This document shows, piece after piece, positions 1-64,000 of a stretch of DNA of 64,000 bases (its first letter is position 1; each line of letters opens with the position of its first letter). The notes beneath the pieces were generated by a model. The model had not been told where the DNA came from. It saw only the letters and a list, made by a program, of their open reading frames with translations, and made no database searches. This DNA is from Pseudobutyrivibrio ruminis (GTDB lineage Bacteria; Bacillota; Clostridia; Lachnospirales; Lachnospiraceae): the NCBI GenBank assembly GCA_015057315.1, contig SVER01000003.1, positions 62,001 to 126,000 of the forward strand, read 5' to 3'. Made by a program: the position numbers and the translations under genes.

Positions 1-267
1 ATTCCACCAATGTTAATATTGGATGAAGCTACAAGTTCAATTGATACTCGTACCGAGCAGAAAATACAATCAGCATTTAATAAGATGATGAAGGGCAGAA
101 CTACATTCATTGTAGCCCACAGATTGTCAACAATTAGAGAAGCAGATGTGATTCTATTTGTAAAAGACGGAAGTATAGTGGAGCAAGGAAGTCATTCAGA
201 ATTGTTGCAGAAAAACGGCTTTTATGCTAAATTATATCAGAGTCAGTCTAAAGAGGAATCAGCATAG
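1..267 (+). CDS. ABC exporter ATPase, C-terminal fragment
   Basis: The frame is already open at base 1, so only the last 88 residues of a protein that begins outside the window are visible. They contain a Walker B/D-loop segment ([11 protein letters not shown]) and the H-loop histidine in IVAHRLSTI, followed by a short tail typical of exporters in which the membrane domain and ATPase are fused. The family uses ATP hydrolysis at the cytoplasmic face to drive export of lipids, peptides or drugs; the substrate cannot be told from this piece. murA follows after 52 bases with its own ribosome site. Confidence 0.9.
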
Positions 268-319
268 CCGATTCCTTTTTAATGACTCGTTTCTTAAGTT
301 AGAGATTATAGGAGATAAA

Positions 320-1615
320 ATGGAACAGTATGTTATTAAAGGTGGTACTGCGCTTTCTGGAGAGGTAGAGATTAGCGGTGCCAAAAATGCAGCGCTAGGT
401 ATTTTAGCTGGTGCCATTATGGCAGACGAGACTGTTACAATTGAAAATTTGCCAAATGTTAAAGACATTAATGTCTTGATTGGGGCTATCGAAGATATTG
501 GGGCTAAGATTAACCGTGTAGATGACCACACAGTAGAGATTAACGGCGCTAGTATCAATAGACTTTCTGTAGACTATGAGTACATCAAGAAGATTCGTGC
601 TTCTTATTATTTAATGGGTGCACTTCTTGGAAAATATAAGAGCGCTGAGGTAGCACTTCCAGGTGGCTGCCTTATTGGTTCGCGTCCAATCGATTTACAC
701 GTAAAGGGACTTAAGGCTCTTGGTGCTAATGTAGATGTATCATATGGTCTTTGGTCTGCCAGGGCAGATAAGCTTGTAGGTAGTCATATTTATCTTGATA
801 AGGTATCTGTTGGTGCTACTATCAATATTATGCTTGCTGCTGTACTTGCAGATGGTAAGACTACTATCGAAAATGCTGCTAAAGAGCCACACGTGGTAGA
901 TGTTGCATCTTTCCTTAACAGTATGGGTGCTAATATCCGTGGTGCTGGTACAGATGTTATTCGTATTGTTGGTGTTTCTAAGCTTCACGGTACTACTTAC
1001 GCAGTTATTCCAGATCAGATTGAAGCTGGTACTTATATGTGTGCAGCTGCAGCTACACACGGCGATGTTCTTATTAAGAATGTTATCCCAAAGCACTTAG
1101 AGGCTACATCAGCTAAGCTTGTTGAAGCAGGCTGTGTTATTGAAGAATATGATGATGCTGTTAGAGTTATCGCAAAGGGACGTAAGCTTACACATACACA
1201 TGTAACTACACTTCCTTATCCTGGCTTCCCTACTGATATGCAGCCGGAAATCACAGCAGTTCTTGCCATAGCAGATGGCACTAGCACTGTTACAGAATCG
1301 ATTTTTGAGAACCGTTTCAAATATGTAGATGAGCTTGCCAGAATGGGAGCTAACATCAAGGTTGAGGGCACTGTTGCAATCGTCACTGGTGTAGAGCGTT
1401 ACACAGGTGCACAGGTACAGGCACCAGACCTTAGAGCAGGCGCTGCCCTTATCATTGCAGGTCTTGCTGCAGATGGTATCACCACTATTGATGATATCAA
1501 GTTCATCCAGCGAGGCTACGAAGATATCGTTGGTAAGTTCACCAAGCTTGGCGCATCCTTCGCCCAGGTAGATAATGAACACGATTTACAAAAGTTCAAG
1601 CTAAAGGTAGGCTAA
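320..1615 (+). CDS. murA: UDP-N-acetylglucosamine 1-carboxyvinyltransferase
   Basis: MurA transfers enolpyruvate from PEP to UDP-GlcNAc in the cytoplasm, the first committed step of peptidoglycan synthesis. The 431-residue length fits the family. The substrate-binding lysine is in SGAKNAAL (Lys22) and the PEP-binding catalytic cysteine is in LPGGCLIGSRP (Cys117), which also predicts fosfomycin sensitivity. The ATG at 320 was chosen because GGAG lies six bases upstream and the protein then begins MEQYVIKGG as in homologues; an in-frame upstream ATG at 224 would overlap the ABC gene. Many Firmicutes carry two MurA paralogues and this could be either one. Confidence 0.95.
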   Translation: MEQYVIKGGTALSGEVEISGAKNAALGILAGAIMADETVTIENLPNVKDINVLIGAIEDIGAKINRVDDHTVEINGASINRLSVDYEYIKKIRASYYLMGALLGKYKSAEVALPGGCLIGSRPIDLHVKGLKALGANVDVSYGLWSARADKLVGSHIYLDKVSVGATINIMLAAVLADGKTTIENAAKEPHVVDVASFLNSMGANIRGAGTDVIRIVGVSKLHGTTYAVIPDQIEAGTYMCAAAATHGDVLIKNVIPKHLEATSAKLVEAGCVIEEYDDAVRVIAKGRKLTHTHVTTLPYPGFPTDMQPEITAVLAIADGTSTVTESIFENRFKYVDELARMGANIKVEGTVAIVTGVERYTGAQVQAPDLRAGAALIIAGLAADGITTIDDIKFIQRGYEDIVGKFTKLGASFAQVDNEHDLQKFKLKVG

Positions 1616-1655
1616 GCCGTAATATATTTAGTAATCTTAAATATTTAAGTGAGCT

Positions 1656-1737
1656 CCATAGCTAACAATCTAAAATTTTACTTTCCAAGACATTCCCGTC
1701 GCAGAAAGTAATATTTTAGATTGTGAGCGTAATGGAA
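1656..1737 (+). ncRNA. candidate structured RNA element, copy A
   Basis: A long stem-loop sits between murA and the next gene. The inner stem pairs 1666-1675 with its complement at 1713-1722, extended by ACTTTC/GAAAGT, and closes a loop containing GACATTCCCGTCG. An outer stem pairs GCTCCAT near 1653 with ATGGAAGC near 1731. The 3' side carries GAGCGTAA. A second element with the same plan but different stem sequences lies at 61653-61738 before flgG; compensatory differences in both stems with a conserved loop argue for a functional RNA. I do not match it to a named riboswitch class. Confidence 0.5.
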
Positions 1738-1754
1738 GCGGACTTGGAGTATAT

Positions 1755-1997
1755 ATGGAGCATTATAAGTTTTTTCAGAACAGAGAATGTGAATATTTTC
1801 CTTGCCATGAGACAGATAAACCAGAAGAGTTTAACTGTCTCTTTTGTTATTGTCCTCTTTATCATTTGGGTAAAGACTGTGGAGGAAATTTTTATTACAC
1901 AGACAAAGGTGTAAAGTCTTGTGTTAATTGCATAAGACCTCACATTAAAGACAATTATGAAGAAATAGTGAAAAAGTTAAGAGAGGAAAATAATTAA
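1755..1997 (+). CDS. cysteine-rich small-domain protein
   Basis: An 80-residue protein with nine cysteines in the pattern CEYFPCH, NCLFCYCPLY, DCGG and SCVNCIRPH. This pattern resembles the Pfam cysteine-rich small domain (PF04071), a presumed metal- or iron-sulfur-binding module sometimes found near corrinoid genes. No cobalamin gene is visible here. GGAG at 1746 gives a plausible ribosome site, and the start codon lies just downstream of the structured element ending near 1737. The function is unknown. Confidence 0.75.
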   Translation: MEHYKFFQNRECEYFPCHETDKPEEFNCLFCYCPLYHLGKDCGGNFYYTDKGVKSCVNCIRPHIKDNYEEIVKKLREENN

Positions 1998-2099
1998 CAA
2001 ATTTATAACAATTTTATTCTATGATGTATTCAGCCTAAATTAGATAGAAAAGTTGATGAGGTTTATATAAGTGTAGTAGCGCTACAATCATATATAGGA

Positions 2100-2217
2100 G
2101 GGACCACGGCGGTTGATCTGTCGTGTTCCCTTCACCTTTTAAGGGCTAGGAAGTGTTATGAAACTTTTGTGAAGTTTCTGTAAATTCACATTATTTTCAA
2201 AAAAATGTTGTTATACT
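2100..2217 (+). promoter_or_regulatory. leader region of chemoreceptor gene with hairpins
   Basis: The 279-base gap before the chemoreceptor holds a nine-base-pair stem with one mismatch (2100-2108 with 2122-2130), a second stem GAAACTT/AAGTTTC (2160-2166 with 2172-2178), and a -10-like TATACT at 2212-2217. The first stem could end the upstream transcript but lacks a clear T-tract. I looked for cyclic-di-GMP riboswitch signatures here and saw none. Confidence 0.35.
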
Positions 2218-2276
2218 TATTATGACGACTTGGGGAGAGGATGATTGTAGGTATTGTATTTACGGAGGACACCAAT

Positions 2277-3767
2277 ATGAATGAAGAAGCTGAGAAGATT
2301 GATATTAAAACCAAACAGATGCTAGAAAAAAACAGACTTGCAAGGTACTGTGGAACTATAACATGCATAGCGCTGATATTCTTTGCGGTTAGATCGCTTG
2401 TTATGGATGGGGTTAATCCCCTTGACGTGGTTCGTTTAGTTACAGCAGTATTAGATATTATATTATTCCAGGTTTGTTACATGAGTTTTGGTGAGCAGTA
2501 TAAATACAAATTCTGCATCACATTATCTATGGTTGCCATGTTCCTTATGAACATCTATGTGCCTAGTGATAATCACATGTATTTGTTCATGTATCCTATC
2601 ATCCTCATTGTAATGATTTATGGTGAAGCTTCTACCGTAAGAATTGGCTGTATCATTGCAAATGTGTGTCTTATTATATCTGGTTTCATAGAGATTCACA
2701 GAGGTCGACTTACTGGTCGTGATTTGATGACCGAGCTTGGATTTAGTATCATAGCCTGCACTATAGCTGTAGTTGTATGTAAGCAGCAGCGTCGTCAGAC
2801 TACAGAGGCACTTGATACTATCAAGGATCATGCAGCAGATTTGAAGGAAACATCAGAAGCAATTGTGAATTTGGCTGACCAGTTGAACCAGAAATTTGAA
2901 GAAGCAAACGATGTTTCTAACAGACTTAACGAGTCTATGGAGACAGTACATTCATCTGTTTCAGATATTGTTGAAGGTACAAGAAACACAGCTGAGGCTG
3001 TAGAAAATCAGACCAGCAAGACAGCGGTTATTCAAGAAAGCATTCAGACTGTTGGTACAGAAGCAAACAACATTGATGATGTTTCAATGCGTGTAGAGGA
3101 ATCTGTAAACGAAGGTGTAGACCTTATCAACCAACTTAAGAGCCAAGCTGAGAAGGTTGCAAACATAAATATCGAAACCAGTGAAACAACACAGGCACTT
3201 AACGAAAGTATTCAAGATATTCAGGGTATTACAGAAACAATCCTTGGAATTTCAAGCCAGACAAATCTGCTTGCACTTAATGCATCTATTGAGGCAGCAA
3301 GAGCTGGTGAAGCAGGTAAAGGCTTTGCCGTTGTTGCAGACGAAATCAGAGCACTTTCTGAAAGCACCAGAGAGGCTACAGAAGAGATTGCAAAGATTAT
3401 TGAGCGTCTTACATCTGATGCCCGTTCAGCAGCTTCTGCAATGTCTAAATCGGCAGAATATGCTAACAAGCAAAACGAGCTTATTTCTGAGACAGGAACC
3501 AAGCTTGATACAATCAAGGAAGGCACGGATGAGCTAAGAGAAGGTGTTGTTCAGGTTAAGTCTTCTGTAGATGAGGTTATTGAAGCAAATACACAGATTA
3601 TGGATAACATCACTAATCTATCTGCAACAAGTCAGCAGGTTGCAGCAGCTACAGACACAGTTGGTTCTGTAAGTGATGATGCAATGGATGCCCTTACAAA
3701 CATGAATGACACTCTTGAAGTAATCAATAAAATTGCTAGAGAAATGGAAGAGATGGCATTGAAGTAA
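2277..3767 (+). CDS. methyl-accepting chemotaxis protein with six-TM sensor
   Basis: A 496-residue receptor. The first 170 residues contain about six hydrophobic segments and no periplasmic ligand domain, so sensing is probably within the membrane or at its surface. After residue 180 it becomes a long coiled coil with the conserved signalling tip near residues 328-365 ([17 protein letters not shown], then [18 protein letters not shown]), which binds CheA and CheW. No HAMP domain is evident. ATG 2277 is preferred over ATG 2241 because GGAGG lies at 2265-2269 with good spacing. A hairpin terminator follows. Confidence 0.9.
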
Positions 3768-3798
3768 GAAATCGTGTACAATAGAATAGTGAAGTAGC

Positions 3799-3830
3799 AG
3801 AGGTGTAGCAGATGCTACACCTCTATTTGT
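3799..3830 (+). terminator. intrinsic terminator after chemoreceptor
   Basis: Perfect 11-bp stem AGAGGTGTAGC/GCTACACCTCT with a four-base loop (AGAT), followed by ATTTGTG. Confidence 0.75.
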
Positions 3831-3846
3831 GTAAGGAGTTTATAAA

Positions 3847-4068
3847 ATGGACATTACAGAAAAAATCGAATTACATGATTGCCCAATTTGCGGTGGCGCG
3901 GGTATCCTGGAGGAAGAGGATATGGGATATTATGTGGCTTGCTTGGATTGCGGCAGTTATACAGGAACTGTAGGCTATAAGGATGAATCAGGAAAGCTTA
4001 CAGCGGCAGAAAAGTCAGCAATGCTGTGGAATACAGGCAAAGTAATTAATAGTGCACCTGGAGAGTAA
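3847..4068 (+). CDS. Lar-like zinc-ribbon protein
   Basis: A 73-residue protein with CPICGG near the N-terminus, CLDCGS about 20 residues later, and a C-terminal AMLWNTGK. This arrangement is typical of the Lar restriction-alleviation family (zinc-ribbon fold), which also occurs as stand-alone proteins of unknown role in Firmicutes. AAGGAG precedes the ATG. It lies 16 bases before pncB and may be co-transcribed with it. No restriction-modification system is visible nearby, so an anti-restriction role is not supported by context. Confidence 0.7.
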   Translation: MDITEKIELHDCPICGGAGILEEEDMGYYVACLDCGSYTGTVGYKDESGKLTAAEKSAMLWNTGKVINSAPGE

Positions 4069-4084
4069 AGAAAGAAGGTAGAGT

Positions 4085-5587
4085 ATGAAGCAGACACAGG
4101 ATAAGGCTCGTAACCTTACGATGATGATGGATGAGTATGAGCTTACAATGGCTAATGCTTATTTTAACGACCCTACAATTGATAATAATACTAGGGTTAG
4201 CTTTGATGTGTTTTATAGAGTGAATCCAGATGGAGGCGGTTTTGCTATATTTGCAGGCTTGCAGCAGGTGAAGGATTATCTTTTAAATATGCATTTCACA
4301 GATGAGGATATTGATTATCTGAGAAGTGTGGGACATTTTACCGAGGATTTCCTTGCCTACCTTAAGGATTTCAAATTTACAGGTGATGTGGATGCATTTA
4401 AAGAGGGTACTATTATGTATCCTAATGAGCCAATCATTACTGTTACAGCCCCAATTATTGAGGCTCAGCTGGTGGAGACAGAGCTATTAGCTCAGGTAAA
4501 TCATCAGTCTCTTATAGCTACAAAGGCTAGCAGAATCGTCCGTGCAGCAGCAGGCAGGGCTGTTTCGGATTTCGGCGCAAGACGTGCCCACAATAACGAT
4601 GCTGCTATTTACGGCGCAAGAGCTGCCTATATCGGCGGTGCCAGCGGTACAGCTACTGTTTCTGCAGGCCAGTATTTCGATATCCCTATTGGTGGCACAA
4701 TGGCTCATAGCTATGTAATGTATTTCACATCTGATGATAATGATTATCGTACATCGGAGCTTGCAGCATTTAGAAGCTTTGCCAAGAGTTATCCTAATAA
4801 CTGCATACTTCTTGTTGATACATATAACGTACTAAAGTCTGGTGTGCCTAATGCTATTAAGGTATTTCAGGAGATGAAGGATGCCGGAATCGAATCTAAG
4901 AGCTTTGGTATCCGTATTGATTCAGGTGACCTTGCTTATCTTACTAAAAAGGCTAGAAAAATGCTTGATGATGCTGGTTTTGAGAAGGCTAAGATTATCG
5001 TTAGTAATTCACTGGATGAGTATACTATCACATCTATCCTTCAGCAGGGTGGCCAGGTAGATTCATTTGGTGTTGGTGAGAGACTTATCACTGCAAAGTC
5101 TGAGCCTGTATTTGGCGCAGTTTACAAGCTTTGTGCTGTTACAAACCCTAAGACTGGAGAGATTATCCCTAAGATTAAGATTTCTGAAACAGTAGAGAAA
5201 ATTACAAATCCAGGCCTTAAGGATGTGTACCGTATCAAGGATGCATGTGGAAGAGCTGTGGCAGATTTGCTTGCAATCAAGGGCGAGAAGATTGATATGA
5301 GTGTGGAGGGTGGCTACAAGTTTGTAGACCCAGAGCAGCCATGGAAGAGTACACACATCTTTGAAAACTGTACTGCAGAGCCGTTACAGCATCCTCTTAT
5401 CAGGGACGGTAAGGCTGTATGTGAGGACGAGGATATGCAGGCAATCAGAGCCAGGGTTCAGGCACAGCTTAATGATAGCGTATGGCCTGAGGAGCAGCGT
5501 TTTGAGAATCCTCATAAGCATTATTTGGATATGACTCCAAATTACTACAACATGAAGATGGATCTTCTTCGTAAAGAGGATAAATAG
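4085..5587 (+). CDS. pncB: nicotinate phosphoribosyltransferase
   Basis: A 500-residue enzyme of the Firmicutes-type nicotinate phosphoribosyltransferase family, which makes nicotinate mononucleotide from nicotinate and PRPP with ATP in the NAD salvage pathway. The N-terminus (TMMMDEYELTMANAYF), the FGARRAHN segment around the active-site histidine, and FGIRIDSGDLAYL near the phosphate site are characteristic. Length is normal. rsmJ begins two bases after the stop, so the two are translationally coupled. Confidence 0.93.
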   Translation: MKQTQDKARNLTMMMDEYELTMANAYFNDPTIDNNTRVSFDVFYRVNPDGGGFAIFAGLQQVKDYLLNMHFTDEDIDYLRSVGHFTEDFLAYLKDFKFTGDVDAFKEGTIMYPNEPIITVTAPIIEAQLVETELLAQVNHQSLIATKASRIVRAAAGRAVSDFGARRAHNNDAAIYGARAAYIGGASGTATVSAGQYFDIPIGGTMAHSYVMYFTSDDNDYRTSELAAFRSFAKSYPNNCILLVDTYNVLKSGVPNAIKVFQEMKDAGIESKSFGIRIDSGDLAYLTKKARKMLDDAGFEKAKIIVSNSLDEYTITSILQQGGQVDSFGVGERLITAKSEPVFGAVYKLCAVTNPKTGEIIPKIKISETVEKITNPGLKDVYRIKDACGRAVADLLAIKGEKIDMSVEGGYKFVDPEQPWKSTHIFENCTAEPLQHPLIRDGKAVCEDEDMQAIRARVQAQLNDSVWPEEQRFENPHKHYLDMTPNYYNMKMDLLRKEDK

Positions 5588-5589
5588 AA

Positions 5590-6279
5590 TTGATATCAAA
5601 AGATGTAATAGAACAGTATAATTTAAAGCTCGCAGATAGAGGGCTGGCCCTGATTCAAACAGATGAGGGGCTTAGCCTTAGCTCTGGCGAGCTTTCTATA
5701 ATGGCAGATTTTAGAGATATGTTGCCAAGGCTTAAAAAGAGCAACCTGGAGAGGGAGATGCTTGTTAAGGCGGCCCGCATTAAGGGACAGCCCATGCCAC
5801 AGAGCTTAGTGGACGCCACTGCAGGCTTTGGTGAGGATTCCCTTATTCTTGCGGCAGCAGGCTTTGATGTAAGGCTGTATGAGTTTGATGAGGTAATAGC
5901 CCTGTTACTACAGGATTGCATGGAAAGAGCTATGGAAATTCCTGAGCTTAAGGAAGCTGTAGGAAGAATGACGTTAGTATGCGGTGACAGTACAATCGCC
6001 ATGAAAAGCTTAGATTATAAGCCTGATATCGTGCTACTGGACCCTATGTTTCCAGAAAGACAAAAGAGCGCTTTGATTAAGAAAAAGTTTCAGCTTTTGC
6101 AAAAGCTAGAAAGCCCATGCTCTAATGAGGAGCAGCTACTAGAGGCAGCCATGGCCGCAGAGCCTAAGAGAATCGTAATAAAGCGCCCTTTAAAGGGGCC
6201 ATATCTTGCAGATAAAAAGCCTAGCTATAGCTTAGATGGCAAGGCAATCAGGTATGATTGTATGGTGTTTGCCAGGTAG
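5590..6279 (+). CDS. rsmJ: 16S rRNA m2G1516 methyltransferase-like protein
   Basis: A 229-residue class I SAM-dependent methyltransferase. The glycine-rich SAM motif is VDATAGFGEDSLILAAAG. The substrate-side motif LLDPMFPERQKSALIKKKF and the later VIKRP match RsmJ (YhiQ), which methylates N2 of G1516 in 16S rRNA. The start is TTG at 5590, with AGAGGA a suitable distance upstream and inside the end of pncB; the next in-frame ATG would remove about 37 conserved residues. Assignment is by motif and is good for the family, slightly weaker for the exact base modified. Confidence 0.82.
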   Translation: MISKDVIEQYNLKLADRGLALIQTDEGLSLSSGELSIMADFRDMLPRLKKSNLEREMLVKAARIKGQPMPQSLVDATAGFGEDSLILAAAGFDVRLYEFDEVIALLLQDCMERAMEIPELKEAVGRMTLVCGDSTIAMKSLDYKPDIVLLDPMFPERQKSALIKKKFQLLQKLESPCSNEEQLLEAAMAAEPKRIVIKRPLKGPYLADKKPSYSLDGKAIRYDCMVFAR

Positions 6280-6391
6280 TAGGGGAATATATTTCATCAA
6301 ATGGCACGGTTTTTTCACGAAAAACCCTCAAATTTATAATAAGATAAAAGATATAAAAATGTGCGTATTATGTTTTTTTTGAGGGATAAGT

Positions 6392-7768
6392 ATGGGAAAA
6401 ACTAAGAGAACTACCATAAAAAGCAGAATAACAAGGCATGTGGTCATAGCTATTATTATTACAGTAGGTTTTATGACTGTTGTTAATCTTGTATATCTTT
6501 CCAGGCGTATTATAGAGCAGCAGGAGATGAAGCTGGAGTTGGCTACTCAGATGAGCGCTAACAGGGTGGAAAATTGGATTAAAGATATGTCTACAGTAAC
6601 AGAAGATATGGCAAGCTCGTTGACTGCTACCGGGGATTTGAGCAAGGATATAGTAAGGGCTGTTGTAGATAGGGTAGCTCTTAATCATCCTGAATTTTAC
6701 TTCGTTTATTTTTCAGATAAACTGGGAAATATGACCATGGCCAGAGGCGTGGACTTTGCCAAGGGTGTAGATCCTAGAGAACGCGGTTGGTACAAGAAGG
6801 CTGAGGCTGCAGGACATACGGTAGTACTTGACCCTTATGCCAGCGCAACCAGGCCAGATGTAATGATGGTGACAGTTGCAACACCTGTATATTGGGGAAC
6901 CATGATGGTGGGCGTTGTGGCAGTTGATGCAGATATAGAATCAGTACAAGAGTTTATGGGAACCATTAATTTTGAAGAAGGCTCCTATGGATTCCTGCTA
7001 GATAGCCAGAACAATATAATTGTTCATCCAAATGCTGATTATAATCCTACTTCGGAAAAGATTACAGCAGCAGTGGATGTAATGCCAGAGCTTGAAAAGG
7101 TTCTTTCTTCATCAAAGAAGGATGAGTATGTAACTAACAAGGACTACACAGGAACTAGCATGGTTTATTCAGCTACAACCATTGAAAACAGTAATTGGAC
7201 AATAGCAGTTGCTTATCCTGAGTCAAACTTCTTAGCTCACGTAGATAGAGGAATAAGGATAAGCTTACTTGTAGCAGTATTTTGTATAGCTTTAGCACTT
7301 GGGGATATTACAATTACCATTAGAAACGTGCTTAAGCCTCTAGAACAAATTAATCCAGCTATGGATAAGATTATGGAGGGTGATTTTACAACTAAACTGA
7401 ATTTCGCCACTGCAAATGATGAGATTGGGGATTTGCAAAACAAACTGGCTGTTACGCTAGAAGCATTGTCCAAGGTAATTCAGGAACAGAAGTATGTTTT
7501 ATCTGAGATGGAAAAGGGAAATCTGGTTGTGGAAAACATAGACGACTTCCCAGGAGAGCTTAATGAGATTGCAACATCAGTTAATTCAATCAAGGAGTCA
7601 TTTAACGATATTATCAGTGATATTCAGTTCTCAGCTATAAACCTACAGAGCTTTGCAATGGGAATCAATGAATCTAGCGACTTAGAGGAAATGAGGTCCG
7701 TGTTTGAGGAGCTTTCAGCTGAGGCAAATGCTCTGATGGAAAAAACGTCCAAGTTCACCACAATGTAA
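6392..7768 (+). CDS. Cache-domain membrane receptor lacking a signalling domain
   Basis: A 458-residue protein: TM1 at about residues 14-37, an extracellular double-Cache sensor (for example FVYFSDKLGNMTMARG, DPRERGWYKKA and YGFLLDSQNNIIVHP), TM2 near 287-309, then a HAMP-like helix pair and a short helical tail ending LMEKTSKFTTM. Receptors of this shape usually continue into a methyl-accepting hairpin of about 250 residues; here the reading frame ends first and a terminator follows. GAGGG provides the ribosome site. It may be a truncated receptor or a sensor that acts through partner receptors. Confidence 0.8.
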   Translation: MGKTKRTTIKSRITRHVVIAIIITVGFMTVVNLVYLSRRIIEQQEMKLELATQMSANRVENWIKDMSTVTEDMASSLTATGDLSKDIVRAVVDRVALNHPEFYFVYFSDKLGNMTMARGVDFAKGVDPRERGWYKKAEAAGHTVVLDPYASATRPDVMMVTVATPVYWGTMMVGVVAVDADIESVQEFMGTINFEEGSYGFLLDSQNNIIVHPNADYNPTSEKITAAVDVMPELEKVLSSSKKDEYVTNKDYTGTSMVYSATTIENSNWTIAVAYPESNFLAHVDRGIRISLLVAVFCIALALGDITITIRNVLKPLEQINPAMDKIMEGDFTTKLNFATANDEIGDLQNKLAVTLEALSKVIQEQKYVLSEMEKGNLVVENIDDFPGELNEIATSVNSIKESFNDIISDIQFSAINLQSFAMGINESSDLEEMRSVFEELSAEANALMEKTSKFTTM

Positions 7769-7797
7769 TAAAAATAAACAAGAAAAATATCAAGGAA

Positions 7798-7832
7798 AGT
7801 CTTCACAAGGTGTGGAGGCTTTTTTTGTTTGT
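7798..7832 (+). terminator. intrinsic terminator
   Basis: AGTCTTCAC pairs with GTGGAGGCT (with G-T wobbles) around a short loop, followed by a long T-tract. It separates the Cache receptor from the LacI regulator. Confidence 0.8.
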
Positions 7833-7848
7833 TTTTTACAAAAAGTGC

Positions 7849-7860
7849 GCAACCGATTGC
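7849..7860 (+). promoter_or_regulatory. LacI-family operator upstream of the regulator
   Basis: GCAACCGATTGC is a near-perfect palindrome with the central CG expected of LacI/GalR-family operators. It lies 54 bases before the regulator start and resembles the site at 9054-9065 before the transporter, suggesting autoregulation. Confidence 0.6.
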
Positions 7861-7913
7861 AAATGTAAATTTAGTGTGCTAACGTAGGATGTTAGAAAGA
7901 GAAGAGGTTAATT

Positions 7914-8903
7914 ATGAGCCATACATTAGATTCTATTGCCAAAGAATTAGGCCTAAGCAAGACAACAGTGAGCCGTGCTATTTCAGGAAAGGGCCGAATT
8001 TCAGAGGAAACCAGGAAAAAGGTTAATGAATATATTAAGGAGATAAACTATAGACCAAGTGCTGTAGCCAGGTCTCTTGCTTCTAATCGCACATACAATG
8101 TGGGATTAGTTGTGCCTGCAGATTCTGCACTTGGAGAGATGCCATATTTCCAGACACTTATGACAGGTGTTTGTGATAGAGCTATGGAATTTGAGTATGA
8201 TGTACTTATCATCCTTGCGGATAATGATGGTATTGCAGCCTTAAGGCATGCTGTATCTAACAGAAAGATAGATGCTGTTATTGTCAGCCGCTGCGAGCGT
8301 GATTCCAAGGTTATCAACTTCTTGAAGGAGTCTGATATACCTTATATTGTTGTGGGAAATCCTATGGAAGAAGGGGTTCCTTATGTGGATCACGACAACG
8401 AGGGCGCTGCGTCTAGAATGATAGAAACCCTTATAGATGCAGGTATTACCAGGATGGCTCTTATCGGCGGTGGTGAAAATATCAATGTTACCCTTAGCCG
8501 TTTGGAGGGCTTTAAAAAGGGCTTTATAAACAAAGGATTAAAGGCAGACGAATCCCTTATTTTCTTAAATATGCATAAAAGTGCGCGAATGGATTCTGTT
8601 CTAAAGGAATCTATTGCAGAGGGGGCAGAGTGTATAGTTTGCATGGATGATATGCTCTGTAATTCTGTGCTTAATTGCCTGCATAACGATGGCATTTCTG
8701 TACCAGAAGATATCAAGCTTTGTTCTTTTTATGATTCTAATTTGCTTTCTACATCAAAACCATCTATTACCAGCCTTTATTTTGATGCAAAGAAGTTAGG
8801 TGGCCAGTGCTTAGAGATTTTGATGCGCAACTTGGATGGGGAAAGTATCACAAGTCAGACTCTCACCGACTTTAATATCCAAATGAGGGATAGCACAATA
8901 TGA
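7914..8903 (+). CDS. LacI-family transcriptional regulator
   Basis: A 329-residue repressor. Residues 5-25 form the helix-turn-helix (IAKELGLSKTTVSRAISG), followed by the hinge helix YRPSAVARSLASN that inserts in the operator minor groove, then a periplasmic-binding-protein-like effector domain. GAAGAGG supplies the ribosome site. The next three genes encode a MalEFG-type importer with a similar operator, so this is most likely the local sugar-responsive repressor or activator (MalR-like). The effector is inferred, not seen. Confidence 0.9.
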   Translation: MSHTLDSIAKELGLSKTTVSRAISGKGRISEETRKKVNEYIKEINYRPSAVARSLASNRTYNVGLVVPADSALGEMPYFQTLMTGVCDRAMEFEYDVLIILADNDGIAALRHAVSNRKIDAVIVSRCERDSKVINFLKESDIPYIVVGNPMEEGVPYVDHDNEGAASRMIETLIDAGITRMALIGGGENINVTLSRLEGFKKGFINKGLKADESLIFLNMHKSARMDSVLKESIAEGAECIVCMDDMLCNSVLNCLHNDGISVPEDIKLCSFYDSNLLSTSKPSITSLYFDAKKLGGQCLEILMRNLDGESITSQTLTDFNIQMRDSTI

Positions 8904-8905
8904 AT

Positions 8906-8955
8906 GCGAGCAGATTTCGAAGAAATCTCGCAGCGTTCTAGTAGGCGAAGCCTAC
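8906..8955 (+). other. two GAA-triloop hairpins after lacI-type gene
   Basis: AGATTTC-GAA-GAAATCT (8912-8928) and GTAGGC-GAA-GCCTAC (8941-8955) are perfect stems closed by the same GAA loop. They follow the regulator stop codon directly. There is no T-run, so they may be transcript 3'-end structures rather than an efficient terminator. Confidence 0.5.
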
Positions 8956-9012
8956 ACTAATTTATAGTAAAATTAACAAAATTATCACAAAATAGTTGTA
9001 CAAATTGCTATA

Positions 9013-9065
9013 TTGACCAAAATCGGTTCAAGATATAGGATTATTTATGTAGAACAACCGGTTGC
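9013..9065 (+). promoter_or_regulatory. malE promoter with LacI-type operator
   Basis: TTGACC (9013-9018), a 17-base spacer and TAGGAT (9036-9041) form a plausible sigma-A promoter. ACAACCGGTTGC (9054-9065) contains the perfect palindrome CAACCGGTTG just downstream of the predicted start, where a bound LacI-family protein would block transcription. AATCGGTT at 9021-9028, inside the spacer, could be a second half-site. Confidence 0.6.
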
Positions 9066-9127
9066 ACAATTGGGGAGCAACTTGGGAGTATATATTTAAG
9101 ATTTACGAAGAAAATGGAGGAGTAAAA

Positions 9128-10420
9128 ATGAAGAAAAAGATTGTTTCAGCACTTCTTGTGTCAACAATGGTAGCAACTGCATTTGCAGGATGTGGTTCAA
9201 AAGCAGAGGAGACAACAGATAGCGCAGCAACAGAAAGCACAGATTCAACAGAATCATCTGAAGAGGCATCAAGCGATGATGCTATTGCAAACCTTATTGC
9301 ATCAACAGAAGGTACAGTAAATATTGACCTTTGGTGCTCAGAGACAGAGGAATATCAGACAGTTATGAAGAAGCTTTGCGATGATTTCGCAGCTCAGTAT
9401 CCAGATGTTGATTTTAACATCACACTTGGTGCTGTTTCAGAAGCTGATATGAAGGATAGAGTGTTAGAGGATGTGGAAGCAGCAGCTGATGTATTCGTAT
9501 TCCCAGATGATCAGCTTGAGGCACTTGTTAAGGCAGGCGCTCTTAACGAAGTAGCAGCTCAGTACACATACGACATGAACGAAACAGATACAGAGGCAAC
9601 AGTTAAGGCTGGCCAGTACGATGGTAAGCAGTATGGCTATCCATTCACAGCTTCAAACGGATATTTCTTATACTATGATAAGAATCAGCTTTCAGACGAA
9701 GATGTAGCTTCTTGGGAAGCACTTACAGCAAAGGCTGAGGAGCTTGGTAAGGAAGTTGGTTGTGAAATCGCAAACGGTTGGTATCTATACGGATTCTTCC
9801 AGGGTGCAGGATGTACTCTTACAGAGAACGAGGATCAGTCAAACAACTGTGATTGGAACAACGAGACAGGTCTTGCAGCAGCTGAGTCACTTCAGAATAT
9901 CACATCTTCAAAGGCATTCAAGGCTTATGGAAATGATGACCTTCTTGCAAACCTTAACGATGGCAAGGTAGCAGCTTACGTATCAGGTACATGGAATGTT
10001 AATGCATTCTCAGATGCTTACGGTGATGGCTATGCAGCTACAAAGCTTCCTACATTCAAGGTAAATGGTGAAGACAAGCAGATGGCTTCATACTCAGGAT
10101 ACAAGTTCGTAGGTGTTAACGCATACGCAGAGAACACAGGTTGGTCAATGCTTCTTGCTGAGTACCTTACAAACGCAGCTTCACAGGAAGCAGTTTACGA
10201 GGCAACAGGTGAGGGTCCTTCAAACACAGAGGCACTTTCAAAGGCATCTTCTCCAGCACTTGACGCTCTTGCAGCTCAGTCAGAGTTCGCACAGCTTCAG
10301 AGAGTTGGTGGCAACTACTGGACACCAGCAGAGTCACTTGGAAAGAACATCCTTGATGGCAAGGTTTCACAGCAGGTACTTGATGATGCAGTAGCTGGAA
10401 TAACACAACCTGTAGAATAA
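9128..10420 (+). CDS. sugar ABC transporter substrate-binding lipoprotein (MalE-like)
   Basis: A 430-residue extracellular lipoprotein. A lipoprotein signal peptide ends in TAFAGCGS with the lipid-anchored cysteine at residue 22, followed by an acidic Ser/Thr/Glu-rich linker of about 35 residues and a family-1 solute-binding fold (for example DVFVFPDDQL, YGYPFTASNGYFLYY and AAYVSGTWN). It captures an oligosaccharide, probably maltodextrin-like, for the two permeases downstream. ATG 9128 was chosen for its strong GGAGGAG site; an upstream in-frame ATG at 9062 would precede the signal peptide. Codon use is strongly biased, suggesting high expression. Confidence 0.9.
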   Translation: MKKKIVSALLVSTMVATAFAGCGSKAEETTDSAATESTDSTESSEEASSDDAIANLIASTEGTVNIDLWCSETEEYQTVMKKLCDDFAAQYPDVDFNITLGAVSEADMKDRVLEDVEAAADVFVFPDDQLEALVKAGALNEVAAQYTYDMNETDTEATVKAGQYDGKQYGYPFTASNGYFLYYDKNQLSDEDVASWEALTAKAEELGKEVGCEIANGWYLYGFFQGAGCTLTENEDQSNNCDWNNETGLAAAESLQNITSSKAFKAYGNDDLLANLNDGKVAAYVSGTWNVNAFSDAYGDGYAATKLPTFKVNGEDKQMASYSGYKFVGVNAYAENTGWSMLLAEYLTNAASQEAVYEATGEGPSNTEALSKASSPALDALAAQSEFAQLQRVGGNYWTPAESLGKNILDGKVSQQVLDDAVAGITQPVE

Positions 10421-10424
10421 TAAC

Positions 10425-10619
10425 AAGCCTTCCTCCCTTTGGGGTTGCTAGGCTCCAGTGGAGCCTGTTTAGCAACGACCGAGCCAGAGGCGAGACAAGG
10501 TGGCAGCGTAGCTGACGGATGAGGGTGTGTGTAAAAAATATAAGATGCTTAGCGTCTTTACATACATTTACCCTCATCAGTCACTGCGTGACAGCTTCTC
10601 CCTTTAGGGAGAAGCCTTT
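10425..10619 (+). repeat. large palindromic intergenic repeat between malE and malF
   Basis: About 195 bases forming a long imperfect palindrome. GACGGATGAGGGT (around 10514-10526) faces ACCCTCATCAGTC (around 10570-10582), and the outer ends are AAGCCTTCCTCCC and GGGAGAAGCC. The left part has the same core (GGTGGCAGCG, AGCTGACGGATGAGGGT) as the repeat at 49546-49594. It looks like a MITE/REP-like element common in gut Firmicutes. In the transcript it would form a strong hairpin between the binding protein and the permease genes. Confidence 0.8.
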
Positions 10620-10637
10620 TATATGAAGAGGACAAAG

Positions 10638-12050
10638 ATGAAGAAAATAGGCAACTACTTTAAAGATTTTGGTCAAGCCGTTGTGCATGGCGACATTTGG
10701 GTTAAATTATCACTTGTAATAATGGGTGCAGGCTATTTCGGAAGAAAGCAGTTTGTACGCGGAATACTTATGACTTTACTTGAGGTGGGAGTTTTAGCCT
10801 CACTTTTTGGTGTATTCGCACCTTATCTATCAAAGCTTAACACTCTTGGTACAGTTCAAAGAGAAGAAGTCTTTGATATAGTAACTATGAAAAAAACTGT
10901 TAATGATTATGATAACTCATTACTAATCCTTCTTTACGGAATCATTGCTATCTTAGTAATCATTGCATTTATCGTATTATATTTACAGAATATAAAAGCT
11001 GTTTACCGCATTCAGCAGATGAGTGAAAATGGTGAACACATTAATAACATTAAGGATGATATTGCTTCATTCAAAAACGAAAGATTTCACATCACACTTC
11101 TTACCTTGCCAAGTATTGGTGTAATTCTTATTAATATTATTCCTATACTTTTCATGGTATGTATCGCATTTACGAATTATGATGAGAATCATCAGCCACC
11201 ATCATATTTATTTACATGGGTTGGTTTTAAAAATTTCGTAAATCTGTTTACAACAAGCCAGACAATCACTTTTGGCTATGCCTTTGTAAGAGTATTAATC
11301 TGGACATTGATTTGGGCTGTACTTGCAACAGCTACAACATTCCTTGGAGGAATCTTACTTGCTCAGTTTATCAATCACGAAGATACACGCTTCAAGGGAA
11401 TGTGGAGAACACTTTTTGTAATCACAATCGGTATTCCACAGTTCGTTACACTACTTCTTATCAGTAAGATGTTTGGTGATAATGGTATCGTAAATACGTT
11501 TTGTTCAAATGTCGGAATTCTTGATTTCTTCAAGAATATTGGATTGCTTAATGCAGGCGATGCATGCATCCCATTTTTATCGCGTCCAGGTTGGGCACAC
11601 GTAACTATTATCCTTGTAAATATTTGGGTAGGTATTCCATATCAGATGCTTGTTGCTACAGGTATTCTTATGAATATTCCATCAGACCAGATTGAATCTG
11701 CAAAGATTGATGGTGCAAACAAGTTCCAGATTTTCTGGAAGATAACAATGCCTTATGTAATGTTTATTACTGGCCCATCACTTATTCAGTCAGTTATCGG
11801 TAATATTAATAACTTTAATGTTATTTACTTACTTACATACAATTACCAGACAACAAATATGGCTATGGCTAATTCACATGCCAACGAGGTTGACTTGCTT
11901 ATCACCTGGTTATTCAGACTTACAAATGAGTACAGTAACTTCAAGATGGCATCAGTAATTGGTATCGTAACATTCGTAGTTTGTGCAGCCCTTTCACTTC
12001 TTACTTTCTCAAGAATGATAGGTGGAGATAAAGAGGGGGTATACAGATAA
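10638..12050 (+). CDS. sugar ABC transporter permease (MalF-like)
   Basis: A 470-residue inner-membrane permease with an N-terminal extension of about 150 residues holding extra membrane helices, as in MalF, followed by the binding-protein-dependent permease domain. The EAA loop that contacts the ATPase is visible as ESAKIDGANKFQIFWKITMP. ATG 10638 has AAGAGG six bases upstream; ATG 10623, five codons earlier, is possible but sits against the repeat end. The stop overlaps the start of the next permease (TAATG). No ATPase gene follows, so a shared MsmX-type ATPase encoded elsewhere is likely. Confidence 0.9.
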   Translation: MKKIGNYFKDFGQAVVHGDIWVKLSLVIMGAGYFGRKQFVRGILMTLLEVGVLASLFGVFAPYLSKLNTLGTVQREEVFDIVTMKKTVNDYDNSLLILLYGIIAILVIIAFIVLYLQNIKAVYRIQQMSENGEHINNIKDDIASFKNERFHITLLTLPSIGVILINIIPILFMVCIAFTNYDENHQPPSYLFTWVGFKNFVNLFTTSQTITFGYAFVRVLIWTLIWAVLATATTFLGGILLAQFINHEDTRFKGMWRTLFVITIGIPQFVTLLLISKMFGDNGIVNTFCSNVGILDFFKNIGLLNAGDACIPFLSRPGWAHVTIILVNIWVGIPYQMLVATGILMNIPSDQIESAKIDGANKFQIFWKITMPYVMFITGPSLIQSVIGNINNFNVIYLLTYNYQTTNMAMANSHANEVDLLITWLFRLTNEYSNFKMASVIGIVTFVVCAALSLLTFSRMIGGDKEGVYR

Positions 12051-12892
12051 TGAAAAAAACATGGAAAATAGTTGGAAGACATATCTTCCTTGCAGTACTT
12101 GCATTTATTTGGTTGATACCAATCTTTTGGTTGGTTGTAACAACATTTAGTGTGGAAAAGGGAATTAATACAAATCATTTCCTCCCAGAACAGTGGACAC
12201 TTGCAAACTATCATCAGCTTTTCTTTGAGCCAGATGCAGCAGCAAATTTCCCTGCATGGTTTAAGAATTCAATGATTATTGGTGTATTCAGCTGTCTTGT
12301 TTCATCAATATTTGTAATCATGACAGCTTACGCATTTTCATTTATTGAATTTAAGGGTAGAAAGAAGCTTATGAGCTTTTCACTCATCCTTGGTATGTTC
12401 CCAGGCGTACTTTCAATGATTGCTATGTACTTCATTTTGAAGATGCTTGGACTTACCGATAGTGTAGTAGGACTTATTATCCTTTATTCGGGTGCATCAG
12501 GTCTTGGTTACCTGATTTTGAAGGGATTCTTCGATACAATTCCTACTTCACTTCACGAAGCAGCAAAGCTTGAGGGTGCATCTGAGGCAACAATATTTGC
12601 AAAGATTGTAGTACCTCTTTCAAAGCCAATGATTGTTTACACAGTCATCAACTCATTCCTTAATCCTTGGATGGATTTCGTAATGGTAAGACTTATGATT
12701 AAGTCTAAGAATGCAGCTGACTGGACAATGGCATTAGGACTATTCAATCTGCTACAGAGAGCACTTGTTAACCAGTACTTTGCATATTTCTGCTGCGGCG
12801 GTTTGATGATTGCGGTACCTATTTCAATCCTATTCATCATCATGCAGAAGTTCTACGTTGAAGGTGTTACAGGTGGTGCGGTGAAAGGCTAA
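12050..12892 (+). CDS. sugar ABC transporter permease (MalG-like)
   Basis: A 280-residue permease with six predicted membrane helices and the EAA loop HEAAKLEGASEATIFAKIVV. It pairs with the MalF-like protein to form the channel. Translation is coupled through a one-base overlap. The C-terminus (FYVEGVTGGAVKG) is typical of MalG proteins. No glycoside hydrolase gene follows, so degradation of the imported sugar is encoded elsewhere. Confidence 0.9.
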   Translation: MKKTWKIVGRHIFLAVLAFIWLIPIFWLVVTTFSVEKGINTNHFLPEQWTLANYHQLFFEPDAAANFPAWFKNSMIIGVFSCLVSSIFVIMTAYAFSFIEFKGRKKLMSFSLILGMFPGVLSMIAMYFILKMLGLTDSVVGLIILYSGASGLGYLILKGFFDTIPTSLHEAAKLEGASEATIFAKIVVPLSKPMIVYTVINSFLNPWMDFVMVRLMIKSKNAADWTMALGLFNLLQRALVNQYFAYFCCGGLMIAVPISILFIIMQKFYVEGVTGGAVKG

Positions 12893-12901
12893 ACTTTACC
12901 G

Positions 12902-12951
12902 AGGTGCGCTTTCCCGCTTGAAGATGTATGAATCAAGTGTGAATTGCACCC
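12902..12951 (+). repeat. nested inverted repeat after malG
   Basis: GGTGC (12904) faces GCACC (12947), and CTTGA faces TCAAG inside it. The left part, GAGGTGCGCTTTCCCG, closely resembles TAGGTGCGTCTTCCCG at 13406-13421, so the DUF1292 gene is flanked by related repeats. Confidence 0.4.
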
Positions 12952-13068
12952 CACCCCAATATACTATTTACGAATAGTTCATAGATTTTGCTTACTATAT
13001 ACACAATTATGATGTAATATATTGCCATATAACGGGAGAGCTATGAATCCTAAAAAGGAGGATCCCAT

Positions 13069-13329
13069 ATGGATAATGAATTTAGAGAGTATATTACATT
13101 CGTGGTAAACACTAGAGATGGTGACGAAGTGGAAATGGCAGTCATAGATCAGTTTGAATTCGAAAATAAATCTTATGTTGCAGCAGCTCTTGTTGAAGGA
13201 GATACGGTAAGTGACGAAGGGTGTTTTATTTATCGAATAAAGGTTGGCGAGGATGACTTCAAGGTGGAGAAGATTACCAACCAGATTGACTATAATAGGG
13301 TTGCCGAAGCGTATATGGAAATGATATGA
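13069..13329 (+). CDS. DUF1292 family protein
   Basis: An 86-residue acidic protein of the DUF1292 family, which is widespread in Firmicutes and of unknown function. It has the usual pattern of a short beta-rich domain (for example DGDEVEMAVIDQFEFENKSYVAA). AAGGAGG lies eight bases upstream of the ATG. It is a single-gene unit closed by a strong terminator and lies between two related palindromic repeats. Confidence 0.8.
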   Translation: MDNEFREYITFVVNTRDGDEVEMAVIDQFEFENKSYVAAALVEGDTVSDEGCFIYRIKVGEDDFKVEKITNQIDYNRVAEAYMEMI

Positions 13330-13339
13330 TATGATAACA

Positions 13340-13371
13340 AAAAGGACCAGTATCTACTGGTTCTTTTTGTT
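13340..13371 (+). terminator. intrinsic terminator after DUF1292 gene
   Basis: GGACCAGTA (13344-13352) pairs with TACTGGTTC (13355-13363), flanked by A5 and T5, and could work in both directions. Confidence 0.85.
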
Positions 13372-13377
13372 ATCCAC

Positions 13378-13435
13378 GACGCACCTCGCGCGCAGCGCAT
13401 TTAAATAGGTGCGTCTTCCCGTTTTATGCTATAAT
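13378..13435 (+). promoter_or_regulatory. inverted repeat and extended -10 promoter before larB
   Basis: A perfect nine-base inverted repeat GACGCACCT/AGGTGCGTC (13378-13386 and 13407-13415) encloses a GCGCGCAGCGC palindrome. It is followed by TGCTATAAT (13427-13435), an extended -10 element suitably placed for larB, whose ATG is at 13468. Confidence 0.5.
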
Positions 13436-13467
13436 ATGTCCACAAAGGCACTTAGGAGGGGACTTAC

Positions 13468-14142
13468 ATGGATTTTGCAAGATTAGACCACGATAGAAAA
13501 AGACGCACAGGTTTTCCAGAGGTGATTTTTTGCGAAGGAAAGCCAGATGAGTTTTTGGTGGATATTTATAAAAAGATGTATGAAAGGGAAGGCCAGGTGT
13601 TTGGTACCAGGGCATCTGAACATCAATATGATATAGTAAAGGCAGCCTTGCCTGAGGCTAGCTATGATAAGGTCAGCAGGATTCTAAAGGTGGTAGCTCC
13701 TGAGGCGAAGCAGCCAGAGCTTGTAGGTGAAATCGCCGTGGTAACAGCTGGAACAGCGGATATCCCTGTGGCAGAAGAGGCGGCCCAGACAGCCGAGTAT
13801 TTTGGCAGCAAGGTGAATAGGGTGTTTGATGTGGGAGTTAGCGGAATACATCGCTTGCTTTCAAATGTGGATGTGCTCAACAGTGCCAACTGCGTGGTGG
13901 CAGTGGCAGGAATGGAGGGCGCCCTTGCCTCTGTTGTAGGAGGCCTTGTGAAGGTTCCTGTGATTGCAGTTCCTACCAGCGTAGGGTACGGTGCGAATAT
14001 GGGCGGAATTTCCGCTCTTCTAACCATGATTAATTCTTGTGCAAATGGAATCTCCGTGGTAAATATAGATAATGGATATGGGGCTGGCTACATCGCCACC
14101 CAAATAAATAGATTGGCAGTAGGATATAAGGATGAAGAATAA
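13468..14142 (+). CDS. larB: nickel pincer cofactor biosynthesis protein LarB
   Basis: A 224-residue protein related to PurE. LarB carboxylates the pyridine ring of nicotinate adenine dinucleotide and releases AMP, the first step in making the nickel-pincer cofactor of lactate racemase. The PurE-like C-terminal part shows AVVTAGTADIPVAEEA, VAGMEGALASVVGGL and VPTSVGYGANMGG. The reactive cysteine lies in NSCANGI (Cys191). AGGAGG precedes the ATG. LarC, LarE and LarA are not in this window, so the rest of the pathway must be elsewhere. The downstream gene overlaps by 11 bases. Confidence 0.9.
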   Translation: MDFARLDHDRKRRTGFPEVIFCEGKPDEFLVDIYKKMYEREGQVFGTRASEHQYDIVKAALPEASYDKVSRILKVVAPEAKQPELVGEIAVVTAGTADIPVAEEAAQTAEYFGSKVNRVFDVGVSGIHRLLSNVDVLNSANCVVAVAGMEGALASVVGGLVKVPVIAVPTSVGYGANMGGISALLTMINSCANGISVVNIDNGYGAGYIATQINRLAVGYKDEE

Positions 14143-14872
14143 GAAGACTAGAAGAATAGTAATAGGTGTTGTTTTAGTAGTGCTGGCGGTGTTTATTGTT
14201 AGCAAGTTTTATAGCTATGTGGATAACTATTATAGAGCCACCGATGAGGCGTGGACATTTATTAATGAGCCAGCTGAGGGGGTAGAGGTTGAATATGTAG
14301 ATAACACAATCTTGTTTAGACCAGAAAACCCTGTGGCAGGGTTCATATTCTATCCAGGTGGATTAGTAGAGACAGAGGCTTACGCCCCTCTTATGGAGAG
14401 CTTGGCAGAGCAGGGAATATTTGGTGTGGTAGTAGAAATGCCTTACTACCTGGCTATGTTTGATGCTAATGGAGCCAGGGGAATCCAGGCTAAATACCCT
14501 GAAATAACGGATTGGTACATCGGCGGCCACAGCTTAGGCGGCGCCATGGCGTGTTTGTACGCTGACAGACATCAGAGTGAATATGAGGGCTTGATACTTC
14601 TTGCGGCATATTCTACAAAGGATCTTACAGATGAGCCGGCAGTAGCCACACTTTCTATCAGAGGCTCCGAGGACGGCGTGCTCAACATGGAAAAGTATGA
14701 AGAATGTAAGGCAAACCTTCCATCAGATTTTGAGGAAGTGGTAATCGAAGGTGGATGCCACGGATATTTCGGTGATTACGGAATGCAAGCCGGTGACGGT
14801 GAGCCTAGCATCAGCGTACAGGAGCAGACCAGCGAGACGGTGGATGCAATAGTAGATTTTGTGGAAAAGTAG
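14132..14872 (+). CDS. membrane-anchored alpha/beta hydrolase
   Basis: A 246-residue protein with a single N-terminal membrane anchor (about residues 9-27) and an alpha/beta-hydrolase fold outside. The nucleophile elbow is GGHSLGGAM (Ser134), an acid residue is plausible in SIRGSEDGVL, and the histidine is in GGCHGYFGDYG. It resembles the 'hydrolase family 5' group, which includes esterases of unknown substrate. It overlaps larB by 11 bases, indicating co-transcription, but I know of no functional link to cofactor synthesis. Confidence 0.8.
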   Translation: MKNKKTRRIVIGVVLVVLAVFIVSKFYSYVDNYYRATDEAWTFINEPAEGVEVEYVDNTILFRPENPVAGFIFYPGGLVETEAYAPLMESLAEQGIFGVVVEMPYYLAMFDANGARGIQAKYPEITDWYIGGHSLGGAMACLYADRHQSEYEGLILLAAYSTKDLTDEPAVATLSIRGSEDGVLNMEKYEECKANLPSDFEEVVIEGGCHGYFGDYGMQAGDGEPSISVQEQTSETVDAIVDFVEK

Positions 14873-14878
14873 ATAGTG

Positions 14879-14922
14879 AAAAAGGAATTAGGGATATATC
14901 TGAAAGGGTATGTCCTTTTTTT
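14879..14922 (+). terminator. intrinsic terminator
   Basis: AAAAAGGA (14879-14886) pairs with TCCTTTTT (14913-14920), followed by more T residues. It ends the larB-hydrolase transcript. Confidence 0.75.
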
Positions 14923-15072
14923 ATTGCTGGGTTTGGCAGTGGGGCGGTTATTTCTGAGGTGATTTGTAAAGAAAATTCGCAACATTCTGTGAATAAAAGT
15001 GTATTTTGGGACAGAAAGGGTTAAAATATAATCGTATAAGTGTAGACTTGTCGCACTGGGAGGTTTCGGGAT

Positions 15073-16440
15073 ATGAGAAAGTATAGGTTCAAGCAGGTAG
15101 AGAAATATATTGAGTTGTTTAGGAAGTTGAATGAGGGGGTGTATGAGGAACTCAAAAATGATAATCTAGCAAAATGTTCGGAGTATCTTCAGATTGCCCA
15201 GCAAAGAGCTATAGACCTTGGTACATTAATTGAAGATAGCGAAGGATTGGGCCATCCTACTGTTGGCGTGTTGGAGCAGTTTTGCGAAGAACTTTATCAG
15301 ATAAATGAAGAAGTATTATCTGAGAGGGGATTATCTCCTGATTCTGCAAAGCTCAGACTAGATAGTATAGTAAATAAAATCGATAAAAGCGCAAATAGCG
15401 AGATTAAGCAGCAAAAACTGGTGGTGTTTCTGCCATACAAGGCAAGCATGTGGGATTCATTAGAAAGTGTTTGGATGGCGCTTGATGCAGAGGAAGATAC
15501 TACTGCACTAGTAATACCTATCCCATATTTTGATAAAAATCCAGATGGTAGCATGAAAGAGATGCATTATGAAGGGAATGATTATCCTGATAATGTGCCA
15601 ATTACATCCTTTGAAAAATTTGATTTTGAAGGTGCTCATCCTGATGAAATATACATTCATAACCCTTATGATGATATGAACTTTGTAACATCAGTTCATC
15701 CATTTTTTTATACAGAAAACCTGAAAAAGTATACTGATAAATTGATATATATTCCCTATTTTGTTTTGGCAGAACCTGATTTAGACAATCTGACTGATGA
15801 AGTAATTAAACACTATAGAGGCTTTGTACTCACAAAAGGAGTGGTAAATTCTCATGAAGTAAGGGTACAATCTGAGGCTATGAAAAAAGTGTACGTAATG
15901 ATTTTGACAGAACACTTTGGAGCAGATACTAGGGCAGCATGGGAAGATAGAATAAAGGGAACTGGTTCACCAAAATTTGAAAAATTAAAGAGGATGAAAC
16001 GTGAGGAACAAGAGATTCCTGAAGACTGGTTAAGACTAATGAAAAAACCTGATGGAAGCATGAAAAAGGTAATATTGTACAATACTAGTGTAGTATCATT
16101 GCTGAATCAGGAACAAAAGATGATAGATAAAATTAAGGATGCACTGGAGGTGTTTAAAGAGTGCAAGGATGATGTGACACTGTTGTGGCGTCCTCATCCA
16201 TTGATAAAAGCTACACTAGATAGCATGATTCCTGAGCTTGCAAAACAATACGAAGAAATAGTAAGGAATTACAGAGCAGAGGGATGGGGCATTTATGATG
16301 ATACTCCAGATATGGATAGAGCGATTATTATCAGTGATGCATATTATGGGGACAGCAGTAGCATCGTGCAGTTATATGAAACACTGGAAAAGCCGATAAT
16401 GATACAGAATGTAGATGTGCTGGAGAAGGAGGAAGTATGA
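15073..16440 (+). CDS. CDP-glycerol glycerophosphotransferase-like protein
   Basis: A 455-residue cytoplasmic protein that I recognise as a Lachnospiraceae relative of the TagF/TagB CDP-alcohol phosphotransferases. Helical residues 1-115 precede a GT-B-like region (VVFLPYKASMWDSLESVW, then IPIPYFDKNPDGSM). The C-terminal half carries LLWRPHPL and SDAYYGDSSS, equivalent to the substrate-binding HP and DxxS motifs of teichoic acid polymerases. It heads a tightly packed operon with an epimerase, TarI and TarJ, so it probably transfers a pentitol phosphate made by them. The acceptor is unknown. Confidence 0.7.
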   Translation: MRKYRFKQVEKYIELFRKLNEGVYEELKNDNLAKCSEYLQIAQQRAIDLGTLIEDSEGLGHPTVGVLEQFCEELYQINEEVLSERGLSPDSAKLRLDSIVNKIDKSANSEIKQQKLVVFLPYKASMWDSLESVWMALDAEEDTTALVIPIPYFDKNPDGSMKEMHYEGNDYPDNVPITSFEKFDFEGAHPDEIYIHNPYDDMNFVTSVHPFFYTENLKKYTDKLIYIPYFVLAEPDLDNLTDEVIKHYRGFVLTKGVVNSHEVRVQSEAMKKVYVMILTEHFGADTRAAWEDRIKGTGSPKFEKLKRMKREEQEIPEDWLRLMKKPDGSMKKVILYNTSVVSLLNQEQKMIDKIKDALEVFKECKDDVTLLWRPHPLIKATLDSMIPELAKQYEEIVRNYRAEGWGIYDDTPDMDRAIIISDAYYGDSSSIVQLYETLEKPIMIQNVDVLEKEEV

Positions 16441-17099
16441 GTTTTGAATTAACCGCTTCTATGATGTGTGCAAATTATGGCCATTTAGCTAGAGAGGTAA
16501 CAGAACTGGAAAACGCAGGAATCGATTCGTTTCATATAGACATAATGGATGGAAGATTTGTTGCGAATTTTGCCATGTCTTTGAACGATTTAAGCTATAT
16601 AGCCAAAACAACAAATAAGCCGCTAGATGTACATTTGATGGTGGAGCATCCAAATAATACGGTAGAACTATTTATAAGAAATTTACGAAAAGGGGATACT
16701 ATATACATTCACCCAGAGGCAGAGTATCATCCTTCAGCAACACTGTTAAAAATTATTAATGCAGGAATGGTCCCAGGTATCGCCATTAATCCCGGTACAA
16801 GCATAGAGACAATCATGGAGATGCTTAGGATTGTAGATAAAGTGCTTGTAATGTCAGTAAATCCTGGGGATGCCGGTCAGATGTATCTGCCTTATGTGGG
16901 ACAAAAAATCGATAGGTTGCTAAAGCTGAAGGATGAAATGGAATTCAAAATATACTGGGATGGAGCTTGCTCAAGGGAGAAAGTATTAGAGTATGCTCCA
17001 AAGGATGTGGATGGATTTGTCCTTGGTACCACACTTTTATTTGGAAAAGATAGACCATACAAAGATATCATAAATGACATTAGAGCGTTGAATATATAG
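16437..17099 (+). CDS. ribulose-phosphate / allulose-6-phosphate 3-epimerase family protein
   Basis: A 220-residue TIM barrel of the ribulose-phosphate 3-epimerase family. Metal and catalytic residues are present: His33 and Asp35 in FHIDIMDG, His66 in LDVHLMV, and Asp175 in YWDGACS. The last motif (DGACS rather than DGGI) is closer to allulose-6-phosphate epimerases (AlsE) than to housekeeping Rpe. It overlaps the upstream gene by four bases (ATGA) and precedes TarI, so it likely shapes the pentulose phosphate pool used by the TarJ-like reductase rather than serving central metabolism. Confidence 0.8.
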   Translation: MSFELTASMMCANYGHLAREVTELENAGIDSFHIDIMDGRFVANFAMSLNDLSYIAKTTNKPLDVHLMVEHPNNTVELFIRNLRKGDTIYIHPEAEYHPSATLLKIINAGMVPGIAINPGTSIETIMEMLRIVDKVLVMSVNPGDAGQMYLPYVGQKIDRLLKLKDEMEFKIYWDGACSREKVLEYAPKDVDGFVLGTTLLFGKDRPYKDIINDIRALNI

Positions 17100-17105
17100 G
17101 TGAAC

Positions 17106-17801
17106 ATGAATATAGCAATAGTACTATCTGGTGGTATAGGAAGCAGGATGGGGCTGGATGTGCCTAAGCAATATGTTGAGGTAGCAGGTATGCCAATAAT
17201 CTGCTATTCGCTAAAAACACTAGATGCAAGTAATAGAATAGATGCCATTTGGATTGTGGCTGCGGATGAATGGCTTCCACAGATTAAAGAATGGGTTGAT
17301 AAGTATGGAATCTCAGGGAAAATATGTGGATATTCAAAGCCTGGGGAGAATCGTCAGCTGTCTATTTATAATGCATTAATGGATATAAATAAATCCGCTA
17401 GCGCGGGGAACTATGTATTTATACATGATGCAGCCAGACCTTTGCTTACAGCAGCGATGATAGAGGAAAGCATAGATGGTATGGAAGGCTATGATGGTGT
17501 AATTCCAGTGCTTACAATGAAGGATACTGTGTATCTTAGTCACGATGGAAAGCAGATAGATTCACTTTTGAATAGGAGCGAAATATATGCTGGACAGGCA
17601 CCAGAGACATTTGTGTTTGGAAAATATTTGGAGGCTAATAGGGCGCTGTTTGATTCTGGAGCTATAAAAAAGATAAACGGTTCTACAGAACCTGCGATTA
17701 TGTCGGGTATGAAGATGCATATGATACTAGGCGATGAGAGGAACATAAAAATAACAACAAAGGCAGATTTGGTTCGTTTTCAGGAAATGATTAAGGAGTG
17801 A
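17106..17801 (+). CDS. tarI: pentitol-5-phosphate cytidylyltransferase (TarI/IspD family), copy 1
   Basis: A 231-residue cytidylyltransferase. The nucleotide loop is VLSGGIGSRMG, with the lysine in VPKQYVEV and IHDAARPLL further on. TarI-type enzymes make CDP-ribitol from CTP and ribitol 5-phosphate; IspD makes CDP-methylerythritol. The adjoining reductase gene decides for the TarI type. ATG 17106 with AGGTG upstream is preferred over GTG 17100. A paralogue lies at 45122. Which pentitol is activated cannot be told from sequence. Confidence 0.85.
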   Translation: MNIAIVLSGGIGSRMGLDVPKQYVEVAGMPIICYSLKTLDASNRIDAIWIVAADEWLPQIKEWVDKYGISGKICGYSKPGENRQLSIYNALMDINKSASAGNYVFIHDAARPLLTAAMIEESIDGMEGYDGVIPVLTMKDTVYLSHDGKQIDSLLNRSEIYAGQAPETFVFGKYLEANRALFDSGAIKKINGSTEPAIMSGMKMHMILGDERNIKITTKADLVRFQEMIKE

Positions 17802-17803
17802 TA

Positions 17804-18802
17804 ATGAAGGCTCTGGTGCTCAATGATGTGGGAAAGTTAACAGTGAAGGATGTTCCTGTTCCCAAAGTAGGGGAGGAAGAGGTGTTAGTAAAGGTAGGCG
17901 CCTGTGGAATCTGTGGCTCAGATATCCCAAGAGCCTATAGAGATGGAGCTCATGTGATGCCTTTAGTGATAGGACACGAATTCGCTGGGACAGTTGCTGA
18001 GGACGGCAGACGTGTGGGAGTTTTCCCACTGATTCCTTGCATGAAGTGTGAGTGTTGTAGGAATCGTAAATACGAAATGTGTTCTAATTATTCTTATTTG
18101 GGCAGCCGCAGGGACGGAGGCTTTGCAGAATATGTGGCTGTACCAGAGTGGAATCTTATTGATTTACCAGGAAGCGTCACCATGGAGCAGGCTGCTATGT
18201 TAGAGCCAATGGCTGTGGCAGTGCATGCTATTAGGCGGGTGAAGCCTTCAGCAGATGATACGGTTGTTGTTATGGGCCTTGGAACTATAGGGCTTTTGAT
18301 AGTGATGTTTTTGCTTGATAGGGGAGTTAAAAACGTATATACGATAGGCAATAAAGAGTTACAGAAAAAGATGGTGATGGAGCTAGGAGTTCCTAGTGAC
18401 CACTATTTAGATGGAACTAAGGCTGATATTTTAGAGCATGTTAAGGCAGATGTGTTCTTTGAATGTATAGGAAAACAGGAAAGTTTGTTAGCGGGAATTG
18501 CGATGGCAAATCCAAATGGAAGGATTTGTACGGTAGGTAATCCTCACAGTGATATGCATATAGATAGAAATATTTACTGGAAAATCCTTCGCAATCAATT
18601 AACTCTGGCAGGAACCTGGAATTCATCATTTACACATGATGAGGATGACGACTGGCACTATGTACTTCATAGGTTGCAGCAGGGGGTAGTTCATCCAGAA
18701 AAGCTGATTACACATAGGTATGGGCTGGAGAACATCGTGGATGGGTTCGAGATGATGAGAGATAAGAGGGAAGAGTATGGGAAGGTAATGGGGGAGGTTT
18801 GA
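17804..18802 (+). CDS. tarJ: pentulose-5-phosphate reductase (TarJ family), copy 1
   Basis: A 332-residue zinc-dependent medium-chain dehydrogenase. The catalytic zinc region is CGICGSDIPRAY and GHEFAG. The structural zinc site is CMKCECCRNRKYEMC. The Rossmann motif is VMGLGTIGLL. TarJ enzymes reduce ribulose 5-phosphate to ribitol 5-phosphate with NADPH. AAGGAG at 17793-17798 fits ATG 17804; the stop of TarI lies in the same region. It ends the operon and has a paralogue at 45795. Confidence 0.85.
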   Translation: MKALVLNDVGKLTVKDVPVPKVGEEEVLVKVGACGICGSDIPRAYRDGAHVMPLVIGHEFAGTVAEDGRRVGVFPLIPCMKCECCRNRKYEMCSNYSYLGSRRDGGFAEYVAVPEWNLIDLPGSVTMEQAAMLEPMAVAVHAIRRVKPSADDTVVVMGLGTIGLLIVMFLLDRGVKNVYTIGNKELQKKMVMELGVPSDHYLDGTKADILEHVKADVFFECIGKQESLLAGIAMANPNGRICTVGNPHSDMHIDRNIYWKILRNQLTLAGTWNSSFTHDEDDDWHYVLHRLQQGVVHPEKLITHRYGLENIVDGFEMMRDKREEYGKVMGEV

Positions 18803-18824
18803 AGCCCATGAAGCAAGATATATG

Positions 18825-18858
18825 ACACCTATTGCATAAATTTGTGATAGGTGTTATA
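18825..18858 (+). terminator. stem-loop after tarJ copy 1
   Basis: ACACCTAT (18825-18832) pairs with ATAGGTGT (18847-18854), followed by TATATT. It is a weak terminator candidate. Confidence 0.45.
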
Positions 18859-18916
18859 TTATGCGTTGAGATACGACATATCGGATTTTACAAATATAAT
18901 ACGGAGGATGAGATAA

Positions 18917-20023
18917 ATGAAAGTTATTAGCACAGGTGAGAAATATAGCATTTTTCCAGATGATCTAAAAACATATGATAGAATTCCAGCTGGATATTAT
19001 GTTGTTAGGTTTGTTAAAGGAGAGGGCTTCTTTTTAGAGAAATACTATAAATTTGATATAAAAGAACAAGTCATATATGGGGTTCACGATGAAAAAGTAC
19101 ACAAAGTAATTGATTCATTTAAAGAGTTTAATCGCAATTTAGGCGTGATTTTAAGTGGTGATAAAGGGATAGGAAAATCGCTATTTGCTAGAATGCTTGG
19201 TGTGGAGATGGTCAATGCCAATAAGCCTGTAATAATTGTTGATAAATATATTGAAGGCATAGGGGCATTTCTCGATAAGATAGACCAAGAAGTGATGGTT
19301 CTTCTAGATGAATTTGATAAAACCTTTTCGTCAAGTAGAGATGATGAATGTAATCCTCAAACAAGTATGCTGTCATTATTTGATGGTGTATCACAGGGGA
19401 AGAAATTGTTTGTGGTTACATGTAATGAAATAAGAGGACTAAATAGTTTTTTGGTCAATAGACCAGGAAGATTTCATTATCATTTTAGATTTGATTATCC
19501 AACTGCTGGTGAGATTAGAAAGTATTTGGAAGACAAATTGAAAACTGAATATTATGGAGAAATAGATAATGTTATTTGCTTTTCGACAAGAGTTTCTCTT
19601 AATTATGATTGCCTAAGGGCAATAGCTTACGAAGTGAACAAAGGATTATGTTTCGCAGAAGCAATTAAAGATTTGAATATTGTAAATATTGATAGAGAAC
19701 AGTATAAACTACAGGTGCTTTTTGATGATGGAGAAATTCTGACTAATAAAAGATTCTTAATGGATTCATTTAGTGAGTCGGAAATATCAGTTGATATTAG
19801 AAATAAAAATAATCATTATTCCGGCGAGATAAGTTTTTCACCAGCAGATATAAAATATAATTATAGTTTAGGTACTATGTACATTTCGCCAGAAGATATA
19901 GAGCTAGGTTATGAAACATATGATGACGATGATAATATAAAATTAAAAGCTTTAAAAAGTAGGAAGATAAATACAATTGTGATTAATAGAATAAATGAAA
20001 AGCAACTACATTACGTAGTATAA
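18917..20023 (+). CDS. AAA-family ATPase, phage-like
   Basis: A 368-residue protein with a small N-terminal domain (FPDDLKTYDRIPAGYYVVRF and GFFLEKYYKFD) followed by an AAA module: Walker A GDKGIGKS, Walker B VLLDEFDKTF, sensor 1 VVTCNE and the arginine finger in NRPGRFHYHF. The remaining roughly 130 residues are charged and unassigned. ATPases with this kind of N-terminal domain are, as I recall, mainly seen in phages and mobile regions. GGAGGA precedes the ATG. It is a lone gene without a visible partner and opens an AT-rich accessory island. Confidence 0.75.
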   Translation: MKVISTGEKYSIFPDDLKTYDRIPAGYYVVRFVKGEGFFLEKYYKFDIKEQVIYGVHDEKVHKVIDSFKEFNRNLGVILSGDKGIGKSLFARMLGVEMVNANKPVIIVDKYIEGIGAFLDKIDQEVMVLLDEFDKTFSSSRDDECNPQTSMLSLFDGVSQGKKLFVVTCNEIRGLNSFLVNRPGRFHYHFRFDYPTAGEIRKYLEDKLKTEYYGEIDNVICFSTRVSLNYDCLRAIAYEVNKGLCFAEAIKDLNIVNIDREQYKLQVLFDDGEILTNKRFLMDSFSESEISVDIRNKNNHYSGEISFSPADIKYNYSLGTMYISPEDIELGYETYDDDDNIKLKALKSRKINTIVINRINEKQLHYVV

Positions 20024-20114
20024 TGGCGCATCCTAAAAAATGAATTGTAGCTAGAATGTCTTTGCGTATTTAGGTATACTTAATGCAGATATCTAAAAGG
20101 ACTAGGGCTATATT

Positions 20115-20465
20115 ATGGGAAAACAAGTATATGAGAAAATATTTGAATTAATTAAGGCAAAAGGAATGACCCAGAAAGATTTTTCAAAAGCTACAGGAAT
20201 ACCAGAAAGTACTGTTAGTGATTGGAAAAAGAAAAGGTACAATCCAGGAGTAGACAAAATACCTGTTATTTGTAAAGCGCTTGGAATTACCACAGCTGAA
20301 TTGTTGGATTATGAAGAAAAGGATGAGATAGGCTGTAGATATTATCTTTCAAGTGATGAAATGGTAGTTATTGAATCTTATCGTGCTGTTGATGATAATG
20401 AAAAGAAACATATCAAAACCTATGTTAATTATATACTTGAAATGTACAAGAAGAAAGGAATGTAA
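20115..20465 (+). CDS. XRE-family helix-turn-helix regulator
   Basis: A 116-residue protein. Residues 4-65 form an XRE/Cro-type helix-turn-helix (MTQKDFSKATGIPESTVSDWK), followed by a short C-terminal helical segment (DNEKKHIKTYVNYILEMY) that could mediate dimerisation. It resembles phage-repressor-like regulators without a peptidase domain. It lies between the AAA ATPase and the first hipBA module; its target is unknown. Confidence 0.8.
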   Translation: MGKQVYEKIFELIKAKGMTQKDFSKATGIPESTVSDWKKKRYNPGVDKIPVICKALGITTAELLDYEEKDEIGCRYYLSSDEMVVIESYRAVDDNEKKHIKTYVNYILEMYKKKGM

Positions 20466-20566
20466 CTGTTCGCTGAATTCGTAAATAATACAGCAGATAA
20501 TAACCATGAAACGCAAATCGTGCGTAAATCGTGAAAAGCAAATAAAACGATTAATGTCTATAAAAA

Positions 20567-20617
20567 TTGACAAAACATCTCCTTATGTTTAAAATTATTT
20601 ACATAAGGAGATGTTTT
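20567..20617 (+). promoter_or_regulatory. hipBA-1 promoter with 17-bp inverted-repeat operator
   Basis: TTGACA (20567-20572), a 17-base spacer and TAAAAT (20590-20595) give a near-consensus promoter. A perfect 17-base inverted repeat occupies 20572-20588 and 20601-20617: the left arm fills the spacer, and the right arm covers the expected start site and the AAGGAG ribosome site of the antitoxin gene. HipB-type proteins repress their own promoters through such sites, so this is the likely operator. Confidence 0.75.
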
Positions 20618-20620
20618 ATT

Positions 20621-20932
20621 ATGGCAAAAAAATCTATTGTATTATTACCAGAAACAGAAGAGATTCTATCAGAGATGGGAATGCAGATTAAATATGCTAG
20701 ATTACGAAGAAAGCTTACGTCTGAGCTTGTGGCAGAGAGAGCAGGAATTAGCAGAGCGACGTTGGTTGCAATAGAAAAGGGAGCGCCATCTGTAGCGATG
20801 GGATGCTATGCAGCAGTATTACACGCGCTTAATTATATGGATAAAGATTTGTTATTAGTCGCAAAGGATGATGAATTGGGCCGTAAACTGCAGGATTTGG
20901 ATTTGCCTGTTCGTAAACGAATCAAAAGATGA
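20621..20932 (+). CDS. hipB: HipB-like antitoxin, module 1
   Basis: A 103-residue XRE-family protein (IKYARLRRKLTSELVAERAG, then SRATLVAIEKGAPS) typical of HipB, the antitoxin that neutralises the HipA kinase and binds the operator. ATG 20621 follows AAGGAG at ten bases; the upstream in-frame TTG at 20567 is part of the -35 element and is rejected. The hipA gene starts nine bases after the stop codon. Confidence 0.85.
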   Translation: MAKKSIVLLPETEEILSEMGMQIKYARLRRKLTSELVAERAGISRATLVAIEKGAPSVAMGCYAAVLHALNYMDKDLLLVAKDDELGRKLQDLDLPVRKRIKR

Positions 20933-20940
20933 GGAATGTC

Positions 20941-22194
20941 ATGAGTGAAGAAAAAGTAATATATGTATATGCAGACTTTGCGCCATATGAAAATGAATTG
21001 GTTGGCCGAATAAATGTAACTCAATCCAGAGGAAAGGAATTCTATAGTTTTGAGTATGAGGATTCATGGTTGGATTATCAGCAGATGACCTTAGACCCTG
21101 ATTTGCAGTTATATAAAGGGCGTCATTATTTAAATGATGATAAGAATATTTTTGGCGTCTTTGCAGATTCGTGCCCTGATAGATGGGGCAGGAGGCTAAT
21201 GAACAGAAGGGCAGAAATTTGCGCCAAGGAACTACAAGAAAAACCCAAAAAACTTATGGAGAGCGACTATCTACTAGGTGTATATGACGAAGCTAGAATG
21301 GGTGGACTCCGATTTAAACTGGATAAAGATGGTGAGTATCTGTCAAATGATAAGGATTTTGCTACTCCACCATGGACGTCTTTGCGAGAATTGGAACAGG
21401 CATCATTAGCTTTTGAAAAAGAAGATAATGTCTTAGACGATAAATGGCTAAAACAGTTAATTGCACCAGGCTCATCGCTTGGTGGTGCAAGACCAAAAGC
21501 ATCAGTTATGGCACCTGATGGTAGTCTTTGGATTGCAAAGTTTCCATCTAAACATGATGATATAGATTCTGGAGCATGGGAAATGGTTGTACACGATTTA
21601 GCTCAGCTATGTGGACTAAATGTCCCAGAAGCGAAGGTGGAAAGATTTTCAAAATTGGGAACAACGTTTTTGGTAAAGCGTTTTGATAGAAATGGAACAG
21701 AGCGAATACATTTTTCGTCTGCTATGACAATGCTGGGAAAAACAGATGGAGCGAATGCGAGTGATGGAAGTAGTTATTTAGAGATAGTTTCATTTCTGAA
21801 GGCAAACGGTAGTAAGCCTAAAGAAGATTTAGAAGAATTATGGAAGCGCATAGTGTTTAGTATGGCAGTTTCTAATACGGATGACCATTTCAGAAATCAT
21901 GGTTTTATTTTGGAGAAATCGGGTTGGAAATTATCTCCATTGTACGATGTAAACCCAGATATCTATGGAAATTATTTATCTCTTAATGTAAATAGCGAAG
22001 AATCTGACCTAGATTTTGAATTAGCAATTAGAACGTCTGCATATTACGGATTAGATGAAAAGAAAGCTAAAGAAATTGTTAATGAAATCGCTGAAAATGT
22101 AAGAGATAATTGGAAAATTATTGCCCAAAAGTATGGTATTAATAGGTCAGAAATAGAGCGTATGAGGCCAGCGTTTATGATATGTGGTGAGTAG
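20941..22194 (+). CDS. hipA: HipA-like serine/threonine kinase toxin, module 1
   Basis: A 417-residue HipA-family kinase. The N-terminal subdomain 1 contains VFADSCPDRWGRRLM. The glycine-rich ejectable loop is PGSSLGGARPKA. The catalytic aspartate is in SNTDDHFRNHGF (Asp314), and the magnesium-binding aspartate is in LSPLYDVNPD. HipA kinases phosphorylate aminoacyl-tRNA synthetases or related targets and cause growth arrest. All catalytic signatures are intact. The ATG at 20941 uses GAGGA within the hipB stop region, so the two are coupled. Confidence 0.88.
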   Translation: MSEEKVIYVYADFAPYENELVGRINVTQSRGKEFYSFEYEDSWLDYQQMTLDPDLQLYKGRHYLNDDKNIFGVFADSCPDRWGRRLMNRRAEICAKELQEKPKKLMESDYLLGVYDEARMGGLRFKLDKDGEYLSNDKDFATPPWTSLRELEQASLAFEKEDNVLDDKWLKQLIAPGSSLGGARPKASVMAPDGSLWIAKFPSKHDDIDSGAWEMVVHDLAQLCGLNVPEAKVERFSKLGTTFLVKRFDRNGTERIHFSSAMTMLGKTDGANASDGSSYLEIVSFLKANGSKPKEDLEELWKRIVFSMAVSNTDDHFRNHGFILEKSGWKLSPLYDVNPDIYGNYLSLNVNSEESDLDFELAIRTSAYYGLDEKKAKEIVNEIAENVRDNWKIIAQKYGINRSEIERMRPAFMICGE

Positions 22195-22203
22195 GAGGAT
22201 TAG

Positions 22204-22233
22204 ATGAAACACTATAGATTATTTCATGCATAA
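22204..22233 (+). other. nine-codon ORF with perfect Shine-Dalgarno after hipA-1
   Basis: AGGAGG at 22193-22198 is followed five bases later by ATG and a nine-residue frame (MKHYRLFHA) ending in TAA. It could be a leader peptide, a remnant of a lost gene, or chance. Confidence 0.25.
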
Positions 22234-22275
22234 ATGGTATTACATAATAACTATCAAAGGGAAGTAGAAGAAGGA

Positions 22276-22327
22276 CTAATATATTAGTTATATTTGCTTA
22301 TTTTGGCGAAAAAGACTAATATATTAG
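22276..22327 (+). promoter_or_regulatory. hipBA-2 promoter with twin palindromic operators
   Basis: The palindrome CTAATATATTAG occurs twice, at 22276-22287 and 22316-22327, exactly 40 bases apart. TTGCTT (22294-22299) and TAATAT (22317-22322), separated by 17 bases, form a promoter whose -10 lies inside the second palindrome. The predicted start site falls on or next to the ATG at 22329, implying a leaderless message. Confidence 0.65.
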
Positions 22328-22328
22328 C

Positions 22329-22607
22329 ATGATTAGTTTATATCAAAAGACGTGGAAAGAAATAAATAATGAAATAGCATCCAATGTTCAAAAGCTTCGC
22401 AAGAGAAAGAAAATATCACAAAAAGAGCTTGCTGAAAGATCAGGTGTAAGTTTAGGTTCTATAAAAAGATTTGAACAGACAGGTGAAATATCGTTGCAAT
22501 CTCTGACTAAGATTGCAATAGCGCTTCGTGCTGAAGACGAACTGGAGTCGCTATTTACAAGTGCTAATTTTGAATCTATAGAGGAAATATTAAATGGACA
22601 GAGTTAA
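22329..22607 (+). CDS. hipB: HipB-like antitoxin, module 2
   Basis: A 92-residue XRE-family protein (VQKLRKRKKISQKELAERSG, then SLGSIKRFEQTGEIS). No ribosome site precedes the ATG; the base before it is still part of the promoter/operator region, so it is probably translated from a leaderless transcript. The last 14 bases overlap the start of the following hipA, the usual arrangement for keeping antitoxin in excess. Confidence 0.82.
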   Translation: MISLYQKTWKEINNEIASNVQKLRKRKKISQKELAERSGVSLGSIKRFEQTGEISLQSLTKIAIALRAEDELESLFTSANFESIEEILNGQS

Positions 22608-23709
22608 GAAGTTAGATGTTTTCTATCACGATAGATTAGTTGGAACAATGGCACTCTATAATGGGACATTGTGTGCATTTGAATATAGCAAAGAATGGCT
22701 GACAGAGGGATTCTCTATCAGCCCTTTTTCACTTCCATTAGAAAAAGGCGTATTTATGCCAAAGATAGATCCTTTTGAAGGCTTATTCGGAGTATTTGCA
22801 GATAGTTTGCCTGATGGCTGGGGTCGTTTATTAGTAGATCGCCTAATGAGAAAAAAGGGAATAGATCCTTTTTCTTATGGAAATATGGAGCGTCTTGCAA
22901 TAGTTGGCGAGACTGGAATGGGTGCGCTTACTTATCGTCCTGTGATAGATATGGATGAAGAATATGACGACTATTCGTTGGACGAAATTGCTAAGGAATG
23001 TGAAAAAATCTTATTGTCCGAGTCTAGTGATAAATTGGACTACTTATTTGCAAAGGGCGGCTCATCAGGCGGTGCACGTCCAAAGATTTTAACAAAGGTG
23101 GATGGAGATGATTGGATAATTAAATTTCCAGCAACCTTTGATGATAAGAATATTGGAAAGCAAGAATATGAATATGCTTTGTGTGCAAGGGAGTGTGGAA
23201 TATATCTAGAGGAAGTACGACTTTTTGATTCTGAAGATACAGAAGGGTATTTCGGGATGAAAAGATTCGATAGAGTGGGGAATCGTATTTGCGATAGAGT
23301 GCACATGGTTTCCGCCGCAGGCTTGCTGGAGACATCTCATAGAACACCAAATCTTGATTACAATATACTCATGCGGTTGACTCTACAGCTCACAGGTTCA
23401 ATGGAAGAGTGTGAACAGTTATTTAGACGTATGTGCTTTAATGTGTATGCTCATAATAGGGATGATCATGCTAAGAACTTTAGCTATTTGTATATAGAGA
23501 ATGAAAATCGTTGGATTCTTTCACCGGCATACGATATGACATACAGCAACTCCATTGGAGGCGAGCACGCAACTACAGTCAATGGAAATGGATCTAATCC
23601 AGGGGAGAACGATTTGTTGGCTGTGGCAGAGAATATAGGATTGAGCTTGCCAAAGGCGAAGAGGATTGTGGTAGAAGTTGAGGAATGCGTGAGGGGGTAT
23701 TTGGGGTAG
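22594..23709 (+). CDS. hipA: HipA-like kinase toxin, module 2
   Basis: A 371-residue HipA kinase, shorter than the copy at 20941. It shows VFADSLPDGWGRLLVDR, the glycine-rich loop AKGGSSGGARPK, the catalytic loop HNRDDHAKNFSYLY (Asp290) and LSPAYDMTYS. Sequence and length differ clearly from the first copy, so this is not a recent duplication but a different HipA lineage. Catalytic residues are intact. Confidence 0.88.
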   Translation: MDRVKKLDVFYHDRLVGTMALYNGTLCAFEYSKEWLTEGFSISPFSLPLEKGVFMPKIDPFEGLFGVFADSLPDGWGRLLVDRLMRKKGIDPFSYGNMERLAIVGETGMGALTYRPVIDMDEEYDDYSLDEIAKECEKILLSESSDKLDYLFAKGGSSGGARPKILTKVDGDDWIIKFPATFDDKNIGKQEYEYALCARECGIYLEEVRLFDSEDTEGYFGMKRFDRVGNRICDRVHMVSAAGLLETSHRTPNLDYNILMRLTLQLTGSMEECEQLFRRMCFNVYAHNRDDHAKNFSYLYIENENRWILSPAYDMTYSNSIGGEHATTVNGNGSNPGENDLLAVAENIGLSLPKAKRIVVEVEECVRGYLG

Positions 23710-23778
23710 GAATAATATAATTAGGAAACATAATGAGAAGGTATTAGAAAAAGAGAGAACATACATAGGAGTAATATA

Positions 23779-24453
23779 GTGGAGAAAGAATTATCTAAAC
23801 TTTACGAGAAAATGCAGCAAGTTACAAATAAGCATATATGGATAAAGGAAGCACCTAAGGCTATACCTAAAGTAGGAGATGTTGAATCTAAGCTTATAGA
23901 TATTGCAAAAATATATAACGATATAAAAATAGATTACGCATGGAGTTGTATAGCAAATAATCTGAATATAGAACAGAGTATAAATATGATTTATAACTAT
24001 GTCGAGAATGAAGAACGCGCTTTTTATATTACGGGTGAGTTTAGAAAAATAATATTATCTAGTTCAGTGGTAGCGTCATCAATTATTGCATACATAATGG
24101 GAAGAGTAGTGTATGAAAATAGAAAATGCACTCATGAAGAGATAATTATTACAAATGCGTTAACAGAAATGACTGATTTTGACATAGAAAATTTTCGCTA
24201 TTTTGTTGATGAGTGCGTGGAAACAATTGGAGACTATGAGACTATAAATATAAGAAAAGCAGACAAAGAAAAAATGGATAGTTACAAATATACATTGCAT
24301 ACTTTGGTTTCACACGGAATAGTAGATACTGAAAGTGGCATCATGGATGGAACTGCAATGTATGCAGGGTTTCATTATATTAAGACAAATTTATGTACAG
24401 AATTATTGAAATATATTGATATAGTTGAGCAAATATTGGATTATGGGAAATAA
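23779..24453 (+). CDS. unassigned helical protein
   Basis: A 224-residue AT-rich protein with no family I recognise. It starts at GTG with AGGAG 12 bases upstream. The sequence is mostly helical and acidic. A weakly hydrophobic stretch near residues 94-112 (IILSSSVVASSIIAYIMG) could be a buried helix or a single membrane segment. Its position between hipBA-2 and other unassigned genes suggests an accessory or defence role, which is only inference. Confidence 0.5.
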   Translation: MEKELSKLYEKMQQVTNKHIWIKEAPKAIPKVGDVESKLIDIAKIYNDIKIDYAWSCIANNLNIEQSINMIYNYVENEERAFYITGEFRKIILSSSVVASSIIAYIMGRVVYENRKCTHEEIIITNALTEMTDFDIENFRYFVDECVETIGDYETINIRKADKEKMDSYKYTLHTLVSHGIVDTESGIMDGTAMYAGFHYIKTNLCTELLKYIDIVEQILDYGK

Positions 24454-24762
24454 GAAGTACCAATTAAGTGACATTGTATAGATGTTACTTATAGACATTA
24501 ATGAAAGAGGAGTTACAAAAAGGGATCGACTTCATTATCCAGATATCATGAACGTTGCAGATGCAGTTCAGAGCATGTTTGAATATGACTAATTAGATTC
24601 GTACATTAGAAATAGTTTATATTTTTCAGTGTACCAAGTTATAAGACTATAAAATTAGGTTGTTTTGTAGCTGGTTTAAGTTTTATATGCGGATAGAACA
24701 AAATTTAAAATGTATATACCAATATAGTAAAACTATTTTAATTGCATGGTGGGGAGGAAAAA
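24454..24762 (+). other. 309-base gap with a short ORF
   Basis: AT-rich gap. The only coding-like piece is a 36-codon frame from ATG 24482 to TAA 24592 containing ERGVTKRDRLHYPDIMNVAD, which reads like the end of a larger lost protein. It has no ribosome site. Nothing else recognisable is present apart from AT-rich sequence that could hold the promoter of the next gene. Confidence 0.35.
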
Positions 24763-25587
24763 ATGTCTAGATTTAAAAACGATATTAATAACTGGGAAGC
24801 AAATAAGGATAGAGATATAGAAATAACAAATAATGCAGATAATAATTTTTGGGATGAAATGGAAGGAATAGTTGTTAAAGCCAGTAGGAGTGAAGAGAAT
24901 TTGATAGAAATTCTTAATATGTTAGCGGGTATAGTTCCTTGTGGGACAGTAGGTTTTGCGGAGTTAAATAATGTATATGATGAACTAAAAAGGATTATAG
25001 GATGCCTGCATAAAAAGGTTGATAGATATGGGATACCTAGACTCATGGATTCTATCGCATTATTGAGCGAAAAGGGGAGTTTGTCGTATATAGAAATTAA
25101 TAATTTTATGGAAGAAAATGGCTTCATGTACAGAGTTGAAGAGCCGTTGTTTGAGTATTTATGGTGGCATTCGATAGAAGAAAATCCAGTGATTTCAAAA
25201 ATAGAGTATACGGAAAGGTATGTATCAACTATATCTCAACAAGCGAAAGAAGAGTTGCAACGCGCTAGAGATATGCTAAAACGAGATTCTTCAGAAAGAG
25301 GCTACAAGGAGATAGTGCGCAATTGTGTAGATGCAATGGAAGCAGTTGTGAAAAAAATTGGACAACAGGAAGATATTAAAAATGCAACAAAAAAGATTGT
25401 AGCTGAGGAACTAGGACCTAAACAGATTATAAAAAGAGGAAATAATATTTTTAATCTAATTCACGAGTTGTACCCAGATATTAGACATGGCAGTACGGAA
25501 TATAGTTCAATGACTAAAGCGGAGGCTGAATACTGGGTTGAGGTTATCACTGCTTTTATTCGTTACCTTATTAGGATAAAAGAATAA
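24763..25587 (+). CDS. unassigned protein with HEPN/Abi-C-like C-terminus
   Basis: A 274-residue protein. The N-terminal 150 residues are not recognised. The C-terminal part is helical, with a conserved-looking KEIVRNCVDAMEAVVKK, then LIHELYPDIRHGSTEYSSM and AEYWVEVITAFIRYLIRI. The RHG within a helical bundle recalls the C-terminal domains of abortive-infection and HEPN-type proteins, many of which are RNases, but the match is by eye only. ATG 24763 is preceded by GGGGAGGA; an in-frame TTG at 24742 was rejected. Confidence 0.5.
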   Translation: MSRFKNDINNWEANKDRDIEITNNADNNFWDEMEGIVVKASRSEENLIEILNMLAGIVPCGTVGFAELNNVYDELKRIIGCLHKKVDRYGIPRLMDSIALLSEKGSLSYIEINNFMEENGFMYRVEEPLFEYLWWHSIEENPVISKIEYTERYVSTISQQAKEELQRARDMLKRDSSERGYKEIVRNCVDAMEAVVKKIGQQEDIKNATKKIVAEELGPKQIIKRGNNIFNLIHELYPDIRHGSTEYSSMTKAEAEYWVEVITAFIRYLIRIKE

Positions 25588-25606
25588 TGTAGAGGCTATT
25601 ACTATA

Positions 25607-25894
25607 ATGAGACATAGATGGCATCGAGGTAGAAGAAATCTATCTTTCGCCAGCAAGTTCTGCCACTATGCTTGTTTCTATTTGTTTGATGGCAAATACA
25701 GAGACAACTATTCCATATACGATAGTATCGTGAACAAGGCGCTTCCCTCATATATGGAGCGATATGGAATTAAGAAAAAGAGAATTACTACCTATGCCGA
25801 ATATCAGGAAGCTATCGATGAGGTCATAAAGAAATCAAAGTCGGGCATCGGTAGAAATGGATTTGATCATTTATTATGGTATTGCTATAAGTAA
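25607..25894 (+). CDS. short protein resembling part of an OGG-fold glycosylase
   Basis: A 95-residue protein with RRNLSFASKFCHYACFYLF followed by SIYDSIV and ending RNGFDHLLWYCYK. The pattern 'SFASKFCHY ... YSIYDS' recalls the OGG-fold/HhH family, in which such a motif ends in a fixed core. At 95 residues it would be a fragment or a stand-alone half. The ribosome site is poor. It may be a relic whose 5' part was lost, or a partner of the next gene. Confidence 0.4.
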   Translation: MRHRWHRGRRNLSFASKFCHYACFYLFDGKYRDNYSIYDSIVNKALPSYMERYGIKKKRITTYAEYQEAIDEVIKKSKSGIGRNGFDHLLWYCYK

Positions 25895-25932
25895 TTTATG
25901 ATAAGTAAATACATGTTTAGTGGGGTAATCAT

Positions 25933-26718
25933 ATGGTAGACAATAATCAATACAAGAAAGTATATACATACGCTCTAGGCTTCCTAGAGAAAAATAAGCC
26001 TGAGGGAATAAATCTTGCACCATATTATGAAGCGGATTCAAAATGTACAACTCTTGAAGGCGTATTTAAACGATTTGTAATCTCTGCACAAAACTATCAA
26101 TCTATGCCCAATGTCATTGGAATAACAAGAAATGCTGATAGGAAAAAGAGAATCGAGGAAATACTTCGTAATTACGATATAGGATATGTAAGCACATTGA
26201 ATGCAGATGATTTATATAATAGATTCCGAGATGAATTCAATATAACAAGTAAAGATTGCAAGCAAAACAGCTGGTATAAATGGAGTCATGCTATTGTTGA
26301 TTCAGCTGTATTCTTAAGTGAGTTTAGCACATACGAGGATTTTGACAATTTTGTAAATCTATTTGATTATAATGTGCATACCAGAATGGCTTTACCTCTA
26401 TTAATAGCCGAAAAGATAAGTGGTATTGGATTCGCTTTAGCATGTGACATGTTAAAGGAACTTGGGTATGTCAGTTATCCTAAACCAGATGTTCATTTGA
26501 TGGATGTTTTTGCAGAGCTTGGATTATGCAAGCGTGACCCACTGGATACATTTGAGGCAGTAGTAAAGATGGCCGAAGTATGTGGTGAGACACCATATAA
26601 GGTTGATAAGGTGTTTTGGCTGATTTGCTCGGGTAGATATTATAAAGATGATATGGAGAATAATAAAGTAAGACCACTAAAAAAGGAATTTATAGAAGAG
26701 GCTAAAGGATTGTTATAA
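25933..26718 (+). CDS. HhH-containing DNA glycosylase-like protein
   Basis: A 261-residue protein. The C-terminal half has a helix-hairpin-helix-like segment (EKISGIGFALACDMLKELG) followed by YPKPDVHLMDVF, then DKVFWLICSGRYY. The Asp in PDVH occupies a position like the catalytic Asp of HhH-GPD base-excision glycosylases. The N-terminal half is unassigned. Glycosylase or lyase action on damaged or modified DNA is therefore possible. It sits in an island with toxin-antitoxin genes, so recognition of modified phage DNA is an alternative. Confidence 0.5.
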   Translation: MVDNNQYKKVYTYALGFLEKNKPEGINLAPYYEADSKCTTLEGVFKRFVISAQNYQSMPNVIGITRNADRKKRIEEILRNYDIGYVSTLNADDLYNRFRDEFNITSKDCKQNSWYKWSHAIVDSAVFLSEFSTYEDFDNFVNLFDYNVHTRMALPLLIAEKISGIGFALACDMLKELGYVSYPKPDVHLMDVFAELGLCKRDPLDTFEAVVKMAEVCGETPYKVDKVFWLICSGRYYKDDMENNKVRPLKKEFIEEAKGLL

Positions 26719-26792
26719 AAAGGGCTGAATCATAGTGAGTAGCTAATTAGAGATAATCCTTGTGACAATTCTGTGTCCACACCCCATATTTA

Positions 26793-26965
26793 TTGAATAA
26801 CCCTACCATATTCAATATAATTAATACATAATGATTAATCCGTGGAGTAAATCTGGCCACGGACGGGGAAGCTAGGCTAATTTAAAACTGAACGCTTGGT
26901 GGGGAGTAATGGTAATATGGTAATAATTTAAGGGCTTCGCACCTAGTGGTGCGGGGCCCTTTTAG
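26793..26965 (+). ncRNA. candidate small RNA with own promoter and terminator
   Basis: TTGAAT (26793-26798), a 17-base spacer and TATAAT (26816-26821) form a strong promoter. About 135 bases later there is a GC-rich terminator (AAGGGCTTCGCACC and GGTGCGGGGCCCTT, with a TAGT loop). Between them is no open frame of note, but CCGTGG (26840) can pair with CCACGG (26856). The whole is a stand-alone transcription unit, or a leader that ends before the epimerase gene at 27039. I do not match it to a known RNA family. Confidence 0.55.
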
Positions 26966-27038
26966 AGTATAAATAAATGATGAAAAAGCGCCGATATAGA
27001 CTATATGTGAATTATAAACCACAGAAAGGAAAAGAAAA

Positions 27039-27974
27039 ATGAAGGCATTAATTACAGGTGGAGCAGGGTTTATAGGATCTAATTTGGTTGAATTACTGGT
27101 GAAAGAAGGTCATGAGGTTAGAGTCTTTGATAATTTATCATCAGGTCACATTGAAAACATATCAGAATATATAAATGGCAAAGATATTGAATATATTGGG
27201 GGAGATGTAAGAGATGCGGATGCATTATGTAGAGCTATGAAAAACATTGATGTTGTTTATCATATGGCAGCTTCAGTTGGCCGCCAAAGATCTATAGATA
27301 ATCCTGCGTTGGATTCAACAATCAATCTTGTTGGAACTGTTAATGTCTTGGAGGGTATGAGACATAATGATGTGCACAAGATTGTTTATTCGTCTTCAGC
27401 AGCAATATTTGGAGAGTTAAAGACTCCTTCTATTGACGAAGACCATATACAGAACGCGGATTCGCCTTATGGAGTTAGTAAATTAGCGGCTGAGAAAATG
27501 ATATTATCATATTCTGGGATTCATAATATAGTAGGTATTTGTTTGAGATATTTTAACATATATGGTAAAAATCAACGATTTGATGCATATGGAAATGTTA
27601 TTCCTATTTTTGCCAAAAGAATATTTGACGGTGAGCATATTAGCATTTATGGAGATGGAGAACAAACAAGAGATTTTGTAAATGTATCAGATGTTGCAAG
27701 AGCAAATTATATAAGTTCTATTAAATGTGAACAAACATCAATTTATAATTTAGGTAGTGGCACAACAATAACAATAAACGAACTTGCGAGCATGATGAAG
27801 AAGATTGCTAATAAAGATGTAATAATTGATTATTTACCAGAGAGAGTGGGAGATGTGAAACATTGCAAAGCGGATGCTTCTAAGATTGCAAGAGAGCTGG
27901 GATTTAGAGTAGAAAAGGATTTGGATGAGGGATTAAATGAATATATTTCATGGTATAGAGATAATTGTGTTTAA
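27039..27974 (+). CDS. NAD-dependent sugar-nucleotide epimerase/dehydratase
   Basis: A 311-residue extended short-chain dehydrogenase. GGAGFIGSNL binds NAD, YSSSAAIFGE and YGVSKLAAEK carry the Ser-Tyr-Lys catalytic set, and the C-terminal LPERVGDVKHC is typical of UDP-glucose/UDP-glucuronate 4-epimerases. It makes or interconverts a nucleotide sugar for the glycan cluster that follows. It is the first gene of the cluster and has AAAGGAA before the ATG. The exact sugar is not determinable. Confidence 0.88.
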   Translation: MKALITGGAGFIGSNLVELLVKEGHEVRVFDNLSSGHIENISEYINGKDIEYIGGDVRDADALCRAMKNIDVVYHMAASVGRQRSIDNPALDSTINLVGTVNVLEGMRHNDVHKIVYSSSAAIFGELKTPSIDEDHIQNADSPYGVSKLAAEKMILSYSGIHNIVGICLRYFNIYGKNQRFDAYGNVIPIFAKRIFDGEHISIYGDGEQTRDFVNVSDVARANYISSIKCEQTSIYNLGSGTTITINELASMMKKIANKDVIIDYLPERVGDVKHCKADASKIARELGFRVEKDLDEGLNEYISWYRDNCV

Positions 27975-28003
27975 TTCTTAGAAGATTAAAAAGTAGGTTA
28001 TTA

Positions 28004-29173
28004 ATGGTGAAAAAGCTAGTATCGATAATTATACCTGTATACAATGGATCAAATTATGTGGCCGAGGCAGTTGAAAGTGCACTAAATCAAACATATGAAA
28101 ACGTAGAGGTTATAGTAGTAAATGATGGTTCTGACGATAATGGTAAAACAAGAGAAGTACTGAAACAGTATGATAATCGTATCATATATATAGAAAAAGA
28201 TAATGGTGGTGTTGCTTCTGCATTAAATGAAGGAATTAGAAATATGTCAGGCGATTATTTCGCCTGGTTATCACATGATGATATTTTTGAAAAGACAAAA
28301 ATAGAAAAGCAGATGAATGCAATAAATGCCTGTGGTGACAAGATGAGAATATCTGTAATGAATTATGTCTTTTTTGATGATAAAACCAAGCAGGAGGTCG
28401 CAACAGATTTTCAGAATTATTATCCGATAGATATAATAGAAAATTCCATTTTTTTGCTACTATGGGGAGAACTTCATTTTAGCAGTTTGTTATTTAGCAA
28501 AAAGCATTTTGATAGAGTCGGTCTTTTTAATGAACAATTAAAAACTGCTCAAGATAACGAGTTTTTGTTTAGGCTACTACGAAACCAAAGAATAAGCTTT
28601 ATAAATGATGTTGGAAGTTATGTAAGATTGCATGAAAATGCAGGTACATCGCAATATAGAAGTGTAGTTCAGGCTGAGAATAAAAAATTCTATGAATGGG
28701 TAAGTAATATGTTAACCGTTGAGGAATTAAAAAGCATTGGAGGTTTGGAAAAGAGGACTAAGGACAAAATAAATGGAATAATACAAAGCCTTGGACCATA
28801 TAAGGAGAGCAACGTATCTAATAAAGAGATATGTGAATTAAATCTTGTGATATGTGGCGCAGGAGTATATGGAAGACGATTAAATTTTGAATTATATTCT
28901 AATAATCTGAGACCGTATTGTTTTATTGACAATGATAGAATGAAAAATGGAATGACTATAGATGGGACTAGATGTATGGCAATGAATAAGTGCAGTCTGC
29001 CTAAAGATTCTATTGTAATTATTTCAAATAAATTCTATGAACCCTTATTGAAAATATTAAATGAGAATGGAATAAAAAGAATAATGAAAAAAATAGACAT
29101 AGACGCAATGATTTTGAAGTATTCAGATGAAGATTTGAAGGAAATGATAAAAAGGAAGATGGACAATGTCTAG
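28004..29173 (+). CDS. family-2 glycosyltransferase fused to a Rossmann-like module
   Basis: A 389-residue protein. Residues 1-230 are a GT-A glycosyltransferase (SIIIPVYNGSNYVAEAVESA, VVNDGSDD, and LSHDD as the DxD-like motif). From about residue 275 a separate Rossmann-like unit begins (LVICGAGVYGRRLNF, CFIDNDRMKNGMTIDG, SIVIISNKFYE). The same kind of unit recurs in four neighbouring proteins. ATG 28004 was chosen; the upstream TTG lies inside the epimerase gene. It overlaps the next gene by eight bases. The sugar and acceptor are unknown. Confidence 0.8.
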   Translation: MVKKLVSIIIPVYNGSNYVAEAVESALNQTYENVEVIVVNDGSDDNGKTREVLKQYDNRIIYIEKDNGGVASALNEGIRNMSGDYFAWLSHDDIFEKTKIEKQMNAINACGDKMRISVMNYVFFDDKTKQEVATDFQNYYPIDIIENSIFLLLWGELHFSSLLFSKKHFDRVGLFNEQLKTAQDNEFLFRLLRNQRISFINDVGSYVRLHENAGTSQYRSVVQAENKKFYEWVSNMLTVEELKSIGGLEKRTKDKINGIIQSLGPYKESNVSNKEICELNLVICGAGVYGRRLNFELYSNNLRPYCFIDNDRMKNGMTIDGTRCMAMNKCSLPKDSIVIISNKFYEPLLKILNENGIKRIMKKIDIDAMILKYSDEDLKEMIKRKMDNV

Positions 29174-29609
29174 AATATTAAGACAGCTAAAAAAGCATGA
29201 TAAGGATATTTGTATATATGGATTAGGGAAGATGGGGGCATGTATGTTTTGGTCTTTTAGAGAGTGCGGAATGCAAGAAGACTATTACGCAGATAAAGAT
29301 CCTAATAAACAAAATCTTAATATTGACGGTATTAAATGTATTTCTTTTGATGACTTGTTGAAGAAAGATAGAAGTATCATTCTTATTGTAGCACTGTATG
29401 ACTATAAATCGGTTGTAAAATCGTTTGTTACAATGGGATTTAAAAACGTATATAACTACAAAGAGGTACTGCATGCTATAAGAAAAGAGCCTAAGAGAAA
29501 TTTTAAGCAGATAAGGAGTTATGAGGAAGCATATAAAGTAAAGCAAGTTGTAAAAGAATGGCTATGTAGAGGTGTCAAATTAAATATAAATGATTTGCTT
29601 GAGGGTTGA
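29166..29609 (+). CDS. stand-alone Rossmann-like domain protein
   Basis: A 147-residue protein consisting almost only of the Rossmann-like unit: ICIYGLGKMGACMFWSF (nucleotide-binding-like glycine loop), YYADKDPNKQNLNIDGIKC, then SIILIVALYD. It has the plan of the PglD N-terminal domain, or of the C-terminal domain of sugar C-methyltransferases (my recollection of those families). Having no catalytic partner domain of its own, it may bind a sugar nucleotide or scaffold other enzymes of the cluster. Confidence 0.6.
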   Translation: MSRILRQLKKHDKDICIYGLGKMGACMFWSFRECGMQEDYYADKDPNKQNLNIDGIKCISFDDLLKKDRSIILIVALYDYKSVVKSFVTMGFKNVYNYKEVLHAIRKEPKRNFKQIRSYEEAYKVKQVVKEWLCRGVKLNINDLLEG

Positions 29610-29611
29610 TA

Positions 29612-30829
29612 ATGAAAGTATTAGAAGTAAACTTTGCAGATTTGATGGGACATATTTTTAATGGTTATGATTTGATGAATTCATTAAATCTCAAGAAAGA
29701 ATTTGATATAAAACAAGTTGTCGAGCATAAGAAATCAGAAAATCCCAATGTTTTAAAGGTATCTGATTATAGCGGTATTTATTATGACTTATACAAGGAA
29801 TTAGAGAATAGATGCCATGTTAGTCATCTTTTTACTGGAACGGGAGAGCAAATATTGCAGTTAAAAGAATATCAAGAAGCGGATATAGTGCATTTCCATA
29901 TACTACACAATAGATTTATATCATTACTAGATTATCCAGATTTATTTAATAATAAAAAAAGTATTTGGACAATTCACGATCCATGGATTTTGACGGCGAA
30001 TTGTGTCTATCCATTAGAATGTCAGAAATGGAAGACATTTTGTGATAAATGCCCCAAAGAAGGAGATTTTAGATATGGAAAAGACAATCTTGCAAATAGC
30101 TTTATGTGGGATGTAAAGAAAAATGTATTAGCTTCAATCAATCCCCATATCGTGGTCTCTTGCGACTATATGAAGCAGTTGCTAGAACAGAGTCCGCTAA
30201 CAAAGCATTTAACAAAAATACATGAAATACCATTTGGTATAGACGCTGGAAAATATGTTTATAATCAAAAAATTCAAAAAAGAAAAAAATATGGATTAAG
30301 TGAAGATAAATTGGTAATTGGCTTTAGAACAGGTGGGAAAATTAAGGGAGGTCAGTATTTATACAAGGCCTTAAAGAAAATAAAGATTAAAGAACCAATA
30401 GAATTGGTTGTAATTGGAGGGGAAGAAAAAATCGGTTATCTGGGTAATAAAATAAAAGTACATCAGTTAGGATGGCTGTACGAAGAAGCCGATGTGATAG
30501 ATTTTCTGGAATGTTGTGATATTTTTGCAATGCCGTCTTTAGCAGAGACTTTTGGATTGATGGCAATAGAAGCAATGGCTGCAGGTTGTGCTGTAATATG
30601 CTTTAATAACACAATTCTTGAAAAAATAACGAATTCGCCTAAATGTGGAGTGGCAGCAGATTATTGTTCTGTCAATTCCTTGAAAAATGAAATAGAAAGA
30701 ATGATAAATAACCCAGATGAAATAAAGCAAAGAGGAAAACTATCCAGGAAGTTCGTTGAAGAAACATATAAATATGACGATTATGTTCGTAAACATGCTC
30801 AGCTTTATAAAGAGATTTATGAGGAGTAA
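29612..30829 (+). CDS. family-4 glycosyltransferase
   Basis: A 405-residue GT-B glycosyltransferase. The donor-binding C-terminal half shows IPFGIDAGKY, a Rossmann core with VVIGGEEKIG, and the retaining-GT4 motif MPSLAETFGLMAIEAMAAG. The N-terminal half contains IWTIHDPWILTANC and a CPLEC..C..CP cysteine group seen in some fungal- and bacterial-type GT4 proteins. GAGGG precedes ATG 29612. It probably adds one sugar to the growing surface glycan. Confidence 0.85.
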   Translation: MKVLEVNFADLMGHIFNGYDLMNSLNLKKEFDIKQVVEHKKSENPNVLKVSDYSGIYYDLYKELENRCHVSHLFTGTGEQILQLKEYQEADIVHFHILHNRFISLLDYPDLFNNKKSIWTIHDPWILTANCVYPLECQKWKTFCDKCPKEGDFRYGKDNLANSFMWDVKKNVLASINPHIVVSCDYMKQLLEQSPLTKHLTKIHEIPFGIDAGKYVYNQKIQKRKKYGLSEDKLVIGFRTGGKIKGGQYLYKALKKIKIKEPIELVVIGGEEKIGYLGNKIKVHQLGWLYEEADVIDFLECCDIFAMPSLAETFGLMAIEAMAAGCAVICFNNTILEKITNSPKCGVAADYCSVNSLKNEIERMINNPDEIKQRGKLSRKFVEETYKYDDYVRKHAQLYKEIYEE

Positions 30830-30831
30830 AG

Positions 30832-31788
30832 ATGTATACGTTTCCATACTATTTATGCAAAAAGAATAGCAATATAGTTTTATATGGCGCAGGTAAATGC
30901 GGTCTATCATTTTATGTTCAACTTAGAATGAATGGATATTGTAATGTGCTTGCCTGGGTAGATAAACGATTCGATTCAGATGTGAAACCCCCATTTGAAA
31001 GCGTAAATAATATTAATAAGTACAATTATGATTATATAGTTATTGCCATTGAGAATTTTCATGTGGCAATGGACGTTAAAGATATACTAATAAAAAATTG
31101 TGTCAACTCAGAGAAAATCGTATGGTCAGCACAATATATAATGACAGATGCTTTTTTTCCATCAGATATGAAGCGTTTGTATGAAGAGTTTGATTTTTAT
31201 ATGGATATCTTTGATGAGTATATGAAGGGGAATATAGAATATGGGGCCGATCAGTATTACCAGAGTAATACGTTGTTAAATTTGTCAGGGGCAAGAAATA
31301 CAGAATACAGAATTCAAGAATATGAAATTAAAAAATTCTTAAATAAGAAAATGAATGTTTTAAATATTGGCTGCAATACTGGATTTTTAGACATTCAAAT
31401 AGCGCCATTTGTCAATCATATTACAGGCATAGATATAAATAAGGGAGTTATAAATGTTGCAAATAAAACTGCGATGCATTTGGAAGTAGAAAATGCTAAT
31501 TTTATTTGTAAAGATGTTATTTCAAAAGGTGTCAGTAATAAATATAACGCCATTTTGCTTCTGGCAGTACATGGAATATTTGAAGATAGTAAAGAGTTTT
31601 TAAAAATCACAGAGGCAATAGAAGAAAAGGGGTACTTGTTATTTGAATCTCATGAAGTCCCTGGAGACGAAACAAGATATATTAATAGATTAAAGCTATT
31701 AGAAGAAAATGGATTTAACAGTTGCTTGTTTAAGATTATCAAAGATGGCGGGATTACTCGAATGTATAGTATTTTGCGGAAGGGTTAG
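30832..31788 (+). CDS. Rossmann-like module fused to SAM methyltransferase
   Basis: A 318-residue protein. Residues 10-100 carry the cluster's Rossmann-like unit (NIVLYGAGKCGLSFYVQL, AWVDKRFDSD). Residues 175-300 form a class I SAM methyltransferase (MNVLNIGCNTGFLDIQIAP, HITGIDINKGVI, FESHEV). It may methylate a sugar of the glycan, as sugar C- or O-methyltransferases do. It starts two bases after the GT4 stop and is part of the same operon. Confidence 0.75.
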   Translation: MYTFPYYLCKKNSNIVLYGAGKCGLSFYVQLRMNGYCNVLAWVDKRFDSDVKPPFESVNNINKYNYDYIVIAIENFHVAMDVKDILIKNCVNSEKIVWSAQYIMTDAFFPSDMKRLYEEFDFYMDIFDEYMKGNIEYGADQYYQSNTLLNLSGARNTEYRIQEYEIKKFLNKKMNVLNIGCNTGFLDIQIAPFVNHITGIDINKGVINVANKTAMHLEVENANFICKDVISKGVSNKYNAILLLAVHGIFEDSKEFLKITEAIEEKGYLLFESHEVPGDETRYINRLKLLEENGFNSCLFKIIKDGGITRMYSILRKG

Positions 31789-31797
31789 ATAATTCAT

Positions 31798-32760
31798 ATG
31801 AATCAGTATAGTGACATAGAATCTTTGTGTGATGATAAGCTATTTCTTTCGAGAGCCGAAGAATGTGAGATTTCTGATGAGCTGGATATACTTATACAAA
31901 AGGCTAAAAGAATCATACGAGAATTATATCCAAATGAGGTGTATACATATTCGTTGCCAGAAAAAGGACATAGATGCAATGTAAAATTGATTCAAAATGA
32001 CACAATAAAATATATTATTTCATTTCCTGATAATACGATTAAAAATGATCTGCGTGAGATAACCAGGATTAAAGAGGCTTTGGGACTAAATAGAGAGCTT
32101 ATAGTGTACGAAGAAGATGGTTTTTGTATAATGCAAATAGCAGATGAGGTGATTGATTGGAATAGGTCAATTATTGTTGATTGTATAAAGAAGCTTCGTC
32201 AAATGCATAATAGTAATTTATCAATCAACAGAGCATTTGTTAATAACTATAGAATTCTAGAAAAAAAATTCAGAGATTCAATAACGGATGCAAAGATTAC
32301 TGAATTATTTGGATGGGATGTATCTGCATGGATTGATACTGAAATAATGACGTACCTCAACAAATATAAGCCAGTTTTATGTCATGGAGATGCTTCATAT
32401 GGAAATGTGTTGCTGTTCAACAATAAAGCCGAATGGATAGATTGGGAATTGCTCCAGATGAGTAATCCGATGTTTGATATTTTTTATTTTTTTGAAAGTT
32501 TGTACAGCGGAAATATGATGAGTGAGCAGATGTCCATACAAGATTTTTTGCATGTTTATTACGAAGATAAAAATTTATCGTCAAAAGAAAAAATGAATGT
32601 GATTTGCATGGGAATATATTTCCTATATTGGAGAATTTTAAATAACGCAAAGTCTGGAATAATCGACGAGGAAACAATCAGGGTTATCAACAGAATAAAA
32701 CTGTTCTGGCAGAAAAAGAAATTTGATGCAATATATAAATACTATATGGGGGACGACTGA
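31798..32760 (+). CDS. APH/choline-kinase-like small-molecule kinase
   Basis: A 320-residue protein with the aminoglycoside phosphotransferase/choline kinase fold. The catalytic loop is LCHGDASYGNVLLF and the metal motif is EWIDWELL. In a surface-glycan operon such enzymes usually phosphorylate choline, ethanolamine or a sugar (for example LicA). A LicC/LicD-like partner is not visible, so the substrate is open. The stop codon overlaps the next start by one base. Confidence 0.75.
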   Translation: MNQYSDIESLCDDKLFLSRAEECEISDELDILIQKAKRIIRELYPNEVYTYSLPEKGHRCNVKLIQNDTIKYIISFPDNTIKNDLREITRIKEALGLNRELIVYEEDGFCIMQIADEVIDWNRSIIVDCIKKLRQMHNSNLSINRAFVNNYRILEKKFRDSITDAKITELFGWDVSAWIDTEIMTYLNKYKPVLCHGDASYGNVLLFNNKAEWIDWELLQMSNPMFDIFYFFESLYSGNMMSEQMSIQDFLHVYYEDKNLSSKEKMNVICMGIYFLYWRILNNAKSGIIDEETIRVINRIKLFWQKKKFDAIYKYYMGDD

Positions 32761-33920
32761 TGAAGTGGACAAATAGAGGGCATGAATTTGATAAAATAGG
32801 TGAAAATTTCAAAAATAAGCAACTCATATTTTATGATATGGCAGAGGATACATACCATCTCTTTAATAGATTACAAAGGATTAATAACAATCTTATTGCT
32901 GCAATCGTAGTCGATGGAGATAAAAGCGATGAAGAAATATGCGGAGTTAAAACTATCACAAAGCTGGAGTTTGCTTCTATGCCGGTTGACAATTATATAG
33001 TGGTTCTCTGTTGTACAAATGCCGCCAATTATCGGGCTCAAGCGCATAGGCAGGCAATCAATTTGGGATATAAAGATGGAGAATCATTGTTCTATTATGA
33101 TACTTTTGAATATTACTATCTGCCGATTTTTTTATATTATTCACTTGGAATATTATATTTTAAGACTTTAAATATGGTGATAACCACAGTGTGTAACTTA
33201 AACTGTAAAGGTTGCTTAAATTACACTTCATATAATAGTAATAAACACAGTTTCACTCTAGAAGAATTAAAGAGAAATGTAGACGTGGTGTTTAATAGAG
33301 TTGATTTTACCGGGCTATTCTTGATATCAGGAGGAGAACCTTTTCTTCATAAGGATATCATTCCTTTAGTAGATTATATCGGTGAGAAATATCGAAAAAA
33401 CATACTGCGATTAAGTATAGTTACAAACGGAACTATTATTCCATCGGAAGAATTAGTTAAATGCTTAAAACGGAACAATGTATATGTGCAGATTGATGAT
33501 TACGGTAGATCAATAGAATCGCTTTCTAAGGCATCAGATATAGAATATATATTAAATGATTACGGTATTAAATGTGAAGTTTTGAGAGTACCATATTGGA
33601 TTAATATGGATCCAGTAGATGAGGACGGCGTTGATATTTTGGCAAAAGTAAATGCCTGCAATGTACCGTTTACCGGAACTAAATCTGGCAGATTATTTGG
33701 TTGTACATATAATCAATTTGCAATCGAAGCAGGGCTTATATCAGTTGATAATTTGGATAATGAATCTCTTGATTTAGAAAAAATATCGGATAAACGTACT
33801 ATACTTGAAATGCAGATGGGATATAGTCCAAATGGATTTTGGGAATTTTGTAAGATGTGTCCTGGGCATGAATGGATGAACAACGATAGTATCGTACCAG
33901 GACAACAACTCGGGAAGTAG
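32760..33920 (+). CDS. radical SAM enzyme with N-terminal Rossmann-like module
   Basis: A 386-residue protein. Residues 18-110 resemble the cluster's Rossmann-like unit in degenerate form (LIFYDMAEDTYHLFNRL, then IAAIVVDGDKSDEEICGVK). From residue 140 it is a radical SAM enzyme: the cluster-binding motif is CNLNCKGCLNY, followed by LISGGEPFLH and TNGTIIPS. Further cysteines near the C-terminus (NACNVPF, FGCTYN, CKMCPGH) could hold an auxiliary iron-sulfur cluster, as in SPASM-like enzymes. Radical chemistry on a glycan precursor or an attached amino acid is likely; the substrate is unknown. Confidence 0.75.
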   Translation: MKWTNRGHEFDKIGENFKNKQLIFYDMAEDTYHLFNRLQRINNNLIAAIVVDGDKSDEEICGVKTITKLEFASMPVDNYIVVLCCTNAANYRAQAHRQAINLGYKDGESLFYYDTFEYYYLPIFLYYSLGILYFKTLNMVITTVCNLNCKGCLNYTSYNSNKHSFTLEELKRNVDVVFNRVDFTGLFLISGGEPFLHKDIIPLVDYIGEKYRKNILRLSIVTNGTIIPSEELVKCLKRNNVYVQIDDYGRSIESLSKASDIEYILNDYGIKCEVLRVPYWINMDPVDEDGVDILAKVNACNVPFTGTKSGRLFGCTYNQFAIEAGLISVDNLDNESLDLEKISDKRTILEMQMGYSPNGFWEFCKMCPGHEWMNNDSIVPGQQLGK

Positions 33921-33930
33921 GTGATATATT

Positions 33931-35133
33931 ATGAAGATTCTTTTGCTTAGCGATTTGCCTCCGTGTATTAATCATACGGGGGGATTATTTCTAGATAGAT
34001 TATGTACATATTTAATCGAAAGTGGATGCGAAATAGTTGCATATATCGTTAAAAATGATGAAGTGTACACTGTTCTGCCGGAAGACAAAAAGCAAAGTAT
34101 AAAATTTAAATTTGACAGGAAACCAAGAGAAAATGTAGGACATACTAAAGGGCCTGTAGCCTCATTAGTATTTGATAGATTTACAAATATTACGTATATA
34201 CCCAAGTTGGAAAAGCGTATCCTAGATTTTATAAACACTGAAAAACCTGATTTGATTTGGGGCGTAATTCAGGGCCAAACAATGACCAAAATAGTCAGAC
34301 CTATTGCTAAGAAGAGTAATATCAAATATATAATTCAATTTTATGATGCAATTAGCTGGTGGTTCCAGGCGAATAGAATAGACAAACTGACTCAGAAAAA
34401 AGTTATGAAAGAATATGCAAAGATGCTTCATAATTCATACTGTTTCATAGGAGCGTCTGAAGAAATGGCTAATGATTACGCATTGAAATATGATATCAAT
34501 CGTAGCGTGGGAATCATGATGCCGTTTGATAAGGGAAATGCTTATAGCGAAAAGATAGAAAGGAATGACAATGATTTTGTTATAGCTATTTCTGGTCAAC
34601 TATATGCGCGAAGTACTATTGCAGCGTTGACAGAGGCATTAACACAGCTGAAATGGCAATATAATGGCAAGAGAATAGTGTTTAGAATTTATGGGCCAGA
34701 AATAGTTTTTTACGGACTTCAAGATGCGCATGTAGAGTATAGAGGCTGGATAGATCAAAAGCAATTATTGCAAGAGTTGAATACGGCTGATTTATTATAT
34801 TGTCCATATAGATTTGATGAACATTTTAAAGAGGTGGCAAGCTATTCGTTCCCAGGCAAATTATCAACATATATGAAGACGGGGGTACCTTTAGTTGTGC
34901 ATGCGCCAGAGTATTCATCAATAGCGTCGTTCATTAAAAAATATGAATGTGGTTATTTGATAGAAACTGTAAATGTAGAAACAATCAAAAAAGAAATAGA
35001 AAAAATTATTAGCGACAATAAAAAAGATGCACTTGTTGTTAGGGCTAATGAAGTGGCAAATGAGGTTTTGTCAGATGAGATTACAAAAAGAAAAATCTTA
35101 TATGCTGTGGGTTTACGAGAAAGTGTGAAATAA
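33931..35133 (+). CDS. family-4 glycosyltransferase
   Basis: A 400-residue GT-B protein. The N-terminus begins MKILLLSDLPPCINHTGG as in GT4 enzymes. The C-terminal domain shows ISGQLYARSTIAAL, a VEYRGWID strand and FPGKLSTYMKTGVPLVVH, which matches the donor-binding EX7E-like region with a Lys in place of the first Glu. It starts ten bases after the radical SAM gene. The acceptor and sugar are unknown. Confidence 0.8.
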   Translation: MKILLLSDLPPCINHTGGLFLDRLCTYLIESGCEIVAYIVKNDEVYTVLPEDKKQSIKFKFDRKPRENVGHTKGPVASLVFDRFTNITYIPKLEKRILDFINTEKPDLIWGVIQGQTMTKIVRPIAKKSNIKYIIQFYDAISWWFQANRIDKLTQKKVMKEYAKMLHNSYCFIGASEEMANDYALKYDINRSVGIMMPFDKGNAYSEKIERNDNDFVIAISGQLYARSTIAALTEALTQLKWQYNGKRIVFRIYGPEIVFYGLQDAHVEYRGWIDQKQLLQELNTADLLYCPYRFDEHFKEVASYSFPGKLSTYMKTGVPLVVHAPEYSSIASFIKKYECGYLIETVNVETIKKEIEKIISDNKKDALVVRANEVANEVLSDEITKRKILYAVGLRESVK

Positions 35134-35134
35134 A

Positions 35135-36250
35135 ATGAAACGAGCAATTAGAACACAAGCAATTAGAACACAAGCGGTTTGTGTTGATGATGGTTATATT
35201 TGGATATATTTAAACACGATTAATGCTTTATTAAAGATGAATCCTATAACTAAAGACCATGAGTATGTAACATCTTTTAAAAATAAGCTATATGATGATG
35301 CACTTTATACAGATATTTTTTGTTATAATAAAAAGCTTTTTTTTATTCCATACAGAGCAAGCGATATAGCAGTTTACTATATAGAAACAGGTATGGTTGA
35401 ATATATATCTTTTCATAAGGAACTTATAGCCTATAACGCAATTCGATATGAAGAAAGCAAAGTATTGCTGTTTCCTAAACAAGATTCAGATGAGGTATGG
35501 ATTTTAGACTTGTCGAAAGAAAGTGCTTATAGTAGAAAGATAGACTTTTTATTTGATAAATCAGTTTTGAGTGATAAAGGCTTATTTTTATATATGGGCG
35601 AATCTTGTAATGGAAAAAACGCTACATTTATTGTTCCGGTTACGAATAACTATATAGAATATGATATGGAAAAAAACACAGCAAGATTAGCTGAGTTTAG
35701 CGATGACGATGAATATTACTTTGCATACTCGTTAAATGGCAATCAGTATTATATGAATATAGATGGAACGAGAGTTTTAGTTAAAGATTCTAAGGAATGT
35801 GAGAAACAGTACAACATTCCATATAATAATAAATATGATTTGTATTGGGAAAATAAACCCATGGCATATTCTTCATTAGCTATTGCTGAAGGGTATGCAT
35901 TATGCGTTCCTGCTAAGAATAATGATATATATAGATTGGATGAAGGTGTTCAAAAATTAGGGAATCTGAATTGGGATAACATCAAGAATATAACTCATAA
36001 TGCTCGAGTATTCAGTTCGATCGTTATTCATAAAAATGAAATATTACTATTTCCGTACAATTGTGATACGTTAGTCATTTATAACTGTGAGAGCGATGAT
36101 TATACCTATACATCATTTGAATTATCAGATGAGGAAATAAATGAAATAATACAAGGAAACTCTGAGATAATACTTAAAATGTACAAAGAAGGAGAGATAG
36201 TAGAAGGAACAAATGGGATTGATTTAAAAACATTTTTGTCATGTTTATAA
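35135..36250 (+). CDS. predicted beta-propeller-like protein
   Basis: A 371-residue protein of no recognised family. It is built from repeated short strands such as NKLYDDALYTDIFCYNKKLF, KVLLFPKQDSDEVWILDL and NEILLFPYNCDTLVIYNC, spaced about 45 residues apart, which suggests a five- or six-bladed propeller. No signal peptide is seen, so it is probably cytoplasmic. Its N-terminus contains a perfect 15-base tandem duplication (35144-35173) that repeats the residues AIRTQ. It lies inside the glycan operon and may bind a glycan or an operon protein. Confidence 0.5.
   Translation: MKRAIRTQAIRTQAVCVDDGYIWIYLNTINALLKMNPITKDHEYVTSFKNKLYDDALYTDIFCYNKKLFFIPYRASDIAVYYIETGMVEYISFHKELIAYNAIRYEESKVLLFPKQDSDEVWILDLSKESAYSRKIDFLFDKSVLSDKGLFLYMGESCNGKNATFIVPVTNNYIEYDMEKNTARLAEFSDDDEYYFAYSLNGNQYYMNIDGTRVLVKDSKECEKQYNIPYNNKYDLYWENKPMAYSSLAIAEGYALCVPAKNNDIYRLDEGVQKLGNLNWDNIKNITHNARVFSSIVIHKNEILLFPYNCDTLVIYNCESDDYTYTSFELSDEEINEIIQGNSEIILKMYKEGEIVEGTNGIDLKTFLSCL
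35144..35173 (+). repeat. 15-base tandem duplication at the start of the propeller gene
   Basis: GCAATTAGAACACAA occurs twice in perfect tandem, five codons each, giving AIRTQAIRTQ. In-frame slippage changes length by five residues without breaking the gene. Confidence 0.9.
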
Positions 36251-36397
36251 TTTAAAAATTGACTAAGGTAAATAATTAATGATATTAACAAATTATATTT
36301 GATGAAGCGAGTTGCTATTTTTTATATTTTGTTACCTTGAAGATTAATAGTACTATGATATTCTAGAAACACCAAAGGTAATACATTAATAGGAAAT

Positions 36398-38422
36398 ATG
36401 GACATAAGTCTTATAGGAGAAAATGTGGATTTAACAAATAATTCAATAGCATTATACGGTTTAGGAACCGAGACGGAAAGGCTCATTTCCCAGTGGGGAA
36501 GTGGGCCTAAAATAGTTGGTTTATTAGATGGTTTTAAAGAATCAGGCGAAGCATTTGGCTATCCAATTATTTCTTTGCAACAGGCTATTGATCTTAAAGT
36601 TGAGAGAATAATAGTTGTTGCACGTCCAGGATCATGTAAGGTGATTGCAAAACGTATTAAAGACGATTGTATAGCGAATGGTGTAGAAGTATATGATGTT
36701 CGTGGAAATAATTTATTAGAGGAAAAGCAAGCATCTTATGAATTTTCAAATATCACAACCTATACCAAAGATAATCTACTCAAAAAGATAGATGAATCAG
36801 ACGTAATAAGCTTCGACTTTTTTGATACCCTCATCAACAGAAAAATAAGTGATTACACAGATATATTTGATTTGGTCGCTAATCAAGTAGGTGTCAAAGA
36901 ATTATCGCATATACGAATTGCTGCTGAAAAAGAATTATCCCGTAATTCATCTCCAACACTTCTTGATATTTACACATGGGTAAAAGAAAAACTCACTGGT
37001 ATAAAAGAGTCGGCTGAAGAATTAGCTTCAATTGAATTTCAAATTGACAGCAAAATGGTAGTTCCTCGCGATGATATGACTACCATCATTTCTTATGCAA
37101 AGAAAAGCGGAAAAAAAGTAATCCTTACAAGTGATACTTATTATTCAAAAGCGCAAATGGAGGAATTGCTGGCAAAGTGTGGACTAGATATATTTGATGA
37201 GTTATTTATCTCTTGCGAATATGGTACATTCAAAACACAGAAACTATTTTCACATGTTATTGAGGCGAATAGAGAAAAGAAGATTCATCACATTGGAAAT
37301 GATGAATTTGCAGATATAGAGAAAGCAAAGGAATGTGGAATTGACACCTTTCACATATATGGAAATAATAGCATCATGGATGCGCTTGGTGGAATGGGGT
37401 TTGAATTGATAGCAGAGACATATTCTGACAGAGCTAAGCTTGGATTGTTTCTTTCAAAAAAGTTTTCAAGTCCATTTCAATTTGAGAATGGCGCAAACAT
37501 AGAAATAAATGATTGTTTCGATATAGGCTACTATATATGCGGTCCGATGATAGTAGATTTTATGCAATGGATAATCGCAAAGAAACAAGAGCTTGACCTA
37601 GACGGAATCTTATTATGTGCGAGAGATGGGTATTTACTTGAGAAAATTTATAATAGATTTTGTGAAGATAAAGATGGCTTTTATTTTTTGACATCCAGAA
37701 TATCTTCTATCCGCGCAGGCATAATGGATGAAGATGATATTAATTATGTGGATAGCATGAAATTCTTTGGCACAGAAAAGGAAAGCATGCTAGTCAGATT
37801 TGGAATAGATGAAGACGTAGCAGCTGAAGACCGGAATGCGCTTATATTGGAAAAGGCAAAGGATAAACGCCGCAACTACTTAAAATACATTGATTCATTA
37901 TATTTGCCTGATGGAAAACTAGGCGTGTTCGATTTTGTAGCTAAGGGTACAACTCAATTGTTCTTGCAGAAGTTTATGTCACAGCAATTGAAAGGATTGT
38001 ATTTCTTGCAACTTGAGCCGGAGTTTATGGCTGATAAAGGTGTAGATATAGAATCTTTCTACACAGAAAAAGAGCGTGATACCAGTGCTATATTTGATAA
38101 CTATTATATTCTAGAAACTATTTTGACATCGCCTATGCCATCTGTTGATGAATTTGATGAAGGGGGACAACCTGTCTATGCAAAAGAAACTAGAAGCGAT
38201 GAGAATCTGGAATGTGTATCGCGAATGCAGCAGGGAATTATGCAGTATGTAGATGATTATTTAGAAATTGTTCCCGTATCCATGAGACAGCAGAATAAAA
38301 TGTTGGATGAGGCATTTTTAACTTTAATCGGAAAGTTGGAAATTACAGATCCCTCATTTGAGAATCTTGTTGTAGAAGATCCATTTTTCGGAAGGATGAC
38401 AAATATAGTTGATGTGATGTAA
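36398..38422 (+). CDS. Rossmann-like module fused to HAD-family protein
   Basis: A 674-residue protein in three parts. Residues 15-110 carry the cluster's Rossmann-like unit (SIALYGLGTETERLI, VGLLDGFKESGEAFG). Residues 135-330 are an HAD domain (ISFDFFDTLINRK with the nucleophile Asp, VILTSDTYYSK, and HIGNDEFADIEKAKECG). The last roughly 300 residues (for example DGILLCARDGYLLEKIYNRF) are unassigned but occur with HAD domains in polysaccharide clusters, as far as I recall. It may dephosphorylate or transfer phosphate on a glycan intermediate. AGGAAAT precedes the ATG, and TTGACT at 36259 may start a separate promoter. Confidence 0.7.
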   Translation: MDISLIGENVDLTNNSIALYGLGTETERLISQWGSGPKIVGLLDGFKESGEAFGYPIISLQQAIDLKVERIIVVARPGSCKVIAKRIKDDCIANGVEVYDVRGNNLLEEKQASYEFSNITTYTKDNLLKKIDESDVISFDFFDTLINRKISDYTDIFDLVANQVGVKELSHIRIAAEKELSRNSSPTLLDIYTWVKEKLTGIKESAEELASIEFQIDSKMVVPRDDMTTIISYAKKSGKKVILTSDTYYSKAQMEELLAKCGLDIFDELFISCEYGTFKTQKLFSHVIEANREKKIHHIGNDEFADIEKAKECGIDTFHIYGNNSIMDALGGMGFELIAETYSDRAKLGLFLSKKFSSPFQFENGANIEINDCFDIGYYICGPMIVDFMQWIIAKKQELDLDGILLCARDGYLLEKIYNRFCEDKDGFYFLTSRISSIRAGIMDEDDINYVDSMKFFGTEKESMLVRFGIDEDVAAEDRNALILEKAKDKRRNYLKYIDSLYLPDGKLGVFDFVAKGTTQLFLQKFMSQQLKGLYFLQLEPEFMADKGVDIESFYTEKERDTSAIFDNYYILETILTSPMPSVDEFDEGGQPVYAKETRSDENLECVSRMQQGIMQYVDDYLEIVPVSMRQQNKMLDEAFLTLIGKLEITDPSFENLVVEDPFFGRMTNIVDVM

Positions 38423-38467
38423 GCATTAGTGGGCAAAACTAGAAATCTAGCAATTCCGTTGACAAAA

Positions 38468-38492
38468 GGCTCCAGTTTTGCTGGAGCCTAAA
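38468..38492. terminator. bidirectional terminator
   Basis: GGCTCCAG/CTGGAGCC with a TTTTG loop (38468-38488), between convergent genes. It is flanked by AAAA on the left and TAAAAT on the right, so it could serve both strands. Confidence 0.65.
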
Positions 38493-38501
38493 ATCGTATT
38501 A

Positions 38502-39785
38502 TCAAAATTGGAACGATGTTATTAATAGAAATTTATACAAAGGCATGACCTGTATTTTTATATCATTGGTATCAATTGTTTTTTCTTCATCTTCTAAAGT
38601 TACAATAATATAGTTGTCTACCCTTGTGGTTTTATCGTTTGAAAGCGATATAAGGCTTTTTAATTCCCTGTCCAGATTAAAAGCGTCGAGGGTATAAGTA
38701 ACCTGGATTGCAGTTGAGGCTGATGGAATATAAAAATCGATATCTATTCCAGTTTTAGATGATTTAAAATAATAAAAATCATCATCGTATAATCTCTTCA
38801 AATGTATGGCGACAGCATTCTCTAAAAGAAGAGGATCCTTATTAATCAAAAAGAGATTAAGCAAGCCATTATCATAAAAATAATATCTAGGTGTGGATTC
38901 TCGTTCAGTAAATTTCCCAATAAAATTGTGTGTGTTAAAAATTAAATAAGCGTCTTCTGCGTACCCTACATAAGAGATAAGGGAGTCTTTGCTTATTTTA
39001 ATTCCAATTGAATTAATGGCGTTATGTAGTTTAGTATAGGAAACTTCGCTTGTAATGGTTTCTGCTATTTTTTTCATTAATACACGAAGAGATTGAACAT
39101 TACGAATACCATTTCTCGCTGCGATATCTCCCAACAGTACCTTGTTATATATGTTTTCTACGTATATACGTTTATTAGAATAGTCAACGGCTTCAGGGAA
39201 GGCTCCTTCTTTCATATAACTCTTCGCTGCTGCTCGTAGTTGTCCATTTAAGCTAGAAGTATAATGATGTGCAAGGTCGTTTCTTAATCCAATGGCAATT
39301 AGGTATTCCTCAAATGAGTAGGTCATGATTCGTTGAGCGAGATAGCGTCCTCCTAGCTGAGATTCCATTTCGCTACTAAGCATTTTGGCATTACTTCCGG
39401 TAATGTATACATGTTGTTTTTGATCTGCCAGTCTTCGCGCAAATTTTTCCCAACCATCTATAATCTGTATTTCATCTAAAAAGAAATAAGGTGTTTTACT
39501 AGTCATTTCAGCGGCGGTTAGAACAATATCATTGAAATCTGAAATACTAAATTCTACCAAACGATCATCTTCAAAATTAATATAAATAATCTGTTCCCAA
39601 TCAACACCTTCATTAATGAGTTGTTGAGCAAGTTTGTATAGCATGAGGGACTTGCCAGATCTTCGAAGCCCAATAAGAATGTAGTTAGCGGATTTCTCTA
39701 GAGAATAAAAGCGCTCATTTATTTTATAATTCCGTATAAGTTCGTGTTGATCATAAATAACTGTTTTTAAAACATCATGATTCAT
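38502..39785 (-). CDS. AAA-family ATPase with DUF4143-like C-terminus
   Basis: A 427-residue ATPase on the minus strand. Walker A is ILIGLRRSGKS, Walker B is YFFLDEIQIIDGW, and sensor 1 is VYITGSNAKML. LGGRYLAQRIMTYSFEEYL and the following region match the AAA_14/DUF4143 family, in which the C-terminal part is nuclease-like. These are common in gut Firmicutes, Bacteroidetes and archaea as isolated accessory genes; the biological role is unknown. It converges on the glycan operon. Confidence 0.85.
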   Translation of the reverse strand: MNHDVLKTVIYDQHELIRNYKINERFYSLEKSANYILIGLRRSGKSLMLYKLAQQLINEGVDWEQIIYINFEDDRLVEFSISDFNDIVLTAAEMTSKTPYFFLDEIQIIDGWEKFARRLADQKQHVYITGSNAKMLSSEMESQLGGRYLAQRIMTYSFEEYLIAIGLRNDLAHHYTSSLNGQLRAAAKSYMKEGAFPEAVDYSNKRIYVENIYNKVLLGDIAARNGIRNVQSLRVLMKKIAETITSEVSYTKLHNAINSIGIKISKDSLISYVGYAEDAYLIFNTHNFIGKFTERESTPRYYFYDNGLLNLFLINKDPLLLENAVAIHLKRLYDDDFYYFKSSKTGIDIDFYIPSASTAIQVTYTLDAFNLDRELKSLISLSNDKTTRVDNYIIVTLEDEEKTIDTNDIKIQVMPLYKFLLITSFQF

Positions 39786-39888
39786 ATATGGCCTCCATAC
39801 TAAATTTTACTGATTATAATATATCATAAAACACATCTGCTGTCTAATATGTTGGACAATAATCCAGGGTAACAGTGGGGCATATTAG

Positions 39889-40089
39889 ACATGCCTAGTC
39901 GGAGCATATAAAAGCATATTTATATTCGAATTCAAAGTAAATAAGAATACACAGGAAGCACTAAAACCAATAGAGGACAATAGATATTTGATTCCTTATT
40001 CAGCAGATAGTCGAGATAAATGGATAATAGGGGCCAATTTTTTAACTGAGACACGAAACATATCAGAATGGGAATATAAATGTGTGTAA
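39889..40089 (+). pseudogene. remnant of AAA-ATPase/PD-(D/E)XK (DUF1703-type) gene
   Basis: A 66-codon open stretch ends in TAA at 40089 and has no start. It reads YKSIFIFEFKVNKNTQEAL, then YLIPYSADSRDKWIIGANF and TETRNISEWEYKCV. This is the typical C-terminus of the PD-(D/E)XK nuclease domain (YIFEFK core) found at the end of AAA-ATPase/DUF1703 proteins. A stop at 39886-39888 closes it upstream, so the gene was deleted down to its last part. Confidence 0.75.
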
Positions 40090-40098
40090 GATTCTGAA

Positions 40099-40196
40099 TT
40101 GACATAGCCGTACGGCGAAATGTATAATAAAAATAAGATTATATAGCCGTACGGCTAATTTTATACAATGCAAAGGCAAATATAGCCGTACGGCTA
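40099..40196 (+). promoter_or_regulatory. hipBA-3 promoter with three evenly spaced palindromic operators
   Basis: TTGACA (40099-40104) and TATAAT (40123-40128), 18 bases apart, form a fully consensus promoter. The palindrome TAGCCGTACGGCTA occurs at 40105-40118 (last two bases GA), 40144-40157 and 40183-40196, exactly 39 bases apart each time. The first fills the promoter spacer, the second lies just after the predicted start, and the third abuts the ribosome site. Cooperative binding by the HipB encoded next is likely. Confidence 0.8.
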
Positions 40197-40206
40197 AGAG
40201 GTGTTT

Positions 40207-40419
40207 ATGAAAGTAACAGATTCAAATTCATTTGGAACAGCAATAAAAAACAAAAGAAAAAAACTAGGGTATACGCAGAAGTATATTTCAGAATTTACGG
40301 GAATAAGTGCAAGCTTTTTGTCTGATTTGGAAAATGGAAAAAAGACTATTGAATTAGACAAGGCTCTGAGAATAGCAAATCTATTAGGGCTTGATGTGGA
40401 GTTGAATGAGAGAGGGTAA
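40207..40419 (+). CDS. hipB: HipB-like antitoxin, module 3
   Basis: A compact 70-residue XRE protein (TAIKNKRKKLGYTQKYISEF, then SASFLSDLENGKKTIELDKA), the typical size of a minimal HipB. ATG 40207 is preferred over GTG 40201, since AGAGGTG lies just upstream. It is followed three bases later by hipA. It likely binds the three operators before it. Confidence 0.88.
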   Translation: MKVTDSNSFGTAIKNKRKKLGYTQKYISEFTGISASFLSDLENGKKTIELDKALRIANLLGLDVELNERG

Positions 40420-40422
40420 TCC

Positions 40423-41694
40423 ATGCGAGAATTAAGTGTATATATAGAATTAAACGGAATACAGACGCTGGTTGGAAAAATCGCTGGTGAAAGCTACTTA
40501 GACGCTCGATTCAGTTATGAAAGAGAATACTTAGATAATAAAGATGCAGCAGCAATATCGATTTCGCTTCCATTGCAACAGGAGGCTTATTCGCCTGCAA
40601 AGACAAAGAATTTTTTTGAGAGCCTACTTCCAGAAGGCTTTTCGCGAAAAGCTGTAGCTAATTGGATGAAAGCAGATGAAAACGATTATATATCAATCCT
40701 AGCCGAGTTGGGCAGGGAATGTCTTGGCGCTATAAAAATAGTTGAAGGGCAGGATGACGAGGTGTCGGGCTACGAATTGCTATCAGCCCAAAGGGTTAAA
40801 GCGCTTGCTGCAGAGGGGGCTACAAAATCTACTGAGATATTACTAGAGACACATTTATCACTAACTGGTGCTTCAGGAAAAGTTGGACTCTACTATAATG
40901 CAGCGGATAAAACGTGGTATCTACCTAAGGGGGATGCTCCAAGTACGCATATAGTAAAACAAAGTCATGTTAGACATAAACAAATAGTTCTGAACGAACA
41001 GTTATGTATTCAAACAGCAAAGCGTATTGGCATTACGGTACCGGAAAGCTTTATTGTTTCGCAGGGTTCGCAGGCAGACGAAGATATATTATACGCAACA
41101 GCGAGATATGATAGGTCATTGTCTAACAACAAAGAATTGGATGGTTTGAAATGTCCATACAGACTACATCAAGAGGATTTTGCTCAGGCACTGGGGATAT
41201 TTGCGGCCGACAAATATGAGAAAACTCCATCGGGATATATGGCGAGAATGTTTGAACTATTAAGAAATAATTCGAGCAATCCAATTGAAGATCAAATAGC
41301 GTTATTAAGAATTATTATTTTTAATTATTTGATTGGAAATACAGACTGTCATGTAAAGAATTTCTCTCTATTGTATAGCGAGGATTTAAAATCAAAACGA
41401 CTAGCACCAGCTTATGATTTAGTGGCAACGAGGGTATATCGTACTACATCTGATATGCCGTTTTATATTGGCGATGAATTGAATATTTCAAAAATTAATA
41501 GAAGTAAGTTTGAAATGGCGGCATCGGAAATAGGATTATCTAGTAATTTGGTACTAAATAATTTTGATGATGTGACAAATAAACTCGAAAAGGCAATGGC
41601 GGATGCGGCTGAAAAATTGGCGGAAAAAGGATTTGAAAATGCGATATCACTAAAGGATGAGATATTGAAGAGCGGTGGATATGGGATGATTTAA
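40423..41694 (+). CDS. hipA: HipA-like kinase toxin, module 3
   Basis: A 423-residue kinase closest of the three to classical E. coli-type HipA. It begins RELSVYIELNGIQTLVGKI, with FFESLLPEG and the glycine-rich loop SLTGASGKVGL. The catalytic loop is GNTDCHVKNFSLLY (Asp308), followed by LAPAYDLVATRVY. Start at 40423 is coupled to hipB. Catalytic residues are intact, so the toxin is probably functional. Confidence 0.9.
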   Translation: MRELSVYIELNGIQTLVGKIAGESYLDARFSYEREYLDNKDAAAISISLPLQQEAYSPAKTKNFFESLLPEGFSRKAVANWMKADENDYISILAELGRECLGAIKIVEGQDDEVSGYELLSAQRVKALAAEGATKSTEILLETHLSLTGASGKVGLYYNAADKTWYLPKGDAPSTHIVKQSHVRHKQIVLNEQLCIQTAKRIGITVPESFIVSQGSQADEDILYATARYDRSLSNNKELDGLKCPYRLHQEDFAQALGIFAADKYEKTPSGYMARMFELLRNNSSNPIEDQIALLRIIIFNYLIGNTDCHVKNFSLLYSEDLKSKRLAPAYDLVATRVYRTTSDMPFYIGDELNISKINRSKFEMAASEIGLSSNLVLNNFDDVTNKLEKAMADAAEKLAEKGFENAISLKDEILKSGGYGMI

Positions 41695-41715
41695 CGAACC
41701 ATAAAGCTGCTTTGA

Positions 41716-41837
41716 TTCTACTTAATCTCATGTTTTAATCATGATTAAGTAGAATTGAAATGAAAGAACATATTTAAATCGCTCTAAAAACGTATTAGAA
41801 TCTACTTAAAGCTACATAATAATCGAGATTAAGAAGA
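41716..41837 (+). promoter_or_regulatory. two inverted-repeat operators before ATPase gene
   Basis: TTCTACTTAATC (41716-41727) faces GATTAAGTAGAA (41743-41754) as a perfect 12-base inverted repeat. A second, weaker pair with the same words, TCTACTTAA (41801) and GATTAAGAAGA (41827), follows about 85 bases later with nearly the same internal spacing (27 and 26 bases). These look like two binding sites for one dimeric regulator controlling the ATPase gene. Confidence 0.5.
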
Positions 41838-41850
41838 GTTGAGGACTAAT

Positions 41851-43269
41851 ATGATAATAGGAAGAGAAAAAGAACTTGAAAGATTAAATTCAACACTGCA
41901 AGACGATTATTCTCATTTTGTAGCTATTTATGGACGTATAAGAATCGGTAAGACTTTCCTTATCAGAGAGGCTTTTAATTATAGATTTACTTTTCAGCAT
42001 GTGGGATTATCAGAAGGGGGACTGAAAGACCAACTATTTGCTTTTGAGTCATCTATAAAAGATGCTAGTGGCAAGCCTGAAAAGAAAAGGAAGAATTGGT
42101 TAGAAGCGTTTGAAGACCTTAAAGATGTAATTCGAAACTCAACAGAAAAAAAGAAAATTATATTTATTGACGAGTTATCATGGATGGATACCCAAAATAG
42201 TGATTTGATGGTAGCTCTAGAGAATTTTTGGAATGGATGGGCTTCAGGTAGAAGAGATGTGGTATTAATAGTATGCGCTTCTGCTACATCATGGATGCTA
42301 TCAAAAATAGTTCATAATAAAGGTGGTTTGTATAACCGCTTGACCGAACAAATACATCTCCAAAGTTTTACATTATCGGAGTGTCGAGAATATGTACAAT
42401 CTAAAAATTTAGTACTGACGGAAAGTCAGATACTTCAGTACTATATGATTTTTGGTGGCGTACCTTTTTATTGGGGTTTTTTAAAGAAAGGCCTAAGCCT
42501 ACCACAAAATATAGATGAAATACTTTTTGCGAAAAACGCACCTTTAGCAGATGAGTTTAAATACTTGTATTCATCAATATTTAAGAAGCCAGAAACATAT
42601 ATAAAAATTATCGAGACATTAGCTACAAAAAAAGTCGGGATGACTCGTGAAGAGATAATTGCAAATTCGGGAATTGCAAATTCAGGAGATTTGACCAAAA
42701 AACTTGAAGAACTTGAGAGCTGTGGTTTTATTAGAAAATACGATTCTTTTGGGATGAAGAAAAAGAATGCCGTTTATCAATTGATTGATAATTATACGTT
42801 GTTCTATTACCAGTTCCTTAAGAACAAGCCTTCTGATGAAAGATTCTGGTCTAATCAGATAAATATGCCACAGATAAATACATGGCAGGGGCTTGCGTTT
42901 GAGAGGGTGTGCTTGGAACACATTAGTCAAATTAAAAGTAAGCTCGGTATATCTGGTGTTCAAACAGATGTAAACTCGTGGTATTGTACGCGTGATGTAG
43001 ATAAAGGGATAAATGGCTCTCAGATTGACTTATTGATTGTCAGAAGAGATCAAGTGATAAATTTATGCGAGATTAAGTTTTCTAATTCTGATTTCACAGT
43101 AACAGAAAGCGTGGATGAGAGTATTAGGAAAAAAATTGCTGACTTTGTAAATATTACAAAAACAAAGTACGCAATATATCCTACATTAATAACCACATAT
43201 GGTATGGTTCAGAATTCCTACTCTGGAAATATACAATCGGTTATTACTCTTAAAGATTTATTTACATAG
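41851..43269 (+). CDS. archaeal-type ATPase with DUF234-like nuclease C-terminus
   Basis: A 472-residue protein. It starts MIIGREKELERLNSTL, with Walker A YGRIRIGKTF and Walker B IIFIDELSWMDT, followed by a winged-helix region, and ends in a PD-(D/E)XK-like domain (GSQIDLLIVRRDQVINLCEI with the D and E-I-K residues). This is the layout of the 'archaeal ATPase / DUF234' family, whose role is unknown. ATG 41851 with GAGGA at 41841 is preferred over TTG 41839. The next gene starts 13 bases after the stop. Confidence 0.85.
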   Translation: MIIGREKELERLNSTLQDDYSHFVAIYGRIRIGKTFLIREAFNYRFTFQHVGLSEGGLKDQLFAFESSIKDASGKPEKKRKNWLEAFEDLKDVIRNSTEKKKIIFIDELSWMDTQNSDLMVALENFWNGWASGRRDVVLIVCASATSWMLSKIVHNKGGLYNRLTEQIHLQSFTLSECREYVQSKNLVLTESQILQYYMIFGGVPFYWGFLKKGLSLPQNIDEILFAKNAPLADEFKYLYSSIFKKPETYIKIIETLATKKVGMTREEIIANSGIANSGDLTKKLEELESCGFIRKYDSFGMKKKNAVYQLIDNYTLFYYQFLKNKPSDERFWSNQINMPQINTWQGLAFERVCLEHISQIKSKLGISGVQTDVNSWYCTRDVDKGINGSQIDLLIVRRDQVINLCEIKFSNSDFTVTESVDESIRKKIADFVNITKTKYAIYPTLITTYGMVQNSYSGNIQSVITLKDLFT

Positions 43270-43282
43270 CGGGAGTGGCATA

Positions 43283-43639
43283 ATGGCAGAAGTTAGATTA
43301 ATTAACAATCTAAAGGGCGTACTTTACTATCTAGATACACCACTTTTAGATTTTGAAATAAAGGATAGAGAACTTATAAAGGCAGATGATTTAAGTGACC
43401 ATCAGTTATATCCATATGAGCTTGCGGTGCTTGGTGTTTCGTATGGTAGCTTTGTTAGATTTTTCCAGCGCCGCACCATAAGGGAAGGCTGCATGTTTTA
43501 TCGTGAGCATCTAAGGGCGCTTGGCATGGATAAGATGGATTTTGACTTATACATCAGGAAAAACAATGGAAACAACCATCTGGATAACTATTGGGTGAAG
43601 TTTGAGGATTTTGGCGCAACTAAATTTGCAGAATTGTAA
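43283..43639 (+). CDS. unassigned 118-residue protein
   Basis: A small protein beginning MAEVRLINNLKGVLYYLDTP, preceded by CGGGAG. It contains many charged and aromatic residues (FVRFFQRRTIREGCMFYREH) and no motif I recognise. It directly follows the DUF234 ATPase and could be its partner. An upstream in-frame ATG inside the ATPase gene was rejected because it overlaps that coding sequence and lacks a ribosome site. Confidence 0.55.
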   Translation: MAEVRLINNLKGVLYYLDTPLLDFEIKDRELIKADDLSDHQLYPYELAVLGVSYGSFVRFFQRRTIREGCMFYREHLRALGMDKMDFDLYIRKNNGNNHLDNYWVKFEDFGATKFAEL

Positions 43640-43745
43640 TGATGCAGGCTTTACATCAGCTTCCATTCACCTTCACAAAGACCAAGGAAATTTGGGCATA
43701 TATCGGACGAGCTGGAAAAATCACTGCCTGAGAATAACTAGTCTC

Positions 43746-43786
43746 TTGTTATTATAACGGTTAACCGATATAATTAATGGAGGAGG
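43746..43786 (+). promoter_or_regulatory. promoter and operator of HTH-nucleotidyltransferase pair
   Basis: TTGTTA (43746-43751), a 17-base spacer and TATAAT (43769-43774). The palindrome CGGTTAACCG (43758-43767) sits inside the spacer and is the likely autoregulatory operator. GGAGGAGG (43779-43786) is a very strong ribosome site for the HTH gene. Confidence 0.7.
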
Positions 43787-43793
43787 TTGTATT

Positions 43794-44315
43794 ATGAATA
43801 TTAAAAGATATTTAAAAGAAAATGACATATCCCTTAAAACAATGTCTGAAATCACAACAATTCCGTATACAACACTTTCAGATATAGTTAATGAGAAGGT
43901 TGATTTATATGAGTGCAAATACAAGACTTTAAAGAAACTTTCTTTATTTTTGAAGATATCTATAGATGATTTAGTTTATGAGAAAGAGGACTTTCAAACT
44001 TTTAGGAATAATCTTCATCATGAAATAAAAAATAGTGGCCTTCTAGAAGTTGCGGCAGATGTTTTACAGCGAAAACGTATTGATTACTATTATCAGAATG
44101 ATGATATTGTAAAGGCTTTGTATCTTTTGAGCTTGGTTGACTATGTCTGCAGAATAAATGAAATAGCCCTTTGTGAGGATTATGCCAATTTGCGAAATAA
44201 GAAACTTAAGGAACCTTTTTATGTAGGAGATTTAGTTGAAGCTAGTAATCCCAAGTATATTATGGAATTTAAAAATCATAATATCTACGAAGGAGAGTTG
44301 ACAGATGCAGTATAA
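43794..44315 (+). CDS. HTH antitoxin-like protein
   Basis: A 173-residue protein with an N-terminal helix-turn-helix (YLKENDISLKTMSEITTIPY, then TTLSDIVNEKVDLYECKYKT) and a C-terminal helical region without a known fold. It overlaps the following nucleotidyltransferase gene by 11 bases. This order and coupling are typical of type II/IV toxin-antitoxin pairs of the nucleotidyltransferase class (AbiEi/AbiEii-like). It probably binds the palindrome in its own promoter. Confidence 0.7.
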   Translation: MNIKRYLKENDISLKTMSEITTIPYTTLSDIVNEKVDLYECKYKTLKKLSLFLKISIDDLVYEKEDFQTFRNNLHHEIKNSGLLEVAADVLQRKRIDYYYQNDDIVKALYLLSLVDYVCRINEIALCEDYANLRNKKLKEPFYVGDLVEASNPKYIMEFKNHNIYEGELTDAV

Positions 44316-45039
44316 TTCAGACAAAACCTTAATCACTAATGAAAATGCGTATGGGATATTAAAAGCTTTTGCTAACGAATATAAAAGGCAAAATGGTGAA
44401 GCTCCTGCTGAGATAATTATCGTAGGTGGTGGAAGTATAATGCTTAATTATGGCTTTAGAAAATCTACCCAGGATTTTGACATAATGATAAGTGGCGGCG
44501 GGGCAGACATAAAAAATATTATTCATTATGTTGCAGATAAATATAATCTACCTAATGATTGGATGAATACAGATTTTAAACGCACGATTTCTTATTCTAG
44601 CAAGCTAAGGCAGGTATCTTCACATATGTTTTCGTTTAATCATAATTCACTGGAAATAAGAACTGTTAAAGATGAATACCTAATTGCTATGAAAATGATA
44701 TCGGCAAGGCAATATAGAAATGATTTGTCTGATATTGTGGGAATTTTGTTATTTGCAATGCAGAATAATAACCCTATAGCCTATAGAACTATTGAATATG
44801 CAATAATAGAGCTTTATGATTCTACAAAGAATATTAAGAGTGAGGTTATAGAAAGAGTAAAAAAATATTCATCAATGAGTGAAAGTGAACTTAGTGATGA
44901 ATATTCAAAGATAAAAGAAGATGAGAATAAAACCTTAGAAGATCTTCAGGACATAGATAATAAGTATAAAGGTGTAGTGAATGAAGCAAGTGTGGATACT
45001 GTAATAGCTGCTTTAAGAAGAAAGGAAAACAAATCTTAA
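44305..45039 (+). CDS. nucleotidyltransferase toxin-like protein (DUF6036-like)
   Basis: A 244-residue protein. The nucleotidyltransferase signature is IIVGGGSIMLNYGFRKSTQD followed by FDIMIS, giving the GS...DxD metal-binding pattern. A later YLIAMKMISARQYRNDLSDI is also typical of the AbiEii/MenA-type group. Such enzymes can transfer nucleotides to tRNA ends or to proteins and cause growth arrest. The C-terminal 60 residues are an acidic coiled coil. Confidence 0.75.
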   Translation: MQYNSDKTLITNENAYGILKAFANEYKRQNGEAPAEIIIVGGGSIMLNYGFRKSTQDFDIMISGGGADIKNIIHYVADKYNLPNDWMNTDFKRTISYSSKLRQVSSHMFSFNHNSLEIRTVKDEYLIAMKMISARQYRNDLSDIVGILLFAMQNNNPIAYRTIEYAIIELYDSTKNIKSEVIERVKKYSSMSESELSDEYSKIKEDENKTLEDLQDIDNKYKGVVNEASVDTVIAALRRKENKS

Positions 45040-45121
45040 AAATGTTTATCAGGTAATAGCCACACTTCACCCCAATTTTACATCCCCCCTCTAGAATCCT
45101 ATTCATAAAGGAGTGAGGCTT

Positions 45122-45817
45122 ATGAATATAGGAATTTTACTAGCAGGAGGATGTGGCAGCCGCATGAAGTGCGATATGCCCAAGCAACTAATAAAGATAA
45201 AAAATAAGCCGCTTATGTGTTATGCATTAGCGGCTTTTTTTGACTGCAAAATGATTGACCAGGTGCAGATTGTCATTAGTGATGAATGCATAGAAAAGGT
45301 GGCGGATGACATTATTGCCATGGGAAATACTGAGAAAATAATGGGATTTTCAAGGGCGGGCGCCACCAGACAGGAGTCAATTCTAAACGCCCTAAACGAT
45401 ATGGTGTATAGGATATCAGAAGAAGATGTGGTGGTGCTTCACGATGGGGTTAGGCCACTGGCGTCACACCAGCTATTTGAAAGAGTGATCACATCCATGG
45501 AAGGCTGTGATGGAGTAATCCCTGTACTGCCTGTGAAGGATACCATATACAGATGTGCTGATGGAATCTGGATTGATGAAGCTTTAGACAGAAGCCATCT
45601 GGTGGCTGGACAATCACCAGAGGCATTTATATACGGCAAATATCTAAAAATTAACCGGCTGTTGGCAAAACAAAATCGTATATGCGATATCTGTGGTTCC
45701 ACCGAGGCGGCGATTTTGGCAGGAATGAAAATCAAAATGATTGAGGGAGAAGAGAACAATTTTAAGATTACAACTCAGGAGGATTTGAAGCGATTTGAAA
45801 GCATTATTGCTAAGTGA
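45122..45817 (+). CDS. tarI: pentitol-5-phosphate cytidylyltransferase (TarI/IspD family), copy 2
   Basis: A 231-residue cytidylyltransferase with LLAGGCGSRMKCDMPKQ, VLHDGVRPL and GSTEAAILAG. Relative to copy 1 it has a Cys in the nucleotide loop and clearly different sequence, so the two are old paralogues. It forms an operon with a TarJ-like reductase and a TIM-barrel isomerase. AAGGAG at 45108 fits ATG 45122. Higher G+C than the neighbouring island marks the return to core-like sequence. Confidence 0.85.
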   Translation: MNIGILLAGGCGSRMKCDMPKQLIKIKNKPLMCYALAAFFDCKMIDQVQIVISDECIEKVADDIIAMGNTEKIMGFSRAGATRQESILNALNDMVYRISEEDVVVLHDGVRPLASHQLFERVITSMEGCDGVIPVLPVKDTIYRCADGIWIDEALDRSHLVAGQSPEAFIYGKYLKINRLLAKQNRICDICGSTEAAILAGMKIKMIEGEENNFKITTQEDLKRFESIIAK

Positions 45818-46805
45818 TATAGGAAAACTAGAGATAGTTGAACGATCTGTGCCACCCCTTGAGTCTAACCATGTGTTAGTAGAGGTGAAGGCCTGCGGCA
45901 TCTGCGGCTCGGATATTCCACGTGTCTACACCGATGGCGCCCACCGTATGCCTATAGTGCCAGGTCATGAATTTTCAGGAATTGTTAAAGCTGTAGCGGC
46001 TGATGTGGATAAAAGATGGATTAACAAAAGAGTCGGTGTATTTCCTTTGATTCCATGCATGAAATGCCCTCAGTGCAAACAGAAGCGCTATGAGATGTGC
46101 GAAAACTATTCCTACCTGGGCTCCCGGACAGATGGTGGCTTCGCAGAGTATGTGGCAGTGCCAAGCTGGAATCTGATTGAACTACCAGACACTGTAACTT
46201 TCAAGCAGGCCGCAATGCTAGAGCCACTTGCTGTGGTAGCTCACGCTATTAGAAAGCCAGCAGTAAAGCCTAATGACGAGGTTACAGTTATAGGCCTTGG
46301 GGCAATCGGATTACTTACAACCATGCTGCTAAAAAAGGTGGGTGTAGATATCGTATATACGATAGGGAACAAATCATATCAGAATGAGTATGCTGCAACC
46401 CTTGGAGCATGTCCTATTACACCATCCGAAAGCTCATCAGCTGTGGTTTTTGAATGTGTTGGAAGTGAACAATCCTTGCAGCAGGCAATAAATCTAGCCG
46501 CCCCGGCGGGCACCATCGTCCTTGTAGGCAACCCAAGGCAAGATATGAACTTGCCAAAAGAAATATATTGGAAGATTCTTCGCAAACAACTAAAGATAAT
46601 GGGAAGCTGGAATTCAACCTTTACCCATGATAAAAATGATGATTGGCACTTTATCCTATCCATTCTTGCCAACCAGGATAACAAAGGTTTTCATCCAGAA
46701 AAATTTATCACCCACGAATTCAGTTTAAGCAATATCCGGGATGGCTTTGAACTAATGCGCATGAAGCAACAGCCTTATGTAAAAATCATGATGGTAGCAG
46801 AGTAG
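45795..46805 (+). CDS. tarJ: pentulose-5-phosphate reductase (TarJ family), copy 2
   Basis: A 336-residue zinc dehydrogenase beginning at TTG 45795, with AGGAGG at 45777 and a 23-base overlap with tarI copy 2. The features are CGICGSDIPRVY, GHEFSG, the four-cysteine structural zinc site CMKCPQCKQKRYEMC, VIGLGAIGLL and SYLGSRTDGGFAEYV. It parallels the enzyme at 17804 closely in motif layout. It likely reduces a pentulose phosphate to the pentitol phosphate activated by the overlapping TarI. Confidence 0.85.
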   Translation: MKALLLSDIGKLEIVERSVPPLESNHVLVEVKACGICGSDIPRVYTDGAHRMPIVPGHEFSGIVKAVAADVDKRWINKRVGVFPLIPCMKCPQCKQKRYEMCENYSYLGSRTDGGFAEYVAVPSWNLIELPDTVTFKQAAMLEPLAVVAHAIRKPAVKPNDEVTVIGLGAIGLLTTMLLKKVGVDIVYTIGNKSYQNEYAATLGACPITPSESSSAVVFECVGSEQSLQQAINLAAPAGTIVLVGNPRQDMNLPKEIYWKILRKQLKIMGSWNSTFTHDKNDDWHFILSILANQDNKGFHPEKFITHEFSLSNIRDGFELMRMKQQPYVKIMMVAE

Positions 46806-46822
46806 TAAAAGGGAGGAATTTG

Positions 46823-47788
46823 ATGCACAAAATAGGTATACAAACAGCAAACATAATAGAAGATGAAACTCCGGAAACGGGATTTAGGCGTATAGCAAAT
46901 GCTGGCTTTGATTGCGTTGATTTTAGCCTTGATACGTATTTACGATATGAAGAATTTGCACCAGGTTATAGCGGCAGATTTTTTGAAAAATCCTTGGATG
47001 AATTATTTGAATTTTTCACGCCTCATAAAAAAGCTGCCAAAAGCCTTAATATCAAAATCAACCAAATGCACATGCCCTATCCCATGTTTGCCACCAATAT
47101 CAGCAGGGAGGCCAATGAATACATAAGATATCAGGTGCTGCCTAAATCCATGGAAATATGTGCATTTTTGGAGTGTCACAATATCGTTGCCCATCTATTC
47201 AATCTCCCAAACACTGTCCCTGACGCTGCATGCGCCCTGGAGCAGGAAGGGATTGAATGGCGTGCAAATGCAGAAGTACTTCATGAGCTGGTGCCATTTG
47301 CAGCAAAGCGTGGCATTACAATCTGCCTTGAAAATCTGTATAAGCCGGGTAATCGTAGGCTTAGTGAAGGCCCATGCTGCGACCCAGTGAAGCTGTCAGC
47401 CAGAATCGATTACTTCAATGCAAAATATAAATCCGAAGTGCTAGGTGCCTGCTTCGACACAGGCCACGCCAATCTCACGGATATGGACATGGCATCTTAC
47501 CTGAAAATTCTTGGCCCAAGGGTGAAGACCTTGCACATCCATGACAATGATTGCATGACTGACCTGCACCAAATTCCCTACACCTTTACAAACACCAGGG
47601 ACAAAATTTGCAGCACAAATTGGGACGAATTCATACGCACACTTAAGGCTATAGGCTTCACTGGAGTATTAAGCTTTGAAACCGCCCCAGCCTTAAAGGC
47701 TTTCCCCCAGGAGCTTGCAGATGATGTATTACATTTCATCGCATCCATCGGAAAATACTTCGCCAAGGAACTGGACAATGCAAAATAA
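46823..47788 (+). CDS. sugar phosphate isomerase/epimerase (xylose isomerase-like TIM barrel)
   Basis: A 321-residue protein of the AP-endonuclease-2/xylose-isomerase-like TIM-barrel family. Metal ligands are visible in ICLENLY, ACFDTGHA, HIHDND and SFETAP. Such enzymes epimerise or isomerise keto-sugars. Its place after TarI-TarJ copy 2 mirrors the epimerase in the first operon, suggesting it supplies a different sugar phosphate isomer. GGGAGG precedes ATG 46823. Confidence 0.8.
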   Translation: MHKIGIQTANIIEDETPETGFRRIANAGFDCVDFSLDTYLRYEEFAPGYSGRFFEKSLDELFEFFTPHKKAAKSLNIKINQMHMPYPMFATNISREANEYIRYQVLPKSMEICAFLECHNIVAHLFNLPNTVPDAACALEQEGIEWRANAEVLHELVPFAAKRGITICLENLYKPGNRRLSEGPCCDPVKLSARIDYFNAKYKSEVLGACFDTGHANLTDMDMASYLKILGPRVKTLHIHDNDCMTDLHQIPYTFTNTRDKICSTNWDEFIRTLKAIGFTGVLSFETAPALKAFPQELADDVLHFIASIGKYFAKELDNAK

Positions 47789-47895
47789 ATGTGAAAAAGT
47801 GCCCCTATTCCTTGAAATGAAACCTCTTTTATTATAAAATTTTCTCGATATCGTTTTAGTAAACACATTATTCACATAATAAAGGAGTGATCAAA

Positions 47896-49479
47896 ATGAT
47901 AGAATGGAAGAATTTTGATAAGCTCGAGTCTTACAAGACTCTCCAGGGGCTTAAGAATCAAGTAGAATTAAAGTCTGCAATGGCAGGAGCAAACGGTGCT
48001 AAGCGTGTTGCTGAGTACGTAGTTCCAATGTCTAATGGAATGGTTTACAATTTTGCTTCAAAGCAGGTAGACGACACAGTTCTTGATGCACTTGCAAAGC
48101 TTGCTGACGAGGCACAGCTTGTAGATAAGTATGCAGCCCTCTACAACGGAGAGGTTATCAATACAGGTGAGAAGAGATTAGTTCTTCACCAGCTTACACG
48201 TGGTCAGCTTGGAGATGATGTTACAGCTGATGGCGTTAATAAGAGAGAGTTTTATGTAAAGCAGCAGGAGCGTATCGCTGATTTCGCTAACAAGGTTCAC
48301 GCTGGTGAAATCGTTAACGAGAAGGGTGAGAAGTTCACATCAGTAGTTCAGATTGGTATCGGTGGTTCTGACCTTGGCCCTCGCGCTATGTATCTTGCAC
48401 TTGAGAATTGGGCAAAGGTTACAGGCACATTCAAGATGGAGGCACACTTTATTTCAAATGTAGACCCTGACGATGCAGCTGCAGTACTTGCAGGTGTTGA
48501 TGTTGCTCATTCAATCTTTATCCTTGTTTCAAAGAGTGGTACAACACTTGAGACACTTACAAATGAGTCATTTGTTAAGGATGCCCTTGCAAAGGCTGGC
48601 TTAGATGCAAGTAAGCACATGATTGCTGTTACATCTGAGACATCACCACTTGCAAAGTCATCTGATTACTTAGATGCATTCTTTATGGATGATTACATCG
48701 GTGGCCGTTATTCATCTACATCTTCAGTAGGTGGCGCAGTGCTTTCACTTGCATTTGGTCCAGATGTATTCGCTAGATTCTTAAATGGTGCAGCAGCAGA
48801 GGATGCTCTTGCAAAGAATGCAGATATCCGCAAGAACCCAGCACTTCTTGATGCACTTATTGGTGTTTATGAAAGAAACGTACTCGGATACGAGTCTACA
48901 GCAGTTCTTCCATACTCACAGGCACTTAGCCGTTTCCCTGCTCACTTACAGCAGCTCGACATGGAGTCAAACGGTAAGAGCGTTAACAGATTTGGTGAAA
49001 AAGTTGATTACGTTACAGGCCCAGTTATCTTTGGTGAGCCTGGCACAAACGGTCAGCACAGCTTCTACCAGTTATTACATCAGGGAACAAACATCATCCC
49101 ACTTCAGTTCGTAGGCTTCAAGAAGAGCCAGATGGCAACTGATGTAGTTATCGAAGGCAGCACATCACAGCAGAAGCTTAAGGCTAATGTTGCAGCTCAG
49201 ATTATGGCTTTCGCTTGTGGTAAGGATGATGACAACAGAAATAAATACTTCGAAGGTAACAGACCTTCTTCAATTATCGTAGGCGAGCAGCTTACACCAG
49301 AGACACTTGGTGCACTTCTTGCTCACTTCGAGAACAAGGTTATGTTCCAGGGCTTCGTATGGAATCTTAACTCATTCGATCAGGAAGGCGTTCAGCTTGG
49401 TAAGGTCCTTGCAAAGAAGGTACTTGCTGGCGATACATCAGATGCTCTTGCAGCATACGCTAAGCTTTTGGATATCTAA
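47896..49479 (+). CDS. pgi: glucose-6-phosphate isomerase
   Basis: A 527-residue Pgi of the long type, which interconverts glucose 6-phosphate and fructose 6-phosphate in glycolysis. Signature segments are IGIGGSDLGPRAMY, DYIGGRYSSTSSVG, LQQLDMESNGKSV (catalytic Glu) and FGEPGTNGQHSFYQLLHQGT (catalytic His). ATG 47896 is preceded by AAAGGAG; GTG 47887 is rejected because it lies inside that site. Codon use is strongly biased, as expected for a highly expressed core gene. A good terminator follows. Confidence 0.95.
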   Translation: MIEWKNFDKLESYKTLQGLKNQVELKSAMAGANGAKRVAEYVVPMSNGMVYNFASKQVDDTVLDALAKLADEAQLVDKYAALYNGEVINTGEKRLVLHQLTRGQLGDDVTADGVNKREFYVKQQERIADFANKVHAGEIVNEKGEKFTSVVQIGIGGSDLGPRAMYLALENWAKVTGTFKMEAHFISNVDPDDAAAVLAGVDVAHSIFILVSKSGTTLETLTNESFVKDALAKAGLDASKHMIAVTSETSPLAKSSDYLDAFFMDDYIGGRYSSTSSVGGAVLSLAFGPDVFARFLNGAAAEDALAKNADIRKNPALLDALIGVYERNVLGYESTAVLPYSQALSRFPAHLQQLDMESNGKSVNRFGEKVDYVTGPVIFGEPGTNGQHSFYQLLHQGTNIIPLQFVGFKKSQMATDVVIEGSTSQQKLKANVAAQIMAFACGKDDDNRNKYFEGNRPSSIIVGEQLTPETLGALLAHFENKVMFQGFVWNLNSFDQEGVQLGKVLAKKVLAGDTSDALAAYAKLLDI

Positions 49480-49492
49480 AAAGTTTATTAAA

Positions 49493-49527
49493 AATGGCTA
49501 CCGTGTATTGCGGTAGCTATTTTTTTA
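49493..49527 (+). terminator. intrinsic terminator after pgi
   Basis: AATGGCTACCG (49493-49503) pairs with CGGTAGCTATT (49511-49521) and is followed by a T-run. Confidence 0.9.
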
Positions 49528-49545
49528 CGCTAGGATATGTAAGAA

Positions 49546-49594
49546 AGCCTTCTCCCTGTGGGAGAAGGTGGCAGCGCAGCTGACGGATGAGGGT
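49546..49594 (+). repeat. short copy of palindromic intergenic repeat
   Basis: GCCTTCTCCC and GGGAGAAGG form a hairpin, followed by TGGCAGCGCAGCTGACGG and ATGAGGGT. The same core lies at 10498-10526 in the malE-malF repeat. The GAGGG at its right end is six bases from the ATG at 49600, so the repeat appears to provide the ribosome site of the next gene. Confidence 0.75.
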
Positions 49595-49599
49595 AAACA

Positions 49600-50298
49600 A
49601 TGAATAATTTTACAGACAAAGAACAAGAAGCAGTTAAAAAGACTTGGGCAGGGGAAAAAGCAAAGCTTAAACAGATGACATTTAGTGAAAAGCTAGAATA
49701 CATCTGGGCGTATTATAAGCTACATTTATTAGTGATTGCACTAATCATCGGTGCAATTACCTGGGGCGTTCATCATGCCCTTACTTATGTGGAGTATCGT
49801 ATTTACGGTATGGTCATTAATTCAGGCCAGTTCAATGAAGAACTAAACACTACTCTTCATGATAAGCTGGGCATGGCTAAGCACGATGGAGTCAACATCA
49901 CTGCAGACCTATACACAGATGAAAGCGCCAATATGGGCGGCTACGGTAATCGCCTGGATATCTATGTTATGTCTGGTCAGCTTGACTTTGCATTTACGGA
50001 TAAAGAAGGTGTTGATTATCTGGTAAATATGGGAGCAATCAGAGACATTAAAGAGCTCGCCCCAGATTATCTATTATCTGAGTGGTCAGATGATAAGCTT
50101 TACGAAGCCTCAGTTGTTGGAGATGATGGTAACACCTACTCTGGCAATGTGGCTGTAGATATTTCAGATAGCCCAATTCATGAATACTTCGGTTTAGATG
50201 ACAATATCAATTATCTAGTGCTTGCTGATTTAAGTGGTAGCGAAGAATACATGAATAATTTTTATAAATTACTATATGAAATAGAAGAAGGAGAATAA
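49600..50298 (+). CDS. single-pass membrane protein of unknown function
   Basis: A 232-residue protein: a charged cytoplasmic N-terminus, one membrane helix at about residues 43-64 (LVIALIIGAITWGVHHAL), then a soluble domain of about 165 residues rich in Asp (TADLYTDESANMGGYGNRL, LDIYVMSGQLDFAF). The domain recalls a solute-binding-protein lobe but is too short for a full one. It precedes a DUF624 gene by four bases, so the two work together. Its ribosome site comes from the upstream repeat. Confidence 0.6.
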   Translation: MNNFTDKEQEAVKKTWAGEKAKLKQMTFSEKLEYIWAYYKLHLLVIALIIGAITWGVHHALTYVEYRIYGMVINSGQFNEELNTTLHDKLGMAKHDGVNITADLYTDESANMGGYGNRLDIYVMSGQLDFAFTDKEGVDYLVNMGAIRDIKELAPDYLLSEWSDDKLYEASVVGDDGNTYSGNVAVDISDSPIHEYFGLDDNINYLVLADLSGSEEYMNNFYKLLYEIEEGE

Positions 50299-50302
50299 GG
50301 TT

Positions 50303-50938
50303 TTGGGAAAGTTTTTTAACAGTAGATTTTTTGAGGGAATATCAAAGGCAACAGACGTAATACTTGTGGGTCTGTATTTTATAGTATGCTCATTGCCAAT
50401 ATTTACAATTGGTGCCAGCGCAACAGCATTATATTATGCTACACATAAGTGCATCTACAAAGGCCGTGGCTACACTACAGAGTTCTTCCGTTCATTCAAG
50501 GATAACTTTAAGCAGTCCACATTATCCTGGTTAATCTTTATGGTATTGTTTGGAATTCTTGCAGGCGATATTTATATCACCAGAAACTTCATTCCAGCTG
50601 ATAGCCCAATTGCAGCAGCATCAATCTTCTTTTTAGTATTGATGGTATTTTCTATCGTTTGGGCAATCTATCATTTCGCATACATTGCCAGGTTCGAAAA
50701 CAGCTTCAAAGAGTCCTTTAAAGTCTCAGCAATATTTATGATTGCAAATATCGGATGGTCAATTGCAATAGTAGGTGTTGTTGTTCTTGGACTCTTATTA
50801 ATGTACAGATTTATGATTTTAATCGTGTTTGCGCCAGGATTATTCGCCTGCGCATTTCATCCTATCCTTGAGAAAGTCTTCCGCAAGTACATGTCAGCCG
50901 AAGATATCGCCAAAGAAGACGAGGATAAGTATTACTAA
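50303..50938 (+). CDS. DUF624 (YesL-like) membrane protein
   Basis: A 211-residue protein with about five membrane helices, of the DUF624/YesL family (YFIVCSLPIFTIGASATAL is the characteristic first helix region, and SFKDNFKQSTLSWLIF follows). YesL proteins often occur with sugar transporters and are of unknown function. TTG 50303 is the likely start, after AAGGAG and coupled to the previous gene. Confidence 0.8.
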   Translation: MGKFFNSRFFEGISKATDVILVGLYFIVCSLPIFTIGASATALYYATHKCIYKGRGYTTEFFRSFKDNFKQSTLSWLIFMVLFGILAGDIYITRNFIPADSPIAAASIFFLVLMVFSIVWAIYHFAYIARFENSFKESFKVSAIFMIANIGWSIAIVGVVVLGLLLMYRFMILIVFAPGLFACAFHPILEKVFRKYMSAEDIAKEDEDKYY

Positions 50939-50952
50939 GAATATTTTTTAAT

Positions 50953-50988
50953 AGAGGCATCCTATAGAAGGAATGCCTCTATTTTTTT
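50953..50988 (+). terminator. intrinsic terminator after DUF624 gene
   Basis: AGAGGCATCC (50953-50962) pairs with GGAATGCCTCT (50970-50980, one bulge) and is followed by T7. It overlaps the 3' end of the convergent gene. Confidence 0.85.
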
Positions 50989-51756
50989 GTCGACAATGAA
51001 TGAATCCAGTGGGTCATCGCTTGTTTCAAAAGAAGCAATAAGCTGCTTTCCAGGCCAATAGCCAGCCCTTTCATACATAAATAATTTTAGCAAGTTGTTA
51101 ACACTGTAGTTGTCATCGTCAGTAAGACCAAAATGTTCCCAGATAAGAGTCTGCCTTGTCCTCTTGTTTAATACTATGAAATCGGGATATTTTAGATGCT
51201 CATTTATAACTAGCTTAGGCTCATAAACATAGGGTATCTCGAAATCTAAAAGTCTATCTGCAATTATTTTCTCAGATTTGGAGCGAACCAGTTCTCCCTT
51301 TTTGGTGCAAATACCTTTATCAATTGCATAAGAGTTTTGACTTCCAGGATTTTTATCATACCAATCCTTAATAAAGGTATTGATATCTGGAATAATCGGT
51401 GTAATAAGTGATCTTCTTCCAGGGTTAAAGGAAAAATAGATGTTGTCCATTTCTAAATACAAATCTACATGTATCCCTTTTTTTATTTTATTTATTAATT
51501 CACGCATTCTTTTTGAAACCTTTATCAAATAATCCCTTTGACAAATAGAGGTAATGAAACCTATATTGTCAGCGGATAAATATTGCCCCTTAGTGTCTGA
51601 ACGGTTCTTGTAGTAATAGAATCTGGGGTATCCCTTACTGCTTTCTAAGCGAATGAAGCCCTTAGGTGCCGACAGTAATTCTTTATCAGCGATATCCATT
51701 AGGTTGTATACGGATACTACTAGTTTGTTCAGGTCTATAACAGGTGTTAATGACAT
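50962..51756 (-). CDS. PD-(D/E)XK-nuclease-like protein
   Basis: A 264-residue minus-strand protein. The N-terminal half is unassigned (a basic helical region near KVSKRMRELINKIKK). The C-terminal part has the layout of a PD-(D/E)XK nuclease: RSKSEKIIADRLLDFEIPYV, EPKLVINEHLKYPDF and TLIWEHFG, with an Asp in PDF and a Glu-His pair in place of the usual E-x-K. GGAG precedes ATG 51756; a longer frame reaches 51822 but lacks a ribosome site. The phased palindromic array at 51841-52210 lies right upstream of its start. Confidence 0.65.
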   Translation of the reverse strand: MSLTPVIDLNKLVVSVYNLMDIADKELLSAPKGFIRLESSKGYPRFYYYKNRSDTKGQYLSADNIGFITSICQRDYLIKVSKRMRELINKIKKGIHVDLYLEMDNIYFSFNPGRRSLITPIIPDINTFIKDWYDKNPGSQNSYAIDKGICTKKGELVRSKSEKIIADRLLDFEIPYVYEPKLVINEHLKYPDFIVLNKRTRQTLIWEHFGLTDDDNYSVNNLLKLFMYERAGYWPGKQLIASFETSDDPLDSFIVDKKIEAFLL

Positions 51757-51840
51757 AAAATCTCCTTTCAAAGTAAAAATTAATGTAAATATATTGGTAA
51801 ATTGCAGCAGCAAATTAGGCAAATTCCATTCTTAGAAATG

Positions 51841-52210
51841 AACTTAAGTGTAAATACTAATTTTGATTTATTCACTTATATGCTATATGTGAATAAGTTA
51901 AGTGAAATAGTGAGAATACAAAATTCACTTAAAAACTGATTTTGCTGTTAAGTGTAGATAGATTTTATTAAAATAAACTTAAATGAAAATAGAAAAATCA
52001 GCTGTTTGTTAAGTGGAAAAAAGTTTTAGAGGGAAAAACTTAACAAGCAGCCTTGTTTGGTTAAGTGAAAATATAGAAATGTATATTAAACTTAAGTATA
52101 GCTAAAAAGTTTTAACGTAACTTAAGTGAAAATATTTTTTTCTTATAGAAACTTAACAGCAAAATCAATTTTTAAGTGGGAATTGTGATCCTCAATAAAA
52201 ACTTAACTTT
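51841..52210. repeat. helically phased array of ACTTAAGT-like palindromes
   Basis: Fourteen sites matching all or part of [CA]ACTTAAGTG. The core TTAA (TTAT in the second) begins at 51844, 51876, 51898, 51929, 51948, 51979, 52009, 52040, 52061, 52092, 52122, 52153, 52172 and 52203. Spacings are 30-32 or 19-22 bases, about three or two helical turns. From the third site on, the spacing series reads the same in both directions. Outer 28-base arms (51926-51953 and 52151-52178, one mismatch) and inner 14-base arms (52001-52014 and 52038-52051) are inverted copies. No coding frame fits. Confidence 0.85.
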
Positions 52211-52226
52211 TGAAGCAGTGAAATGT

Positions 52227-52329
52227 CTTAGAACTCCAAATAAGGGGCAATATTACTCAAAAAAGCCACAAACGCAATTTACCTAAAGTACCAGGCAAGA
52301 TGAAAGCCAATCTTGCCAATAGTTCTAAG
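52227..52329. ncRNA. candidate structured element
   Basis: CTTAGAACT (52227-52235) is complementary to AGTTCTAAG (52321-52329). Inside this, GGCAAGAT (52294-52301) pairs with ATCTTGCC (52310-52317) around an eight-base loop. Both stems are perfect. It follows the palindromic array directly; no promoter or terminator was identified. Confidence 0.4.
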
Positions 52330-52640
52330 CTCTAAAAAGACAAATACTCCTAAAATACCTAAAGCTGCATGTTATACCTATTCAGTTGTAAAAATATTGT
52401 GGGGTAAATTATATATTCTTATCATTAGAGGAAGCCTGCTGTTTAGCTTCAACTAAAGTACTACAAAATAGCTGCTGTTAGCCATAGACTAATCAATTGT
52501 AGTGGTCATGAATCCTGCTGTACTAGATGTGCATGACGAATATATAAGATGCTGTAGAAAAAATACAGCAATGTGTCCTGTGAATAACACAGCGTTATTT
52601 ATAACATGCACCAAACAAAATGTCAACATATAAATAACAA
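52330..52640. other. non-coding stretch before uvrB promoter
   Basis: About 310 AT-rich bases without a credible reading frame. The only feature noted is a small hairpin, ATGCTGTA and TACAGCAT-like, around 52549-52573. Confidence 0.5.
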
Positions 52641-52679
52641 CAAACAGATGTTTGACATATTGTATGGCTATGATATAAT
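52641..52679 (+). promoter_or_regulatory. uvrB promoter with LexA-like box
   Basis: TTGACA (52652-52657), a 16-base spacer and TATAAT (52674-52679) give a consensus promoter. CAAACAGATGTTTG (52641-52654) overlaps the -35 and resembles the Firmicutes LexA box (GAAC-N4-GTTC type, here AAAC-N4-GTTT). uvrB is a classical SOS gene, which supports the assignment. Confidence 0.6.
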
Positions 52680-52760
52680 ACAATACATACGATTGCGCAC
52701 AACCAAACTGCCAATCGGTAATAGAACTGTTAACAATAATGTAGATTTCGAGGGCCAGTT

Positions 52761-54749
52761 ATGGATTTCAAATTACATTCCGAGTACAAACCAACAGGTG
52801 ATCAGCCACAGGCTATTGAGGAGCTGGTAAGGGGCTTTAAGGAAGGTAACCAGATGCAGACACTTCTTGGTGTTACAGGTTCTGGTAAGACCTTCACCAT
52901 GGCTAATGTTATTGAACAGCTTAATAAGCCTACACTGATTATTGCACATAATAAGACACTAGCAGGTCAGCTATATTCTGAGTTTAAAGAATTCTTCCCA
53001 GAGAACGCTGTGGAATACTTCGTGTCTTACTACGATTATTATCAGCCAGAGGCCTATGTGCCTAGCACGGATACATACATTGCTAAGGATTCTTCTATTA
53101 ATGATGAGATAGATAAGCTGAGGCTTTCTGCTACAGCTTCTTTGTCGGAACGCCGCGACGTTATCATTGTTTCATCTGTTTCTTGCATTTATGGTATTGG
53201 TGAGCCAGATGATTTCCAGAACATGATGGTTAGCCTTCGCCCAGGAGATTTCAAGGACAGAGATGACGTTATCCATGAGCTTATCAACATCCAGTACCAG
53301 CGAAACGACATGGATTTTGACCGCGGTACCTTCAGAGTGCGAGGCGATACGCTGGAGGTTATCCCAGCCAACACCAGCGATTATGGTATTCGTATTGAAT
53401 TCTTCGGAGATGAGATAGACCGCATTTGCGAGACAGATATTATGACAGGTCAGGTGAAACGAGAGCTTGAGCATGTGGCCATTTTTCCAGCCAGCCATTA
53501 CGTTATTCCACAGGATAAGATTAACGCGGCCTGCGCCAGCATTGAAGCAGAGCTGGATGAAAGGGTAAAGTTTTTCAAGTCTGAGGATAAGCTGATTGAG
53601 GCTCAGCGAATAGCAGAGCGTACCAATTTTGATATAGAAATGCTTCGTGAAACAGGCTTTTGCTCCGGCATTGAAAACTACAGTAGGCACATGACCAACC
53701 AGCAGCCGGGAGAGCCACCTAAATGCCTGATTGATTATTTCGATGATGATTTCCTTATTATAGTGGACGAGAGTCACATCACACTTCCACAGATAAGGGG
53801 CATGTTTGCAGGTGACCAGGCCCGTAAGAAGACACTGGTAGAATACGGCTTTCGTTTGCCATCTGCCCTTGATAACAGACCACTTAACTTTGGTGAGTTT
53901 GAATCAAAGATTGATCAGATTATGTTTGTAAGCGCCACACCTGGCGATTACGAGGAAGAGCATGAGCTTCTCAGGACAGAGCAGGTTATCAGGCCTACAG
54001 GTCTACTTGACCCTGAGGTAGAGGTAAGGCCGGTTGAGGGACAGATTGATGACCTATTCAACGAAATCCAAAAGGAAGTTGAAAAGAAGAACAAGGTAAT
54101 GATTACCACACTTACCAAGCGAATGGCGGAGGATCTTACAGATTATCTGGCAGAGCTTGGCGTGCGGGTTAAATATATGCATTCTGATATAGATACTATG
54201 GAGCGTGCAGAAATCATCAGAGATTTGCGTTTAGATGTATTCGATGTATTGGTTGGAATTAACCTTCTAAGAGAGGGCTTGGATATTCCGGAAATCACAT
54301 TGGTTGCAATACTTGATGCTGATAAGGAAGGCTTTCTTAGAAGTGAGCGCTCACTGATTCAGACCATTGGACGTGCTGCCCGAAATAGCGAAGGCCATGT
54401 TATTATGTATGCAGATACCATGACAGAATCCATGGAAAAGGCTATTAGTGAGACAGAGCGTCGTCGTGAAATTCAGAAGGCATACAATAAAGAACACGGC
54501 ATCACTCCAAAGACTATTCAGAAATCTGTCCGTGAGCTTATATCTATTTCCAAGGATATTGCCCACAAGGAGATGCAGTTTAAGAAGGATCCCGAGGAGA
54601 TGGATAAGGCAGAGCTTGAGAAGCTCATTGCAGACATCCAAAAGAAGATGCAAAAGGCTGCTGCCGAGCTTAACTTCGAGGCTGCTGCCGAATACCGCGA
54701 CAAGATGGTTGAACTTAAAAATATGATAATAAAAATGTCTGAAGAGTAA
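52761..54749 (+). CDS. uvrB: excinuclease ABC subunit B
   Basis: A 662-residue UvrB, the damage-verifying helicase-like subunit of nucleotide excision repair. Walker A is [13 protein letters not shown], the strand-separating hairpin is [18 protein letters not shown], and helicase motifs include DESHITLPQ and [10 protein letters not shown]. The C-terminal UvrC-binding domain is [20 protein letters not shown]. The leader is about 75 bases. GAGGG gives a modest ribosome site. It is followed by uvrA after 121 bases. Confidence 0.97.
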
Positions 54750-54851
54750 TTTATTATCTTGCTTGCAAGAATAATAAATTCTCTTGAGACATCTAACAAC
54801 ATGAGGAATTTGGAACAAATTCCGAATGCTTGTTAGACTTGTGAAACAAGT
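54748..54851 (+). other. three consecutive hairpins between uvrB and uvrA
   Basis: First, a 15-bp stem with one bulge (54748-54762 with 54765-54780). Second, TCTAACAA (54792) with TTGTTAGA (54830), enclosing GGAATTT/AAATTCC. Third, ACTTGT-GAA-ACAAGT (54837-54851), again with a GAA triloop. None has a T-tract, so they may modulate read-through or mRNA stability between the two excinuclease genes. Confidence 0.5.
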
Positions 54852-54870
54852 CATTTTTATGAGGTGTTAA

Positions 54871-57693
54871 ATGAAAGAAAAAAAATACATAAAAATAAAA
54901 GGCGCCAACGAACACAATCTTAAAAACGTCAGCCTGGATATCCCACGTGACGAATTTGTTGTGCTCACTGGCCTGTCAGGCTCAGGAAAATCATCCCTAG
55001 CCTTTGATACAATATTTGCAGAGGGTCAGCGTAGATACATGGAATCCCTTTCCAGCTACGCGCGCCAGTTCTTAGGCCAGATGGAAAAGCCAAATGTAGA
55101 GCACATGGAAGGTATGCCACCAGCCATTTCAATCGACCAGAAGAGCACCAACCACAACCCACGTTCTACAGTTGGTACAGTTACAGAGATATATGATTAC
55201 ATGCGTCTTCTGTATGCCAGATGCGGTGTGCCACATTGTCCAAACTGTGGCAAGCCAATCAGCAAGCAGACAGTAGACCAGATGGTGGATGCCATTATGG
55301 CATTGCCAGAGCGTACTAAGATTCAGCTGTTGGCTCCTGTCGTTAGAGGCCGCAAGGGTACCCATGAAAAGCTTTTTGAAAAGGCTAAGAAATCAGGCTA
55401 TGTCCGTGTGAATGTAGACGGAAATGTGTACGACCTTTCCGAGGAAATCAAGCTTGATAAGAACATCAAGCATAACATAGAAATAGTAGTAGACCGATTG
55501 GTTGTAAAGGAAGGCATTGAAAAGCGTCTCACAGATTCCATAGAAGCAGTGCTTAAGCTGGCTGATGGCCTGATGATTGTAGATGTTATCGATGGGGAGC
55601 CTATCAGATTTTCCGAGGGCTTTTCATGTCCTGATTGCGGAATCAGCATCGATGAGGTAGAGCCACGAAGCTTCTCCTTCAATAACCCATTTGGTGCCTG
55701 CCCAGAGTGCTTTGGTTTGGGCTACAAAATGGAATTTGACGAAGATTTGATGATTCCAGACAAGAGCCTTTCCTTTAATCAGGGAGCTGTTCAGGTAATG
55801 GGCTGGCAGTCTTCAAACAAGAGCACCAGCTTTGCACACGCACTTTTGGAGGCACTTGCAAAGGAGTACGATTTCTCTTTGGATACTCCATATAAGGATT
55901 TGCCAGAGAATATCCGTCACATGTTTATCCACGGCTTTGACCGTTCGGTAGATGTGCATTACCAGGGCCAAAGGGGCCGTGGCGTTTACCCAACAGTTTT
56001 CGAGGGATTAATTGAAAATGTTAACCGCAGATATAAGGAAACATTTTCAGAGTCAGCTAAAAAAGAATACGAAGAGTTCATGTTCTACAGTGATTGCCCA
56101 TGCTGCCACGGTCAGCGTTTGAAGAAGGAATCACTGGCAGTTACAATAGATGATAAGAACATCTTCGAAATGACTCAGTACCCAGTGCACGAGCTTTATA
56201 ACATGATAGATAATCTGCATCTTACTGAGCAGCAGAAAAAGATAGGTGCTGTTGTGTTAAAGGAGATTAAGGCAAGGCTTAAATTCATGGTGGATGTAGG
56301 TTTGGATTACCTTACACTTAGCCGTGCCACAGCCACACTTTCAGGTGGTGAGGCTCAGCGTATCCGCCTTGCAACACAGATAGGTTCAGGCCTGGTTGGT
56401 GTTGCTTACATATTAGATGAGCCATCGATAGGTTTGCATCAGAAGGATAACGACAAGCTGTTAGCATCCCTTAAGGGCCTTAGAGACCTGGGCAACACAC
56501 TTATCGTAGTAGAGCATGATGCTGATACCATGCGTGCAGCGGATTATCTTGTGGATATCGGCCCTCGCGCAGGTAAGGATGGTGGACAAGTTATCGCCGC
56601 AGGAACCCCAGAGGAAATCATGGCATGCCCAGATTCCATCACAGGTCAGTATCTTAGCGGTAAGCTGTGCATCCCAGTTCCAAAGGAGCGTAGACAGCCA
56701 ACAGGTTGGATTACAATAAAGGGCGCCAGAGAGCACAACCTTAAGAACATCGATGTTGATATTCCACTTGGAATCATGACAGTAGTTACAGGTGTTTCAG
56801 GCTCAGGAAAGAGCTCTCTTGTAAACGAAATCCTTTACAAGGATTTGGCAAAGCGTCTGAATCGTGCCAGAAAGGTTTCAGGAAAGCATGATGATATTAT
56901 AGGAACAGAGGCTCTTGATAAGGTCATCGATATTGATCAGTCTCCAATTGGACGTACCCCTCGCTCAAATCCTGCTACTTACACAGGCGTGTTTGATTTA
57001 ATTCGTGACCTGTTTGCAGGAACAACAGAAGCCAAGGAGCGCGGCTACAGCAAGGGCCGATTCTCCTTCAATGTAAAGGGAGGTCGATGTGAGGCATGCT
57101 CCGGTGATGGTATCATCAAAATAGAGATGCACTTCCTGCCTGACGTTTATGTACCATGCGAGGTCTGCGGTGGTAAGCGATACAACCGTGAGACTCTTGA
57201 GGTTCATTATAAAGGAAAGACAATTTACGACATCCTTGATATGACAGTTGAGGAGGCGGTAGAGTTCTTCAAGAATGTACCTAGCATCCTTAACAAGATT
57301 CAGAGCTTGTATGATGTAGGACTTGGCTACATCAAGCTTGGTCAGCCATCTACCACATTATCAGGTGGTGAGGCCCAGCGTATCAAGCTTGCCACAGAGC
57401 TTTCTAGAAGAGCTACAGGCAAGACCATTTATATCCTGGATGAGCCTACCACGGGTCTTCATTTCGATGATGTTAACAAGCTTGTAGAAATCATGCGCAA
57501 GCTTTCTGATTCCGGAAATACGGTAGTTGTTATCGAGCATAATCTGGATGTTATTAAATGCGCTGATTATATCATTGATATGGGACCAGATGGAGGCGAT
57601 AGAGGCGGTACTGTTATAGCAAAGGGTACACCAGAAGAAATCGTAAAGGTGAAGAAGAGTTATACAGGACAATACCTTAAGGAATATTTGTAG
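54871..57693 (+). CDS. uvrA: excinuclease ABC subunit A
   Basis: A 940-residue UvrA, the damage-recognition ATPase. Two ABC ATPase modules are present: Walker [15 protein letters not shown] and [14 protein letters not shown], with signatures [14 protein letters not shown] and [14 protein letters not shown]. Zinc-binding cysteines occur in [17 protein letters not shown] and CEACSGDG with CEVCGGKRY. Length is normal. GAGGTG precedes the ATG. Confidence 0.97.
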
Positions 57694-57777
57694 ACCACAA
57701 ACAAAAATAAGTGAGTAAGTTTGTCTATTTTGTGAAAAAAATTTCTCAATCTTCACTTAGTCTTCACATAAGGGGGT

Positions 57778-57900
57778 TATATTACTTCATGTACTAGCGG
57801 AAAGCTAATACCAAATTTTTCATAACTCAGCGACCGGAGGTAACTTTGGTCGCACTCCCCGAATACTTCACCAGCGTGAAAACGCTGGTGTTTTTTTCTT
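57778..57900 (+). ncRNA. candidate attenuator/riboswitch-like leader before sdaAB
   Basis: A -10-like TATATT (57778-57783) starts a region with TAGC-GGAAA-GCTA, then GCGACC (57830-57835) pairing with GGTCGC (57848-57853). The loop GGAG (57836-57839) can pair with CTCC (57855-57858), making an H-type pseudoknot. A strong terminator follows (ACCAGCG/CGCTGGT, 57870-57889, then T7). sdaAB begins 73 bases later. An aptamer-like fold followed by a terminator is the layout of transcription-attenuating riboswitches; the ligand, if any, is unknown. Confidence 0.5.
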
Positions 57901-57972
57901 TATAGTTAATTACAGCTGTGCTAAAATTAAATTACTATTTAATGAAATGTCCAATTACCAAAGGTGTATAAA

Positions 57973-58641
57973 ATGAGTTCTATTAGTGTTTTTGATGTTT
58001 TGGGACCAAATATGATAGGTCCATCCAGCTCACATACAGCGGGAGCTAGTTCAATCGCATACTTGGCGTGGAAAATGGCAGGGGGGAGTATAAAACATGT
58101 TGATTTTACGTTATATGGGTCATTTGCTGAGACGTATAGGGGTCATGGCACGGATAAAGCGTTGCTCGGCGGAATCCTTGGATTTAAAACAGATGATACA
58201 AGAATAAGAGATTCTTTTGAAATAGCAAAGAAGATGGGGGTGGAATTTCAGTTTACCACTAATGAGGTAGATACTGACGTGCATCCTAACACAGTGGATA
58301 TCCACATTATTACAGGTGATAACAAGACCCTTGATGTAAGAGGGGAATCTATCGGCGGTGGCAAATGTCGAATTGTGAAAATCGACAATGTACCTGTGCA
58401 TTTTACAGGTGAATACAGTGCCGCAATTATAGTTCAAAAGGACATGCCAGGTGTAATCAAGCATATTGCAAGTGCACTTAGCGACAGAGATATCAACATA
58501 GCCTTCATGAGACTTTTCAGAGAAGGCAAGCATGAGAGAGCATACACTATCGTGGAAACAGATAGCTCACTTCCAGAGGAATTGAAGGATGCCATCATGG
58601 AGAATAAATATGTTGAAGATGTAATGCTAGTGCAGATATAA
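57973..58641 (+). CDS. sdaAB: L-serine dehydratase, beta subunit
   Basis: A 222-residue subunit of the anaerobe-type iron-sulfur L-serine dehydratase, which converts serine to pyruvate and ammonia. The N-terminus VFDVLGPNMIGPSSSHTAGA contains the substrate-binding SSSHT. The C-terminal third (IIVQKDMPGVIKHIASAL and following) is an ACT domain. AAAGGTG fits ATG 57973; GTG 57964 lies within that site. It pairs with the alpha subunit ten bases downstream. Confidence 0.93.
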   Translation: MSSISVFDVLGPNMIGPSSSHTAGASSIAYLAWKMAGGSIKHVDFTLYGSFAETYRGHGTDKALLGGILGFKTDDTRIRDSFEIAKKMGVEFQFTTNEVDTDVHPNTVDIHIITGDNKTLDVRGESIGGGKCRIVKIDNVPVHFTGEYSAAIIVQKDMPGVIKHIASALSDRDINIAFMRLFREGKHERAYTIVETDSSLPEELKDAIMENKYVEDVMLVQI

Positions 58642-58651
58642 GAGGTGCAAT

Positions 58652-59521
58652 ATGGATTTTAAGAAAGCAGAAGAAATGCTTGAGCTATGCGAGAGTAATG
58701 GAATCAGCATATCTCAGGCTATGAAAATGCGTGAATGTAGCAAGTTTGAAACAACTGAAGAAGATATAATAAATAGGATGCAGCAGGCCTGGAAGATAAT
58801 GAAGGAATCTGCCATCAGCCCAACTAAGACAGCAGTTAAATCCATGGGCGGACTAATAGGTGGAGAGGCCAAGAAGCTTAACGACCATAGAATGGCAGGG
58901 GGTAGCATAGTTGGCAATCTAATGTCAAAGGCCATCACCTATTCCATGGCAGTGCTAGAAGTAAATGCGTCCATGGGACTTATTGTGGCATCACCAACAG
59001 CCGGTTCATCTGGCGTGTTACCAGGTGTTATGCTGGCTCTACAGGAAGAATACGATATTTCGGATGATAAGATAATCGATGGGCTTTTCAATGCCAGTGC
59101 AATAGGTTATCTTGCTATGCAAAATACCACCATTTCAGGCGCTGTAGGTGGTTGTCAGGCAGAGGTTGGCGTTGCAGCAGCCATGGCGGCATCGGCAGCA
59201 ACAGAGCTGATGGGGGGCACACCAAAGGAATGCACCTACGCAGCATCCACAGTACTTATGAATATGCTGGGGCTTATCTGTGACCCGGTGCTTGGCCTAG
59301 TAGAATATCCCTGCCAGAACAGAAATGCATCAGGAGCAGCCAATGCCTTGATAGCAGCAGAGATGGCGTTGTCAGGGATTACCCAGATGATTCCATTAGA
59401 TGAAATGCTGGATTGCATGTACAACGTGGGACGTCGCCTTCCAGTGGAATTTAGAGAGACTGCAAAGGGCGGCTGCGCAATAACTCCGTCGGCATGCAAG
59501 CTCTGTGATAAATGCTTTTAA
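58652..59521 (+). CDS. sdaAA: L-serine dehydratase, iron-sulfur alpha subunit
   Basis: A 289-residue catalytic subunit. Conserved segments are SPTAGSSGVLPGVM, GCQAEVGVAAAMAA and CDPVLGLVEYPCQNRNASGA. Cluster ligands are among the cysteines in GGCQAE, LICDPV and the C-terminal region ending CKLCDKCF. The enzyme holds an oxygen-sensitive 4Fe-4S cluster, consistent with an anaerobic host. Confidence 0.93.
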   Translation: MDFKKAEEMLELCESNGISISQAMKMRECSKFETTEEDIINRMQQAWKIMKESAISPTKTAVKSMGGLIGGEAKKLNDHRMAGGSIVGNLMSKAITYSMAVLEVNASMGLIVASPTAGSSGVLPGVMLALQEEYDISDDKIIDGLFNASAIGYLAMQNTTISGAVGGCQAEVGVAAAMAASAATELMGGTPKECTYAASTVLMNMLGLICDPVLGLVEYPCQNRNASGAANALIAAEMALSGITQMIPLDEMLDCMYNVGRRLPVEFRETAKGGCAITPSACKLCDKCF

Positions 59522-59550
59522 ATATCATTAGTAAATAATTACCAATCAAA

Positions 59551-59640
59551 ACGTGATTTCACGTATATATTATAGAAAGAAAATCCTCTTGAATCTTAAG
59601 GATTTTCGTATATAATAGAAACGTGAAATTGCGTTTTTTT
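59551..59640 (+). promoter_or_regulatory. mbl promoter region with hairpins
   Basis: The palindrome ACGTGATTTCACGT (59551-59564) is followed by AAAATCCT/AGGATTTT (59580-59587 with 59599-59606). TTGAAT (59589-59594) and TATAAT (59611-59616), 16 bases apart, form a promoter for mbl. ACGTGAAATTGCGT with a T-run follows at 59620-59640 and repeats the ACGTGA word. Confidence 0.5.
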
Positions 59641-59692
59641 GTCCATTGGGCATTTAATAGACTATTATTAGTAGATAGAAAGGATTGATAAA

Positions 59693-60676
59693 ATGGCAGC
59701 ATCAGATATCGGAATAGATTTAGGTACAGCAAGCGTTCTTGTATATGCAAAAGGTAAGGGCGTTGTTTTAAAAGAGCCTTCAGTTGTGGCTTTTGATAGA
59801 GATACTAACAAAATTAAAGAAATCGGTGAGGAGGCACGTCTTATGATAGGACGTACTCCAGGTAACATCGTGGCAGTTCGTCCACTTCGTCAGGGTGTTA
59901 TTTCTGATTATACAGTTACAGAGAAGATGATTAAGTACTTTGTTCAGAAGGCAATGGGCAAGAAGAGCTATCGTAAGCCTCGTATCGCTGTTTGTGTTCC
60001 TTCTGGGGCTACAGAGGTAGAGAAGCGAGCCGTTGAGGATGCAGCTTTTGCAGCAGGTGCGCGTGATGTTAAGATTATTGAGGAGCCTATTGCAGCAGCA
60101 ATCGGCGCTGGTATTGATATTTCACTTCCTATGGGTAACATGATTGTAGATATAGGCGGTGGTACAGCAGATATCGCTGTTATCTCACTTGGTAGCTCAG
60201 TTGTCAGCACATCTATCAAGGTGGCTGGTGATGATTTTGACGAAGCAATCGTTCGTTACATGCGTAAGAAGCACAATCTTCTTATCGGTGAGCGTACAGC
60301 CGAGGATATCAAGATTAAGATTGGTCGTTGCTTCCCACTTGGTGAGCCAGAGACAATGGATGTTAGAGGACGTAACCTTGTTTCAGGTCTTCCTAAGACA
60401 ATCACTGTTTCATCTGAGGAGACTGAGGAAGCTCTTAAGGAATCTACAATGCAGATTGTTGAGGCTATCCACTCAGTACTTGAGAAGACTCCACCAGAGC
60501 TTGCAGCCGATGTAGCTGACAGAGGTATCGTGCTTACAGGTGGCGGTGCACTTCTTCGTGGTCTTGAGGAGCTTATCGAGGATCGCACAGGCATCAACAC
60601 AATGACAGCTGACGAGGCTACTACTTGCGTAGCAATCGGTACAGGCCGTTATGTAGAGCTTTTATCAGATGATTAA
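59693..60676 (+). CDS. mbl: MreB/Mbl-family rod-shape actin homologue
   Basis: A 327-residue bacterial actin that organises lateral wall synthesis. Nucleotide-binding motifs are IGIDLGTASVLVY, MIVDIGGGTADIAVISLG and VLTGGGALLRG. The gene order mbl-flgF-flgG matches the mbl-flhO-flhP order of Bacillus, so Mbl is a better call than MreB; the mreC-mreD genes that usually follow mreB are absent. AGAAAGGA gives the ribosome site. Confidence 0.9.
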   Translation: MAASDIGIDLGTASVLVYAKGKGVVLKEPSVVAFDRDTNKIKEIGEEARLMIGRTPGNIVAVRPLRQGVISDYTVTEKMIKYFVQKAMGKKSYRKPRIAVCVPSGATEVEKRAVEDAAFAAGARDVKIIEEPIAAAIGAGIDISLPMGNMIVDIGGGTADIAVISLGSSVVSTSIKVAGDDFDEAIVRYMRKKHNLLIGERTAEDIKIKIGRCFPLGEPETMDVRGRNLVSGLPKTITVSSEETEEALKESTMQIVEAIHSVLEKTPPELAADVADRGIVLTGGGALLRGLEELIEDRTGINTMTADEATTCVAIGTGRYVELLSDD

Positions 60677-60694
60677 TTATATGTAATAAGAAGA

Positions 60695-60755
60695 AACCCC
60701 TTTTGTGGAAAAGATTATTTTTTATAATTTTTTCTATAAAAGGGGTTAATTTTAT
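60695..60755 (+). terminator. stem-loop after mbl
   Basis: AACCCCTTTT (60695-60704) pairs with AAAAGGGGTT (60738-60747) around a 33-base loop, followed by AATTTTATTT. Confidence 0.6.
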
Positions 60756-60814
60756 TTATGGGCGTCCGATATATGAGATGGAGAGTATTGTAGACTAAGC
60801 TTAAAGGGGGCACC

Positions 60815-61621
60815 ATGGTAAAAGGACTATATACAGCCTATACCGGAATGGTAAACGAACAGAGGCGAATGGATGTTATGACCAACAACCTTGCCAACTC
60901 TGCTACAACAGGCTACAAGAAAGAAGCGATGGTTGCACAGGCTTTTGATGAAAGGCTTGCAATCAAAATCAAGGATACATCGGCTTTGAACAATATGCCG
61001 GAGAACATCGGATATATTTCTCTGGGAACTAAGATTGGTGAGACTTACACCAATTGGGACCAGGGAGCATTTCAGATTACTGATAAGGATTCTGATTTGG
61101 CTATAGCTGGAAGAGGATTCTTCGCAATTGCTTTTACAAACAAAGCCGGAGAAACTTCTATTAAATATACAAGAGATGGGGCGTTTACAGTAGATAGCGA
61201 AGGTTTCCTTAGAACAAGTGATGGCGACTACGTGCTAAATCAGGATGCAGCACTTAATTCTACACTTGGAGAGGATTCTTATGTACAGATTGATCCATCC
61301 CTGCCTTATAGTATAGCAAAGGATGGCACAATCACTCAGAATCAGCAAGAGGTTGATACCGTTGGGCTCATCGACATAGCTGATTACGATTACATCGATA
61401 AATATGGCGAGAACCTGTACGATTTAATCGACGGTGGACAGATAATCGAAAGCGAAGCCTACATGGAGCAGGGCATGCTAGAGGCTTCCAACGTCAACGT
61501 GGTGGACGAAATGGTTAGTATGATTCAGATAGCCCGCGCCTACGAGGCCGGCCAAAAAATGATTCAAACCGAGGACGCCACCCTAGACAAAACCGTAAAT
61601 AACGTAGGTTCTGTTAGATAA
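60815..61621 (+). CDS. flgF: flagellar basal-body rod protein (FlgF/FlhO-like)
   Basis: A 268-residue flagellar rod/hook-family protein. The N-terminal motif is NNLANSATTGYKKE. The C-terminal helix carries LEASNVNVVDEMVSMIQIAR and ends in a coiled region, as in all axial proteins. By position before flgG it corresponds to FlhO of Bacillus. It is exported by the flagellar type III system without a signal peptide. Confidence 0.9.
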   Translation: MVKGLYTAYTGMVNEQRRMDVMTNNLANSATTGYKKEAMVAQAFDERLAIKIKDTSALNNMPENIGYISLGTKIGETYTNWDQGAFQITDKDSDLAIAGRGFFAIAFTNKAGETSIKYTRDGAFTVDSEGFLRTSDGDYVLNQDAALNSTLGEDSYVQIDPSLPYSIAKDGTITQNQQEVDTVGLIDIADYDYIDKYGENLYDLIDGGQIIESEAYMEQGMLEASNVNVVDEMVSMIQIARAYEAGQKMIQTEDATLDKTVNNVGSVR

Positions 61622-61652
61622 GTATAGATAGCCTGTAACAAAAATGTAAAAG

Positions 61653-61738
61653 TAGCTTGTAGCTATCAAGCATAATTGTTTCCGAAGGAGACATCCCGTC
61701 GACGAAGGAAATTATTAGGCTTGAGAGCGTAACAAGCG
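61653..61738 (+). ncRNA. candidate structured RNA element, copy B
   Basis: An outer stem GCTTGT (61655-61660) pairs with ACAAGC (near 61731-61736). An inner stem TCAAGC pairs with GCTTGA, continuing through TTTCC/GGAAA to a loop with GACATCCCGTCG. The 3' flank has GAGCGTAAC. It shares loop and flanks with copy A at 1656-1737, while the stems differ by compensatory changes. GCGAGCCAA then occurs twice just downstream. flgG starts about 50 bases after it. Confidence 0.55.
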
Positions 61739-61788
61739 AGCCAAAGCCTAGATTACAGGCGAGCCAAGACTTAGGGGGTACAGAAATT

Positions 61789-62607
61789 ATGATGAGAGCA
61801 TTGTGGTCTGGTGCTTCAGGTATGAAGGGCCAGCAGGTAGCAGTTGATACAATTGCAAATAACTTAGCAAATGTAAACACTACAGCATATAAATCCCAGA
61901 GCACACAGTTTAAGACGCTGCTTTATCAGACAATGCAGTCTCCAAGTACAAATGCTCAGGGCGAGACAAAGCCAACCAGCGCTCAGGTGGGACTAGGAAC
62001 AAGAGTAGCATCTCTTAATTCTAATTTCACACAGGGTGCCCAGCTTGCAAACGATAGCAACACCGCAATGTGCATCACAGGCGATGGCTTCTTCGCAGTG
62101 CAGGATGGTGAAGAGATTCACTATACCAGAAATGGTAACTTTGGTTGGTCTACAGAGGCAGATGGTTCTAGAACCCTTACTACAGCAGAAGGCTATAGAG
62201 TACTTGACCAGGGAGGTCGTGCAATAACAATACCAAGAACCGCAGGAACTGAGGGCTTCAAGGTTAATCCAGATACTTTGCAGGTTACACTTAGAAATGC
62301 CCAAGGGCGAGATGTACCAACTGGTCAAAACATAGCGATTTACCAGTTCGCAAATAGAGTAGGTCTTGAGAAGATAGGCGAAAATCTATATGACGAAAGC
62401 GATGCATCAGGAGAACCAATGGGTGAATGGAACACTCAGGGGGTTACAAGAAGTAAGGTCTATCAGAATTACCTAGAAGGCTCTAATGTAAATGTAGCTG
62501 ATGAGATGGTTAATCTAATCATATCTCAGCGTGCTTATGAAATGAATTCAAAGGCTATTACCACTTCAGACACAATGCTGGAGCAGGCTAATAACCTAAA
62601 GAGATAA
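61789..62607 (+). CDS. flgG: flagellar basal-body distal rod protein FlgG (FlhP)
   Basis: A 272-residue protein with MMRALWSGASGMKGQQVAVD, IANNLANVNTTAYKSQ and the C-terminal LEGSNVNVADEMVNLIISQR with YEMNSKAITTSD. These are the hallmarks of FlgG. AGGGGG at 61772-61777 precedes the first of two adjacent ATGs, 61789. It forms the distal rod under the hook. Confidence 0.93.
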   Translation: MMRALWSGASGMKGQQVAVDTIANNLANVNTTAYKSQSTQFKTLLYQTMQSPSTNAQGETKPTSAQVGLGTRVASLNSNFTQGAQLANDSNTAMCITGDGFFAVQDGEEIHYTRNGNFGWSTEADGSRTLTTAEGYRVLDQGGRAITIPRTAGTEGFKVNPDTLQVTLRNAQGRDVPTGQNIAIYQFANRVGLEKIGENLYDESDASGEPMGEWNTQGVTRSKVYQNYLEGSNVNVADEMVNLIISQRAYEMNSKAITTSDTMLEQANNLKR

Positions 62608-62657
62608 ATGTGAAAAGTAACATACAGTAACTTATTGTTTCAACAGGGGGATAAAAA

Positions 62658-63110
62658 ATGGATGTTTTAGGCACAAGCACGTATCTGCAAACGCAGTACG
62701 CAAATCAAAACAAGGCCATGGCAGAGGCAACTGCCAAGTCAATCGGCGGCATTTCAAAGGATTCTTCAAAAGAGGAAATCGAAAATGCTGTAAAGAGCTT
62801 TGAAACCTTTATGGTTGAAAAGGTCATCAAACAGGTGAAGGATTCATTTGTTGGCGAGGAAGACAATAGTGATACAATGGGCATGTACAAGGATTTATAT
62901 ATGGATAAGGCTATCACGGAGATTGCTTCCCAGCTGGTTGATCAAATCGGAGGCGATGTTACAGATGATTTTGTAGACCAGATAATGCGTAATTACGGAA
63001 TCACAGGAACATCTGGTGCACCTACAGAGACGGCGGGTCAGGATAATACTAAGGTGTCAGATGATATTGCTAGGTCCAATGCTTCCACAGTACAATCAAT
63101 ACAGGCATAA
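62658..63110 (+). CDS. rod-binding protein (FlgJ N-terminal domain family)
   Basis: A 150-residue protein matching the rod-binding domain of FlgJ (AVKSFETFMVEKVIKQVKDS, then GMYKDLYMDKAITEIASQL). The muramidase domain of proteobacterial FlgJ is absent, as usual in Firmicutes. It caps and guides rod assembly. It is the last gene of the flagellar group and is closed by a strong terminator. Confidence 0.88.
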   Translation: MDVLGTSTYLQTQYANQNKAMAEATAKSIGGISKDSSKEEIENAVKSFETFMVEKVIKQVKDSFVGEEDNSDTMGMYKDLYMDKAITEIASQLVDQIGGDVTDDFVDQIMRNYGITGTSGAPTETAGQDNTKVSDDIARSNASTVQSIQA

Positions 63111-63117
63111 CCTAACG

Positions 63118-63147
63118 CCCACCATGTAAAGACATGGTGGGTTTTTT
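63118..63147 (+). terminator. intrinsic terminator after flagellar genes
   Basis: CCCACCATG (63118-63126) and CATGGTGGG (63133-63141), perfect nine-bp stem, followed by T6. Confidence 0.95.
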
Positions 63148-63164
63148 ATGCTATCATATACCCT

Positions 63165-64000
63165 ATGGAAGAATTAACAGGTTATGTAGAAAATATAATA
63201 TTTAGAAATACAGATAATGGTTACACGGTGCTGGATTTCGTGGCGGATGAGGATTTAGTTACCTGTACGGGAATATTTCCAGTGATTGGAGAGGGCGAAA
63301 ATCTCTTATTGAAAGGAGATTTTGTAGACCATCCAACCTATGGCAGACAGTTCAAGGTGGCAAGCTACGAGGTGGAAGCGCCAGCTGATGAGCTTTCCAT
63401 GGAAAGATACCTAGGCTCAGGTGCAATCAAGGGAATCGGTCCAAAGCTTGCAGCCAGGGTTGTTAAGAAGTTTGGGGCAGACACCTTTAGAATTATCGAG
63501 GATGAGCCGGAGCGTCTTGCAGAGGTTAAGGGTATCTCTATCACCAAGGCTATGGAAATATCCGATCAGATTGTTGGTGCTAAGGATATCCGTAACGCCA
63601 TTATTTTTTTGGATAAATATGGCCTGCATGGCAATAAGGCTATCAAAATCTACAATAGATTCGGAAATGAAATCTACAATGTGATTCAGAATAATCCTTA
63701 TAAGCTTGCTGATGAAATCTCTGGAATCGGATTTAAGACAGCAGATGAAATCGCAAGTCAGGTGGGAATCAAGGTAGATTCAGAATTCAGAATCAAAGGT
63801 GGTATTCAGTATATCCTTAGCCAGGGCGCTGGCATGGGACACACTTACCTTCCTATAGAGACGCTGACCAGGATGTCCCAGGATTTGCTGGGGGTAGATG
63901 CAGATTCTATTGATGCCCAGATTATGAATCTTGCAATGGATAGAAAGCTGATTATAAAGAAGGATAGCGAAGGCAATAGCCAGGTGTATTCAAGGTCTTT
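63165..64000 (+). CDS. recD2: RecD2-type DNA helicase, N-terminal part
   Basis: The reading frame starts at ATG 63165 and runs off the window, leaving about 278 residues. The N-terminus (MEELTGYVENIIFRNTDNGY) is an OB-like domain typical of RecD2, and two helix-hairpin-helix elements follow (SGAIKGIGPKLAARVVKKFG and ISGIGFKTADEIA). RecD2 is a 5'-3' SF1B helicase with roles in repair. The helicase motifs lie beyond the end. No ribosome site is visible, and the ATG is only about 20 bases after the terminator. Confidence 0.9.
   Translation, partial: MEELTGYVENIIFRNTDNGYTVLDFVADEDLVTCTGIFPVIGEGENLLLKGDFVDHPTYGRQFKVASYEVEAPADELSMERYLGSGAIKGIGPKLAARVVKKFGADTFRIIEDEPERLAEVKGISITKAMEISDQIVGAKDIRNAIIFLDKYGLHGNKAIKIYNRFGNEIYNVIQNNPYKLADEISGIGFKTADEIASQVGIKVDSEFRIKGGIQYILSQGAGMGHTYLPIETLTRMSQDLLGVDADSIDAQIMNLAMDRKLIIKKDSEGNSQVYSRS

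Follow-up and report, generated by a model that had tools for sequence, protein, structure and literature searches.

Phased arrays of inverted half-sites beside, and away from, a nuclease-like gene family of Lachnospiraceae: a candidate REPIN-RAYT-like repeat system

Between a nuclease-like gene and a uvrB-like gene of Pseudobutyrivibrio ruminis lies a regular series of short, nearly identical sites, and the question raised by this locus is what such an array is and how it relates to the gene beside it. An earlier note, made from the letters alone of the window (the whole stretch of 64,000 nucleotides analyzed here), had described an 8-10 base palindrome in fourteen near-copies and had proposed a large complex on one DNA face, for example at a partition site, an origin-like element or the operator of the adjacent gene. 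Our preferred reading, held at about even odds (roughly 0.5), is that the array is one copy, beside its gene, of a dispersed-repeat system similar to REPIN-RAYT with an unrelated restriction-fold nuclease.

The array and its neighboring gene

The 370 bp at 51841-52210 contain 13 exact cores (ACTTAA/TTAAGT) and a further site that is degenerate. The exact TTAA cores lie at 51844, 51898, 51929, 51948, 51979, 52009 and 52040 in the first half and at 52061, 52092, 52122, 52153, 52172 and 52203 in the remainder, with successive distances of 54, 31, 19, 31, 30, 31, 21, 31, 30, 31, 19 and 31. The 54-bp step resolves into 32+22 once the degenerate fourteenth site (CACTTA at about 51874, one base short of an intact core) is counted, and from the third site onward the series is mirror-symmetric about a center at about 52051-52052. 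Markov resampling of these bases, repeated 5,000 times, gives a mean core count of 1.30 and never more than 7, compared with 13 observed, and the next-densest 370-bp stretch elsewhere in the window holds 4 cores; an array produced by chance or low complexity was rejected on this resampling. The site number, the spacing series and the mirror image given in the earlier note are thus reproduced from the recomputed positions and pass the shuffled-sequence check that it had named, and its inverted arms of 28 and 14 bases are found as arms of 35 nt (89%; 51926-51960 / 52144-52178) and 14 nt (93%; 52001-52014 / 52038-52051). Certain half-sites happen to read ACTTAAGT; a more apt description of the motif is a directional half-site, GTTAAGTKWATT (consensus by eye), in alternating inverted F...R pairs with a center-to-center distance of about 31 bp. 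The degenerate CACTTATAT-like half-site of the seventh pair is also found in several solo copies. Coordinates are collected in Table 1.

Table 1. Features of the array locus in the window, and GATAGTA-type loci with a gene between arrays
Feature	Position	Strand	Remark
Array element: 14 half-sites forming 7 inverted pairs, one half-site degenerate	51842..52207	none
Mirror-symmetric 12-site core: 6 F-R pairs about 31 bp apart, linkers 19, 30, 21, 30, 19	51897..52207	none	map recurs at other loci of other genomes
Seventh F-R pair, gene-proximal end, with degenerate CACTTATAT-like half-site	51842..51880	none
Cognate gene, 264 aa, two-domain nuclease-like protein	50962..51756	-	divergent gene, array directly upstream; 85 bp between gene start and array
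N-terminal domain, residues about 9-115, putative motif reader	51412..51732	-	helix, three strands, long helix, two short helices
C-terminal restriction-fold nuclease-like domain, residues about 145-264	50965..51324	-	RSKSE, PDF, WEH motifs (E162, D192, E207, H208)
Sigma-70-type promoter, perfect match, ahead of uvrB-like gene	52652..52679	+	outside array
Array-gene-array loci, GATAGTA type	L363:1238-2783, L364:941-2458, L368:1585-3130		3 of 6 such loci

The array is not a CRISPR array, in that site orientation alternates and the spacers are of several lengths and alike between copies. A tRNA scan of 48000-56000 found none, and a terminator scan found no terminator-like site within the array. 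A hairpin followed by a T run (AGAGGCAT...ATGCCTCT) at 50953-50990, just 3' of the DUF624 gene, was not flagged by that scan; it shares bases with the final codons of the nuclease gene, and G022, a genome without the gene, retains a similar hairpin. The neighbors of the window gene, a DUF624 gene (Pfam) and a uvrB-like gene (by eye), look like housekeeping genes by eye; here and below, the names uvrB, flagellin, copA, csoR, araD, thiC, flaG, fliW, asnS, hsp20 and patatin were read by eye from translations.

The window protein has no Pfam match up to E 1, and 34 family members gave only single-member matches at chance level, none of them a transposase. The active-site residues of the nuclease domain are invariant in 102 of 102 members and the N-terminal domain is variable. 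As modeled, the C-terminal domain appears to be a PD-(D/E)XK/EDxHD-like nuclease, with fold matches near the level reached by unrelated models. Foldseek returned nothing from the PDB at E 0.001 (top match R2 retrotransposon, E 0.02), and among viral models 4 matches at E 0.001, one of them named homing endonuclease, with low TM-scores. T7 endonuclease I was rejected as a relative, its sequence matches all being weak (E 0.68 and worse). Structure comparison of the N-terminal domain gave no convincing match, and the hints of an integrase arm or an AP2-like domain are weak (phrog_1 integrase, E 0.00056, 1 of 10; Arm-DNA-bind_1, E 0.12, 1 of 10).

Array motif, protein subfamily and helical phase

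Family matches occur in at least 41 of the 99 genomes searched (own genome included), with at least 10 in the own genome, and named loci among the best 80 of at least 577 add Butyrivibrio, Lachnospira, Oribacterium and other Lachnospiraceae. Within Lachnospiraceae the gene family is multi-copy. In a phylum sample of 299 genomes, 11 match at E 1e-10; nearly the whole profile is covered in 4 of them (own included), all from the same bacterial family, and in the other 7 the match is mainly to the C-terminal part. Among the matches listed, all 10 close homologs of the window protein (98-48% identity) carry the spaced motif. The co-occurrence that the earlier note had proposed to check thus holds for close homologs, whereas more distant paralogs carry other motifs.

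At the uvrB locus, the gene and a CACTTAAC array are found in G000 and eight further genomes of the genus (82-48% identity to the window protein); G022 has the array without the gene and G016 has no element. G019 carries a 98% ortholog with its array, and a contig end separates the gene from uvrB. The last unit of this orthologous array is interrupted (end of L006, start of L079), and both contig ends carry GGGAATTG at the break, suggestive of an insertion sequence landing in the array at that point.

In other subfamilies, the upstream arrays use GGATGCATCC, CAGTACTG, CCACGTAG, GATAGTA, ACCCGTAA, GTGGTAA, GCACGCAC and more instead of the CACTTAAC of the window. From 152 gene rows, 126 distinct members were used after leaving out L046, the interrupted L054, and then duplicates and rows with <300 bp upstream. 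The upstream array beats all 40 resamplings of its own stretch in 110 of these 126 members and does not in 16; an array score >15 is reached upstream in 102 of 126, downstream in 5 of 121 and by the resampling maxima in 4 of 126. The 102 best arrays form 55 motif groups by a simple rule, including 32 singletons, some weakly scored. A motif is common to 89 of 95 protein pairs at ≥70% identity, and to 14 of 2,776 pairs below 40%. Because motif sharing follows identity more closely in the N-terminal part (r 0.57) than in the C-terminal part (r 0.41), which is the expected picture for a motif reader, we infer that the N-terminal domain probably reads the half-site. The suspected tie between the array and the adjacent nuclease-like gene is therefore borne out by the upstream arrays and by a motif that follows the protein. 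In the own genome, one family paralog is split into two frames (L365:2365-3208, contig C88) with no GATAGTA or CACTTAA sites in the stretch fetched, and two further loci (L366 and L367) have GATAGTA arrays and no family gene there. Elsewhere, two tandem family genes (L164:4001-4798 and 7466-8263) each have an array of their own motif before them (ACCCGTA and GCGCGTA).

Same-orientation distances, pooled over the families scoring >20, cluster at 52-53, 62-64, 73-74, 93-94, 104-106, 115 and 124-128 bp. For families with a score >20 and a non-palindromic top 7-mer, the best of eight periods is 10.5 bp (R 0.771, n = 864, where distances within an array are not independent and there is no position-shuffled control). 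The F-R units of the window family have a gap of 23 or 24 bases in 162 of 166 cases, and their half-sites do not covary: position 1 pairs in 89 units against 92.2 expected, and positions 2, 4 and 5 pair below expectation. The 10.5-bp phase and the lack of covariation make duplex binding on one face more probable than hairpins, and hairpin or cruciform pairs were rejected. These results support the earlier proposal of a complex on one DNA face, in which several protein copies may assemble side by side.

Solo arrays, their presence among relatives and their conservation

Matches to a three-site pattern of the window motif were tallied in 29 genomes of the genus, and those in the gene's own array were subtracted. 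In the ten genomes that carry a CACTTAAC-type gene the tally is 1 to 102, of which the own array accounts for 0 to 13; after subtraction, 4 to 92 matches remain in nine of them and none in the tenth (G027). Among the 19 genomes without such a gene, G022 has 15 matches, G001 (81% complete) has 7 and the other 17 have none or one. Solo arrays of the window motif are thus present in 9 of 10 gene-bearing genomes vs 2 of 19 gene-less genomes, and a reversed control pattern gives at most 2 matches per genome. No family gene was found in the fetched flanks of 31 array loci (orthologs included). By eye, solo arrays sit between ordinary genes (flagellin, copA/csoR, thiC, asnS, hsp20, transporters), and one is overlapped by a 164-aa frame (L226). 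In a hand count of 22 distinct solo loci, the neighbors are co-directional in 17, convergent in 4 and divergent in just 1, so shared promoters are not the usual place of an array.

Homology between non-orthologous arrays, at about 65-92%, spans the array and ends at or near the outermost inverted sites. The commonest array length is 364-367 bp (13 of 19 in one set, L225-L241, and 2 of 15 in another, the rest being shorter or longer and both sets including orthologs). In G012, the arrays at 657k, 927k and 1743k repeat the spacing map of the window array with no step off by more than one base, and other copies share long parts of this map or a variant. Two more families have arrays lacking a nearby family gene (GGATGCATCC, 10 of 13 loci; GATAGTA, 10 of 13 loci). 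An operator, origin or partition site of this one locus, as suggested earlier, is not the whole story, since the same array is found at many gene-less places in relatives, several times with the same map, and since the uvrB array of G022 stands without the gene.

Arrays also differ in presence among relatives, at thiC-, csoR-copA-, araD-csoR- and flaG-fliW-like places. Differences of tens of bases between relatives are seen as well in the flanks of the thiC-, csoR-copA- and flaG-fliW-like places. At the junctions read, which are blurred by divergence, neither a target-site duplication nor a clean recent insertion junction was recognized, and a search of two loci for a clean insertion in G019 versus G000 found just one flank of each in G000. 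One locus holds a single F-R unit in G019 and a whole array between two GTTAAGTG repeats in G008, and at another G000 is without most of an element present in G019; both unit-level differences may be deletions. In G015, upstream of a patatin-like gene (L257), ACTACCT/AGATAGTAG repeats occur where G008 has a CACTTAAC array. Because five of the seven G012 solo arrays read have an ortholog in G020, movement of the arrays appears to be slow; among these seven, the one at the flagellin locus alone shares its place with a G008 array read, and this flagellin-like locus carries an array in G000, G008, G012 and G020. In G008, G019 and G015 a GATAGTA-type gene is flanked on each side by a direct array copy, and over their best-aligned part the two copies share 87%, 74% and 90% identity, respectively; in G012 and G020 the one array of such a gene is the upstream one. 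Like long terminal repeats, flanking array copies that recombined with each other would leave a solo array behind.

In nine aligned array pairs (the listed pair of the window vs G008 left out), 1,422 of 1,440 bases are identical in the sites and 4,526 of 5,454 in the spacers, both directions counted. In the six orthologous pairs, one beside the gene and five solo, the counts are 970 of 974 vs 3,316 of 3,727. Because site bases are conserved in orthologous arrays while spacers drift, the sites are maintained where they stand. No other observation speaks more strongly against the view of mere dead repeats and in favor of a function or constant renewal of solo arrays, and it bears on why bacteria long keep dispersed repeats that are tied to a gene.

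Known systems and alternative explanations

REPIN-RAYT systems (PMC3116915, PMC8049555) are dispersed extragenic inverted repeats in several sequence classes, each with its own gene; the RAYT gene is vertically inherited and single-copy, and the repeats are more numerous in genomes keeping it. RAYT is a tyrosine transposase and a REPIN consists of two REPs forming a hairpin. The arrays described here are similar in being extragenic, dispersed and inverted, in having sequence classes tied to their own gene, in having more copies where the gene is kept, and in having non-autonomous extragenic copies whose presence is tied to that of the gene; the gene beside its repeat is also vertically inherited and single-copy, with gene and CACTTAAC array at uvrB in nine genomes of the genus. 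The arrays differ from REPIN-RAYT systems in the modeled restriction-like nuclease domain, with no Y1/HUH tyrosine transposase match in Pfam, and in having 14 phased half-sites in about 365 bp without hairpin covariation instead of paired REPs.

Under the preferred reading, the commonest unit of about 365 bp would be seven inverted half-site pairs in 10.5-bp helical register, the variable N-terminal domain would read the half-site, and several protein copies would assemble on one face of an array. One vertically inherited nuclease gene per specificity would act in trans on many non-autonomous arrays: the protein would bind the array and nick or cut in or beside it, and repair would copy, lose or re-insert the array, so that dispersal would be caused by the protein. 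A paralog with a changed N-terminal domain would then found a new array family. Several results count against this reading. No target-site duplication or clean insertion junction was recognized, movement is slow and the unit-level differences may be deletions, the GATAGTA-type genes of G012 and G020 lack a second array, and the fold matches of the nuclease domain lie near the level of unrelated models, with no convincing structural match for the N-terminal domain. In addition, sites stay intact at fixed loci while spacers drift, which a dead transposon copy would not need and which favors a role in place.

Such a role is the core of the main rival, a chromosome-structuring or regulatory system. 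Here the protein would bind the dispersed arrays in trans to silence or loop DNA or to mark the nucleoid, the arrays would persist because their occupancy where they stand is of use, and the nuclease fold would serve that purpose or be rarely used. We consider it rather unlikely as the explanation, and it may coexist with the dispersed-repeat reading. It would account for the conservation of sites over spacers in orthologous arrays, five of six pairs being solo, for the recurrence of the spacing map between loci, for the position of arrays in intergenic DNA among ordinary genes and for the arrayed flagellin-like locus of four genomes. It fits less well with active-site residues invariant in every member, with array-gene-array loci whose direct copies resemble a mobile unit, with the rarity of divergent neighbors and with the single position shared between G012 and G008.

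Other explanations fit fewer of the observations. It is improbable that the family is a nuclease-based defense or incompatibility system, in which arrays hold the nuclease as an inactive lattice and mark self while isolated foreign sites are cut. Homology links the nuclease domain with the C-terminal end of PDC-S68, a PADLOC candidate defense protein (E 9.2e-23, about 112 residues), the active site is invariant and several family genes occur per genome; however, the window neighbors are housekeeping-like by eye, and neither solo-array dispersal nor a fixed architecture would be needed. The likeness also stops at that end, for only the C-terminal part of the PDC-S68 profiles (1,202-1,273 positions) matches and the N-terminal domain of the window protein is unmatched. 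An operator through which the protein merely represses its own promoter is very unlikely: arrays do lie immediately upstream of the gene, but solo arrays already contradict it as a full account, some GATAGTA-type genes are arrayed on both sides, and 14 sites over 370 bp far exceed what an operator needs. The least probable is a single-strand hairpin element (REP-, attC- or IS608-like) whose pairs act as folded DNA or RNA. The sites do come as inverted pairs, and ACTTAAC/GTTAAGT happens to fit the attC core consensus, but the variable bases of the half-sites pair no more than expected, the 10.5-bp phase fits duplex binding, and an Rfam search of 51700-52760 gave no match up to E 1.

It is possible, at a little short of an even chance, that this is a new kind of element, in which a restriction-fold nuclease reads and propagates large phased arrays of fixed geometry, with dozens of protein-motif pairs within one bacterial family and several per genome. 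No description of such an element was found in the literature searched, in agreement with the earlier remark that no named element has this form; because that literature is of partial coverage, with few subscription journals, this is no proof of novelty. Such an element class, if real, would not belong with the known DDE, HUH, serine or tyrosine classes of enzyme. It would also offer a natural library of protein-motif pairs from which the DNA-recognition rules of one domain could be read, and the fixed spacing map makes assembly directly testable.

Relative to the EDxHD homing endonuclease I-Bth0305I (PDB 3r3p; PMC3943268), intact sites lie beside the gene itself and there are many arrays per genome; the gene does not appear to lie inside, and so protect, its own target, and the 13 exact sites, the putative targets, lie about 85-450 bp from the gene start. 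In comparison with TnsA of Tn7 (PDB 1t0f, 1f1z), no transposase, ATPase or targeting gene is seen by eye beside the window gene, whose neighbors are the DUF624 and uvrB-like genes in place of a TnsA + TnsB + TnsC set. With regard to MITEs and insertion sequences, the arrays have ends at or near the outermost inverted sites and blurred junctions with no duplication recognized. A phage or plasmid origin was rejected, as viral and plasmid matches lie mainly in the C-terminal part of large proteins. Nine of 10 viral-contig loci (L185-L194) match only from about profile position 148 and one from 27, and 8 plasmid records (H1-H8) share the C-terminal nuclease domain, most of the large proteins there being annotated as AAA ATPases or helicases. 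A 4.2-kb record, one of 3 unannotated ones that are called phages, matches over 87% of the query.
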